Below are positions 1 through 64,000 of a DNA stretch of 64,000 nt, in pieces. Position 1 is the stretch's first letter, and each line of letters begins with the position of its first letter. The notes beneath the pieces were generated by a model. That model was not told the DNA's origin and searched no databases. It was given only the letters and a program-made list of their open reading frames with translations. A program made the translations under genes and the position numbers. Source of the stretch: Epinephelus fuscoguttatus (Eukaryota; Chordata; Actinopteri; Perciformes; Serranidae); assembly GCF_011397635.1 (NCBI RefSeq), contig NC_064761.1, positions 42,682,143 to 42,746,142 on the forward strand. The letters run 5' to 3'.

Positions 1-1170
1 TATGTAAGCTTGTCTCTCTGCCTGCTGTATCAAACCACCATGCCAGAACAAGCCAGGTGAGATGCAGGGAGAATTATTTATGATCTTGTTATTGGTATCT
101 CACCGCCAAGTTGCTCAATATTAATAGCCGATGCTTCCCTTCGTGGCTGCGTGTGAGAGAGCAGCAGGGACAGAATTATGATGTCTCAGTTAAATGTAAA
201 ATACAAATCAATAAAAATCCCTCCCAGGATTTGGTTTCGTGCATGACACAGCTATGAAGCAACAGAGAGGTCAGATGGACACGAGTCAGAGGGGAGAGAG
301 AAGCTGCAGATTGGATGGTTAGAAAAAGAAAAATGCAGCTATGTTAGCAATGCTTTTCAAGACTAAGATCTGAAGGCAGATCTGAGGACTTCCTTTATGA
401 ATCTGGTTGCATGCGACGTGACAGAGAGAGATCTTTGTTGTCAAGTCAGCACCGCCGGCAGAGAAGATGTACTCAAAGCAGTACAGAAACTATGAAGTGC
501 GTGCATACCTGAATCCATTTGTATATATGTATTTGTGTCAGTGTGTGCGTCTTTGCGTTGTGTTTGTTTTATTAGGACAGTTGTCGCTCTCGGCAACAAG
601 CATGTGGATGTGTAGGTGGCACTGGATTTATCTCCTTCGCTCTCTTTCACTCTCTGTCAGAGTCGCTTCTCGTGCCTGTTGCTTTGCAGTGTGGCAGCAG
701 AGGAGAGGAGACGCCTCTGTAAATGTTTACCGTACGAGAGTTTGTTAAAGATGTGACCGGAGAGTGATAAACAGAAAACATCTGGACACAGACCCAACAT
801 CTGCTGCCTTGAGGGAGGTGGATGGGGCGAGCAAGGCCACAGGAGAAACACTGAGGGGAAGGAAGGGAAGAGCGAAGGAAAACAAAGTGGGAGGAGAAGA
901 AAAGAGATGGGGATAAGAAAAGTGGGAACAGAGAGCTGAAGCCTGCAAAAATCAACTGATGCTAATCCCTTGACAATGGAATCTTTTAACACTCTGCTGA
1001 AAGGGCTGCAGATTTTCCCCCTCTCCATCTCTTCCTCACTCCTTCTCTGTCTTCCTCTCTTTCTCATAGACAACAGCAGAAAAGCTGGATGTCCAGCGCC
1101 AACTACAAGGGTGGGTCATGTAGAGGAGGAAAAGCAAAGCCAACGAGGAGCAGATGTTCAAAAACACACA

Positions 1171-1225
<55 letters not shown>

Positions 1226-4049
1226 GCGCAAACACTCATTTGGAGAACAGTTCCTGTCCTAGAATTGAGACCACGACCACACCCCTTCTACACACACACT
1301 CACACATGTCAAAAAGAGAAGTTGGGGAACACACAAAACACAGAAAAGCATCCTCCCAGCAAGACTTTGCAGAAACTGAACTATTCCTCCAGTAGCTTTT
1401 GCACTTTTTATGGCCTTCCTGAAATCCCAGAACATGTGTGCATGTGTGTTTCAGTCTGATCCATAATCATCAGAGGAAACAGCTGCATGGACCTGTGTGG
1501 GTTGAAAGGGGCGGGGTTGTCAGATAACCTCTGACTTCTCAGACAGGAAGCTTGGAGAGAGCCTCAGGAAGTTGCTCTCAGGACCGACACACAAAGCGGA
1601 GCTTGCATGTACAGCAGCGGGGAAAATAAACACAGCTTTCAGGTGCACAAGCACAATGACTCAAGTGTATGCATCAGCGCCTTTTTGCTTATTTCTCACA
1701 ACATGGCATGGTGCATGTGAAAGTTTGTGCATTGGGAGCATGACAAAACCGCGTAATAACATGGTGTGTATTTAATACGTGCTAATGTAACACCTGAACA
1801 GCTTTTGCAGAACCTTCACAAACAAAGTCATCAATCAATCTGTCAGCAGCCCATCAAACTATTTGCTCTGTATGTTCCCAAACTCTTGAGCAGTTCTTTC
1901 TATAATAAAAAAAAAAAAAAAAAAAACACCTCGGGCTAGAGGAGAAGAAACTGGCACTGTGCCTCCTTTTCAGAGCCTCTGCACAGAAAAGGAAGCAGCC
2001 TGAGTAGTTTCATTGTGAGTCCTTCCTGCTGCTCTTGAAAGGCAGAACTCGTGCTCCACTGAGGCCTGTCCTCGTGTCAGGGATTTGTTTACATCAGTCA
2101 CTTACAGCGTATATCCAACATGGCACAGCTGAAAAGCAGGTTGGCAGAGTGGCACTCAAAAGTGGCAAATGGCTGTGAAATGCCTCTGTGATGGTCTATT
2201 GTCCAAACAGGTTAGCCTCCTGGGTAGCAGTGCAATCCTCACGTGTTTTATGTTCTTCATGTGCAATATCTAAATGTCACTGTCAACATATAATACATAA
2301 ACTTGACTTGACTTGGTTGTAATTTCTGCTATTGGTGCGAGCGTGTAACTGTTGCTACAAAATAAAGCACACTCAACAGAAACAGCAGGCCTTCGAGGCC
2401 GCTGTATGCGTGTCATGCAGCTCTTTCGATCTGCGAATTTCACATTATGGTTGAAAGAGAGAGGACGGCGCCATCTCCGAGGCTACACTGGTTTCACTTC
2501 TGTGCTGTGCAAAACCACACATACAAATTTGTCCCCCTTCACAAAACCACGTCGATGCACACACACACAGATACACGGCTGAGGGCGGACGCACGTCAAA
2601 AGCACAGAGTGGAATCCTACTCCACTATAACGTCACGCGCCCACTTTTACCCGGCATGGCACCCAGACAGACAAAGACAGTGGGGGCGTTTGTGATGAGC
2701 TGAATGAAAGTGTGTGAGTGTCTGAGAGCTCCTACATCGACTGACAGTGACGTCTGTCCATTCTCTCCACCTCCATCTCTCTCTCCATTTCTCCGTCCCA
2801 CACGTTAGACAGAGAGAGCACAATGGGCAGAAGCAAAGCTGAAATTTAAGACAAATATGTTTAAAACGCAATAATGAAAAGGGAGTCATTCAGTTCCAAT
2901 ATAATCACTGCCAGACCCAGGGGAGTAAGACACAGCTGTGTTATCATAGGTGTCTCTATCCAGCCTGTCACAGACTCACAGTCTGACACACATATATGCA
3001 CAATGGGTAATTAGTGCCAGTTGGCCCACTCATTTATCGCTATTACGCCAAAACGACTTCCTCTGCTGCCCGTTTGAATGCACATCAGTCTGGAAATGTC
3101 ATTTAAATATGTGGGCTTGACAGGCCCGACACAATTAAGCAATTAAAGTACATTTATCAATCAGGTGCATTTCACTTAAGGCTACTGGCTTTAATTTGTT
3201 CACAAATAAGAGCTGAAAAGTCCTGACAAACACAAGTACACCATTTATTTCATACACCTGCAACTTAGACAGCTCATTTAATCTGCTCTGGTTGGACAGA
3301 AAGGATGTGGCATTTATATCGATGCTTCCGAGACTTGATTTTAAAGTGTATTTAGAGAACAAAAAGGTTAAAGACAACCTTGTTGTTGCTGTTTCACTAT
3401 TTGTTGTGTACCCTTGAGGTGTAACCAGCATGTAGCATACATTTTCTTCATCATAAATCCATCTGAAGAACATTTTGAATCCCACATTGTTAGCATTCAT
3501 GTGCACTTGCTAGCATTCTTCTTCTTCCCTGCCTCTGTTGGTGTGTTTCAGTGTATCTTGGCATCTTATCAACACATGTAGATCACTGGAATAGTGTAAA
3601 ACTATTGGCAGGAATGTCATAAGGTGTCGCCCACATATACAATACATGCGAGTCCTGGTGAACAAGACAAACAAAACAGGATCCAACCTATAAAAAACTT
3701 CTCTATAGTGCCAGTGGTAAGCCCATCCAAGATTTCACAGGCACTTCTTTGGATGGTCTTTTTTTTCAGGTGTTTCGCGCAGTGCTGAAGGACTGTCTCC
3801 ATGAGCCACTCTCCTCCTGCTCTTTCTGTCAGTTAAACAATCCCAACAATCTCACACCAACACCAAAACGGCTCAACTCTGTCGCTAAACACACTGATAA
3901 CCACTTTTTAAAAAGACTATTTATGGTTAAGTTACAGTGATTGGATAATATTACAAGTTTGTGCGGAATTCATGGGGATTCGCTGAATTTGCCTTAATTG
4001 TTGTGATCACAACAACCCCTCAGGACGGATGAGTTCCTAAAAACCGTTA
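1..4049. other. Intergenic, no gene seen
   Basis: No open frame here looks like a known protein or is backed by splice sites. The stretch holds a CA microsatellite at 1172-1223, a poly-A run near 1904-1926 and purine-rich segments around 830-930. The segment 2880-3150 lacks simple repeats and contains several AT-rich homeodomain-type cores, so it could be conserved non-coding DNA, but that cannot be judged from one genome. Confidence 0.6.
1172..1223. repeat. (CA)n microsatellite
   Basis: About 26 uninterrupted CA units. All long His/Thr-rich or Cys/Val-rich reading frames over this site are artefacts of the dinucleotide repeat. Confidence 0.97.
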
Positions 4050-4534
4050 GGGTGCTTTCACACCTGCCCTGTTTGGATCGGTTCAATCAAACTCAAGTTC
4101 ATTTCCCCCTCAAGTGTGGTTTGTTTGGGCAGGTGTGAACACACATTTGGTTCCTCACCAAAACAACCGAACCAAGACCTTCTTGAAGAGATGGCACATC
4201 CAATGCATCAAAACATTGTTTTCTAGTTGGAGCCGCGCCTCGTTTTCAAACTGTATGCTTTGACTAAAATGAACAATGACAGCAATATAGTCCACGATGA
4301 GCAGCGCTAAAATCAACCTGCGTAGTTGTCCCTCCATTGTGACATTAGAAAGTGTCACATTTATCTTGCAAGTGTACTCTTCTTCAACGTTTGCTTTACT
4401 TCCTGGGTTTTTCCCACATGGAAATTCTGACCAATCAAGAGCAGCTTTCTCACACAAGGCATTTGATCTGGTCCGCTTGTGAATGCTGCCGTGATTCGGA
4501 CCAAAGCAAGTGAACTCTAGGTCTGAGAGCGCCC
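4050..4534. mobile_element. Short non-autonomous DNA transposon (GGGTGCTTTCACACC ends)
   Basis: The left end reads GGGTGCTTTCACACC. The right end, read on the other strand, is GGGCGCTCTCAGACC, so the two form an imperfect inverted repeat about 485 bp apart. The left arm carries further internal inverted GGTTCGGTT/AACCGAACC-type words around 4080-4170. No transposase frame is present. The ends resemble a MITE common in fish genomes, possibly of the PIF/Harbinger group. I could not fix the target duplication with certainty. Confidence 0.55.
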
Positions 4535-6352
4535 TGAGTTAACTGCCTTTAGCTTCATTTTTACTGTACGGCCGTGAGTGCAGTATCGATCTTCTCATCT
4601 AAGTCTCAGCAAGAAAGTGTGTAAAGGTATTTCCCAAAATGTGAAACTATTGCTTTTAATGGCTTACAGTTGCAAAGGGAAACATGAAGAGACAGGGGGA
4701 CCAACAGTTTTTTAAATTATTTGCAGACCAGATAGATCCAGAAGTAAAGTTAAAGACGTGATATGTCTTCACAATCACCTTTGCGTGCAGAAACCAGGGA
4801 AACGACCAGGGTTGTGCAGAACCACTGAGGAATCCGTTACCCAAGATTAACATGGTTGTTGACCTGGATTCAAAGAGAAGGAAACAAAAAGAGAGAAACA
4901 GAGACCTCGGGACATTCATTATTAAAAACAGCCTGCTAAGATGCATGACGACACCTGATAAAAAGACTGAGGAGACAGGAGAGGCGGTTCTGAAGAACAG
5001 AGAGTCAATGAGAGGAGAGAGGAAGAAGCGAGATAGTGGGTCAGCCTGGCCGAACGCTGACCTCAGGTAACCTGGGTATGTGTGGGCTGCAGGACGACTT
5101 TCTACTGTCTGCCAACACACATATCTTGAGTGAAAACAGAACTTTCATTATCTGCATCTCCATGTGACTGAAGAGTTCGTAGTATTAGTATTATTGTTAG
5201 TGTTAGCATTAGTGTCGCTATTAGTTATAGTAGCACTATTGTTGTGTGGCATGCCGTAATTAGTATCACTGAGGTTTCTTTATTCATCATGGCATGAGGA
5301 ACAATGTCATTAGTCATCAAACAGTATTGATCCAACGCTTCCTGGTGGTGTATTAACAAAACATTTGTCATTCTCTTTGTTGACTCTGAATTCTGAACGT
5401 TTGTATTTTAAAGGTATACCGTGCAGGAATTGTTGGCTACTGTTTGTAAACTGTATTGCCAGAGAAAGTGAAAGCCAACTGCTTCGTGTTTCGCCTGCTA
5501 TATTTGTGTTTTTCAGTACTGTGTCTGCAACTTTCATAGCTTCCTCTTTGATGCATGCTTTTTACAGTCTGGCACCTTGTTGCCACCTTTTTATAAAGTC
5601 CCGACCACACCTGCAAGTGTGCCCAGCGTAAAATTTAGAAAATGCGGGCAGAGGGCAAAGGCTTTTGCAGATAAATACCCCACCACACACTTTTAGAGGG
5701 TCATAAATGATGATGATGGGGAATTGCCTTTCGTGAGTCTTTTTTTTTTTTTAAGAAACTTCTACAAAGTGTATCTTTAGATATTGTGATGTTATGTAAA
5801 AAATTTGTCCATGTATGAAAGTGATGGTCCAATTCTTTCAGTGCTGAACAGCAGACAACTCGGTTGCCAAAGTCAATAACAGCTCCCTGGTGATGGAGAA
5901 AAGAAGGATTGACTTAAGAACATGTGTTCATATTTTAATGTACATCACCAGAGTTTCTACAGCTGCTTGTAATCTCTCTGACACAGGTGAGCAATCAAAG
6001 TGTTTCTCAAGGATACTTTATTTTAGGGAGTACCAGGTATAAAACCTGCAGGCCTTCCAGGGTGGCCTGTCTCATCTGTGTCTCACCCTTCAGCCGCACA
6101 AAGACATGCAGAATGCTCTTGGGAACCGTCTTCAGAATCCCACAAAACCCACTGGGAACCAAGGCAGTGCACATCAACTTCCCAGAGAGGTTATTCATCA
6201 GGCCTGCATACCTAATTCAAGCATACAAATATATCTGGGCCTTCTGGTCGGACCACCTGACCTTCGACGCCATAGTAATGGTCTGCCTGACAGAGCCAAA
6301 ACACACAGCCTGAGCAGTCCCATGGGCCTGTCTGTGTTTTGTCAAACATGCA

Positions 6353-6355
<3 letters not shown>

Positions 6356-6394
<39 letters not shown>
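6356..6394. repeat. (CA)n microsatellite
   Basis: About 20 CA units followed by further degenerate ACAC tracts up to about 6470. Confidence 0.95.
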
Positions 6395-6396
<2 letters not shown>

Positions 6397-7446
6397 TTTA
6401 CACACATGTGTACAGGGTTAAACAAACACACACATATAAGTACACTAATGCACGTGCACACACACACATTCTCAGTATGTGATAAGAGCCGTAGCCCTTA
6501 ACCTTCTGAGACAGAGGCAGGGCTCTAAGTGCAGACAGGATTCCAAGCGCTCACTCTATCACTCGTGTGTGTTTGCATGTGAAACATGGACAGCATGTGC
6601 ATATATGTGCATGCGCCAGTGTCAGTTTCGGCTGAGACTTTTTTCTATTCCTCTCTGACAAACCAGTCTGACTACACACACCAGACACAAACACACACAC
6701 ACGGCCAAGTGTGCTAAAGCAGAGAGGTGATTTGGGAAAGATTTCTCACGGCCAGAGTGCCCCGAGCTACACTGAGTAAATACAGATTAATGATTGGTTG
6801 AGAGGGCGGAAGTGCATTCCACAGAGTTAGGCACTGATCGCAGCCACCTCAAATAATGTGCATACACACACATAGTACATGCTGCAAGATCGCTATCTCC
6901 TCTAAGAACTTTGTTAGAAATTACAAGTCAAAAATTAATCACTCCCACTGCACTCACTGATTACTCAGAGACACACGAGCTATGGACTTCCACTGATTTA
7001 GGTGAAAAGGTCATCTGCAGTAAAACACAATAAAGATCATAACATTATGAGACACTGTAACATCAGACAAAAACACAGTAGCAAATCAGACACTGTATAC
7101 CTGCACTGATCTCATAAATTCTGCACCCTGAGCAGCTACAGGACACTTAAAAGCTCAGTTTACAACAACAGTCCCGCTGTCTTTCTTGGTAAGTTCAGAC
7201 TTTACCTTTAAGTGATCAATGGGGCAACATTAGAAGCAAAGTCATCTAATAACTAACAATCAGTTGAGATAAGAAAATAGGTTGTGCTTCATTTTGCGTA
7301 TCTGTCTACACACATGTCACATCATGGTGTAAACCCCTTTTAAGATGAATTGTACGAGACAGACCAGATGAGCTGGATGCCTCGCAGAGCTCCACTGCTC
7401 CTGGTTTTCATCAGCATGCAGACTGAACATTGCAACAGCTACTGAC

Positions 7447-7448
<2 letters not shown>

Positions 7449-7514
<66 letters not shown>

Positions 7515-7520
7515 TGTGTG
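7449..7520. repeat. (TG)n microsatellite
   Basis: About 36 TG units with a single TATG interruption near the right end. It is among the longest dinucleotide tracts in the window. Confidence 0.96.
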
Positions 7521-8084
7521 CACAGTAAGTGTGTGCAAGCCTGCACGTAAATCCTCAGGCAGGCACATTCCCAGGCACTACTTGTATATCACTTGTCAGA
7601 AGTTTCAGATTTCACGCTAAAAGAATTGATCGCCTTTCAGCAGCCCAACAATAACTCGGCCAAGTCATAACTTAATCCAGTGATTAACTGAGGATTCACT
7701 GATCACTGATTCAGGTTTGCAAAGCACAAACAGGAAGGAAATGAAAAATGAAATCGAAGCGGCATATCAATTAGGGGAAGTTCTTATCTGTCATTTCAGT
7801 CTTACGGTTCTGAAACTCTGCATTCCACTGGCGTGCATTTATTGCTGTACTTTATGTAGGACATTATTAAGTTAAGTTTTTAAGACTGTCAGAGACAGTG
7901 GAGGGGGAGGTATTTATATCCCGTACTTGAGTAAAAGTGGCGATACCAAAATGTAAAAATACAAATAAAAGTCTTGCAATCAATATTTTATTACAGTAAG
8001 TAAAATGTTATCTGTCAACTGCATTTGTATTACAAGACTTGAAGTTCTCATTGTGTCAAATGGATTGGATTATTTTTCTGCTTA

Positions 8085-8780
8085 AAGGAGCTGTGTGCAA
8101 ATTCAGAATGTGTGTTGTAATCTGAGCTTCTCTGTTAACTGTTGTGAGTCCTTGTGAGAGTGTCCCACTGGCTAGCTAATGCCGCTCTGCACTGCACTCA
8201 TATGACAGTTACTGCTGATATTGGGATGGCATTGCTGCAGACGTGAAGCGCCGGTTCACCCCAGGAAACAAGGTTTGCTCTGTCAGCACTGTTGCCATTG
8301 TTAGCGCTGTTCATAAGGTTAGCGCTGTTAGCTGCTAGCCACCTCCGTGTTGAGAACTGGGCACAGACAATCCCGCCCCACACTCTGAAGGCCTAAACAC
8401 ACTAGCATCGAACACTGCTCATAAAAAAATATGCCCCTATTATTTTCAATGTACAACCCCACACTGGTCGCAACAAGACACACGTCGGCACTCCTGGACA
8501 GCCTCGCTGCCCCTGGAATTAAATGAAGTCCCCCCCTCACTCTCTGCTTGTACATACCAGCTCCTATGGCAGCTCGACTCCTCTCCTCACTACTGATGCA
8601 TACAGAGCAGTCTATTGCCGTTTCTGTGTCTAACGTGTGACAAAGAATGAACGAGGAGAGACTCACAACCCACAATCCCGTCATTATAAAGACAATGGCC
8701 CACCTGGTGAGTGATAGCTCTGGAGACTGGCTCTCCAGGTGAGAAATCAAGTTTAATTAGTGGCTGTCCACACATGATTT
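8085..8780. repeat. Probable interspersed repeat of GTTAGC-rich type
   Basis: The segment begins with AAAGGAGCTGTGTGCAAAT, a start familiar from fish repeats, and has GTTAGCGCTGTT-type words at 8299-8335. No second copy lies in this window and no inverted ends were found, so the limits are approximate. Open frames across it are not protein-like. Confidence 0.35.
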
Positions 8781-8847
8781 TAAGCTAATGCCGAGGTACG
8801 GATCTTTCAGTAAAAGTAGTAATAACCTTTTGTGGTCGTCTGTTGAC

Positions 8848-10187
8848 CATAGATATACATACATAGATGCCGCACCCTGCCTTGTGGGCTGCGTCAATAC
8901 CGCCGCCATCTTGCCTAGGTGCTCTGACCGGTTCAGACCCGTGTCAGACTCGGCAAAAATGCCACATTTTTGCTCTGCATTTGGGTGTACGAATGACAGA
9001 AGTGTTAAAACCAAGCAGAAGGGAATAACAATCCACAGGTAAGAAGTTGTTTTACAATATTTTACTGTTACGAACATGTTTAATGAGATATATATCTCAA
9101 AAAGTGATCCTTCTTTTAAGCTAATCAAGTAAAGTAACCTAATGCCAAATTAAGCTAACGCTATGTCACACAACTTAATGAAAAAAGGTTAACATTTATA
9201 TAATATTACTTATAAAATTATGATGCTTTGTCAAACAGCTATGTTGGTGTATGTGTTATTCCAAATTGTCAACTATCTGTTTCATGGCACCAACGTGACA
9301 TAACACAATATAACGATAGTAGTTAACGTGTGGCCTGAATTGTAACTACAAATTATGTGGAACTGCGTTTTTCTGACACACTTATTTTGTGTGTAGTTTC
9401 CCAAAAAACACAGATAGCAGACGGGCATGGGTAGCAGCAGTGAGGAGAAAGAACTTTGTCCCGAGTGACTCCTCAGTCATCTGCAGCTGTCACTTCAGAC
9501 TGTCTGTTTAAGTTTACGGAGGGACTCCCTCTGTATTATATTTTTGTAAATATGAGCTAATAATGTAAACAGTTCTGTGTCCAGGCTCCCATGAGCACTG
9601 TGGTGTTATACATATGAGATTAAAGCAAAATTCTGTGTAAACATGCAGCTCTAAGTCATTTATTTTCACTTGTACAAAACCAACATTTGTTAATCAGAAT
9701 GTGTAACTACACTGCAGCTCGGCACAACCCTGCTGATACACTATTTTTTGCACTTTGTGTGAAATGTGAATAAACATTTACAGTCAAAATTAATAATTAA
9801 ATGACATCATGGTGGGCATTGTACATCTAGTAAGAAAAAAGAATATTTATTACATGGGGAAAGTTTAGTTTAAATGTGTTGTAGAACTATTACTGTTACT
9901 TTATCTACATCAGATCAAATATTTTGGTATGAAAAGCTGCATTTTTTATTTAACCAAGTATCCTGTATCATAACTACATGTCTGACGATTGTAACAAACC
10001 AAACCGCATGAAAATCGGTTGAGAATTCAGCGAGTAATGATGATTTTAATCATAAATAGTCTCCCGCCTCAATAGACATACATGCATTACGCAGCGCGGC
10101 TCCGCCTGGGCAAGATGGCGGCTGCGTTGACGTATCACTCCAATGAGGAGCGCCGTTGAATGCGGCATCTACGTATATATATCAACG
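8848..10187 (+). mobile_element. THAP-encoding short DNA transposon
   Basis: A 1.34-kb segment is bounded by imperfect inverted ends. The left starts CATAGATATACATACATAG; the right, read on the minus strand, starts CGTTGATATATATACGTAG, and both continue with ATGCCGCA. Both arms then carry a CCGCCATCTTG motif (8903-8913 and, inverted, 10111-10121). The segment is flanked by the exact 10-bp word GTCTGTTGAC at 8838-8847 and 10188-10197, an apparent target duplication. If the TIR instead begins two bases out (ACC...), the duplication shrinks to CTGTTG. It encodes only a two-exon THAP zinc finger and no transposase catalytic domain. THAP fingers occur in P-element, Kolobok and ISL2EU transposases; the superfamily is unresolved. 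Confidence 0.75.
8959..9511 (+). CDS. Solo THAP zinc-finger protein, 64 aa, two exons (transposon-borne)
   Basis: Exons are 8959-9038 and 9397-9511, with a GT donor at 9039 and AG acceptor ending at 9396; the spliced frame gives 64 residues. THAP domains are C2CH zinc fingers that bind DNA. The spacing C5-x4-C10-x45-C56-x2-H59 fits the family pattern, and HRSFP (26-29) and W38 sit where THAP domains have their conserved HxFP-like and Trp residues. The ATG follows CGGCAAAA and begins MPHFC, a typical THAP start. The frame ends five residues after the last zinc ligand, so this is almost only the DNA-binding module. Family members normally continue with an AVPTIF-like box and, in transposases, a catalytic domain. 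A poly-A signal AATAAA is at 9769-9774. It may be expressed as a small binding protein that competes with a full transposase, or it may be a deletion relic. Function is inferred from the domain only. Confidence 0.7.
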
Positions 10188-10197
10188 GTCTGTTGAC

Positions 10198-10589
10198 GAG
10201 CTGCAGTGGAACACATCCAGTGTGTGCTAGGGGCAGCACTTTGTGGCACGGTTGTGTTTTCAGCTTGAATCATAGACATACACAACTCTAAGCTGCATTT
10301 TTTAATTGGTCAAGATGGAGCTAATTTCAACTACTTAAACTGTTTGGTAGTTGTTGTTTTTTATCTCTAGCAAGTTTTGTATGAATATCATATTTCATTA
10401 TGCTTATATTTTGTATGAACAATCTGCACACATAACTTGTAACAATAGCTTTCAAATAAATTTCACAATGTCTGCACAGAGACCATCATCCTAAAAAGAG
10501 TGACGGCATCAATCATCTCTGCAACACAACATTATTTGGAGGACTTGTTGTTTGCACAATATGTATAAAGCAGCTCCAAACAGAAATGC
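10198..10589. other. Intergenic, no gene seen
   Basis: Lies between the THAP element and the older repeat. No frame or repeat recognised. Confidence 0.5.
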
Positions 10590-10861
10590 TGTTCTCATGC
10601 ACTGTGTGCTTGCACGTACGAAAGGTTATGCACTACAATTTGTATGTAACCCACGAAATCATTAGCCAGTAATTCATATACGACCCATGAAACTGGGAAG
10701 GCTTAAGCTGATGAAATACATTGACGGCAGTAAAGAAGGAAGTAGGTAAGGGCGGTGGACGGCTCACAGAGCACAGGACTTTCCACTTCAGTACTTTCCC
10801 CCGGGAGACTGGTGTTTGAAACCGTGTGAAATCAAGTGAAGTGATTTTAATTACGTTTTAA

Positions 10862-11996
10862 AGGGAAATTTCGGTTTATTTCAACCTGTCTCCTATCGTC
10901 CTAAATTTGTGACTAGTGACATAAAAATAATAGTTAGCATGTTAGCCATTAGCCTAGATACAGCTGGGGCGCATAGTAGCGTCAGACCTGTTAAAACGTA
11001 AGTGAACGGGCAACCTTCAAGTGCAAAGTTAGTCCACTAAACAAGCTTTTTTTCCACAAAGACCGCCTCATATCGTTAGGATAAATGTCAGAGAACATAT
11101 AGAAAACCACATGTAAACGTGTTGTCTTACCTTACCGGTGTGCTGCCATGTTTGTTTACCATCTAGCTCTGCTTTCCAAAGCGCAGCTGAAATATTTCTT
11201 GCGAGCTCTAGATAAAGCCCAGCTGGATACTACTCCAGGTGGAGGTGTCTCGTCCTCGGTCACATCCAGACCTTGAAAATAAGGCTGCAACCGGTCCCAT
11301 TCCTTGCAACAGAGGCATTCCTCTTCTGTGGGCACTGGGGCACAGCATTCACAGGTACACCACCAATCTCCAGAGCTACGCAGCCTTGCAGCAGCCATTC
11401 CTCCTCTCTCGTCCTCTACCTGTTGCCTCTCTCTCTCCTCCTCCGTTCTTCAGTTTCACGAAGCTCTTCACAGTGTATTCTGGCTCAAATAAATAAGGGC
11501 GGCCATCAAACTCTGCAAATCAAATTCCTCCTCCACAAAGTCGAAGTCTGGCAAAAAGTCAGCCATTATTCTATAAATCTTTCATAAAATAAATGAATGA
11601 ACTTTTCAGGCTACTGTCCGGTTCTGCCTTCCAGCTGTTGCTGCTTGTTCTCGCGAGATTTCAGGCACGCTTTGGAAAGCAGAACTAAATGGTAAACAAA
11701 CATGGCAGCACACCAGTAAGGTAAGACAACACGTTTACATGTCGTTTTCTATATGTTCTCTGACATTTATCCTAACGATATGAGGCGGTCTTTGTGGTAA
11801 AAAAGCTTGTTTAGTGGACTAACTTTGCACTTGAAGGTTGCCCATTCACTTACGTTTTAACAGGTCTGACGCTACTATGCGCCCTGGCTATATCTAGGCT
11901 AACGGCTAACATGCTAATTATTATTTTTATGTCACTAGTCACTTGAAACAAATTTAGGACGATAGGAGACAGGTTGAAATAAACCGAAATTTCCCT
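10862..11996 (-). mobile_element. TTAA-flanked transposon with ~345-bp inverted ends (Kolobok/piggyBac-like)
   Basis: TTAA occurs at 10858-10861 and 11997-12000, directly outside ends that read AGGGAAATTTCGGTTTATTT inward from both sides. The inverted arms run about 10862-11206 and 11650-11996 and are nearly identical; the left arm lacks about 6 bp next to CTAAATTTGT. A third left arm of the same family begins at 63663, again after TTAA. TTAA target duplication is the rule for Kolobok and piggyBac transposons. The 440-bp core holds a degenerate minus-strand sequence like the P2X7 receptor tail and no transposase, so the element is non-autonomous. Confidence 0.8.
11156..11560 (-). pseudogene. 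P2X7 intracellular-domain-like remnant inside the transposon
   Basis: The minus strand has an 80-codon frame (11398 down to 11156) with WWCTCECC (12-19), PVPTEEE (21-27) and CLCCKEWDRL (28-37). The spacing of clustered Cys with Pro-Thr-Glu resembles the cysteine-rich, zinc-binding intracellular 'ballast' tail of P2X7 receptors, a module that fish genomes also carry in many repeat-linked proteins. Upstream, around 11520-11470, another frame reads DGRPYLFEPEYT, the kind of N-terminal block seen in those proteins. The two pieces are in different frames and a stop lies between them, so the reading frame is broken. The last ~17 codons run into the left inverted arm. No channel domain is present. 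Functional coding is unlikely for this copy. Confidence 0.55.
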
Positions 11997-12145
11997 TTAA
12001 CTATGTTTCTTTTACTAAACCTAACCAATGTAACTTTACTTAAACCTAATCTGTACAACTCCACACTAAGTGACTTTATGTTAAGTATGTAACATCATCC
12101 ACTGGGCGCTAATTTGTTTGATATCATTCAAACAGCTGTGTGAGG

Positions 12146-13633
12146 AAATGCTGCTCAAGTAAGTACCTTACTGTATTTGAGCAGTTAGTTTCCACCACTG
12201 GTCCGAGAAAAGTCCGCCCAGCTTTGGTGTTTGATTTGAAACTGCATGTGTTTGTGTGTATTTGACTGCATGATAGTGAGAGGTGTCGCTGTCATTGCAT
12301 CTACTGCCTGTTTATACTATGCACACTGCATATCGCACTGACACGGCCTTGATTACATTGGATTATGACCTATCTATGCTCTTTATCTTTCCTAAGTGTC
12401 AGAGCATTTACAGAACACGAGTGGAGTAGCGGTAATATTCCCTCGGAGCAGTGGGCATGTCAAATCCCTATTTAGCCCGTTATAATGACAAAGCAGTTGC
12501 TATTCCTGATCTGCATTGGTGGCCAGTTATAGTGTGTGTTCCTGCTGTTAGACAGAACCACTTGTCCCAACTACTGTTTTCAAGTTCATTTTACCAGGAG
12601 ACAAAGAGTCCATTTATCTAGAGGGAGACAGGAAAGAGGAGGGGAGAGACAGTGAAGGGTGGGAGACAGAGAGACAGAGAGATAGAGAGGAAGGGCTGAA
12701 AGCTGGATGGAGAGTGAAGGAAGGAGGAGGAGGAGGAGGAGGAGAAAGAGACGACTGACAGAAGAACTTTCCAAAACAGCAGATCCTGGAATGTTGGTGG
12801 AAGGTGCCACATAGCTCCAAATATTTGTTGCTTGGTTGGCACGGCAACAGGACAGCCAACACGTTTATTAGCTAATCCGCACAATGATACCAGAGAGTCA
12901 GTGAGAGGAAACACAGAGGACTGTGAGATGGGAAAAAAATATATCATTTAGAAAAGAAGTGTGTTGAACAATAAAAGGGGGAAAAAATCAGAGAATGAGA
13001 TTCATTGTTTCATTGTTGACTTTGTGTTATGAAGCAGAGACACGTGCCAACACACACACACACACACACACTCTGACAGCTACAGGTAGACACAGCATGG
13101 AGTGGGGTATCGGAGTCAGCTACTGTCACTCAGCTATGTACTGCTGCTTCCTCCCTTCAGCCTCGCCCAAACTAGTGTCAAACACACACACACACGCACA
13201 CACACACACATAATGTCTGCCATTGGTCTCTGACACCAAAGTGTACAGGACACCATGGCAACCTATCGCAGCGAAAATGAAACAGGACGCAAGTACCGTT
13301 TATTTAACCAGAAGTTATCCTGTGCTGAGTTTCTATGGTTAGTGGCATTCTGCAGGTCACAGGCTCCCATGAAAACTAACACTAAAAATGAGTCTATGGT
13401 GACTAATGTGTGCCAACTCTGATGCAGCTGTGTAGATCACGTTAGTCAAGTAGACATACCTTTATAACTGATGTTTGCGTGTGCTACTGTTGGCTGTCCT
13501 CACCGAGAATGATTATTTAATGAAGGATTAAAACACTGACACCCAATTAAAAACCACCTGAATTTAAAGGCCGTCACAGCTGAAGTGTGCAGTGTGCACA
13601 TTGTTGTCATAATAGTTACCATTACAGTCATGG
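12146..13633. other. Intergenic with purine-rich tract
   Basis: Holds a strongly purine-biased tract at about 12621-12752 with a (GGA)n core, short CA runs at 13047-13071 and 13182-13212, and no supported gene. Confidence 0.55.
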
Positions 13634-13790
13634 GGCGTCACGGTGGTGCAGTGTATGGCATTGTCGCCTCACAGCAAGAGGGTTCCTGGTTTGAACCCAG
13701 GGTGGGGGGTTTGAATCCTGGGGTGGGGAAGGCCTTCTGTGCAGAGTTGGCATGTTCTCTCTGTATCAGCTTGGGTTTTCTCCAGGTACA
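13634..13790 (+). repeat. SINE-like interspersed repeat fragment
   Basis: Begins GGCGTCACGGTGGTGCAGTG, has GGTTTGAACCC near 13691 and GGCATGTTCTCTCTGT near 13750. This is the widespread fish 'GGCACGGTGG ... CATGTTCTCCCTGTG' repeat. It is truncated at its 3' side by the next element. Other pieces lie at 20905-21235 and 41266-41465. Confidence 0.65.
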
Positions 13791-14709
13791 CTATATAATG
13801 ACGAAAACTCTGTGTGTGTGTGTGTGTGTGTTCCACGTTTTTCTCCTCACTGACTTGGTCAATCCATGTGAAATTTGGCACAGTGGTAGAGGGTCATAGG
13901 AGGATGCCAATGAAGCAATATTACATCAATTGGCCAAAGGGGGGCGCTATAGCAACCCATTGAAATGTCAAACTTTGAATGGGCATATCTCATGCCCCAT
14001 ATGTCGTAGAGACATGAAACTTTGCACAGAGATGCCTCTCCTCATGAGGAACACATTTGCCTCAAGAACCCAGAACTTCCGCTTATATAGATTTTCCGCC
14101 ATTTTGAATTTTTTGAAAAACACTTCAAATGGATGTCTTCCTAGGAAGTTTGAGCGATCTGCATGAAACTGGGTGAACATAATCTAGGGAGCAATATCTA
14201 AAGTTCCCTCTTGGCAAAAGTTGGAAAACTTACTAAAACTGAGCTTCTATAAGGCAATGAATATTGCGGAGGGCGTGGCTCATCACATAAAGGTGTAGAA
14301 CATCTCAAGGGTTTCACCCATCACCACGCAACTTTGTAGGCATATGACCACACATAATCTGAGGGGACCCCTCCATTATTGACCCCATCAAACAAAATGG
14401 GGGCGCTAGAGAGCTCATTTCTTATCTAGGCCTAACCGCCATATGGATTTTTACTAAACTTGGTAGATATGTAGAACAGGACGCCTCAAGGTGACTGGAG
14501 AAATTTAACTCTAATTGGCAACTGGGTGGCGCTATAACAACAGAAAAATGCTTCAAAATGGCTAAAATGTGACCGATCGCTGTGGCTCCCCCTGTGGACC
14601 AATGTTGGTGTTGTTTCTAATGTTTGGTATGACTAAGTCATGGTATGGTATGCTGTACATAATCACGGAAACTGTCAGTGTGTCATTCTGTCAGTCAGTC
14701 AGTCATTAA
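13791..14709 (-). repeat. ~0.9-kb interspersed repeat, family A, copy 1
   Basis: Read on the minus strand it matches 60593-61579 almost throughout and 36304-36801 in part. The left edge CTATATAATGACGAAAAC next to a (TG)n run is the same terminus as ATTATATAG at 61571-61579. It contains several CGCC/GCGCCCCC words and no long frame with protein character. The class is uncertain; a short AT-rich terminus next to a microsatellite would be compatible with a Helitron-like non-autonomous element. Confidence 0.75.
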
Positions 14710-14809
14710 TGAAAGGGCGGACCAGGTTCAGGCTCAACCCAAAATGTCAGGGACCCCTGGCCATCAATGGAAAAATTAAACTTGAAGAGACACGTACCGA
14801 CCCGGAGGA

Positions 14810-14985
14810 GAATCAAAACTACCACAAAGACCCCAAAGAAACATAAAAAGACCAGACAGAGACACAAAGCAACTACAAAGTGATGCAAAGCAACTACAGA
14901 GAGACACAAAATGCTTCAAAGACACCAAAGCAACTACAAAGAGACATAAAACAGCCACAAAGAGACAAAACCACAGAGGTTAAAC
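14810..14985 (+). repeat. Imperfect tandem repeat (~18-bp unit)
   Basis: Variants of 'ACAAAGAGACACAAAGCAACT' (unit about 18 bp) recur about nine times with point changes, a known type of degenerate fish minisatellite. Units drift and are not separated by unique spacers. Confidence 0.7.
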
Positions 14986-15785
14986 AACTAACAAGTCTGT
15001 GTATCTTGCTTCTATGTGGGAGAGGTGGTGGGGCCTTTTGCATGTCTTTGCCCAGAGGCCCACTATCTCAGAATTCGCCCATGTTTGTAGTTCTTGGTGT
15101 GGACGGCCATTTACTTTATCTTTTAGCATTCCCCGTTATCACATAATTGTCACTTGTTGCCATATTGGCTGCTGTCCAGCAAAACAATCCTCGAAACAGA
15201 GATCAAACACTTGATGTGAACAAAGTTTGAGGTGTCATGGTGTGTAATTTTAATCGGTCTTAGTGCTGCATAAAGTGGTATAAAATCTGCCATCCAACAG
15301 CCAGACAACCATGAAAAACTGATCCCCCTCCCCCTCAACCATAACACCCACTCTGTATTGATCTGTGATCAGGTTTCATAGCCGTCTCAGAGGAGGGTGG
15401 TGAGGATGATCTGTGTGTGTGAGCGTGCACATACGGTACATGTGTGCATGAGAGACACAGAGAGATAGAGCCAGCAAGAAAAAAGAGAAAAAAGAGAGGA
15501 GGCTGTTTTGGTTGGTTTTTTTTTACAGTTGCGTGTCTCTTGTTTCATAGGACTGCAGTCTGCACGATCAAGTTCACTTATACTGATCACATATCCAATA
15601 ACATATAATTTAAGAAAATGTTCACCAGGCTGTAGATCATGTTTTATTTGTGAAAGCCTCTCTGACCTGTCTTTATGTTCTCTCTTCTTCAGCAAATGAA
15701 AATGAACAAACTTCCATTCTTCCTTCTTTCGGTCTCTCTCGGCTGCAGACTGAAACTGCTGCTACACTTAAAACAATCGCTCAGT

Positions 15786-15876
15786 CCTGTCACTCTCCCC
15801 CTCCTTTTCCTCCTTTTCCTCCTTCTCCCCCTCCTTCTCCTCCTTCTCCTCCTTCTTCTCCCTCTACTTTTTTTAT
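15786..15876 (+). repeat. Pyrimidine (CTCCTT)n tract
   Basis: About 90 bp of almost pure C/T with mirror symmetry. Reading frames across it are Pro/Ser- or Arg-rich artefacts. Confidence 0.85.
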
Positions 15877-16005
15877 TGCCTCTGAAAAGCCAGGCTAGAA
15901 TAACCAGCAAGTCCAAACACACGTGAACAACCTCCCAGTCACACTTGCATACACACAAACAACACAAACACACAAATGCAGCCCAAGACGAACTAAAACA
16001 AAAAT

Positions 16006-16069
<64 letters not shown>
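16006..16069. repeat. (CA)n microsatellite
   Basis: About 32 uninterrupted CA units. Confidence 0.97.
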
Positions 16070-16071
<2 letters not shown>

Positions 16072-17067
16072 TGTGCGGTTGGTGAGGTCCCCCCAGCTTG
16101 CAGAGGTAAATGGAGTGGAACAGGTTAGCGCTGCCGCCATACAGTGTCCCACCTGTACAAACACAGTGCTTGATCACGGCTACACACACACACACGGACA
16201 CACACAAATAGTCCTCCATCTGGATCGAGGCACTGGTGGGTTTTAATAGCTATCGATCATTTTCCCTGGTGACACACTCACACACTCGCCTCCCTGTTAC
16301 AGGCTGAACAGAGCCAGCTGACGACTCATACAGGTCCCTGAGTGTGTACACACACACACACACAGGCTGCACACGTGCACACAACCGACTATGTGGTGTC
16401 AAAAAGACCATTTACTTTGCCTGTCTGTATGCATGTGTGTGTGCTTCTGTGTGCCTCTGAGTGTGTGTCGTGTGTGTGAGTCCTGCTGTGGCTCACTCTG
16501 CCTTTCTTTGTAGATGAGGTTATTTAATTTACATAATGAGGCCCAGACTCACTCTCATAGATTAAATTACTCTGAGACAACAAATAAAAGTGCATGCAGA
16601 CAAGCGCCCCCTAAAAACATACAGATCCCGTCTTTAACTGAACGTGTTTTCTTGATTCCCTCTTAGCTGTGATAAAACAGCATCTGTGGCCTAAAAAGCC
16701 AAAGTAAAGTCAAAGAACCTGCAGTGTGCCCACCCTTACCCAATGATGTCATTGTACTCTTGCCGGGTGAGTTACGGTGCGCTGAAAGGGTCAGAATGAG
16801 GGAGAGCCAATCGATATTCCATATGATTCTGAACAATAAATCTCAGATGTGATTAGTCTGGGTAGTTAGCGGCGATTAATTGTCAAAGCTAATAAAGTCT
16901 TTTGTAGCTGAGGGTGCCAGAGAGGCTGCTGGGAATCATGGTTCATTTTATGAGCAAATTAATTAAAACAGAGCCTGAAAAACGCCGTGGAAGACGGGCA
17001 TCAAACACTCATTCTGCACTCGGTGAAGGGCGGAACAATGAGACATCACTCAGGGAGATTCACTGTA

Positions 17068-17105
<38 letters not shown>

Positions 17106-17538
17106 GTAATCAAACACAACGATTCCTGCTTTTACACCACATCGTAAATCCAGAAGGGAAAGAGGGACGTTTGTCATTTAGCTGTGTCTTTCCTTTTTCA
17201 TTAAAAAAATGGCTGCCACAGTGTCTTGTTAATGCGTGAGGATGAGCATGTGTGTGCACACTGCACATAATTCAGGTAAGGATGATAAAAAGGAGGCAAT
17301 CAGGGAGAAAGAAAGATGTGGTGCAGGATAAGGGCCAAGAGGAAAAGAACAAAAGAGAAGTGGGAAAGAGGAGAAGAACATCCTGTTTTGACAAAAAAAA
17401 AACCCTGAAATTGTTATTCAAAGATGCATTGATATCATTGCTTTGTCCTGAAGGTTATATCCAACTAGGATATGTATTAAATCTCACTGTGGAGTGAGAT
17501 CATTCAGTCTACATTCCCATTCCCTCTCTATCACGTAG

Positions 17539-19070
17539 ACCAGAGTCTCTCAACCTTTTTTTTGTCAGACACACCCCCACAGTTTTGTCAGATTAACTCA
17601 TGTAGGCAACCAGCCCAGTCTCCAGCATTGTATTTTCCTGCAAACCATGACTATGTTACTTTTGCATGCTGCATAAGAATCATATCAACATTTCTAAAGT
17701 GATTAAATAAATGAGCTAGTTGATGGAGGGGATGGTGGATGGCGTGACACGTAGTCAGACACCTGCAGATCACTGCAGACCTGTTCAAGACCAACAAGCA
17801 AGAATACCAGCTGTGATTTAGTGAGTCATTGCTGTGTCTTCAGCAGCTTTAGCTATCAAACATGGATGTTTTGTAGCAATGTGTCACTGTTTCCAGTCAG
17901 GATAGTGGCATGAAAGGTTCTTGTTTTTCACAGAGACATCACTGAGTTTGCTGCTGAGATAGTGGCATGAAAAGTGAGATATCGCTGCTTTTAAAGCGGG
18001 GACTTAGGGACCCAAAGCCAGGTATGTTAAGCTGAAACATGATCTTTTCTTGTGCCTAAACATAACCCCATGTTTACCACGGTGTGATAATGTACGCATG
18101 TAACGTCTCTTTGGTTTGCAGAAATGTACACATTCTTCTGAAGTTTGGGTTGAGGCTCCATGGATACCACCTGTCATCTTCCAAAAGCAGTGATTTTAAA
18201 GTGGATATCATTAGTCTCTATATACAGACTCTACATTCAGTGAATGTAGAGTCTGTAGGCAAACCCCGGAGATCTTGCCTCCGGAAGAAGAGCGGAAGAG
18301 CCCTGGTTTCCGGTTGTAGGCTGTTTGTAGTCCGCGTGATATTGACCAAGCACGTTTGAGCCGGCTGCAGTTGTTGCCAGGTTAAACGCTCCGTGCGGTG
18401 AACTAACGAGGCGGAACCTAATTGGCGTCACTGCAAACTCTGAATCCATCGCAGTGGTTCAGCATATTTACTTATATATAAACGGAAGTCGGAAACAGAA
18501 ATTCGCCTCCTCCGCCCAAATCAAACCAGAATGCCAAATAATCGGGGGTCTGCCCCCAGAGGCTGTATCGCCGTCTGCCGGAAGTCAGACGACGAATACA
18601 GCCGATGGGTTCAGAGAATGGGATATCATATAACTTTAAAAGATATAAATGTAACTATAAAAGCAAAATTTGATTCGTATTTTCCATACAGCTGAACTGT
18701 TTAGTATGGCATGGTTAGGTTTGCATTCATATTACTACAATTAGGAGTGGAAAAAGCCAGATGTTTCAACTATTTGTCCACGACTTTTACCTTAATAACT
18801 ACCTTTTTTTTTATTATTAAGCTAACTATCTCAACCATTTATATTATTTTAAGCTTTTTCCATCAAACATCTGTTACTTTTGACAAATTAACAAGCATCA
18901 CTTTCAGCTGCTCTTACCATTTATAACTTTTAGATAACTTTTTAAATAATCTAACTTTTATTTTTAGCTATTTTGACCATTTATCCATGATGCTCTATAA
19001 AATATCTGCTACTCCAGTTTTTATCCCACACTCCTCCTGGGTTAGAGGCACCCTTGGTTGGGAATCACTG
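17539..19070. mobile_element. hAT-like non-autonomous element, carrying an inner insertion
   Basis: The left edge CAGAGTCTCTCAACCTTTTT and the right edge, read inverted, CAGTGATTCCCAACCAAGGG, resemble the CAGNGNTTCTCAACC ends of hAT/Charlie-type elements. The presumed 8-bp flanks do not match, so the limits are tentative. A GC-rich block at about 18223-18615 differs in composition and is probably a later insertion. Confidence 0.4.
18223..18257. repeat. Perfect 35-bp palindrome
   Basis: Arm 18223-18239 reads TACAGACTCTACATTCA; arm 18241-18257 is its exact reverse complement; the centre is a single G at 18240. It marks the start of a GC-rich repeat-like block ending near 18615. Confidence 0.9.
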
Positions 19071-20129
19071 ATGCACACGTTTCTTGATAAATACATTCAT
19101 GCACTTACAGTTAAGGCACACCCGGACATGTACACACATACGCTGCACATCTGAGCTTACAAGCTTACGGGCAGTCCGACACACAATCTACACCGTCGTG
19201 TATTTTTTTCCTTCACATAACAGCTGAAACAACAATTGCTCTGACAGGGTAAGACCATTGTGAGTGCGCACTGTCTCAAAGGCCTCAACGGTCTGTCTCC
19301 CTGTCTCTCTCTCGCCCTGCAGACCTCAGGGGATGTTCAGTTTGACGCAAAGACCAAAAGTTTATTTTTTATGTTTCACTGGCTTTACATTTGTTCTCGT
19401 CCTTTGTACTGCGCAGTGCTTTGGCCAGTGCTTTAACTTTAAATGATACCAACACAAACACAGAAGGCACTCTGAGATTTTTACTGAAAAGAACTGCTGA
19501 AACAATACAACTGGGCCACAGCCTGTTTCCATCACAGGGGAAATCCTGCTGCCTGGACAGCCACTGATAGGAGTAAGATGAGAGGGAGAGAGGAGGAGGA
19601 GAATGGTAAGAGAAAAGCAAAGTGTGTCGAGGGTATAAGTTGAGGACATGTGGGATCAGGTCCAGAGGGAAAAACAGTGCAGAGGTAATGTCAGGATAGA
19701 GGGAGTGAAGGAGGTGAGATTCAGGAGAGAGGGGGAGGTAACGATAGAAAACTTCAGTGAGAGGCAGGGATTGGTTGAGAGGAAAGACTCAAGACTCAAC
19801 AGCTCAGAAGGGCAAATTGTACCTCTTCAGGTCAGGATGCAGCTGAGCAGGAACACAGCACTTGGCAAAAAAACCAAATAGTTTGTGTGAGTTTGTCTTT
19901 GTTCATTATTAATCTTGAAAATAAAATACAGTAGAAGAGCAAGCATCACCATGACTTGTAAAGTATAAATGTTTTAATTATCTTACACGATATGTTAAGA
20001 TATCTTTACAACTGTAGGTTGGACTGCCTTGAAACATGTTACAGATGGTCGTGGTCCCCAGAGGATGAATCCTAATGACTTTGGTAATTTCCTGTCTTTC
20101 CCTCCACTGCCAACAGGAGGTCAAATATC
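19071..20129. other. Intergenic, no gene seen
   Basis: Holds purine-rich stretches at 19580-19790 and no recognisable family. The open frames lack splice support and homology. Confidence 0.5.
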
Positions 20130-20520
20130 AGGCTCTTCTCATGCACTGTTCCCAGGTATACCAACAAAAAGTAACACACCAGAGTACATATAACCTACGT
20201 ATTAGGAAAGGCTGCGATAATGTGACTGTTGCACTGACAGGAGTAACGGAGGAAGTAGTATGAAGAGCGAAAGTCTGCATAAGCGTGGTGGATGGGTCAA
20301 ACAAACACACAACTTTCCCTCAGGAGACCAGTGTTTGTGTCCTGTGTGAAACCAAAGGAACTTCAAGTTATTGTATGATATGTTTCTTCCATGTTTCTTC
20401 CACTAAACCTAACCTACATAATTTTACGTTCAGTATGAAACTTTACATGATGATTCGCGGGGCACTAATTTGTTTGATATCATATGAACAGTCGAGGATA
20501 TGTTGCTAATTTTTTTACTT
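20130..20520 (+). repeat. Second copy of the 10.6/12.1-kb repeat
   Basis: Collinear with 10590-10857 plus 12001-12145, without the TTAA element between them. It therefore acts as the unoccupied reference for that insertion. Confidence 0.65.
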
Positions 20521-20904
20521 GCCCTGTGAAATCTGCATGATGGATTAGTACAATATTTTAAACAGAAAATCATGGTTCCCAGGTGACGTACCCCAATGAC
20601 TTTGGTGGGCCCCTGACTTTTCCTTTGACGTTGACAACTGAATGTTTTAAGTGGCATGTCTCAACAACTTTTGTATGGATTGCCATGAACATCGGTGATA
20701 ACGTCACTGAGTTTTTATCTAGACATAACGTCAAAATTTCAACTTGTCCAATACTTTGGTTTATGACCACAATACCTGCAAAACTAAACACATTACACTG
20801 TAGATAATATGTGCTTTTTTGCAGGGCCCGCTCGGGACTTAGGGGGGCCCTAGGCAGGACTTGGTTTGCATTTTTTTCCTTCATATTAATATCATTACAG
20901 TGAC
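20521..20904. other. Intergenic, no gene seen
   Basis: Contains a CAGGGCCC...GGGGGGCCCTAGG patch near 20821-20855 that resembles a repeat edge. No gene. Confidence 0.4.
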
Positions 20905-21235
20905 CTTTCGTACACTAGATTTTAAAGTACATTTGTGCTACTCCCCCAGATTTCTTATGTGGTTCCAACACAGGGTGGGGGAGCCCCTCTGTGTGGAGTC
21001 TGCATGTTCTCCCTGTGTCAGCGTGGGTTTCCTCCAGGTGCTCCAGCTTCCTCCCACAGTCCAAAGACATGCAGGTTAATTGGTGACTCTAAATTGTCCG
21101 TAGGTGTGAATGTGAGTGTGAATGGTTGTCTGTCTCTATGTGTCAGCCCTGTGATAGTCTGGTGACCTGTCCAGGGTGAACTCTGCCTCTCGCTCCAGCC
21201 CCCAATAATCCCAAACAGGATAAGCGGTTATGAAA
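20905..21235 (+). repeat. SINE-like interspersed repeat, longer copy
   Basis: Contains GCATGTTCTCCCTGTGTCAG, CTCCTCCCACAGTCC-like and TTGGTGACTCTAAATTG words and ends with ATAAGCGGTTATG. This is the 3' two thirds of the family whose 5' part is at 13634-13790. It overlaps small chance frames only. Confidence 0.7.
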
Positions 21236-24234
21236 AAATTAATAGATAAATACTTTGATTTTGTATATTTGTTATATGTTAACAGTCTGTAACTGATGTT
21301 GCTGGCTGTCTTGGCCAGGACAATGTTGAAAAACAGATGTTTAATCTCAAGTTTTTTTCAGCTTAAACAAAGGTTAATAAAGTTAAATAAAATAAAATAA
21401 AATAAAATTCATAAGGACATAGTAACATTTGGCTGCATAGAAAGAATGATACCACTTTCTTAAACAGCCCTCCAATTTATTTAACTTAAATGATGGGGTG
21501 CAGTGCTGGCAAACTGTCAAAGAATAGCTTGGGAAGATTCGTATCCCAGTGTGTGTTGACTTCAGTGCTTGTCTTGTCATTAATTTTGGAACAAAATGTT
21601 GTCAGTTTTTGTTTAGGAAGTGTGATTTGTATTCTGTTATTGTCTTGTGTTCATTAAAATTCTTTTCTAAGGGTCAGGAGGTCCTTACCAACTGCTGATG
21701 TTGCTTAATGGTTTGGGCCGGCTATACTTATTTGGGATTTATCGACATTGCACGACTATAATTTTCTGTGAAAATCTACGAAACCCTGTTGTATTTTAGT
21801 TGGAGAGGGTATTGACCAAACAATGAACATAAGAAACAGATGGAGCTTCTGTGCGTTTCTGAAGTGCAGCAGAAACCATATTATCATCACTGATTCTGGA
21901 TTTTCCACAGATGGAAAGTGGCAAAGTACTAACTAAGTTATCCTGCTTCCTATCCATCTATTGTGCTGTAGTTTGTTTTTTCCACAGTACCGAAACCTCA
22001 CTTCCCAAAGTCCTGAGAGCCTGCAGTGAGCCCCACCAACCAGAAATAATTCAATAAGAGCACCGAGTCTTAAAAAAGAGTCCCCGTTTTACTGGTGGCA
22101 GTGAATCAACTAAAATCTGTGAAATATGGTCTGCTGATTTATGATCTGTATATCTTTTATATGAGGCAGAATATTTAAAAAAAAAAAATCCATATCAGAA
22201 TTTATTATTTGAATTATTACAAATTGGATGTGGCTACTTTTTGGCAGCGTGTCTCCACACTGTTAAAAATTGTCTTCTCTCCATGTGATGACAATACTGA
22301 ATAAGTACTGCATGTGACCACAAGTGACCAAATGACCAGGCCCTGAACCAAGACAGCAGCAGGATATCCCAACCTCGTGTTGAATAGTGACTTAAACAGT
22401 GGGGCTCCTCCATGTTAATTCTCCCATACATTCCTCCACAGAAAATTACTTTGGCAAACGACCCTGCTGTGGTTACCCCTTTATAACTTTACGCATGGCG
22501 ACCAGGGAAGAAAAGCAGACCCAATTCATCCAGCGCTCCGCACATATTGAAACATTTAAGGGTTCTGTATTAAACACTATTTGAAAGTATATAAAACAGA
22601 ATTTACCAAGGTCTGACTTTTGCCATGGGATTTGACTCTGAAAAGAGCTTTAATTTAAACGAGATAATAACTTTAAATGACATCATGTGTTTTGCCCTAA
22701 CTTAATTCGTCTATTTGGGACAATGGGTGAAGTCATACATGAGGATCCCTGCTGTCAGGTGGGGGGCACTAGACCACCTACTTATGATTCTTTCATGCGC
22801 TTTGATTCAGAAGGAAAGCAATCATGAATAGATGAATGAGCCAGAGTGGATAAATATTTCAGAATGTGCCCATAAACAAGCAGCTTGACTAGTCCTTATT
22901 CTGCTTCGTCTTACTTCATCCCCACAGTGATAAAAGTACGACAAAGTGAATGAAGGAATGTGTATAAGTTTGTTCAAATTTGGAGTTACTTGTTAACCTT
23001 CATCTAAAGAAAATAGAGAAATAAAAAGGTTTGTTATACGCCAGTTCCACGTACGTGTGACCCAGCTTCACCTTCCCCTTGTGCGTGCATGACTGTAAAG
23101 CAAAGCAACCTTCTCTCAAGCATTTAAATCAAAAAATAAACTTCACAAGATCAGTTAAGTCAACCAGTTAGATCAGATTATATCTGACGTTATTGATTGC
23201 CATGGTTTGACATATACAACAGTACATAAAGACAGCATTAGCAGCCATAAAAAGTCAGACTGTGGTGGTGTTTTATGATCTGGTTCATCCTCCTTAGGTG
23301 CCTCTCTGAGCCAGCCAGCGCCAGGGGACTGATTTACTTGTCACACAAGGGGGACATATTTAGACGTGGTGTGCTGGAGATAGTAGGCGGTAAAGCTGGC
23401 AGGGCAGAAAATGACCCAGACAGTGGGAGTGCGGAGGACTAGAGGGGAACACGTAAGACACACCGGTTAACCTCCTGCCATTAAACCAGCTGTGATTTCT
23501 GACCAAGGGCCAGGGGACAATGGACTGCACTACACTAATTACACACCCTGACATGGATAATAGGAAATGCACTTGCTCTTTATGAGGATGAACAGACGTC
23601 TGTAAATCTATCTTTAACAATTTGTAGTTGTAGCAGAAATAAAAGGTCTTAAAGGCAGCTTTTTAGATGTGTGGTCTGTGCAGCGGTAGAAGCAAAAAGG
23701 TCCTATTAAATCTGTCTCCTAATGACTGCAGGGAGGAAAGACTGGTAGGTACCAGAGTACATGACTCACTACGGTGGACACTTCAGGTAAATAACAGAGC
23801 TTTAATGCATTTCTTAAATAAGTAAATATGTCTATGTTTATATTAACCTGCCCAGGTGTCAAATTTTAACTAATGTTCTTTGTGTGTGTGTTATATAGGA
23901 CAATTTATAGGGGACCACCAACCAGAGACCACCGTGTTATTCCAGACTGAGAAGCAAAATGACAGTCAGAACAAGAAGACTTTCCACCACACACGGAAAA
24001 ATATATAATTTGTTTTCATGAAACAGTTTTCATTCACTTTTTCCAAGTTTTTTGAGCTCACGTCTTTCCTCCAGTTGTAACCACAGAAATTAGAGCTCTG
24101 ATTTAGCTGCAAAGTAGATATTTGGCAAGGGACAAAATAGAGAACAGAGAAGTATATTATAGAAATGTGTGGAGGCATTTGTAATTTATTCATGAAAGGG
24201 ATTAAACTTGATTTGCAGAACAGAAGATAATTTC
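21236..24234. other. Intergenic, no gene seen
   Basis: AT-rich sequence with an (AAATA)n patch at about 21381-21406. No frame above 90 codons and nothing protein-like. Confidence 0.55.
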
Positions 24235-24571
24235 GTGAGCCTGTCAGGCAGTGCAGTTGCACTGGAGCCGTGAGATGGAGGGTCCTTGTGATTGACTGGG
24301 GTGTCCTGACAAATGATTCAGATAACCACCTCAGAACTACATTTGTGTTCAAAGAAGAATTCATATTAAATTAAACAGTGTGTCATTTGCTATTGGCAAT
24401 ATGCCCTCATGCGCCCTGTCTGTCTTTCGGATCAACTTGGCTTTCTGTCTGTCTTTCTTTCCCTCATTTTTGGTCAGTAATAGTAACAATGTCTAACAAA
24501 ATGATATGCTTACTCTACATAACCCTAAAAATTATGACTAAACTATTTCGTTTATTTTATTCAATTAAATA

Positions 24572-26188
24572 CAGTACAGGCCAAAAGTTTGGACACACCT
24601 TCTCATTCAATGCGTTTTCTTTATTTTCATGACTATTTACATTGTAGATTCTCACTGAAGGCATCAAAACTATGAATGAACACATGTGGAGTTATGTACT
24701 TAACAAAAAAAGGTGAAATAACTGAAAACATGTTTTATATTCTAGTTTCTTCAAAATAGCCACCCTTTGCTCTGATTACTGCTTTGCACACTCTTGGCAT
24801 TCTCTCCATGAGCTTCAAGAGGTAGTCACCTGAAATGGTTTTCCAACAGTCTTGAAGGAGTTCCCAGAGGTGTTTAGCACTTGTTGGCCCCTTTGCCTTC
24901 ACTCTGCGGTCCAGCTCACCCCAAACCATCTCCATTGGGTTCAGGTCCGGTGACTGTGGAGGCCAGGTCATCTGCCGCAGCACTCCATCACTCTCCTTCT
25001 TGGTCAAATAGCCCTTACACAGCCTGGAGGTGTGTTTGGGGTCATTGTCCTGTTGAAAAATAAATGATCGTCCAACTAAACGCAAACCGGATGGGATGGC
25101 ATGTCGCTGCAGGATGCTGTGGTAGCCATGCTGGTTCAGTGTGCCTTCAATTTTGAATAAATCCCCAACAGTGTCACCAGCAAAACACCCCACACCATCA
25201 CACCTCCTCCTCCATGCTTCACAGTGGGAACCAGGCATGTGGAATCCATCCGCTCACCTTTTCTGCGTCTCACAAAGACACGCGTTGGAACCAAAGATCT
25301 CAAATTTGGACTCATCAGACCAAAGCACAGATTTCCACCGGTCTAATGTCCATTCCTTGTGTTTCTTGGCCCAAACAAATCTCTTCTGCTTGTTGCCTCT
25401 CCTTAGCAGTGGTTTCCTAGCAGCTATTTGACCATGAAGGCCTGATTCGCAGTCTCCTCTTAACAGTTGTTCTAGAGATGGGTCTGCTGCGAGAACTCTG
25501 GGTGCCATTCATCTGGTCTCTGATCTGAGCTGCTGTTAACTTGCAATATCTGAGGCTGGTGACTGGATGAACTTATCCTCAGAAGCAGAGGTGACTCTTG
25601 GTCTTCCTTTCCTGGGTCGGTCCTCATGTGTGCCAGTTTCGTTAGCGCTTGATGGTTTTTGCGACTCACTTGGGGACACATTTAAAGTTTTTGCAATTTT
25701 CGGACTGACTGACCTTCATTTCTTAAAGTAATGATGGCCACTCGTTTTTCTTTAGTTAGCTGATTGGTTCTTGCCATAATATGAATTTTAACAGTTGTCC
25801 AATAGGGCTGTCGGCTGTGTATTAACCTGACTTCTGCACAACACAACTGATGGTCCCAACCCCATTGATAAAGCAAGAAATTCCGCTAATTAACCCTGAT
25901 AAGGCACACCTGTGAAGTGGAAACCATTTCAGGTGACTACCTCTTGAAGCTCATGGAGAGAATGCCAAGAGTGTGCAAAGCAGTAATCAGAGCAAAGGGT
26001 GGCTATTTTGAAGAAACTAGAATATAAAACATGTTTTCAGTTATTTCACCTTTTTTTGTTAAGTACATAACTCCACATGTGTTCATTCATAGTTTTGATG
26101 CCTTCAGTGAGAATCTACAATGTAAATAGTCATGAAAATAAAGAAAACGCATTGAATGAGAAGGTGTCCAAACTTTTGGCCTGTACTG
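24572..26188 (-). mobile_element. Tc1-like transposon, full length with long inverted ends
   Basis: The element is 1617 bp, flanked by TA at 24570-24571 and 26189-26190, the Tc1/mariner target duplication. Its ends read CAGTACAGGCCAAAAGTTTG inward. The inverted repeats are about 270 bp (24572-24845 and 25917-26188) and almost identical. The core carries a broken minus-strand transposase. Because the left repeat includes the last ~36 transposase codons, the right repeat carries an extra copy of that coding end. Confidence 0.95.
24735..25777 (-). pseudogene. Tc1 transposase, broken by stops and frameshift
   Basis: The gene starts at 25777 with MARTNQLTKEKR and ends at 24735. Tc1 transposases (about 340 aa) cut and paste the element through an N-terminal paired-like helix-turn-helix domain and a DDE catalytic domain. 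The helix-turn-helix start (RVAIITLRNEGQSVRK) is intact but a stop follows at about 25682. A frameshift lies between 25681 and 25508, and another stop near 25253 follows the first catalytic motif, WSDESKFEIFGSN. The second Asp lies in FQQDNDPKHTS and the final acidic residue in DLNPMEMVW, both in the intact 25238-24735 part. All three catalytic motifs survive but not in one frame, so this copy cannot make active enzyme. It could still be moved by a transposase supplied from elsewhere, as both ends are whole. Confidence 0.92.
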
Positions 26189-26660
26189 TATATTTAAATT
26201 AAAGAATTTTCTCATTTTCTTTTTTGATATTTTTAGATACTTTTTTAGTTGATCATGTGACAAGTCAATACAATATACGGTAGCTAGTTTGGGTGCAAAA
26301 TCTGTTAAGACTGACAAGCAGAGCAAACACTCATACCTTTCAAACATAAAAGCAGCGGTAAGAGAGGACAAGAGCAGGGCCGTAAATATAGACAGTGCTG
26401 TTGCACTGGGGCCCATGGGGTGGAGGGGCCCGACTGCCACCTGGAAATACACCTGTGTTCAAAGAAGAACTCACATTAAAGCAAAAATGGTCCTTTTTTT
26501 CCATACATGCCCATCTCCATCATGGTTTTCTGGTTTTGTAAAACAGTGTCAATCTATAACAAATTATAAACTTATTCTACATAAAACTATTTAAAAAACT
26601 ATAATTTACCAATAAAAAACTATTAAACGAATAATTTCCTATTTTCTTTTGTAGATTTGT

Positions 26661-27004
26661 CTTGAGCAACTGGCAGAAAATGCATGAACCTCCCTCCACC
26701 ATAAATTTGTTATTAGATGTTTTAAACATACCCTTTGATGTTTGAAAGTTAAAAGTAAAAATTAAAAACAAAGGACGAAATCGTGGCGTTGACAAAAGCC
26801 TCTGGTTTTCACTCTTATCACGTATGCTTGTTTTGGCTAAATTTTTAACGAGACACAGAATAAAGTGATTTTGGTTAAATGTCACCATTTTAAACTCAGA
26901 TTTGATTATGTTAATTTTTTTTTCTGACGGAAGGGTTCATTGCACATGACGTGTCCAAGGACCATTGGATATTTGAAAATCCTACAATTATTTGTTTTTA
27001 CAGT
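26661..27004. other. Intergenic, AT-rich
   Basis: No gene or recognisable repeat. Confidence 0.45.
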
Positions 27005-27805
27005 TTGTGGCTATGATTTTGGTGACTTTAAAGAAAACATACCTTCCAAACCAAGCAGCAACCTCCAGGGATGACGAGTGAAGCCAATGCGAAAGTGCCA
27101 AAAACTGCAGTTCGTTGAATGGCCACTTGAGGCAGGCTCCAAAAGCGAGTCAGTCCCCACAGACCCACATGTTAAAATGCTCAACTTTACAGCAGAAATA
27201 AACACGTTTACAGCCTGGTACAAAAAACGGTTTTGGTCTCTATAGCTAATTTCCCCTTTTATCACAACTGTACGGGGGTGAATTTTTTTATAATTCATCC
27301 GTTTAAATTTTATTAAGGCTTAAAGTTACAAATAATTAAGGGCGTGGTCACTTTGAGTGACAGGTGGTGCCATCACGGGTGGCTAACTAGCCGCTGGCTT
27401 TCTGCTATTCGTCATCTCAGCTAATTCGCAAGTCATTGAACCTGACCTCAGCCGTGTTTGTGCCTTTTGGATGTTTTGTTTTGTGAGGGAGCTGGCACCA
27501 AGCGGCAGCATGAGTGGGAGCAGTCAACACCACAGGGCTAGCCAAAGTAGCGTAGCTTGTTAGCCTAGCTTGTTAGCCTTAGCTAACTTAGCAGCTTCGA
27601 GTGAGGTGGGCCTGTTTAAGCAACCAAGCTTCATTTGGCCAACCTCTTTGCCCATGTTTGATTGGCCTAGGAGTTGGGCAGAGTCAGGCACTGCCAAGAT
27701 GGCGACGGCCAGAACCACCTACTTTGAGCTTCAAACCCGCTCCTCAGAAACCAATGGGTGACGTCACGGTGACTACATCCATATTTTTTATACAGTCTAT
27801 GTTCC
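27005..27805. repeat. Abundant teleost interspersed repeat (~0.8 kb)
   Basis: The block containing GAATGGCCACTTGAGGCAGG (27117-27136) followed by CTCCAAAAGCGAGTCA, then GTTTACAGCCTGGTAC, and the right edge ATACAGTCTATGTTCC (27791-27806) are words I recognise from a very common fish repeat. A GGGTGACGTCACGG CRE-like site is at 27757-27770 and a CCAAGATGGCGAC word at 27694-27706. No transposase frame. Confidence 0.6.
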
Positions 27806-28564
27806 AAACACACAGGTTCGAAAGCCATTTTTGCAAACAACAAACAAAACACTAGCAGTAAAATAAATACAAAATACAACCATTTCAATTTTATGCCCCT
27901 CCCCTGAGCAAAATTAAAAAGCATGGGTCGCTCCCTAGTGCTTAAGAATATTTCATGTCTCACCCTGTCTGCACCACCCCCTTCCCCCAACAAGTAACGA
28001 ACAGTCCCTAATTAGCAAGTATTAGGGCCCATTGTAACTACCTTACGCCACTGGTATCACAAAATGGTATTTTGAAGTCAGACAAACATGGAACACCCTG
28101 AATAGCTTAATATAATATTATATATTTTATTTATTCATATTTTAATATTATATTTCCTGAGAATAATCCTTTTTTTTTCCACAAAAAAGCTGTTTTGAAG
28201 CCATATAAACAGTCATGAACTTGAATGCAAGAGCTGAATAGATTGTAATTATCATTTAGGCTACTGTTTGTGTTACTGACTGTTATGAAGTGAGGTAAAT
28301 TTTCTAATATGCAGTAAAAGAGAAGAGAAAGAGTCATTTTCAATAACTGTAAACATATTCATGAATTTAACAGAATATATTTTATTCTATTAAATTTATT
28401 AGAGGCATTTATTTGTACTTTTAAGGGCTTTTAGGTGGTTAAATTAAAGACTTGTATGTTTTCAGAAAGTTAAATTAAATAGAAAAAGTGTAATAAATTA
28501 AAGACAGAGAATATCTTTTTTTATATATATATATATATAGCGGAGCTGTTTCACAACAAAATAA
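27806..28564. other. Intergenic upstream of jun
   Basis: AT-rich, ends with a short (TA)n run at about 28522-28540. No gene seen. Confidence 0.5.
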
Positions 28565-28647
28565 TTGGTGAGAGGAGCCTCATGCAGCAGCAACACTGGC
28601 TGTCCCGCCACTGACAGTAAAGCGGGTAACCAGATATTCAAAAACAA

Positions 28648-28671
28648 TACGTCATCCCACAATGCACCGCG
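28648..28671 (+). promoter_or_regulatory. Distal copy of duplicated TRE/CRE-like module
   Basis: A 24-bp segment beginning TACGTCATCCC repeats 45 bp downstream at 28693-28716 (TACCTCATCCC...) with 22 of 24 positions identical. In this copy the core is TACGTCAT, closer to an ATF/CREB site than to an AP-1 site. Confidence 0.6.
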
Positions 28672-28691
28672 CTTACGCTCTCCTTACAGCA

Positions 28692-28699
28692 TTACCTCA
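28692..28699 (+). promoter_or_regulatory. jun2 TRE-like site (TTACCTCA)
   Basis: TTACCTCA followed by TCCC is the sequence described as the distal AP-1/ATF2 element of the mammalian c-jun promoter. It lies about 125 bp upstream of the proximal site, much as in mammals. Confidence 0.75.
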
Positions 28700-28797
28700 T
28701 CCCACAATCCACCGCGAGATTCAGAATCTTCTGGGTGGTCGTCAAGGCAACGCACCTTATCGGAGGGCCGGGCCCCGCCTCGCGACACGCCCACCAG

Positions 28798-28838
28798 CCA
28801 ATGGGAGAGCCCCGTCATGACATCATGGCTATTTTTAG
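28798..28838 (+). promoter_or_regulatory. jun proximal promoter: CCAAT, jun1 TRE and MEF2 site
   Basis: CCAAT is at 28798-28802, TGACATCA at 28818-28825 and CTATTTTTAG at 28829-28838. These three sites, in this order, match the mammalian c-jun core: an NF-Y box, the c-Jun/ATF2 element through which jun activates itself, and the MEF2 element. A GC box (CCCCGCC) is at 28773-28779. AGCAGATAAG at 28851-28860 and GCTCAGAGT at 28881-28889 also look conserved. Confidence 0.85.
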
Positions 28839-28888
28839 AGAGGCAGCGGCAGCAGATAAGGTTTGCCTCCACGCTGTAGCGCTCAGAG

Positions 28889-28894
28889 TATATA
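28889..28894 (+). promoter_or_regulatory. TATA-like box of jun
   Basis: TATATA at 28889-28894 predicts transcription start near 28920, giving a 5' leader of about 300 nt before the ATG at 29227. The start has not been mapped here. Confidence 0.5.
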
Positions 28895-29226
28895 CACAGC
28901 CGGGCAGAGGAGGAAGCGCGCACAGACTGAGTCGGTGCCTGAAGAGAAAAGTTAGAGAGCTTTTCATTCACGGACTCACAAGAACTGTGGATACTTTGGC
29001 AAAGACTTTGTGAACTGTTACAACAACAATCAACCATCGCTGGCTCAAAGAAGTAAGTTCTGATTCCTGTGTCAAGACAGTGCGCACTCAGAGTTTGGAA
29101 GTTTTTACGCACAGAGAGGACGTTTGGAAACCAGTGTTTTTCCCTCATCTGATAAACCAGGAAGAAGAGAGGGGGGGACGAAAAGTAGTTTTGTAAAAGA
29201 CTTTGTAGTATTTTGGTTTCTCTTCC

Positions 29227-30210
29227 ATGTATACCAAGATGGAAACTACTTTCTATGACGACTCACTCAACGCTTTCTCCCAGCAAGACAACGCCGGCTA
29301 CGGATACAGCAACCCCAAAGTGCTGAAACACAACATGACACTGAACCTCAGCGATCCGACGGGCACTCTGAAACCTCACCTCCGCGCCAAAGCCAGCGAC
29401 ATCCTCACCTCTCCTGATGTGGGCTTGCTGAAGCTGGCCTCGCCGGAGCTGGAGCGGCTCATCATCCAGTCCAGCAACGGGCTCATCACCACCACGCCGA
29501 CCCCGACACAGTTCATGTGTCCCAAGAATGTCACCGACGAGCAGGAGGGCTTCGCTGAGGGGTTTGTCCGAGCTCTGGCTGAACTCCACCACCAGCACAT
29601 GCCGGGCACAACTAATGTGAGTGTCACCTCAGCTGCTCAGACCAGTGTCAACACTGCCCTGCCGCCTGTTTCATCTGTTGCCGGTGCCACCGTTTACAAC
29701 AACAACACAGCCATGCGCTCCGACTCGCCGGTGTATGAGGACTTGAACACTTTCAACCCAGCCATCAGCACCGTCTCGGCACCAAGCTACACCACCTCAG
29801 CCCCGACCATGTCCTTCCCCGCAGCCCCGCCGCAGCTTCCCATCTACGGGCAGCCATCCGCCGCCCAGCTCCCCCGGCTCACGGCGCTCAAAGAGGAGCC
29901 CCAAACCGTGCCTGAGATGCCGGGGGAGACGCCTCCTCTCTCCCCAATCGACATGGAGAACCAGGAGCGCATCAAGGCCGAGAGAAAGCGGATGAGGAAC
30001 CGCATCGCTGCCTCCAAGTGCCGGAAGAGGAAGCTGGAGCGGATCTCGAGGCTGGAGGACAAAGTGAAGAACCTCAAGTCCCAAAACTCGGAGCTCGCGT
30101 CCACCGCCAACATGTTGCGCGAGCAGGTGGCCCAGCTGAAGCAGAAGGTGATGAACCACGTCAACAGCGGGTGCCAGCTCATGTTAACGCAGCAGCTCCA
30201 GACCTTCTGA
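29227..30210 (+). CDS. jun: c-Jun transcription factor, AP-1 subunit (327 aa, single exon)
   Basis: c-Jun forms homodimers or pairs with Fos/ATF proteins and binds TRE/CRE sites in the nucleus to drive growth, stress and death responses. The start [12 protein letters not shown] matches the family start. The delta region around residues 30-60 ([17 protein letters not shown]) is the JNK docking area. S62 and S72, each followed by Pro ([14 protein letters not shown]), and T90/T92 (TTTPTPTQ) are the JNK phosphorylation sites. The basic region ([20 protein letters not shown], about 249-268, with the redox-sensitive Cys) is followed by a leucine zipper to about 305. The C-terminus [11 protein letters not shown] is the canonical ending. 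Length is close to human c-Jun (331 aa). The middle linker (about 130-215) is Ser/Thr/Pro-rich and diverges most. The gene has no intron, as in all vertebrates, and is much richer in G+C than its surroundings. Promoter motifs upstream suggest autoregulation through AP-1/ATF2. Confidence 0.97.
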
Positions 30211-30920
30211 GGTGGCGTCAGCGGCGGCGGAGAGAGAAAGACTGTAGTTGAACGAAACGGACGCGTCCTGTGATAGTGAGTGGCTGTATCTCCCGAAACC
30301 GTGGCGGGATTTGGGATGATGTGGCGCGACACTGGCAGGATTGGGGCCGCACTAAAGTTCCTGAGTGCCACGCGCTCCCCGGGTGGCGCGTCCCAGAGAG
30401 GGGCTCGGGACAGTGACAGTAGCCATGAACCAGAGGGGGCATGGCAACAAGCAGGATACCTTTCTGTTTCTGTTTCGTGCTGTTTTTACAGAACTGGACA
30501 GGACTGAAGTTTTCTTGATTTACACCCAGCTCTGCATGGACCTTATCATGACCATCAAAGGAGAAATTCAGTATTAGAGGATTTAAGAACCTGCAATAGA
30601 GACTTTTCTTGCTGTAGCCATACTGGCTTCAAACTTGGGCGTGTTGGCCAACTCTAAACGGCTGAAAAGTTGTAACAAAAGCTGCCTGACTTCTGAGTTA
30701 CAGTACAATGTACTTGTTTTCTTAATTGTAAGAAATTCAGTTAGAAAAGCTTCAAGATGTACTTGTTTTTTTCTAAAGTTGTTTAATGGGGTTTCACTCA
30801 TTGTTATATGTATATAAGATCAACTTGGAGTACTTATGTTTACCATTTGTAATAAGAATACTGTATAATTTTTTATGTTTTGTTTTCTGAGCACTTCAGA
30901 AACTAATCAATATTTAAGAA

Positions 30921-30926
30921 AATAAA
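30921..30926 (+). terminator. jun poly-A signal
   Basis: AATAAA lies 711 nt after the stop codon in an AT-rich 3' untranslated region with a UAUUUAAG word at 30911 and U-rich runs, in keeping with a short-lived mRNA. Confidence 0.75.
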
Positions 30927-30949
30927 CCAGATGAAATGAAGCAACATTG

Positions 30950-32640
30950 CCTCTGTGTTCTTGTAAAAAGTGTGTGACAGAAAAAAAAGTGGGTGTGCCA
31001 TGTCAGGAGCTCAAACAATAAAACATGTTGCAACATGTTGCAAGAGCTGCTAGTTCCCAGTACCTCAAGGTAAATTCCATTAGTGCTAGTATTGATCCAG
31101 GCTAAGTGATTGTGTTTTAGCTGACAGGCCGTGCACTACTGATGGAGGCCAATCTTGCAAACAGGGCTTTAGATGTTCACTTACATGTCTCCGCACACAC
31201 AGACCTACCTGAAGAGTATAAATATACAACACCTCACATTGTTGTCAGGTGTCGACACTCTGGTACTGAGTCAAAACATGTTGAAATAAGCAATAAATCT
31301 CAACTGAAGACATCACTGATCTGACACATAACAACAGGAAAATCACAGGCCATCCTCTGGTGTATTGCACCATGCAGTTATTCAACATTATTTCCTGTTC
31401 TGGTGTAAATCAAAAAAGCCCAAACATGTTGAAACAAACTCATAAAGTCTTAGGTCCTGTATTGCAAATGAATAGACATTAGCTACATCATAGCTGACAC
31501 ACTGAATATCACCTAGAAAATAACAGTACTTTCACACTAAAATGTGAAAGTCCATGTGCTTCTGTAGGAGAATATGTTCTTTAAATGATAATATGCTGTA
31601 ACATCCTCTTTGATAAGGTATCTTAAAGCAACAAATATCAATCAAATGTGATCAATATATTAGCTGCAACATCAAAGAACAAAACACAAGATACTAGTCT
31701 CACTGACAGGCCTTTAACTTCAGAGCATTGGGCCAATAGTATGCCTCCATCCATCAGTAAAGCTGGTGAATCCATCCCAATATGATCAGCTTTGACTAGA
31801 TGAGAAGGATTTCTTTTGTCAAACATGTATGAGGTGAAAACAAAAAAATCCAGGGGCTGTATGCAAATGAAAGTAAAGACGTTTAGCTTATAAACCCAGC
31901 AACCTCATTACAGCAGGTGGATGAGGCGGGATCTGTCAGATAGCCTGTGGCACTTGCTCAGGTTATGGGTTTGATGCTGAGCACTCATCAGCCACCAGAG
32001 CGTCCTGCTCATAATGAAACACTAGAGGGCGACACAGACTGACTCACTGAGAGATGAAATGAAACGTTGCTGGATTTAAGTCTTCATGTCTCCACTGCTG
32101 CAGCTTGTGTTTGCTCATTGCATTAAATAAACACAGTTATGATTTTAATTTCCAAATAAAGAAAACAGGTTATAAAATATAGAGGTCTGAGGGATAACAC
32201 CTAATACACAATAAAGCTTAAATGTGAAGCAAATGTGCTGCTCTGTCACTGTGTAAATACTGTTTTTGCCTTTTGTTTCTTTCCATTTTTCCTCTTATTT
32301 GTTTGTTTTTCTTATATATATATATATATATATATTTCCTTATACACACATGAGGAGGATTTTCATATATTAATGAACATATATTGATGCAAATGCGTCT
32401 AATTCAACAGTTTTATCATGATTTATTTATGAACAAATTAAAGTACATTAATTCAAAATCAATTATTATATATGCAATTAAATTATGAACCAACCATAAA
32501 AGTTGATCATTTGGAGGCAGGTTTATTCTGATTCCAGACTATATTATTATTTATCATATATGTTATACTATAATAAATACACCTTGGGCTGTTATTTCTC
32601 TATAAATCTGCTTTAACCTGTTCGGATTTCATAAATTTGG
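30950..32640. other. Intergenic, AT-rich, no gene seen
   Basis: Repeated CAAACATGTTGAAA-type words recur at about 31270-31430. An (AT)n run is at about 32316-32336. No frame is credible. Confidence 0.5.
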
Positions 32641-32647
32641 GGCAGCA

Positions 32648-32760
32648 TGACATCATTCCGGAAAGCGGAGTCCTTTCCTCCCATATAAGGAGAGGGAGCG
32701 CTCGGAAGATCTACGTCACGTCGGAGGAGGCGTGTATTACGGGAAGTGAATCGACTCAGT
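32648..32760 (+). promoter_or_regulatory. Immediate-early-type promoter/enhancer block: CRE-like, Ets, SRE
   Basis: A compact GC-rich island in AT-rich DNA contains TGACATCA (32648-32655, the same octamer as the jun1 TRE), the Ets palindrome TTCCGGAA (32656-32663), a consensus CArG/serum response element CCATATAAGG (32681-32690), TACGTCAC (32712-32719) and CGACTCAG near 32753. Ets next to CArG is the ternary-complex arrangement of serum-induced genes. A consensus splice donor GTGAGC follows at about 32777. It could be a promoter with a non-coding first exon for the CARD-ankyrin gene 1.25 kb downstream, a distal enhancer of jun, or the start of a non-coding RNA. Confidence 0.6.
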
Positions 32761-32779
32761 AATCTCTGCATAATACGGT

Positions 32780-34023
32780 GAGCCCTGAGAAGTTATCCAA
32801 GGGGGGACACTGGACAGCCCAAGGGCAAATCAATGAAGAGATTGCAACGGCAGCAAATCGGTGTCCTATTGGCTGTAAAATAAATAAATAAATAAATGCA
32901 GATTTTAACATTAAAAATCGCAATGAAAACTCAATATCTCAGTCTAACTGTACATATGTAGTTAATAACTACAAACATGATGCTGTTAAGACTACATAGG
33001 AGTAGGCTACTGTTTTATAATTCTAATTCACTGCATTTAATATTACAGCCAACTTTTTATTCCCTTCAATTTGTTCGACAGTTACAGTTGCTGGTTGCTT
33101 TGCAGGTTAAGATTTTACAGACAGAATATTTAACCATGAAGTAGAAGAGTCCACAGCAAGTATTATAATGCTGCTCACATGTTATTGCATCAGTTATAAT
33201 AATTAAATAATATATTTAGATATTGCCTACACTATCAGCCTGTGCATCAGTTTGATTTTTAGAATTAAATCTAGAACTTGTGTTTTTACAGTGCCAAAGT
33301 GTTGCTGCATGTACTCAAGAAAATCATCTAAATATTTATTTCACCGCTGACTTAATGTGGCACATTTGACACATACAAATAACTTAAAGAAAATGATGAA
33401 GCCCTGCATTGTTTGTAACATTTCAAATGCATTAAAAGAAGCAATGCAGCCCTCTTATGTGCAGTATATCTGCACATTTACCATCAGTCTGTTGTTCCCT
33501 GCCATCGCCTGCACCAAGTTATGAGGACTGACAGCACTGTGCACCTGACATGTGCTGCTGAATAACTTTAAATAAAATACCTGGCTCATGTTTTGGAGCA
33601 AACTGGCTCAAGCTCATAAAAAACAAGCTTTCACACATGTAGGTGTGTAGGTGTGATTCAGAGATTAGGCAGAATGGGGTTAACCCAGGGAGTGCACCAT
33701 CTCTGCACCCACACATGGTTAGTCTAGTCTCACACGTACAAGGTTATCCTGGAACCCCATACAAACAGTGTATTATTATTTCAATTACAAACTTTTTCCA
33801 TGCTGCAGAAATGCTAATGGAAACTAACAATGTCAGCATGTCACATAATCCCACAAAGGGCAGGTTGAGCTGGATGGATCTGTATGTTGAATGGTTTCTG
33901 TCTGTATTTTGTTGCTAGGGTGAGGTGTCTCCATTGGCAATAAGGCAGGCTGAGAAAATAAAACCAGAACTTCAAGTTACAACAACAACTTGCAAAAGCT
34001 TAAGAAAATCTGTAGTTTCCCAG
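32780..34023. other. Region upstream of CARD-ankyrin coding exon, no gene seen
   Basis: Contains a (TAAA)n patch at 32879-32898. Two possible acceptors precede the coding start: a pyrimidine-rich GTTGCTAG ending at 33918 and TTTCCCAG ending at 34023. Either could join a 5' untranslated exon. Confidence 0.4.
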
Positions 34024-34033
34024 CGTATTTAAA

Positions 34034-37000
34034 ATGCTCAATATACTCAAAGGCTTTGACGCTCAGGCCGCAGCATCAGCTTGTATCAACCCCTACGCTG
34101 TGGATGTAATCCGGGCAAAGAGAAGGGATCTAGTGTATGGGATCTCACATACTGAGGATCTACTGGATCTCCTCGTCACAGAGGGGGTCATGACAGCAGC
34201 AAAGAGATCCATCGTCTTGTCCATCAGGACTCGCAAAGATCAAAACTCCAGGGTCCTGGACATCCTGGAGGCCAGAGGTGAAAGGGCATGTCGGATATTC
34301 TTTCATCCGTGTCTTATGCTGGCAGAACCCGACCTCTATCAGCAAATCAAGACCTATGTGGGTGGTGTGAATGAGCGTGTTCGAGACACAAGGAGACAGC
34401 TGATTGGATATTTGCTGGAGAGGGACCAACAGGGGATGGTTGTCACTCACAAGACTAGCACTTTACTTGTCACCAAAGGAACTAAGAAATTTAGCCGTGA
34501 AAGAGAAGACAGAGGCACTGTGGCACTTTTAAAACCAGAGAAGCACAAACCAGAACAAAGTCAATCAGAAAATCTCATCCACATGATTGCAACAGACGGG
34601 GAGCTAGTACTGCTACAGGAGCTGTTAGATGACACTGATATTAACACTGTCAATTCAGCCAACGAGACTCTATTACACGTAGCTGCTGAAAATGGTCACC
34701 TGCCCATCATTGAGCTCTTGATCCATAAAGGAGCCAGACTGGACCTGCAGGATAATGAAGGTCACACAGCTCTTCACAGAGCAGCCAGAAGGGATCACAC
34801 TGAGATAGTCGCTGCCCTCATACAAGCTGGGGCCCCTATCTACGCTCAGGATGTAGACGGCAAAACCCCCGTTCACCTGGCAGCGGAAAATGAACACCTG
34901 AAATCTGTCAAAGTCCTGGTGAAGGAGGAGGCCAAGCAGTCTGTGAGCCACACACAGGACATGTTTCTTCACACAGCAGCCGTGGAGGATAACTGGAGGC
35001 TGGCTGAGCTGCTGCTGCAGAGCGGGGCCGCTGTCAATGCCAGAAACAGCCATAAAAAAGCAGCTCTGTTTTATGCAGTTTCCAGGAACAATGAGAAAAC
35101 AGTGACTGTCCTTCTAGACGCAGGGGCTGAAGCTGACTATGATGTTATAAATGAAGCCATTAAGCTCAACCAAGAATCAGTTCTCCGTCTGTTGCTTGGT
35201 GAGTCTCTTCACAGAAGACTATGATACTTATAATATTATTTCACAGCTTAAAGTATGCTACGTCACCATGCAGCAGACTGCTTTTTTTTTTAGATATGAA
35301 TAGCACATAAATAAAGCACAAAGCTGCAAACATACGCTCACACTGTGTCTTGTTTGGATCATAGATAACCCCAGAGGAGCTCCGAGTGAAGACACACTGG
35401 GCTCTGCTCTCTTCTCAGCTGTTAAACAGAACCGTGATGGAGTGGTGACCACTCTCATAGACAGTGGAGCAAATGTGAATATGTTGGACAAACAAGGCTA
35501 CACTCCTCTCCTGTTGTCAGCTGAGCTGGGGCACACTGAAGTCTTAAGGTACCTGTCCAACAAGGACTCAGTGTTGTTAAGACACTTACCAGCAGGGGGT
35601 GCCAGTTTGAGTGATTGTTGATGTTTACACAAAGTGGCTTTAAATTGTGTTTTTGTTGTATATTTTTTCTGATTTTTGCTCACAGGAAGTGACACACCAT
35701 GACATGAACAATAACAGAACATAGAAATATATCTAAGTAATATCCGTCACACACAACACATACTATATGACACAAATATGGGGGTATAATCTATATCTAT
35801 ATAGTCTATGTCCACTGCTGCAGCTCTTTCTCTTTACTGGTTATGTCTTTACATGGATCCAATATGACTTTGTTGGTGAGCATAAGCTGCCAGCTTAATT
35901 GCTAATAAGTCCATATTTACTCTGAGTCAGTTTTTCAGTTCATTGGCTATTTGCATATCTTAAAGGGAAACACTGCAGAATTTCAATATGTTGTTTCCAT
36001 GGTCTAGGAAAGTTCAACCAATATTTACATGAGCTTCTCTCTCTTAAAGCCAGAAACCAAGTTGAGCTGCCATCAAATATAAAGTCTGGAGTTGCTGCAC
36101 AGATAATGAATGGGAGCCTGATTTTCAATTCAATTCAGTTTTATTTATAAAGCCCAATATCACAAATCACAATTTGCCTCAGAGGGCTTTACAGCATACA
36201 ACATCTCTCTGTCCTTGGACCCTCACAGTGGAAGTGGAAAATGGTAGAAACCTCAGGAAGAGCAACTGAGGAGGGACCCCTCCTTCAGGGCAGACAGATG
36301 TCACCTTTGTCCCCTTCTACCTATGCCAGTCCTCAATGCCTATGTGCAGTTTCACATAGATTGACCACGTCAGTGAGTAGAAAAACGTGGGACAGACAGA
36401 ATGACTGACTGACAGAATGACACACTGACAGTTTCCGTGATTATGTACAGCATACCATACCATGACTTAGTCATACCAAACATTAGAAACAACACCAACA
36501 TTGGTCCACAGGGGGAGCCACAGCGATCGGTCGCATTTTAGCCATTTTGAAGCATTTTTCTGTTGTTATAGCGCCACCCAGTTGCCAATTAGAGTTAAAT
36601 TTCTCCAGTCACCTTGAGGCGTCCTGTTCTACATATCTACCAAGTTTAGTAAAAATCCAATCAAAAAATTCAAAATAGTGGAAAATCTATATACCTTTGG
36701 CCAATTGATGTAATATTGCTTCATTGGCATCCTCCCATGACCCTCTACCACTGTGCCAAATTTCACATGGATTGACCAAGTCAGTGAGGAGAAGAACGTG
36801 GAGGCTGAGTTAGTGACATGCAGTAAAAGGAATGGAAAAGAACCAAAACCTAGAATCCAAGATGAGAGACAGAGAAGGGGCTCAGTTTATCATAGGAGGT
36901 CCCTTTTCCTACACCCAAATGAGCTTTTTCTATAGTAGTGTTCTCAGTTCTATATACTGAGAACATTCCCTGGGTGTCATCTATAACTTTGTTCCCCAGT

Positions 37001-38203
37001 TAATTATCTGTGGAGCAGCTCCAGACTTTGTACCCATGACATCACAAATTTGAGTTTTGGATTTGGGAGAGTTGTTCATGTTAATCATAGAAATAATATA
37101 TGAATTTATAGTAGTGATTTTTTCCTTTCTTTTTTTTTTATTTCAGAGTGCTGCTAGCCAAACAGGCCAAACTTGATGCTACTTTATCCGACTTGTCTTC
37201 AGCGTTGCACCTGGCTGTCCACAGTGGCTCTGTGCCCATAGTGCAGACATTACTGGAAACAGGATTAGAGGCCAACATCGCTGGACCTAAAGCCCAAACC
37301 CCTTTACACCTGGCAGCTCAGTGCAACAGGTCAGAATTAGTGGATGTGTTGTTAAGAGCTGGAGCACAGGTAAAAGCAGTTGGTCATTAGTGTCCATTTA
37401 GTCGATTTTTCTTAATGTTTCTGGAGACTGAGAGTTGTGTGTCATTTCTTTAGGTGAATGCGGTAGCCCAGGATGGGCTGACCCCTCTGCATGTAGCCAG
37501 CCAGCAGGGCCATGCAGACACACTGATCCCACTTCTTCAAGGAAAGGCCGACCCAGGAGTGAAAGACAGGCTGGGGAGGACAGCCTTGCACTGGGCAGCC
37601 TCTTCCCAGGGAGAAAACTGTGTGGTAGACTTGCTGCTGTCAGCCAAAGCCAACCCAAACACCACTGATAACGAGAAGAAAACTGCCCTCCACTTCGCTG
37701 CTATGGAGGGAAAAGTGGCTGCTGTGACCTCACTGTTGTCCCACAAGGCAAAGGGAGGAGCTAAAGACATGGATGGCTCCACACCTCTTCATTACGCAGC
37801 AGCTGGCGGGCATGCTAGTGCAGTATCAGCCCTTCTACAATTACTTAATAACAAAGGCATAGAGGAGAGGAATGCATGGAGGAAAACGCCGCTCCATGGT
37901 GCAGCTGAGAGGGGCCACGACAGTGTGGTGGTGCTGCTCCTGGAGGCCGGGGCAAAGATCAACAGCACAGATCAAAGTAAAGACACTCCTCTGCACTGTG
38001 CTGTGCGAGGTGGACACCAGGAGGCAGTGAAGAGGCTTGTAAACTGGGGCCAGGCTGGGCTCATGGGACGGCAGAAGACGGCGAGTCTGCAGGCTACAAA
38101 TAATGTGGGGAAGACACCTCTGCAGGTGGCAGAGAGTGGAGACACCCCAGAACATGAGAGCATTGCTACTTTACTCAAGAGGAAGATGTTTCTTATCAAA
38201 TAA
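34034..38203 (+). CDS. caiap: CARD- and ankyrin-repeat protein, Caiap-like inflammasome adaptor (773 aa, 4 coding exons)
   Basis: Coding exons: 34034-35198, 35365-35548, 37147-37369, 37454-38203, all with GT-AG borders and matching phases. Residues about 20-108 have CARD character (NPYAVDVIRAKRRDLVYGIS, EDLLDLLVTEGVMTAAKRSIVL, then a third helical block). A linker of ~70 residues follows, then about 16-18 ankyrin repeats from ~180 to the C-terminus, many with the TPLHLAA signature (for example KAQTPLHLAAQ, DGLTPLHVASQ, DGSTPLHYAAA). This N-CARD plus long ankyrin array fits Caiap, a fish protein reported to regulate caspase-1-type inflammasome activity in bacterial infection. CARDs bind other CARDs; ankyrin repeats bind partners. 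It should act in the cytosol. Introns are 166, 1598 and 84 bp; the 1598-bp intron holds nested repeats. The ATG at 34034 gives the longest frame and lies just upstream of the CARD. The family name is from memory; the domains are clear. Confidence 0.85.
36127..36303 (+). repeat. Repeat family B, 5' part, in intron 2 of the CARD-ankyrin gene
   Basis: TTCAGTTTTATTTATAAAGC through GAGGGACCCCTCCTTCAGGG matches the start of the longer copy at 41592-42236. It is interrupted at about 36304 by a family A copy. Confidence 0.7.
36304..36801 (+). repeat. Repeat family A, copy 2, internally deleted
   Basis: Matches 60593-60935, then jumps to the equivalent of 61262-61292, then to 61438-61547. Two internal deletions account for its smaller size. 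It sits inside a family B copy within an intron. Confidence 0.75.
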
Positions 38204-38387
38204 AGGGAGAGGAGTTTACAGAGCAAACAACAGGAACTGAAAATATAAAGTCAGCTTAATGATTTTTTATCTTATCACAAGTTCAGGGACTCCACTCCAT
38301 CACTCATTAAAATCACATCTCAAACCTTGCGTCATATCCTGTGAAAGGTATTGAGGACTATTTTTTGCATAATTCATGATAAAAACA

Positions 38388-38413
38388 AATAAACAAACAA
38401 AAAAAGAAATAAA
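38388..38413 (+). terminator. Poly-A signals of the CARD-ankyrin gene
   Basis: AATAAA at 38388-38393 and again at 38408-38413, about 190 nt after the stop codon. Confidence 0.65.
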
Positions 38414-39890
38414 AGCATGAAAGACGCCTTTCTAGTCTTCTGACCAGTGAAAGTGCTTTTACACTTTATATCACATTCACCCATTCACACACTGGTGGCT
38501 GAAGCTACCACACAGTGCCACCTGCTACTGAGTAACCATTCACACACTCTCACACACCAGTGGAACAGCCATCAGGAGCAATTCGGGGTTCAGTATTTTG
38601 CCCAACATCGACATGCGGACTGGAGGAGCCAAATGTTGGTTGCTTAGGGCTATTAAAGCAAATATATGGTAATAAACCCTCCTTTCCCATGTCCAGAACT
38701 CTCTGCGTCAATAACGTTTTTCTTGATATCTGAACCAAATACAACCCCAGTTCTGGAATAAACCTCTTTTTGGTTTAAATGATGACCCAGTGTAAAGAAT
38801 AAAAATAATGTGACGCTAAAAGTACCCACTCTTTTCTAGTTTAATGTATGACCCAATTGAAATATTAACATGACTTTGTTTGTCAAAATAACCGCATGTT
38901 AATGGGCTGAGTCATTTTAAACAAATATCGCTAAATCTGGGTCAAAATAACCCACTGTTTTAGGTGTAATGGGTGGTTTTTGTACTAATGGGTACTACTG
39001 AGTAAATTTTTGCCAGCACTGGGGCATTGCCAAGTTGACCTAGTATTGGGTATCACCTTTGACCTGGGCCTGGTATTTTTTGTGTGCTTAAAATGTCTGG
39101 TCTTTGGGTCAGCATCATATATATCATATATAGCAGTACAGGAATGAGTCTTTAAAAAACTAGAATTTAATTAGAATTTTTGCACACTCGGTTTCCTTAC
39201 CTCATAATCAATGTTTTTTTTTTTAATGGCTTTTATGTTAGATGGCTGCCTGTGGTTAACACAGTCTTAAGAGACCTTCCTGTTTTGTTCTACAGCAAAT
39301 ATCATCCCATATTTCACCCTTTATCAACTTAAGATGTGCAAAGATGCAGTTGTGCTAGATGATTGTCTGAGAAAGATAACTCCAGGTGATTCACATAAGC
39401 CTTGTGATGTGTTTCTTCCTGTGTGATTGTTAAAGAAAAGACCAACATGGCAAGTGGCTAACAGCGAAACCAAAACCACTGGAGACCCAGAAAGGTCATG
39501 GTGGGATTTTTTTTTTCTCTAGTTTTCTGTTTTTCTCAGTTAAGCAACATTTGCAGTTCTTTGAAATTCATTGCATTCCCCTGCATCACGTTTCCATTGT
39601 GCTACTCATCATTCAATATCTTTACACAAGAAAAATGGATTGTAAGTATAATACTACTATGTTAAACATGTTTTAAGAGAATGCTACAAAAATGTTGAGC
39701 TGACACAGATAGCACACACAGGAATTCTCCCACAGAAATTAAATACCTAAAAGCAACTTCTGTGTAAAGCAAAACCCTGATCTGTATGTTGATATTCATA
39801 TTGCTGTTGGATTCCATTGTGTGGATGCAGGAAAGTGCCATTGCACTTCCTCTTCAATAGTCCGTTAGAAATCATTACATAGCCTAATGC
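38414..39890. other. Intergenic, no gene seen
   Basis: Around 38440-38640 words such as TCACACACTGGTGGCTGAAG resemble a dispersed repeat. The rest is AT-rich with no coding signal. Confidence 0.45.
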
Positions 39891-40448
39891 AGGGGTGTCA
39901 AACACATGCCCCGTGGGCCAGAATCAGCCTGCCAAAAGGCCCAGTCCAGCCCACTAGATGACTAAGAGGTGCCAGGTTTCAGGAGCAAGTTAAACAATGT
40001 GTTTCCTACTTCATGTAAAATTCTGATGCAGATGCTTTTCCACCCTGACCAGAATACAGCTCTCTATAACAATGCCTACTTACTGTGATCATGTTTTAAG
40101 ATATTGAACATTGTGCCAAATGTTGTTAATCAGCAGCTTGCATCTGTATCAGGAAATGTGTGGATTAATGCACACGCAATGACAGTGAGAAGTAGACTGA
40201 ATGTGGAAAATCTGAGACAAACTGTTGATGTTACACTTGTTTTTCTTGAGACATCTCAGGCTGTTGTTCTGTTTAGTAAAAAGATAAACATCTACAAAAT
40301 GTATGTGTAATTCTTTACACAAAAAAGCGAAAATATTGGAGCTGATGGTACTTACAGGTTATTCTCCAATGGTGTAATTGCTCCGGCCCATCAGAGGTTA
40401 CATTGAGCTGAATGTGGCCCATGAACTAAAATGAGTTTGACACCCTGA
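39891..40448. mobile_element. hAT-type non-autonomous element (CAGGGGTGTCAAAC ends)
   Basis: The left edge CAGGGGTGTCAAACACATGCC and right edge GAGTTTGACACCCTG form inverted ends, and 'GGGCCAGAATC...GGCCCA' follows inside. These are the ends of a widespread vertebrate hAT group. The flanking 8-mers do not match, so target duplication is not confirmed. No transposase. Confidence 0.65.
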
Positions 40449-40455
40449 GGTTTAA

Positions 40456-41200
40456 AGGGACAGTTCACCCCAAAATCACATATTTTTGCTATGCTATTGT
40501 TGCTCTATTGATCATCCTAAATTGATTTGGTGTTGCTGAGTGGTGAAGATATCAGGCATGAAGATGTCCGCATTTTCTCTAATATTATGGGACCGAATGG
40601 CACTCCACTTGTGGTGCTCAAAGCGCCAAAAAAAAAAAAATAAAACAAGAGAAACTAGCAATAGCCCCTCTTCTTTCAGCATTGGCAGTATAAAAACAAA
40701 ATCAGGGAGTGCGGCAAAATGCCGCCTACCTACTTTTGTTTATACAGAATGTGCCTTTTTCGGGGCAATGGGGGGCGTGAGCAAGTAACAAAACATGTAG
40801 CTCAGTGTGTGACGTAAACAGTGACGTGGGAGGGAAGCCGCGGCTGGTCAGTCCTTCGGCGATTCTCTCGTAAGTCGGCCCGTCCTTCACCGTCCCCGTC
40901 ATCTGACGGTTAATGGCCTCTTCGTTTGCGAGAACAAGGAGGGCGCACAATTCCTTGTCTCCCCAGTTGCTCATCTTTACAGTGTCTGTCAGGTTTGTGT
41001 TTCCCTCTTGCGACTAGCTGCTCGCTAATTCCTGCTATCAGCTCGGATCAACTCGCCAATCCGGCTCTGTGTGTCTAAACGCTCACAGCTTGCTGGCAAA
41101 ACGGCCCAACATTTGTGGAAATTCTGGCAGTGTAAAAGGGACTAATGTTTCTTTCCAGAAATCATGATATGCTCTTGACAGAGATCTAAGACAAGTAAAC
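40456..41200. mobile_element. Transposon remnant with Myb/SANT-like sequence
   Basis: Begins after TTAA (40452-40455) with AGGGACAGTTCACCCC, a common fish element end. No matching right end was found, so it is truncated or composite. It contains a poly-A run and the minus-strand Myb/SANT-like frame below. Confidence 0.4.
40726..40974 (-). pseudogene. Myb/SANT-like domain fragment, Harbinger type
   Basis: The minus-strand frame starts at 40974 with MSNWGDKELCALLVLANEE and continues GTVKDGPTYERIAEGLTSRGF. The W...E...L...E pattern and the YERIAEGL...GF helix match the Myb/SANT-like DNA-binding proteins encoded beside Harbinger transposases. After about 55 codons the family resemblance stops and the frame drifts into unrelated sequence. 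It is a fragment without the C-terminal half. Confidence 0.55.
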
Positions 41201-41265
41201 ATTAATGGTGTTCTCCTCGGCTGAGCTGTAAAGTGAGCTAGCTCATGCTCGCCTCCTGATTCAGA

Positions 41266-41465
41266 CTATCACAGGGCTGACACACAGAGACAGACAAATT
41301 CACACTCACATTCACACCTATGGACAATTTAGAGTCACCAATTAATCTGACGTGCATATGTGGGAGGAAGCCAGAGCGCCCAGAGAAAACCCATGCTGTC
41401 ACAGGAAGAACATGCAAACTCTGCACAGAGTGGCCCCCCACTCTGGGTTTAAACCAAAAACCCTC
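41266..41465 (-). repeat. SINE-like interspersed repeat, inverted copy
   Basis: The reverse complement carries GGTTTAAACCCAGAGTGG, GCAGAGTTTGCATGTTC and TTGGTGACTCTAAATTG, the same family as 20905-21235. Confidence 0.7.
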
Positions 41466-41541
41466 TTGATGTGAGGCAAAAATGCTGTGCAGACCAGCAT
41501 GCTCACGTTCCTCTTTAAATCTCTCCTAAGAACATTATTAA

Positions 41542-41862
41542 AGGAGAAGTCTGGTATTTTGCACTTTGAGCATAATTTCTGGGTTGTTTAATTCAATTCA
41601 ATTTTATTTATACAGCCCAATATCACAAATCACAATTTGCCTCACAGGGCTTTACAGCATACGACATCCCTCTGTCCTTATGACCCTCACAGCGGATAAG
41701 GAAAAACTCCCCAAAAAAACCCTTTAACAGGGAAAAAAAACGGTAGAAACCTCAGGAAGAGCAACTGAGGAGGGATCCCTCTTCCAGGACGGACAGACGT
41801 GCAATAGATGTCGTACAGAACAGATCAGCATAATAAATTAACAGTAATCCACATGACACAAT

Positions 41863-41920
<58 letters not shown>

Positions 41921-42531
41921 GGTAATGACAGTATCTTACAACAACATTAATGAAAGTAATAATATTATAGTTATAGTTCTGGCTACTGTGGTACAATATG
42001 TTGAAAGTATGTATTAATATCTGGCAGTATACATGTGTGACAATAGTTGTGTATAATAACAGTAGAAGTATGACTAATGACTAATGATGGCAGCAGCAGC
42101 AGCAGCAGCAGCAGGAGGCATCTGGCAGGACCACGGCAGCAGCACAACCACACACGTCACGCTGTCCAGGCACCGCTGTGATATGAGTTAATCTGAGAGA
42201 CAGTGGAGCACAAAGGCTCCGGAGAAGAAGCCGAGTTAGGATGAAACAGAGTGGCTCAGACCAAAATAGTGACAATTGCTAATTTTCGGAGAATATGGCT
42301 TTCCCTGCCTGGCTTAACACTGCTGCCTATGGCCATGTGTGAACCTGTCCAGAAACCACCGTGAACGTTCGTGTTCAAAGCCATGAAAGTCACCGAGTGC
42401 TCAGTGGTGTTCGCTGATGTTCTGACATAACAATCGTAGCAAAATTAGTCACTATTTTGGTCTTAACTACTCTATTTCATCATAAACAACCCAGAAATGG
42501 AGCCCAAAGTGCAAAATACCAGACTTCTCCT
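41542..42531. mobile_element. TTAA-flanked element, split by a family B insertion
   Basis: TTAA at 41538-41541 and 42532-42535 encloses ends AGGAGAAGTCTGGTATTTTG (left) and the same word inverted (right). The inverted arm continues inside with GGGTTGTTTA, then resumes after the insertion with GACCAAAATAGTGAC near 42260, mirrored at about 42455. Same TTAA rule and AGG start as the element at 10862-11996, so probably the same superfamily, but a different family. No transposase. Confidence 0.75.
41592..42236 (+). repeat. Repeat family B, longest copy, with (GA)n and (CAG)n tracts
   Basis: Starts TCAATTTTATTTATACAGCC, contains CACAATTTGCCTCACAGGGC, a (GA)n run at 41867-41916 and a (CAG)n run at about 42088-42112. 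Partial copies lie at 36127-36303, 56549-56690 and 59375-59592. It has inserted into the left inverted arm of the TTAA element. Confidence 0.8.
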
Positions 42532-42809
42532 TTAATAAGTGCACTTTCTCAGGGTTTGTGGCCTGAATTCACTTTTATCTGTAAAGTCAGTTATTTAAAC
42601 CTTTATATATACACAACGGCTTCCTCTTAATCATTTATTGTAGTGATTATTTCAGTTATTATTTTACATTATTTCATTTTACTTCTTTTACTTTTCCTCA
42701 TATGTAGATCATTTTGCTCAGTGTTGTTGTTTAACTTTTAAATAGTGTTTTTCTTTTGTCAAAGAAAGCACTTTGTACGTTTGTTTTGTTGTGCTATATA
42801 AATAAAGAT

Positions 42810-42855
42810 TTATTATTATTATTATTATCATTATTATTATTATTATTATTATTAT
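42810..42855 (+). repeat. (TTA)n microsatellite
   Basis: About 15 TTA units with one TCA variant. It ends only about 130 bp before the next gene's start codon. Confidence 0.93.
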
Positions 42856-42906
42856 GACGCTGGGAGTTGCTCCACTGATTTTGAGTTGCTGTCATGTGAT
42901 GTCAAT

Positions 42907-42937
42907 GTCACGTGACAGTTACTGTTTATCACGTGAC
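42907..42937 (+). promoter_or_regulatory. Paired CACGTG boxes in the ISY1-like gene promoter
   Basis: GTCACGTGAC at 42907-42916 is the exact USF/MiT-TFE (CLEAR-type) palindrome. ATCACGTGAC follows at 42928-42937. The starts are 21 bp apart, two helical turns, so factors would sit on the same face. The second box ends 51 bp before the ATG. No TATA box is seen. Binding by USF, TFE3/TFEB or MITF is inferred from the motif. Confidence 0.7.
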
Positions 42938-42988
42938 ATTGTTCATTATGAGCCGTGGTGTCGCAGAATCTCTGGGGTGAAGTCCAAA

Positions 42989-45900
42989 ATGGCTCGAAAC
43001 GAGGAGAAACAACAAGGGAAGCTGAACAGACTTTGGCTCCAGAAAGAGAGAGAAGGTAAGCAGCTTGCAGCCATGACATACTGTGTTATTTAATTAATGT
43101 TTAATTAATATTTAGCCGATAAAAGCACCCTGCTGCACGGACAGCTAGCTTAAACTATTAGCTAGAGTGATGCTAAGTCAGCTATTAGATCAACGTTCAC
43201 TCTTTGTGGTTGCAATGAAAGCAAGAGGATAATATAAGGTGGTAGATAAGGTAAGGTAAGATAAGGTAGTTGTTGTAAGTAATATTCAAAGCTTTTCATT
43301 CTTTCCTTACAGTCCTGCTTTTGTCTCCTTAAGAATCATTCACCATGTCACTCACAGTACATGCTGAGCTCCTTCAGGCACCTACACTAATGTCTCCTTC
43401 ATTATATCATTAACAGAGGGACGCCTCAAAGATGGACACCAACGGAGACCCAAGCTGGTAATGAATGAGTAATACATTGTTATCAGTTTAACACTTCACC
43501 TCACTTGCTTCAGCTAACACACTTTTCTTTACAGTCAACTCTTAATTCCGCCTCCTCAGTGAAAAAATGGATCCCCAGCATCAAGAATGATATAGAGTAT
43601 TATCTGCAGGTATGTAAATTGTTTCTTACAGTCTTGGTTGTACAGAGATCACACTGACTTCCTTGTCTGAAGTTGAATGATTTTTTTCTCCTCCCAGCAA
43701 TCCCAGTTGCCCCATTACCCGGAGAGGAAGATAGCTGAGTTCCAGCTGCACATCGAAGCTTTAGAAAGAGAGTACAAAAGCTTTATCGCCAAACTACGAG
43801 TTCTTGACCCCGCCTGCAAACACAAGCCCTGGACTCCTCGAGCGTACTGCAAGAGGAGAGCAGACACGCAAGACGCTCCAAGAATCGGTCAGTGTGTCAA
43901 AGGTTATGACTCATCTCTCACACACAGTAAAAGCATGTGTTCGTATAGCAAACAGTGTCTTGAGATATATTTCAATCACCATCCTGGTTTGACTCTCAAA
44001 AGAAAATTCTATTAAGAATGTTAGCTAAAATAAAGGTGAGGATTGTATATCAGGACAGCACATTGCAAGGCAGCTGGGACAGATCCATGTCCAGGTTTAA
44101 CCAGATGTAGCATGGTCAAATATCCCGTCAAGGATGTAGATAGAAATGGGAATAGTTAGGCAAAGTCCCTCCCCTTCTGATGGACCGCCATGAGACATAA
44201 TTTCAGAAAAAATACGTATGGTAGTAGGGCTGCAACTAACGATTATTGTTAACTAATCTGTTGATTATTTCTTAGTTTAGCCGACTAATCATTTTATCGA
44301 AAAATGTGTTAAAATGTTGAAAAATGTCGGTCTGTCTCTCCCAAACCCCAAAATGATGTCATCTAAAGTCTTGTTTCGTACTCACGCCAAAGGGTTTTAG
44401 TTCACCGTCATGGGAGAGTGTGTAAAGCTGCCAATATTTGAACATAAGAAGCTGCAATAAGAGTATTTTGGGGTACTTTTATTGTACTTTTCTATGAAAA
44501 ATGACTCAAACCGATTATTTAAATAGTCGATTAGTCATCGTTGCAGCGCTATATGGTAGATAATGGTGAGAGACAAATAATTGTTAGATCCTGTTTGACT
44601 TGTGCCATGAATTACACACATGATGGTTGTCAATTTAAAACATATTTTTGCAAGACAAGAAAGTTGCAGTTTGTTGTAAAAATTCTGAATACGTAATTAA
44701 GACAGGCCCCTAGGAAGTGTGCCACGCTATGAAGACCGTTATCTCAGTGACCAGACAGTGGAATTATGTCCGTCACAAGATGTCATGTGCTCCAAAAGAC
44801 TTTTTCTAATAGACTTTTGTGGCAAAAGCAACATCTGCAAATCAGTGGTTGCATCTTTTTGAGCATCACCACCGACGCAAATGATTCATTTTACAATCAG
44901 AATTTGATCCATTTGGTCTGATAACATTTGGAAAGGCTAGACGAACCGCAGCATTGAATAATTTTATCCCCATTTAAGCTAATTAAGCACTACACCTGAA
45001 GTAGCTCATTCAGCGAAAGTCTGTAGTGCACCTGCTCTGCTTTTTTTTAGTTTCATGAGCCACCGAGCAACTTTTATAGGAACAGGCCCCCTCCTCCAAC
45101 GCTATATCCATTTCTCTTCATACATCCAGGAATTACAAAGACTACACATGTTGCGTAGGTGACGTCACACCTTTCTTTGTTGCTGAAGCTATGGCGCCTG
45201 TGTGTTTTGTATCAGGATATACTCACACGGGCAACAGGTCTTGCTTGTTTTTTGCTGCCTGGCACATAAAAAGATCAGGAGTCGCTGGATAAAGCACAGC
45301 AGGTAAGATAACATTACATGTATGTGTGGAACATAGCTAAGTTACCTGGTTAGCTAGCTGATGTAGGTGACGTATATTGTGCGAGAAGTGTACTTCACTG
45401 AGCAGTTTTACACGAAACTAAATGGTGCTATGACACACCTACAACAAACTGCGGCTTTCGTAACTGTTTCTAAGAATTAAGAACTAAGAATTGTTCGTTT
45501 TCGTTACCTTGGAATAAGATGTTTATGTCAAGGCATGCAGAGCAAGTCCTCCTCCATGGAGCCTGCCATGTTGTTGATTGACACATCAACCACTGGCTTT
45601 AGATAGGACCTTCTGTGTTTTTGCGTAGGCCACCATAGTTCTCTGACACACTTGGCACACAGGAGGAGTGTGAGTGCTGCCACCTCAATGCTAGATGCCA
45701 CTAAATCCCACACATGGACCTTTAAAAACTGCATATTTTTTACATTATATACTGCTTCTATCTCAGATTTCTTTTTGAGTGAGCTATTCCTTCAAGGCAC
45801 TAACATCGGACCATTCATGCCTCTGTGTATCTTCACTTTCATTTACAGTTAAAAACCCGCGGCCCTGTGAGCCACATGACGGCAGCAGTCAGTTGAGCGA

Positions 45901-46405
45901 AGGTGAGAGTGATTTGACCAGCAACAAAACCTCAGCCCCTGAGAGACAGGGACCTCCCAGCCATTCAGAGACCAAGTTTTACACTCCCCTCCCCACCAAC
46001 CCAATCTCAGAATCTTCAGAGGCAGTGTGTGCACACCAGGACCGGCCCCTCGCCTTTGACCAAACAAAGCTGGCGGTGGCGGCTGCTGCGTTCAGAGGGC
46101 CGTCAGTTCAACGAGGCTCCTCTCAAACACAGAGTCTAGCCAGGGTGCTGCAGTCCGGCCTTCCAAACCTTGTTAACGCTTCATTAAAGCAAACATTTTC
46201 AACCCACAGCACAGATGCACAGAACGATGGCAATGCAACGGTGGGATCTGAACAGAAAAGTGTCGTTCAAGATCGTAAGTCAGACTGTGAAGCAGCAGAA
46301 AGGATACATGGGAAATCATCCAGCACTGGGACAGAAGAAGAGAGGACAGGTCATGTCCTGGGACTAGATTGTTACTCTTCTTCTGATGAGGAGTGTGACA
46401 CATGA
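42989..46405 (+). CDS. ISY1-like conserved protein (309 aa, 5 exons)
   Basis: Exons: 42989-43055, 43417-43457, 43535-43609, 43698-43887, 45849-46405, all GT-AG and phase-consistent. The N-terminus (MARNEEKQQGKLNRL, then EREEGRLKD, RRP at about 32-34, KKW near 46, and a coiled coil RKIAEFQLHIEALEREY) follows the layout of ISY1, a Prp19-complex spliceosome protein that starts MARNxEK, then EEGKVKERRP and a KW. Identity is low, and the C-terminal half (exon 5, about 185 residues) is Ser/Thr/Gln-rich, probably disordered, ending in an acidic CYSSSDEECDT tail unlike ISY1. I do not recognise its standard name. The protein is likely nuclear if the ISY1 relation holds. Clean splicing, a promoter with two CACGTG boxes and codon-level order argue for a real gene. 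Intron 4 (1961 bp) contains an hAT MITE and another repeat. No canonical AATAAA was found close after the stop. Confidence 0.8.
44225..44551. mobile_element. hAT MITE with 8-bp target duplication
   Basis: A 327-bp element with ends TAGGGCTGCAACTAACGATT and, inverted, TAGCGCTGCAACGATGACTA. It is flanked by the exact 8-mer TATGGTAG at 44217-44224 and 44552-44559, the hAT signature. It lies in intron 4 of the ISY1-like gene. Confidence 0.9.
45440..45725 (-). repeat. Repeat family C, inverted copy
   Basis: Read on the minus strand, it starts AAAGGTCCATGTGTGGGATT and continues with GTGGCATCTAGC and a GTAGGCCTACG-like region; it matches 55738-55930. It ends 124 bp before the last exon of the ISY1-like gene. 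Confidence 0.65.
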
Positions 46406-48483
46406 TGCTGTTTGATCATGAAATGTAATGGTCCCTATTTCTCTACATCTTAATTACAGTGAAGTGTTTTATGAAACCTGTTGATGCGCTGTGTTCATTC
46501 AAAAGCTTCGTAAGTGGTGGCTTGTGGAGACAAAATATATTTTTATATTGTTTTCGAATGTCAGCATGAGCTAACTCTGTCATTCTAGATAGGATATTTC
46601 ATTTATTCTTTTAGTCATGTGAATCACAATTTCTCAATATGAAAATGGTATACAGAGGCTGAATATTGAAACTTTGCTCATAAGAGCTGCCGCGTAAGGA
46701 AAAAGGTACGCTTGCAAGACAGAAATGAGAAATGTCATTCATTTCAGGCTGAGATTCATTAGAATTTTCTACTCTATTTTGTAATCAGTCATCACAACCA
46801 CAACTACCTCCATTATGCAACAGAAAGAAGGGAGACTGTGAGAAACATACGGTAATCGATAGAGATACTTGCTGACTCAGTGAAACATTTTAGTCTCCTT
46901 GTCTGGTTTTATTAACTGGAGCAGCAACGGTACAGAAAACGACCTGGTTAGACCCCAAACCCCCACCCTCCCACTTAACCCACTCTTTTCTGCCACTGCT
47001 GCTACTGCTGCTGCTGCGAGGACCGCTTTCAGCATGACACTTCTGGGAAACAGACACATCAGCCTGTAGAGTGCAGACACCCTGTACATTTTATGGTTAA
47101 GCTTGACGTAGTTACCCTTTTAGTTAGTGCTCTGTATGCAGACTGCAAGGTGAGTTTCCCTTCGTCTCTGCACGGGATGGAAATGAAACTTTTGCAACAG
47201 TGGACAAAGCAGAGGCCTGAGAGCTTACTTTGCTGGTGCCACATCATGCAAAAAAAAAAAAAACTTTTACGCAATATAAAAAATTGGTTTGGCTTCACAG
47301 TTGATGTAAATCATAAGGAATCTGAAGTTTCACTGCTGCAGCAGCCTCCCCTGTACGGCTGCATAAGTTCCCATCTATGTGGTCGGAAAAGTGCCCACCA
47401 AAGCCCACTGACGGCGCTTATTAATATTCATCGGCAGTTTTTCTTTATTAATCAACTGATAAGAACTGATGTCTTTGGAAACTGATGCAACCACAATAAA
47501 AGAGCAGCACCAGTTGCCTATATCCTCCAGATGTGGCAGAGAGACCACAATGGTATTAAGTCATTAAGTGGGGAGGAAAGCAGTGTGTACATGTTCAGCT
47601 TTCCTGTAAGTGCATCTATGAGGTATCACTTGGGGTTAATTCTCACCCCTCTAAAGTATTGCTGTCTCTCACTACCAGCTTTTCTCAAGCAGGAAACAGA
47701 AACATGTCCTTTTCATGTGGCAGCAGTTTCTTCCCACCAAGAATACACCGTGTGCTACTGAAACTGCTGTCTCACTGTTTACTAACACACTGTGTCTCAT
47801 AAAGACTGGCAGAATAATAATACACTTTAATAGTAATGCTCTTTTAAATGGGTTGAATATTAAAGATGATGTTCAGAATCAGAGCATGGTTCAGATGTGA
47901 AGAAGTGCAGTGACATCACAGAGAAATCCCCATCAGTGTTAAAAAGTATGTTACCTGGGTCACAAAAACTTGTTGCGCTGCATAAGAAATGCTTGGCAGG
48001 TGACTGTGTTCGTGGTTGCTCAGTCTTTCCTTTCGTGGAATTTGTGAAAAGCTCTATTTCTGATGACTTGATGGTGGTTAGTGAGGTTACGGGTCAGCTG
48101 AAGCCTTGAGCTTCTGTTCCCTTCACACTAACAGTCCTCTGTGTGCTCTGTGCAAAGACAGCACCCAAACTGTGTCTTTAAGTTCAGTAAAGTTCTGTAG
48201 TTTCAAGTACAAACCATGCAGTAAGTCCTTATTAATGCTGTGCTGCAGTGCAGACCGGAGGAGGGGAACAGATTGATACTTTCTTGACATGTATAAGTTA
48301 ATGAGAAGTGATGTGCACTTGTCTTCAGTCCATAGTTGGTGTGGGAGGGGTTTGTGGGTGGTGAGTGACAGCTGAAGCTTTTTTTTTTTTTTTAAGACAG
48401 AGATGCTCAGACAAAAGTACACACCTCTTTCATGCAGAGGCGACAGACACACACACACTTTGTCTTACAGCAGGACCTGCACC
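46406..48483. other. Intergenic between ISY1-like gene and faslg
   Basis: No repeat of known type and no credible frame apart from short chance ones. A GGTGTGGGAGGGGTTTG patch at 48338-48354 and a poly-T run lie just upstream of faslg and may belong to its promoter. No TATA box is obvious. Confidence 0.5.
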
Positions 48484-50118
48484 ATGAGCTGTGATCAGAG
48501 CTATCCGTTCCCACAGGTGTTCCTCGTGGATGGAGGTGGAGGTCAGCAGCGCTCTGCCCACCCACCGGGTCTCATACCCTGCTGGTCCTTCCCGCCGGCC
48601 CAGGAGAGGGTGAGGAGCCGTGAGAAAAGTCGGGGCTGCATGGGAGTCAGCCCCAGTCTGGCTACAGTGGTGCTGTTGCTGTTCCTGCTGGTGTTTGCAG
48701 CCCTGGGGTTCCAAGCCTACCAGATTGAAAGAATGAAGGACAAGCTGAAGGACATGAAACTGGTAAGGGAGCACTGTGAATATGGAGTGACAATAAGAAA
48801 GCATAGAAGAGTGGTTTGAAATTTAGTAAGTGAGAGTGTGGAGATATATGATTTTGAGGCTGTGAAACTGACCACAGTGTAGAAAGTCAAGAAATAGTGA
48901 AGTGATGACTCTGTGCAAAGTACTGAAGTAATAATTGTGCAGTGGTTGCAAAGATATAATGCCAATAGGAATAGTATTGTTTTGTGTAGAATATTGCTTC
49001 TTGTGTAGTTTTAATGGGGCAAGGCTACAAATTAAAAAAAAAAAAAGGTGTCACTTCTCCCGCCTTTGCATGGAAAGGAGGTGACAGAAAGGCGTAAGGT
49101 GGGAGAGTGGAACACAGGGCTGGAAAGTTAACACTGCAAAGTTTAGTAATTGATTCACCTTTTTTTTGCCACCACTTGAGGGGTTATTATACTTCACCTC
49201 TGCTCTGACATTTAAAAATGCAAACCAAGGACTTAATCGCACCATCTGTGGTCACTGGTCCGAAGAGACAGGATATCCTCTCTATAACTTGTGCTCTGAG
49301 AGTGCTTCGAGAAGAAAGCACAAGTGTCTGTGTGATGTGGTATTGAGATTTCTCTGTTTCTCTTTCGTGTCACTAAAGGAAAAATCCATAACTACCGTGA
49401 AACCACTGGCGCATAATGAGTTCAATGCACCTGAGAAGCAAATTGGTAAATATAAACACCTCTCACGACACGTAAATTACTCCCAGTAAGATGTTCCCAG
49501 TGAATTCAAAGAAGAGGTGATGTGACTCTAATCTGACGGTTGTTGCAGGTCATAATCATGAGATGAAAAGAGAGGAGGAAGAAGACAGGACTGCAGCACA
49601 TGTGATAGGTAATATAATATTAAAAAATGCAACCTATACTCTGAATCTCTATCTTAACATCCAGCTGAAAGAGGTAACATCATTCCTCTTTTCTTGCAGG
49701 GCGCATTGAAAGTGTAACATTCCCAAAGACTTTGCGATGGAATTGGAAGACAGGTCAGGCGTTCATATCTGGAGCAGTGGCTTACAGGCCTGAAGATGGT
49801 GCCCTGCAAGTAAACCAGACTGGACTCTACCACATTTACTCTCGAGTGGAGTTGCTCTTTAGGGGCTGCTCCCCCACATCCTCTTTCGATCACACTGTGT
49901 TTGTGAGGAGAGTGGGGCACACCTCACCCCTGACCCTGATGGTGGCCCACAGAGCAGGTTTCTGCTCTCAGCAGCTGGTACACTCCTGGACCACAGAGAG
50001 TTACCTCGGCTCTGCCCTGCAGCTGCAGAAATCTGACAGAGTTTTTGTGAATGTATCTCACCCCACCCTTCTTAGTCACACACATTACGCCAACTTCTTT
50101 GGTCTCTACAAGATCTAA
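48484..50118 (+). CDS. faslg: Fas ligand, TNF superfamily member 6 (274 aa, 4 exons)
   Basis: Exons: 48484-48762, 49379-49445, 49549-49608, 49700-50118, in matching phases; four exons as in mammals. FasL is a type II membrane protein whose trimer binds Fas and triggers caspase-dependent death. The start MSCDQSYPFPQVFLVD parallels the mammalian FasL start, and ACCATG gives a good Kozak context, so the in-frame upstream ATG at 48403 is not used. The membrane segment is about residues 58-79 (SLATVVLLLFLLVFAALGFQAY). A charged stalk includes APEKQIG (110-116), a block also present in mammalian FasL. The TNF homology domain runs about 130-274 and ends FFGLYKI. Cys192 and Cys224 match the domain's disulfide pair. 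N174-Q-T and N253-V-S are glycosylation sequons. The cytosolic tail has only short PP pairs and lacks the long proline-rich SH3-binding tract of mammalian FasL. It could be another TNF ligand, but start, stalk and end all favour FasL. Confidence 0.93.
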
Positions 50119-50465
50119 AGGCTTTGTGTCTTAGTGTAGAAATTTTACCCAATGAAAGAATGTAAACTGGTCAGAGTCTCTTAGTCTGACTCATCACTTT
50201 GATGGCTGAGATGAATGTGATTGCTGTAACTGCTGCACTGAACAGCATAATACGAAACAGCTTTAAAATTAGTAGCGAAATTCTTAGAGGCAGTCTCCAC
50301 ACAAATGCATAAACAAATATTGTGCCTTTTATAAATGTTGAGAGAGTCAGTTAACACTAACACTAGTTTAGGTGTAGCAGTTTTAAAATATTTATTTTAG
50401 TGTTGATCTGACATGTATGATGTCTAAATGTGTAAGAACGTGTTATGTAATGGTTGTTGGAAGTA

Positions 50466-50471
50466 AATAAA
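50466..50471 (+). terminator. faslg poly-A signal
   Basis: AATAAA about 350 nt after the stop codon. No AATAAA occurs earlier in the 3' region. Confidence 0.7.
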
Positions 50472-50489
50472 GATAATTTAAGCAGTTTT

Positions 50490-53046
50490 ATTTGGTGAAA
50501 CAGAGTATTGCTCATCTGTCATGTAACACACCCACACGAGTTTTGTTCATGACCACTGGAAAGTATTTAGATACAGACACCAACTCAAATGTGGTTTTGC
50601 TCCTGATGATGAACTTGATTTCCATATATTCCACGGAGGTGCAGCAGAAGTCTAGCTTGGTGTTTTGAAAGATACGGTTAAACTCTCCAAAGCAGTAGTT
50701 ATCTCATGTAGGCACAAAAAACAATCTGGGTATTAAAAAGCTGAAAATGAAGCTTACAGATGACAGTGCAGTGCACTTGCATCGTTGCAGTTTTCTCTCG
50801 CAGCTTTAACACCCTCATTGTGCTGTGTATAGTACACCACAAACATTCATGTTCACGCAATGTGTGTGAAAAGACGTGCAGGCTGGGCACAGATGTGGAG
50901 AGAAGACAGGGGCAGGTTTGACGTGTGTTTCCTTCCTGTGTGAACTTCATGAGGGTCCTGCTTGTGCGCACATTGATTTTTGTGAAAGAGTTCATGCTTC
51001 CTTTAATAGTTACAGTTTACAGTTCATTTCTGTCTGCAGACCCGGAGTGCCTGGTAACAAGAGCAGAATACTTCTTTTTAACACAGACAAAGTTACGTGT
51101 TTTAGTCATTTCGGCCTAAACCACAAGGTCCCCACTGAATTTCAGTGGTTACTGATCAACAGAAACAAAAAAAGACCCCTTGTGTTCTCTTTCCCATCAG
51201 CATGTTACTACAGCAAGTTGATTCATGAGTGATATCGTGTAAAGGTGACCTGTGTTCATGCCTTTCAAGAGGGAAAAAAAAGCAACATTTCACAAAACAT
51301 ATCAACGGTTAATTTGTTATGTGAAGCTTTACTCAGTTATCGTGACACCCTTTTTCAGTAGAACCACGGATGTGAGAGTGTTCAGGGTTTTATTTAGCAA
51401 CTTTAATAACATAACTCAGTCTGAACACTTCGTCTGCAATCGACGGACTTGTGGTTGCATCTTGTTCCGATCACTTTTTACTCATCACAATACTGGCTGT
51501 TTAAAGTGAGACCCTACCACAGATCTTTCTTTTGACTCAAAATTTATCACCTCACTTAAAAAGGGGGCTGTAAAAACTTGTTTTGTATCTGTTTCCATTT
51601 CAGTCAGCCTGAAACAGCACCCTGTCAAGCGTGTTGCAATCAGACGAGGCGGCATGGCAATCCTCTTATATCGATTTTGATAATAATGGTCATTTTTGTA
51701 TGCTGTGCCAGGATGAAATGTGCAGTGTTCCATGTGAGTAACACTCATTATTCATGGACATTTCAATTTAGCATTTTGATGATTTCTTTTTTTTCACCCT
51801 TCCTCTTAATTAGAATACAGTAATTTATGTTTTTCTATGATCCCACCTGTGCACGCTGTAAGTTTCTATAGTGTATGTCCATTTGAAACTGAAGTGAAGC
51901 CAGTGGATAAAGATGTAAATAAGCACTTAACTTACGCAGACCATTTGAAGGCCAGACCAAATGTTGCAAGGCAGGTTGTTTACTGCAGAAGTTAAAAACC
52001 ACACAGCGAGATAAAGTTAAGATAGCATGATTAGAGAGAACTGTTTGGTTACTTCACAAGATATGCACTGAAGCTTCATAAACCACTAAATGGAAGGTGA
52101 AATATCCGGTTAAGCAATCACTTCAGCGTCTAATCATGACATATAAATGCTTATGTGACATTTGCACAAAAGTTAAAGCCACGATTCATAATAGAGAAGC
52201 TCATGTTTGCTACAGGCGTGAACTTGGAGTTGAAACACTGGTTTAGAGGGTGTGAGTGGGCATTTTTTCAGGTCTATCTTAAAGCAATACTGACATATGT
52301 ACATTCAAAGGGTTACTGGTTGCTGTAGTTGTTTCTCATGTCCCTATACTGGCCGTGAAGTGATCCCTTACTAATAGAAATCCAATGGAAGAGTTTGAGG
52401 TTGTTTTTCTGTGACAAATAAAAATCAAACAAATCTAATATGATATAATAAAGAGGGATTTGTATTTCTGAAAACAAACTTTCTAAGATATGCACTCATA
52501 CTAACAGCAGTTGAACTAGAATGTATTCTACTTCTTACATTGGAATTTTGCTATTAAATTGGACTTGAAAATTTTGAACCCATCATTTAAAGTTAAAATT
52601 TTGCTTCAAAACTGAGGTATTTCCTGTATATATCTCGCTATATTTTTTAGATATTATTTGTGTAATGTGTAATGTTGAAGAAGCCAGCTCTTGCGCTTCA
52701 TCAGGACTGTGTGGGTATGGATTCATCAGATATGACAATGGCCAGACAACCCACCAACTGTCATCAAACTCTGACTCAAATCCATCACCATTTTCCAACC
52801 AAACTCAACCCGCTTGAAACCAACAAGAACACATCAAAGACCAAAAAAAACAAACAAACAGAAATATTGAATAATCTGGAATTAGCAAAAAGAAAGAGAT
52901 CTAACTGTGGCAGAAAATAATATGTTAACAGTTCTTGTGGGATCCAATACTTGTAATAAGAAGGTGATTCGGCCTTTAAAGGAATCTCAATGCTACATCA
53001 TATACAGTGATATTTTGGACAATGGTGTACTGTCATGGTAATCATC
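50490..53046. other. Intergenic downstream of faslg
   Basis: No gene or repeat recognised. Open frames up to 118 codons (50876-51232) are not protein-like and lack splice support. Further TNF-type exons were looked for and not found. Confidence 0.5.
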
Positions 53047-53284
53047 AGTGCTATATCGTAGGCAACTGGACTGGCTTGTGTTTCTTGAAGACGTTCCAAG
53101 AAGCTTCTTCAGTTTTACATGACTGGTACAGAGTTGCAGGCTTTAAACCCTGTGTGTGTGTGAACCCTTACGGAGTCGTAGGGGTCACATGTGAGCTCTT
53201 AGTTTCAGAGTCGTTAAGGTTGCGGATGAGAGGCGAAACGTCTTCAAGAAACGCCAGCAAGTTCAGCTGCCTACGATATAGCAC
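53047..53284. repeat. Inverted-repeat element, ~240 bp
   Basis: AGTGCTATATCGTAGGCAAC at the left and the same word inverted (GCCTACGATATAGCACT) at the right. The arms extend about 50 bp through TTTCTTGAAGACGTT / AACGTCTTCAAGAAAC. The GAAACGTCTTCAAG word is typical of fish retroelement tails, so this may be two fragments head to head. Confidence 0.6.
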
Positions 53285-53424
53285 TTACGAATGGCGTACT
53301 TCCAACGCGAAGACGCTTTTTCAATATAACAATGGCCCTGCGCACAGTGCTGGGTCCATAAAGAATTGTGTTTCCAAGTGTGTGGGACTGGCATGTGCAG
53401 CGCCCTGACCTCAACGCAGACTTA

Positions 53425-54395
53425 GAGCCTGTTCACACGGGGTTATTAACATGAACCCTGTGATCGGATCACAAGTGCACAGCTCAAAGTCTGTTCACAC
53501 CTGGGCTTAGAATGCGTCTCCACATGCACCTCCAGTCACCGCTTGTGATCGAAACTCAATTCCCCATTCTACATGCAGATAAACTTGTATATGATTGTTA
53601 TTTGCATAGACCAAATGTGTGTTTTTTACCTGCAGCAGATTTGTGCTATACGCTCACTGGTGAGAATCCGCCCACCCACACATATAGTGACTGCTGGTAC
53701 CTACTGGTTATTAACAGGTTTAACAACAGAGTTAAGCCATGGAGGCGTCGGTGTGAGTTTGCTGGGGTTGTTTAACACCTGCTGCTGTGTAAGCTTGTGG
53801 TAACCGGTCAGACGTTAAACTGATTTTTCCCCAGGAAAAGAGCAGCTTCAGTGCAGCGTCTACTGGTGGGAGCTGATAGGCAAGAATGTCAGCTGAGTGG
53901 GCGACCCCTCCATGTGGCCCAGGACATATGAGCACACACACTGCTGAAAGATTGTGGCCATTTGTGGCCCAGGCCACCTCAGATGCAGTCTAAACCAGTG
54001 GTTTCCAACTGGTGGTGGGTCACGGGTCCACAAACGTGTCAAGTTTGTAAAAAAAAAAAAAAAACACTGTACATTTAAGTACAGTGAATTTCCAGCACAG
54101 AGTTTTTATCTGAAGTGACATATCAGCTACAGCTACTTGACAGAGACAGTAAACTAGCTTGACAACATGGCCAAACGCAAGTATGATGCTGAATGTATTA
54201 AACAGTGCGGACCTTGAGCTAATGCCTGAGGAGAAATCTGGACACCATGGCTAGACCAGTTGGGAACCACAGGATGTCAAGATGCATTGAGGACACATTT
54301 GATACACTGCCTCCTGTACTTTAAGCTGTCCACTTGTGATCTGATAACCCATGATGCATCTTAATACCAGGTGTAAACAGTGTCATAGAGGCTGA
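53425..54395. repeat. Composite repeat with an inner hAT-like element
   Basis: The outer edges GAGCCTGTTCACACGGGG and, inverted, ACTGTTTACACCTGGTATTAA resemble a fish DNA-element end pair. The inner segment 53996-54270 begins CCAGTGGTTTCCAACTGGTG and ends CCAGTTGGGAACCACAGG, hAT-type ends in inverted arrangement. No transposase and no confirmed target duplications. Confidence 0.45.
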
Positions 54396-55737
54396 ACGTA
54401 TAAACCTGTAAGCATCAGTGGCTGACCTCACTAATGTTCATGTGGCTGAACAGGAGCAAACCTCTGCACACAGGTTCAAGCACCTGATGGGCAAACTAAA
54501 AACCAGAGGAGTGGAGGCAGATCAATGCACATAGTCTTAGCGTGACCTAAAAACGTTCATATGGATTTAATCTACAGACGTCCACATATTTAAGTATGTA
54601 AGAGTCCCCGCACATCGACAAGCTGCAGATGATGCAGTATGACCCATGTTCAGCCACAGTGACGAGGAAAAGCCGGGTACCAGCTGCACCTTGTCTTTAG
54701 CTCCATCTATCAAATATTTTATGAACTGCATTTGATGCAACTTCTTATCTGAAATATGAATTATTCCTGGGCACTGCGCTGATGTTCTGCTATAACTACC
54801 AATGTCTTGCTTCATTATTACAAGAAAAATTTTGTTCTTTTTGTTCTCTATCATGAATGTGGACAGGTTTACTTAAAACTTCCAGATCTCTCACTCTACC
54901 CTTCTTTTATTTAGTCTTCAAACACTAAAAGATACGTCTGGTGTTTAAACCTATATTTCATTGCTTGTACATGAATAAAACAAACGTTAAACTCGATGGC
55001 ACCACATGCTGTAAAATGTCAGTGTTGACAAAGCTCAAACTGTACAAACAAAACTTTAATCCTTTAACTTTAAATCCTCCAAATAAATGTAAAAAATCTT
55101 TTTTTACATGTCATTATTCACTTATCATTATTATTTACATTATTTATTTTTATTTTTACATTTGCAGGTGTTTTCTCTTTTTTCTTGAGGAAAGCAAGCA
55201 AAACTTTATATAACACATTTCATTCCAAGTAGAAGCACAGTGTGCTGCACAAAGTGCGAGGTAGGAGTTACAGGCACAAAACAAAGCCAGTAACAATCCA
55301 TTGAAACTATAAAATAAAACCTCATGAAATAATTAAGATGAAGAATAAACCAATAAAAATACAAAGACGTGACACAGAACTGACAAAAAAAATGACAAAT
55401 GAATTTAAATTAAATAATAATACTGAAACTAGACTATTAAAAGAGAATAATATATATGAAATAAAAGAACGAAAATAACATTAATAGACCAATAAAAGGT
55501 GATAATAAGATAAAATAATAGATAAACCAATAAACCAGTAAAAATAAAAGCACACCTGACGAAAATGAAATTTAATTAAAAAGAGTTAACCCGGCTTATT
55601 AAATGCACAGCTAAAGAAAAAATGTCTTCAACTAAATTTTAAAAGATGAAAATTCAAATTTAATTTTAGACATTTAATTTACTATGGCTCCCGTCACTAT
55701 TGCTATCAAAACACTGCAGCAGACTGTCATGCAACAT
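54396..55737. other. Intergenic, AT-rich
   Basis: The stretch 55080-55680 is very AT-rich. No gene seen. Confidence 0.5.
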
Positions 55738-56520
55738 AAAGGAGCAGTGTGTGGGATTTAGTGGCATCTGGTGGTGAGTGTTGCAGATTGCAACCAGCTG
55801 CGAGTTCTCTGATGTGCCAAGTGTGAACTCTCGGTGGATTTCTCCAGTGGTCTTTGTTCAGGAGTTTGTTTTACCTGGACCTGAATTATCCACAGAGGTC
55901 TCCTCCTCTCTAAAACAACCATGTTATCTGGTACAATCGGGCCAAAGTCACACGCGTCACTAATGCCACTGCCAGGATAATTGGTCTCCCCACACCCAAC
56001 CTCACTGAGTTAAACATCAGGGCTATTGCACGCATTGCTACCTCAATAGAACAACACATCATGCGCCCACTTCATCACCACTGCCTCGTCCCACTGCCCT
56101 CTGGGCGCAGGTACAGAGCACTGAGGTGTAGAAGGGCTCACTTTGGGAAGAGCCAGCCATAATAGGCCTCGCTGAACAGGCCCGAGTGTACGCTGCTGTC
56201 TCCGACTGTGTGCTGTTGTACAGTATATATGATGTTGTCCATGTCGTTACTGTGTGCTGTGTGTTTGCTGTTGTCTGATAAGATACAGCGTTGTTTTTCC
56301 AAAGCTGTTCGACTCGTCACAAAGGGGCTGTCAACTACAGTGCCCGAAAGGAAAGCACTGTACTTGCCTGTTTGGTTTGTCTGTTTTGGGCTACTGTAGA
56401 AACGTGGCAGTACAACATGGTGGACTCCATGGACGAGGACCCGCTCCATATGTAGATATAAGCAGCTCATTCGAAGGTAATGAAAACACAACAGTTCTTA
56501 TTTTCAGGTGATTAAACTGT
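55738..56520 (+). repeat. Repeat family C, split by a LINE insertion
   Basis: Left part 55738-55930 starts AAAGGAGCAGTGTGTGGGAT. Right part, about 56380-56480 (TACTGTAGAAACGTGGCAG...GGACGAGGACCCGCTCC), is the continuation of the same family. The interval between holds a LINE fragment. Confidence 0.6.
55947..56162 (+). pseudogene. LINE reverse-transcriptase C-terminal fragment
   Basis: A 71-codon frame ending at the stop 56160-56162 contains ATARIIGLPTPNLTELN, RAIARIATSIEQ and LPSGRRYRALR. The order R-I-I-G...R...A...H...LPSGRRYR is the tail that follows the reverse-transcriptase domain in L2/CR1/Rex-type LINEs. The rest of the protein is missing, as expected for a 5'-truncated insertion. Confidence 0.7.
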
Positions 56521-56548
56521 AGAGAAAAGATACCTGTTATCATTTCAA

Positions 56549-56690
56549 TCTCAATTTTATTTATAAAGCCCAATATCACAAATCACAATTTGCCCCAGAG
56601 GCTTTACAACATATGACATCCCTCTGTCCTTGGACCCTCACAGCGAATAAGGATGCATCCTCCTAAATCCTACTTACTTGACCTTGAGCA
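56549..56690 (+). repeat. Repeat family B, 5' fragment
   Basis: TCAATTTTATTTATAAAGCC through TCACAGCGAATAAGGA matches the start of the 41.6-kb copy and then stops abruptly. Confidence 0.7.
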
Positions 56691-57282
56691 GCCTGAGATG
56701 GGCAGACTATGCTGGAAACTACATGAGCTCAATAGACATAATTTACAAACATTGTGACAAAACATTCAACCATATGTAGGTAATAAAATAAAATAAAATA
56801 AAACTCAGACATATTTTCGATGGTTTTACAAACTTCCTTTTATTGATTGTATCAAACTTTTGCCATGCAATTTATCTTTATGCCACTAGAGGGCGCCAAC
56901 GTGTCATCTATATCATTAATAACACGCCTCAGGCTCCTGTCACCTACCTGAGTTTGTAAGGGACCTAAATTTGAACTCAGGCTCTTTAGCTAAAGCTGGT
57001 TTCAAACTCAAGTCCCATTTGGAGCTCTTATTAAGATGAAGAGCCTCACATTTTATTGCCCCACGTATTGGTTACTATCCTGTAGCAGAAGCTGTTGGGA
57101 AATGTGTTGTTACCCAGCTGGCGAGCAGCTACATCATCTGAAGATGACAAGTGTGATCATGAAAGACTCACTACTGTGTTGGATTTAATGAACAACAGCC
57201 ACACAAGAATCACATTTTATTTTCAAAAAAGGACTTTAAAAGACGGTTTCACTGTTTCTACTTTAAGCCCTCTTAGGTTATA
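56691..57282. other. Intergenic, no gene seen
   Basis: Contains an (AAAAT)n patch near 56781-56800 and nothing else recognised. Confidence 0.45.
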
Positions 57283-57775
57283 CAGGATCTCACATAAGTG
57301 AGTACACCCCTCCCATATTTACAAATATTTCATTATATCTTTTCATGGAACAACACTATAGAAATGACACTTTGATATAACTTAAAGTTGTCAGTGTACA
57401 GCTTATAGAGTAGTATAGATTTACCTTCCTCTGAAAATTACTCAAAACACAGCCATCAACATGTAAACAGCTGGCAACATAAGTGAGTACACCCCACAGT
57501 GAACATGTCCAATTTGTGCCTAAAGTGTCAATATTTTGTGTGCCAACTATTATTATCTAGCGCTGCCTTAACCCTTTGGGCATGGAGTTCACCAGAGCTC
57601 ACAGGTTGCTTCAGGAATCCTCTCCCACTCCTCCATGATGACATCATGGAGCAGATGGATGTGAAGACACCTTGTGTCACGGATCAACTGTGTGATGTCA
57701 TCATGTCATCATGTCAATATGGACCAAAATCTCTGAGGAATGTTTCCAGCACCTTGTTGAATCTATGAAGACAGA
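57283..57775 (+). mobile_element. Tc1-like transposon, left-end fragment
   Basis: Starts AGGATCTCACATAAGTGAGT and repeats ACATAAGTGAGTACACCCC at 57479-57497, the paired direct repeats inside the inverted end of a second fish Tc1 family. It runs into degraded transposase tail sequence (CTCCCACTCCTCCATGATGA) and stops near 57775. The right half is missing. Confidence 0.65.
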
Positions 57776-57854
57776 GTAGTTGTGTGCACATCCAATCCTG
57801 CTTTAGGTCAGGTGCTGGATAATGGGGGTCCATGCAGAAAGAAAAAGAATATCC

Positions 57855-59374
57855 GCACACTGAATTAGAGCTCCCAGTAAGTTTTTAATGACTAAAAAAG
57901 CAACGTTTCGACCCAAACGGTCTTCCTCAGGCAACTTCAAAAGAATGAATGAAAAGGCAGGTGGCAGGTATACATATAGGCTAAGAGCCAGGTGTCATCC
58001 CACCCACGTCATCTGTCAATCAAACAAACAAACAGTCGTTCAAGTGAGCCATATATAGGCATATGATGGCTACTTAGTATGCACAAAGGATTTGCATATC
58101 AATAAGTGCAAAGAATACAGATATACAAAATAAACAAATTGTTATTGGGGAAACACAGTACAAAAGAGACAACTTTACTATTAGACAAGAAACTTTTTAG
58201 AATATTTTAGTAAATATTTTAAGGTATTTTATAATTTTGTAGATACAAACAAAACAAACAAACATGGGATTGCAGTTTTAAAAAGAGTACAGTTTTAAAC
58301 AGGAACACTGCTTGGAGAATAACGACACCAAATACCAGTTCACAAAAAGGGCCTAATGTCAAAATCCTCATTAAGGCCATTAGGTGACATGGTATTGAGA
58401 AAGAAGATCCAGTAGGTCTCCCTTTGAAGGAGTCTTCTTTCAATATCACCACTCCTACGTTGTTTTATAACCCTCTCCACTCCAGACAGTTTTCACCCTC
58501 AACCACTTATCAAAAGCCTGCCTATCAGTCAGTTTCACAGAATTCGCAGAGTATGCAGTGATGACAGCACACATGCAGCACAGGCTTCAGACCTTTCCAA
58601 CAGGCTCCTTAATAGAGGTTAGAGACAGGAGTGGGTCGCTGCAGCCAGGGGGCGCTATGACCAGATGACACAAGAAGAGTGCCTCCAACCTAGAAAAAAG
58701 GCAGACCCTAAACTCAAGCATGTGTTCACTGAACCACCCAAACTAGTGTGACATCAGCCCCCAAAACACACCAAAACCTCTCAGTCTACCAGATGGTAAC
58801 TACAAATGTGGGGGCTGCTCCCAATGCGTCTACACGCAGAGGTGCAAGACTTTTACCCATCCACACACAGGTCGCAACATTTCTATTCGTGGGACCATCA
58901 CATGCAGTACCACACATGTGATTTACATGATCCGGTGCCCATGCGGCCTTGCGTATATTGGGAAAACATCCAGGGAATTACGTACCAGAATCAGTGAACA
59001 CAGGAGCAAGATCAGATTAGGCGACGAGCACAGCCCTGTTGCGGCCCATTTTAAAAAAGCAGGCCACAACGTCAGTGCTCTGCGCTATCTAGGAGTGGAG
59101 AGGGTTATAAAACAACGTAGGGGTGGTGATATTGAAAGAAGACTCCTTCAAAGGGAGACCTACTGGATCTTCTTTCTCAATACCATGTCACCTAATGGCC
59201 TTAATGAGGATTTTGACATTAGGCCCTTTCTGTGAACTGGTATTTGGTGTCGTTATTCTCCAAGCAGTGTTCCTGTTTAAAACTGTACTCTTTTTAAAAC
59301 TACAATCCCATGTTTGTTTGTTTTGTTTGTATCTACAAAATTATAAAATACCTTAAAATATTTACTAAAATATT
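57855..59374 (+). mobile_element. Penelope-like retroelement, truncated with inverted second piece
   Basis: Plus-strand part 58484-59374 carries the retroelement's 3' coding end (GIY-YIG domain) and untranslated tail. Minus-strand part 58483 down to 57855 is a second piece of the same tail, including AACGTTTCGACCCAAACGG near 57901, a word typical of Penelope-like tails in fish. Arms 58201-58483 and 59092-59374 are inverted repeats of 283 bp with one mismatch seen. Such inverted partial copies are common in Penelope-like insertions. The reverse-transcriptase core is missing. Confidence 0.8.
58747..59235 (+). pseudogene. Penelope-like element C-terminus with GIY-YIG endonuclease domain
   Basis: An open frame of 162 codons runs from just after a stop at 58744-58746 to 59235. 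It has a Cys-rich knuckle, KCGGCSQC (about residues 18-25) with Cys and His further on (QRCKTFTHPHTG), then the GIY-YIG-type domain: VIYMIRCPCGLAYIGKTSRELRTR, with Y...AYIGKT as the nuclease signature and R.SEHRS as the next motif, ending GLNEDFDIRPFL. Penelope-like elements are the retroelements that join a telomerase-like reverse transcriptase to this endonuclease. The domain looks intact, including Tyr, Arg and a terminal Glu region, but the upstream part is lost and no start codon is obvious, so it is a relic unless translated as a fragment. Confidence 0.85.
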
Positions 59375-59592
59375 AGCTTACAACAACATTATTGAAAGTA
59401 ATAATATTATAGTTATAGTTCTGGCTACTGCAGTACAATATGTTGAAAGTATGTATTAATATCTGGCAGTATACATGTGTGACAATAGTCATATGTGTAT
59501 GATAACAGTAGAAGTATGACTAATGACAAACGATGGCAGCAGCAGCAGGAGGCATCTGGCAGGACCACGGCAGCAGCACAACCACACACATA
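59375..59592 (+). repeat. Repeat family B, 3' part
   Basis: CTTACAACAACATTATTGAA through GCAGCACAACCACACACA matches 41937-42152. It abuts the Penelope-like element directly; the shorter (CAG)n run distinguishes it from the 42-kb copy. Confidence 0.75.
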
Positions 59593-59599
59593 GTGCCAT

Positions 59600-59635
59600 A
59601 GCAAGGTGTACCTAATAAAGTGGCCGATGAGTGTA
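59600..59635 (+). mobile_element. Transposon end scrap
   Basis: GGTGTACCTAATAAAGTGGC followed by CGATGAGTGTAT is the terminal sequence of a common fish Tc1-type element. Only the end is present. Confidence 0.55.
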
Positions 59636-59639
59636 TACA

Positions 59640-60592
59640 TTTATAAAATAAAAAATGTCTGCAGTGTTTTTAGTACATGAAATAAGATAACATGCTAAAC
59701 ACATGTAGTTTAATGTTTGCACATGATATATTTTAGCCGATTAATGACACAAATACCTTCTGTCAAAATATTCAATGTAAAATTATTTTTTCTCTTGTTT
59801 TGTGAGCTTTTTTATCTGAGATTGTTGAAGCTATAAGTATTAGGCAACCTGCATGATGTTACTTTGACTAGTCTTACTGGTTTTTGCATCATGACTCCTT
59901 TAAAAAAATTCTCAAAGTAACTGGTTACGTTTTTAGTAATAACCATATGGCAATGCTGCCAAAATTGTGAAATGCGTAGATTTCACGCATGTTCGGGACA
60001 CGGGGGTGTATAAAATACCTAGGAAGCACTCTTTATGTTTAGTTACACAAGTTTAGGAGGCACATCCAGTTAATATATTTAGAAAAAGCTGAATTAGTAT
60101 TACCATGACATTGTTCCTCTTTCACAACCCCGAAGTGTCTTGTATTTCCCAACCCTGCTGATGTAACAATAATTGCATTTTTGATCACCACTCCACAATT
60201 TATTATTCACTATGTAGATTTGTTCACTGTAGAGTCTGAAGTCTACGGTGAGTTTAATGATACCCTTTATAATTGAATCAAACTATCCTACGCTGCAAAA
60301 AGTGAACAAGGAATGGTCACCAACCAAGTGCCATCAAGCATTGTGCATTACCTCATACTGCTTTTTGACATACTATGTTGTATTATGAAAAGACATGGAG
60401 AAAATGCAACACTGCACAGCAGAGTCCCTTCAAAATGGTAAAAAATTAAACCAAATAAATTAGTTACAAGCAGTAAAATCATCTCATTTTTAAACTTTGG
60501 TCAATTTTGGTGTGAGATTTTTTAGTAATATAACACTGGCGTTTTCATTTTCATGACTACTAGTTCATAGCCATTGGTAGCTTTGTCACCTT
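59640..60592. other. Intergenic, AT-rich, no gene seen
   Basis: No repeat or coding signal recognised. Confidence 0.5.
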
Positions 60593-61579
60593 CTACCTAT
60601 GCCAGTCCTCAATGCCTATGTGCAGTTTCACATAGATTGACCACGTCAGTGAGTAGAAAAACGTGGGACAGACAGAATGACTGACTGACAGAATGACACA
60701 CTGACAGTTTCCGTGATTATGTACAGCATACCATACCATGACTTAGTCATACCAAACATTAGAAACAACACCAACATTGGTCCACAGGGGGAGCCACAGC
60801 GATCGGTCGCATTTTAGCCATTTTGAAGCATTTTTCTGTTGTTATAGCGCCACCCAGTTGCCAATTAGAGTTACATTTCTCCAGTCACCTTGAGGCGTCC
60901 TGTTCTACATATCTACCAAGTTTAGTAAAAATCCATATGGCGGTTAGGCCTAGATAAGAAATGAGCTCTCTAGCGCCCCCATTTTGTTTGATGGGCTCAA
61001 TAATGGAGGGGTCCCCTCAGATTATGTGTGCTCATATGCCTACAAAGTTGCGTGGTGATGGGTGAAACCCTTGAGATGTTCTACACCTTTATGTGATGAG
61101 CCACGCCCTCCGCAATATTCATTGCCTTATAGAAGCTCAGTTTTAGGAAGTTTTCCAACTTTTGCCAAGAGGAACTTTAGATATTGCTCCCTAGATTATG
61201 TTCACCCAGTTTCATGCAGATCGCTCAAACTTCCTAGGAAGAGATCCATTTGAAGTGTTTTTCAAAAAATTCAAAATGGTGGAAAATCTATATAAGCGGA
61301 AGTTATGGGTTCTTGAGGCAAATGTGTTCCTCATGAGGAGAGGCATCTCTGTGCAAAGTTTCATGTCTCTATGACATACGGGGCATGAGATATGCCCATT
61401 CAAAGTTTGACATTTCAATGGGTTGCTATAGCGCCCCCCTTTGGCCAATTGATGTAATATTGCTTCATTGGCATCCTCCCATGACCCTCTACCACTGTGC
61501 CAAATTTCACATGGATTGACCAAGTCAGTGAGGAGAAAAACGTGGAACACACACACACAGAGTTTTCGTCATTATATAG
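60593..61579 (+). repeat. Repeat family A, copy 3, most complete
   Basis: About 0.99 kb, ending ACGAAAAC-type terminus (61562-61579 inverted) beside a short CA run. It is in the opposite orientation to copy 1 at 13791-14709, with which it agrees closely, and it extends about 70 bp further at the far end. No protein-coding frame. Confidence 0.8.
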
Positions 61580-62516
61580 TAAGATACGTCTTTGTTATCA
61601 CTATAAACACAGTTATGGAAATGACTGTTGTGGACATGGCATTTTTTTTTTAAATCTAACCATATGTTGGCTTGCTAATGTCTTCTTGCAGTGCAAATAT
61701 ACACAAAATAATCTACACAATATAAAATGTTGTTTTTCTTATTATTCGTACATTTAAAGAACAAGGGAAATAAAGCAACAGCTACATATAAAAGAACACT
61801 TTTTATATATTAAAAATAATGACTGATCTGTCATTTTTGTGTGCTCCTTTTAGTGACAAGTTAGTGTGACAAAAACCTTGTTTCTGACAGGGACACAAAA
61901 ACCGTGATGACTAAAGAATCACTTAGGTTTGTGCTGAACCTCAGATTTTATAATCTAGCTTTCCTCCAGATCTTGGTATGATTACATTTGTCATACAGTT
62001 GTTACCCTTTTGTTTCTTAGTTAAAGCAAATCACCATAGCAAAGACTTAATAGTCAACAATAAACAGAAACTAAACGAAATACAACAGAGCTGTGTTTCA
62101 TACTCCAAGAAACGCTGGTTTTTAGAGTTGTTTCCCAGCAATGGTTTTGTAATTAGTTTGCTAACCTCTGGAATAAGCACACATTAACTGACCCTTCGCT
62201 AAACCCCGCCCCTTCATGATGGTCCAACAAGCTGCCAGAGTAACCATGGAGCCCAAACTGTAACTAACTCAACTCCCTGAAGATATAAGATATATTATCA
62301 TATTTTTTGAAAGGTGGGTGGGTGGGGGGGGGGGGGGGGGGGTCTACAGTCTGTGTTTGAAGGATATATCCAGGATGTCAAACTGACTCAGCAGCAACAA
62401 CAGGTTAAAAAGACAAAGATAGTTAGAAGCTAAAGCCGAACTATAGGCTACAGATCACAGTGTAAAAGTGAACCACCACATCACTGCTGATCGACACACA
62501 AGACAATGAATATAAA
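61580..62516. other. Intergenic with poly-G run
   Basis: A run of about 20 G lies at 62323-62342, preceded by GGTGGGTGGGT. No gene seen. Confidence 0.5.
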
Positions 62517-62723
62517 GGGAAACTTTGCTGATATTCAACCAGCTCTGTGGCATCGCAGTGTGTGCAGATGAACGGTGTTTGGCTTTGCTTTTGCTGCCAG
62601 CACCCAGATCTCCGCCGCTGGATGGACAGGAATCTCAGGGGGAAGTAAAACAATGGGGAAGTAAAACATCATCTGCGCACAATGCAACCACGCACAGCTG
62701 GTTGAATATCAGCAAAGTTTCCC
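62517..62723. mobile_element. MITE with perfect 28-bp inverted ends
   Basis: Arms 62517-62544 (GGGAAACTTTGCTGATATTC...) and 62696-62723 are exact reverse complements of each other; total 207 bp. The core holds no frame of note. Flanks do not show a clear target duplication. Confidence 0.7.
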
Positions 62724-63179
62724 TGCTTCCCTTCACTGGTTCCTGTACAGAAGGGTCGGTCTTTTTTTAGAGTCAATACAAAGCAAAAGCAGCATGTGTA
62801 TACATTCAGTAGGCTATATCTTCAGTAGCTAGCTAGCTAACCCTACACTTTACAGGGTTTGATTTTGGTTTTGGAACAGGGAAGAAACATATATCTTTTT
62901 CCAACCTCTCCAGGTAACAAGTATCATTAATACATGACGTGCCCCAGACACAACATTTAGCTCCACATCCACAAAACCAGCCTGGAAATGGAGGAAATCT
63001 GAAACGACTGCATCAGAGTCTGAGCCAACCTGATGCTATGTTATAATTGGCCAGTCTGTGTCCGGGGGGGGGGACTTCATGCTCTACTTTGGCTGCCAAG
63101 TGGAAACTGGATAGAAATGAGCAGCCTAACTGTCAACAAACATGAGACCTACAGAGTCACATCATGAAAATGTGAGGAC
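62724..63179. other. Intergenic, no gene seen
   Basis: Contains a short poly-G run at about 63064-63072 and a CTAGCTAGCTAG patch at 62828-62838. Confidence 0.45.
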
Positions 63180-63617
63180 AAGGACAGGCAGGACATGCCA
63201 CACCACAAAAACTGCTCAGGAATGGCTGTGACAAAGAGCTCAAGGCATCAACCTGGCTTCCCAATTCCCCAGTTCCCAATCAGATCGAACATCCACTGGG
63301 CATGCTGGTACCTTACCTTGCAAACCACAAGACTCATAGGATCTGTTGACGCCTTGGTGCCAGACAACACAGGACACCCCCAGAGGTCCTGTCTTCATGC
63401 CTCGACAGGCCAGAGGCTCCTCCATAGATTGGACTTGGCTCTGACCTGTCGAGGCCTAGACAAAGGACCTCTGGGACACTGGATTATCCCACAGATGCTC
63501 AATTAGATCAGGATCTGGGGAATTTGAAAGCTAGATTGATGCCTAAAGCTCTTTGTCATGTTCGATGTTATTCACTTCACCTGCTAGTGGTTTTAATGTT
63601 TTGGCTGATCGGTGTAT
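63180..63617. mobile_element. Transposon right-end fragment
   Basis: Ends with GGTTTTAATGTTTTGGCTGA then TCGGTGTAT, and has TTCACTTCACCTGCTAGTGG just inside. These are the inverted-end words of a common fish DNA transposon. The open frame 63195-63506 across it is not like any transposase I know. The left end is absent. Confidence 0.55.
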
Positions 63618-63662
63618 AAGCACATGAAGAAACCCAATTCTCATGTGCAGCTTCTGCCTTAA

Positions 63663-64000
63663 AGGGAAATTTCGGTTTATTTCAACCTGTCTCCTATCGT
63701 CCTAAATTTGTTTCAAGTGACTAGTGACATAAAAATAATAGTTAGCATGTTAGCCGTTAGCCTAGATACAGCCGGGGCGCATAGTAGCGTCAGACCTGTT
63801 AAAACGTAAGTGAACGGGCAACCTTCAAGTGCAAAGTTAGTCCACTAAACAAGCTTTTTCTCCACAAAGACTGCCTCATATAGTTAGGATAAATGTCAGA
63901 GAACATACAGAAAACGACATGTAAACGTGTTGTCTTACCTTACCGGTGTGCTGCCATGTTTGTTTACCATTTAGCTCTGCTTTCCAAAGCACGGCCGAAA
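63663..64000 (+). mobile_element. TTAA element, second copy, cut by the window end
   Basis: TTAA at 63659-63662 is followed by AGGGAAATTTCGGTTTATTT and about 338 bp that match the left arm at 10862-11206, without its 6-bp deletion. The core and right arm lie beyond the window. Confidence 0.85.

Follow-up and report, generated by a model that had tools for sequence, protein, structure and literature searches.

Structure and copies of the element

The window, the 64,000-nucleotide stretch of Epinephelus fuscoguttatus DNA analyzed here, has a 1,135-bp element at 10862-11996 with AGGGAAATTTCGG ends and inverted arms of about 335 bp. Exact TTAA target-site duplications flank it on the left (10858..10861) and on the right (11997..12000), which confirms the preliminary description of a TTAA element with long inverted arms at 10858..12000. 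Sequence and arm pairing place the left arm, which starts with AGGGAAATTTCGG, at 10862..11193 and the right arm, which terminates in CCGAAATTTCCCT, at 11658..11996. The arms are 95% complementary and pair in two ungapped blocks (10858-10920 with 11938-12000 and 10909-11193 with 11658-11942). The length of 1,135 bp leaves no space for a transposase, and the window element is without one. A second copy of the same element at 63659..64000 is truncated by the window end; its complete copy is L043.

The search space was the genome of the window (1.047 Gb, 26 contigs). A DNA search with the window element gave 1,845 first-look candidates, of which the best 40 were scored and all 40 taken; both ends are present in 37 of these and one end is absent in 3. 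The 4-base TTAA flanks are identical in 30 of the 37 full-length copies and altered on one side in the remaining 7. The termini read AGGGA...TCCCT in most of the 37 copies and are mutated in a few, and the majority sequences of the left and right arms have 1 difference in 330 positions. Exact matches to a 40-base end, composed of TTAA and 36 bases, number 789 genome-wide, compared to 0 for a reversed control; therefore, the copy number of the family is several hundred at the minimum. The majority frame described below was also used as a protein query, with the best 150 of 5,564 candidates scored; this led to 30 further loci, and 22 of these have both ends, 890-1,206 bp apart. Since the 37 copies differ from the majority sequence by only 0.8-3.0% (median 1.8%), the family looks fairly young in this sample, which is biased towards the copies most similar to that of the window.

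One subfamily seems to be enriched near chromosome ends. Within 15% of a contig end lie 37 of the 40 copies most similar to the window copy (30% expected), 29 of 65 separate 40-mer end sites on contigs C1 and C2, and 77 of the 132 ORF matches that, among the best 150, are on contigs of known length. The family is not named in the titles and abstracts returned by the literature searches, and it may be catalogued in Repbase or Dfam.

The KolX-like coding remnant

The majority of the 37 copies reads a 138-codon frame on the minus strand (MADFLPDF...RPYLFEPEYTDEEL...WWCTCECCAPVPTEEECLCCKEWDR...). The frame starts about 90 bp inside the right arm and is directed inward; its last 21 or so codons extend into the arm, and 117 codons are counted outside of it. 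In the window copy the corresponding stretch (11156..11566, minus strand) is broken. The sequence WCTCECCAPVPTEEECLCCKE (11300..11362, minus strand), which covers positions one to five of the core cysteines in the KolX/P2X7 zinc module, is within the minus-strand frame 11156-11449, and the YLFEPEYT block (11472..11495, minus strand) is in a different frame, 11376-11519. This separation is due to small deletions that interrupt the majority frame. The pattern WCTCECC...PTEEECLCCKE and the upstream YLFEPEYT noted previously are thus both real, on the minus strand and in a broken frame. They are also not peculiar to the window copy, since 33 of the 37 full-length copies have the strict cysteine motif, with the W-C-x-C-x2-C-x3-P-T...C-C core of KolX, and strict PYLFEPEYT is likewise found in 33 of 37.

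Kol0 Kolobok elements encode KolX as their second protein. According to the relevant parts of Kojima and Bao 2022 (PMC9587614), KolX has the P2X7 ballast fold, P2X7 originated when a P2X4-like gene fused with KolX, and nanor is likely a domesticated KolX. Judged from sequence, the majority frame probably represents the front of KolX through the five core cysteines. The complete set of seven conserved cysteines and the C-terminal half of KolX are absent from the majority frame. The remnant is therefore a truncated KolX and not a whole one, because the majority frame enters the arm once the fifth core position is passed.

Two-gene relatives

One related family is represented by five loci (L101-L105), which are approximately 92-99% alike and all carry KolX exons together with a transposase on the opposite strand. 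A TTAA-AGG end is visible in L101, L104 and L105. The transposase contains an HPQIQKF...YYDVWHMEKG-like stretch, by which we take it to be of the Kolobok type; in Pfam it matches only a Mutator model, below threshold (E=0.049). A 72-residue piece of this transposase finds 51 fragments in the genome (two from one place). A KolX exon is within 6 kb of 41 of the 51 fragments and all 41 pairs are convergent, while 0.07 pairs are expected by chance; the KolX list used for this count has 123 exon matches and 5 picked from a separate search. Therefore, KolX and the transposase travel together in most of the fragments found. In the raw sequence of one genome, transposons thus encode a P2X7-tail-type module in close association with a transposase, in agreement with the origin of the P2X7 tail published in PMC9587614.

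Many further KolX-like genes are found at loci L010-L038, several with RG-rich leaders and CCGQ or CCRQ cores. Some of these adjoin transposase-like frames by eye, and several distinct lineages are present in the genome.

Classification of the element

From its target (TTAA) and its AGGRR ends, the window element is predicted to be a non-autonomous (MITE-like) Kolobok-type DNA transposon. The AGGG...CCCT ends fit the rule of 5'-RR...YY-3' for Kolobok termini, as given in the pertinent section of PMC9587614. The same paper associates KolX of Kol0 Kolobok elements (Kolobok-1_XT type) with a P2X7-ballast cysteine module, a TTAA target and 5'-RR ends, all of which the window element shares. Whereas Kol0 elements encode KolX beside a Kolobok transposase, the window element has long arms, is without a transposase and retains KolX only from its 5' end to the CC pair. 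The Xenopus T2-MITEs, presumed to be non-autonomous Kolobok elements in the part of PMC6004289 that treats them, are like the window family in their TTAA target, AGGRR terminal motif, lack of autonomy and abundance. In addition, the window family retains a recognizable KolX coding piece.

The preliminary description had left the type as Kolobok or piggyBac, and the ends support the former and not the latter. A piggyBac-type MITE with a KolX-like protein of the kind reported from a few piggyBac families is very unlikely. The TTAA target is common to both superfamilies, and proteins like the KolX C-terminus are indeed reported from a few piggyBac families (Kojima and Bao, in the part of PMC9587614 concerned). 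However, these reported proteins match the C-terminal part of KolX and are without most of the conserved cysteines, as that part of PMC9587614 has it, whereas the window remnant is N-terminal and cysteine-bearing. The RR/YY ends, as in Kolobok and in the AGGRR rule of the Xenopus T2-MITEs, also argue against piggyBac, for which other termini are expected, and the assignment was rejected on the termini.

Similarity to KolX and to the host P2X7

A Pfam match to the P2X7 intracellular domain, by which the preliminary description could be checked, stays under the cut-off of the model. The model P2RX7_C (PF20478) results in a score of 17.2 bits (E=0.0049) with the majority frame, under the cut-off of 23.5, and of 14.6 bits (E=0.031), under the gathering score, with the window frame. 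It is the sole match to the majority frame up to E=1 among 24,736 Pfam models; no P2X channel domain and no other domain was found in the frames given to Pfam. NCBIfam has no match to the frame, PDB by sequence gives a single weak match (WASF1, E=0.13), and Rfam at gathering scores has no match in window positions 10500-12400.

A comparison profile was built from 12 sequences of the window's genome (11 KolX and the host P2X7, L009). The profile matches the frame with E=1.4e-5 and a probability of 79.8 over 27 aligned residues, and 0 of 200 shuffles reach the score. The homology of the remnant to KolX appears to depend mainly on these 27 residues. The 19-residue core of the frame scores 63.2 (BLOSUM) against 16 KolX cores, which themselves score 63.3-92.6, so the frame sits beside their minimum; the best of 100,000 shuffles scores 41.9 and none reaches 63.2. 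When the family frame was shuffled 200,000 times, the cysteine pattern did not arise once. Since neither set of shuffles reproduces the motif or its core score, the cysteine motif is not due to chance. An hmmsearch with a 19-column profile is uninformative (3.2 bits, equalled by 249 of 20,000 shuffles). The pattern P(Y/F)xFEPE arises in 28 of 200,000 shuffles.

An alternative source of the cysteine motif would be the host P2X7 gene, part of which the transposon would have taken up as cargo, in the style of a pack-MITE. The P2X7 ballast domain has, like the remnant, a Cys-x-Cys-x2-Cys...Cys-Cys core, and the spacing over 19 residues is identical to that in the P2X7 tail exon of this genome (L009). 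The host core scores 59 against the frame (BLOSUM62, 9 identities), which is inside the range of the KolX cores (45-75, 7-11 identities). Since the host P2X7 is as near as many KolX over these 19 residues, the core alone cannot separate KolX from P2X7. The KolX reading rests instead on the P-T pair, the PYxFEPE block and the position beside the transposon end. The frame has P-T at a position where 14 of 16 KolX cores have PT and 2 have PS, and the pair is missing in the host P2X7 core. The first KolX exon has the PYxFEPE block in L101, L102, L104 and L105 (in L103 this stretch is outside the locus), where PY(M/T)FEPE is the counterpart of YLFEPEYT in the window; no counterpart was found in the three forward frames of the 3.45-kb host P2X7 locus L009. 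The position and direction of the frame, with its start near the transposon end and an inward course, are also those of KolX in L101, L104 and L105. The remnant further differs from the P2X7 ballast domain in having neither the P2X channel part nor the later cysteines, in sharing its P-T pair with KolX and in its sub-threshold Pfam score. Capture of host P2X7 was therefore rejected on the P-T pair, the N-terminal block and the place of the frame, and not on the cysteine spacing, which is identical; we consider it highly improbable.

The preliminary description had also proposed that the P2X7 tail travels as transposon cargo or as part of a transposon protein. The second part stands, since the domain belongs to the transposon protein KolX. 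The first part most likely does not hold for P2X7 as cargo that a transposon acquired, because the published direction, in the part of PMC9587614 that deals with it, is the reverse, with the P2X7 tail derived from KolX. The idea was right in kind and had already been in print since 2022 (PMC9587614, same part). The string "transpos" has no match in the main text of Rump et al. 2020 (PMC7016195). The window element is a good but ordinary example of the known link between KolX and P2X7, and what is new here is one more high-copy family of an already known type. A "P2X7-like" match in such genomes can be transposon debris and calls for caution.

Variation in the frame

It is extremely unlikely that selection maintains the truncated KolX frame, whether for regulation of the transposase or for a role as a host gene. 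The frame is intact over its 117 non-arm codons in 15 of the 37 copies, and the ORF region is less variable than the arms (1.15% of cells vs 2.1%), which would be in line with such a role. However, the frames of the other 22 copies are broken, 21 of them by a net length change that is not divisible by three. The variant sites in the frame across the 37 copies are 78 non-synonymous, 23 synonymous and 2 nonsense. The resulting N/S is 3.39, and the mutation spectrum outside the frame predicts 2.76; synonymous changes are not in excess, and selection on the KolX frame was rejected on this ratio. There is no deficit of amino-acid changes and the frame is under neutral drift, not purifying selection. 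The lower variation of the ORF region is not explicable by selection at the protein level. The KolX remnant is most likely a passenger.

Proposed origin

The window family is very probably a non-autonomous Kolobok MITE that arose from the KolX end of a two-gene element, is mobilized in trans and carries the KolX remnant as a passenger. The KolX-side end of a Kol0-type element would have been kept (the end itself, the leader and the 5' coding part of KolX), while the remainder of the parent, including the transposase, would have been lost. The same end of about 335 bp would have been set in inverted orientation on the opposite side, so that the arms would be duplicates from the birth of the element. 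Going by the ends and target sites, a Kolobok transposase supplied in trans would act on the AGGG...CCCT termini and insert the element into TTAA. The P2X7-like appearance of the KolX remnant would be a result of homology, because the P2X7 tail itself is thought to descend from KolX. A further idea, that high-copy MITEs scatter an open N-terminal half-module of KolX, and that truncated KolX may interfere with or titrate the KolX/transposase system or supply exons for P2X7-like fusions, has very little likelihood.

KolX-paired transposases exist in the genome, and none was seen with the exact ends of the window family; a two-gene element with these ends was not found in the following searches. 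In the first 100 of the 789 listed ends, 15 pairs were recognized, with spans of 720-1,235 bp and none beyond; the 22 further loci with both ends have spans of 890-1,206 bp, as given above. Of the best 150 ORF matches, none has the placement next to a transposase fragment that a KolX exon would have; a single match is within 20 kb of such a fragment, at a distance of 8 kb, and its order does not fit a KolX exon. Among 41 non-MITE loci just one weak end-like tip was found (L038), with several mismatches. The candidate exon L111 was examined as a possible parent, and the parent was not found there.

A shorter KolX last exon is found at approximately 12 places (query 2-31 or 3-31, open frame 77-79 aa). 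Two of these places, C11:1115392 and C11:1151397, are 3.5 kb from transposase fragments. This group is a further multi-copy KolX family and possibly the parent of the window family.

Other features of the window

The window also has another repeat of up to about 886 bp at 13819-14704, 60675-61559 and 36399-36802. Its inverted copies are 98-99% alike, and it is possibly a recently active element. The frame at 58201-59374 contains YIGKTSRELRTRISEHRS, presumably a GIY-YIG-like stretch as in Penelope-like elements, and overlies 283-bp inverted arms that are 99% complementary. An intronless frame at 29209-30210 is presumably Jun-like; together with the host P2X7 exon (L009), it indicates a vertebrate genome. 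At 24595-26167, a frame (24735-25253) that we take to be a Tc1/mariner-like transposase overlaps 247-bp inverted arms; since these arms are 100% complementary, the Tc1/mariner-like element is possibly young.
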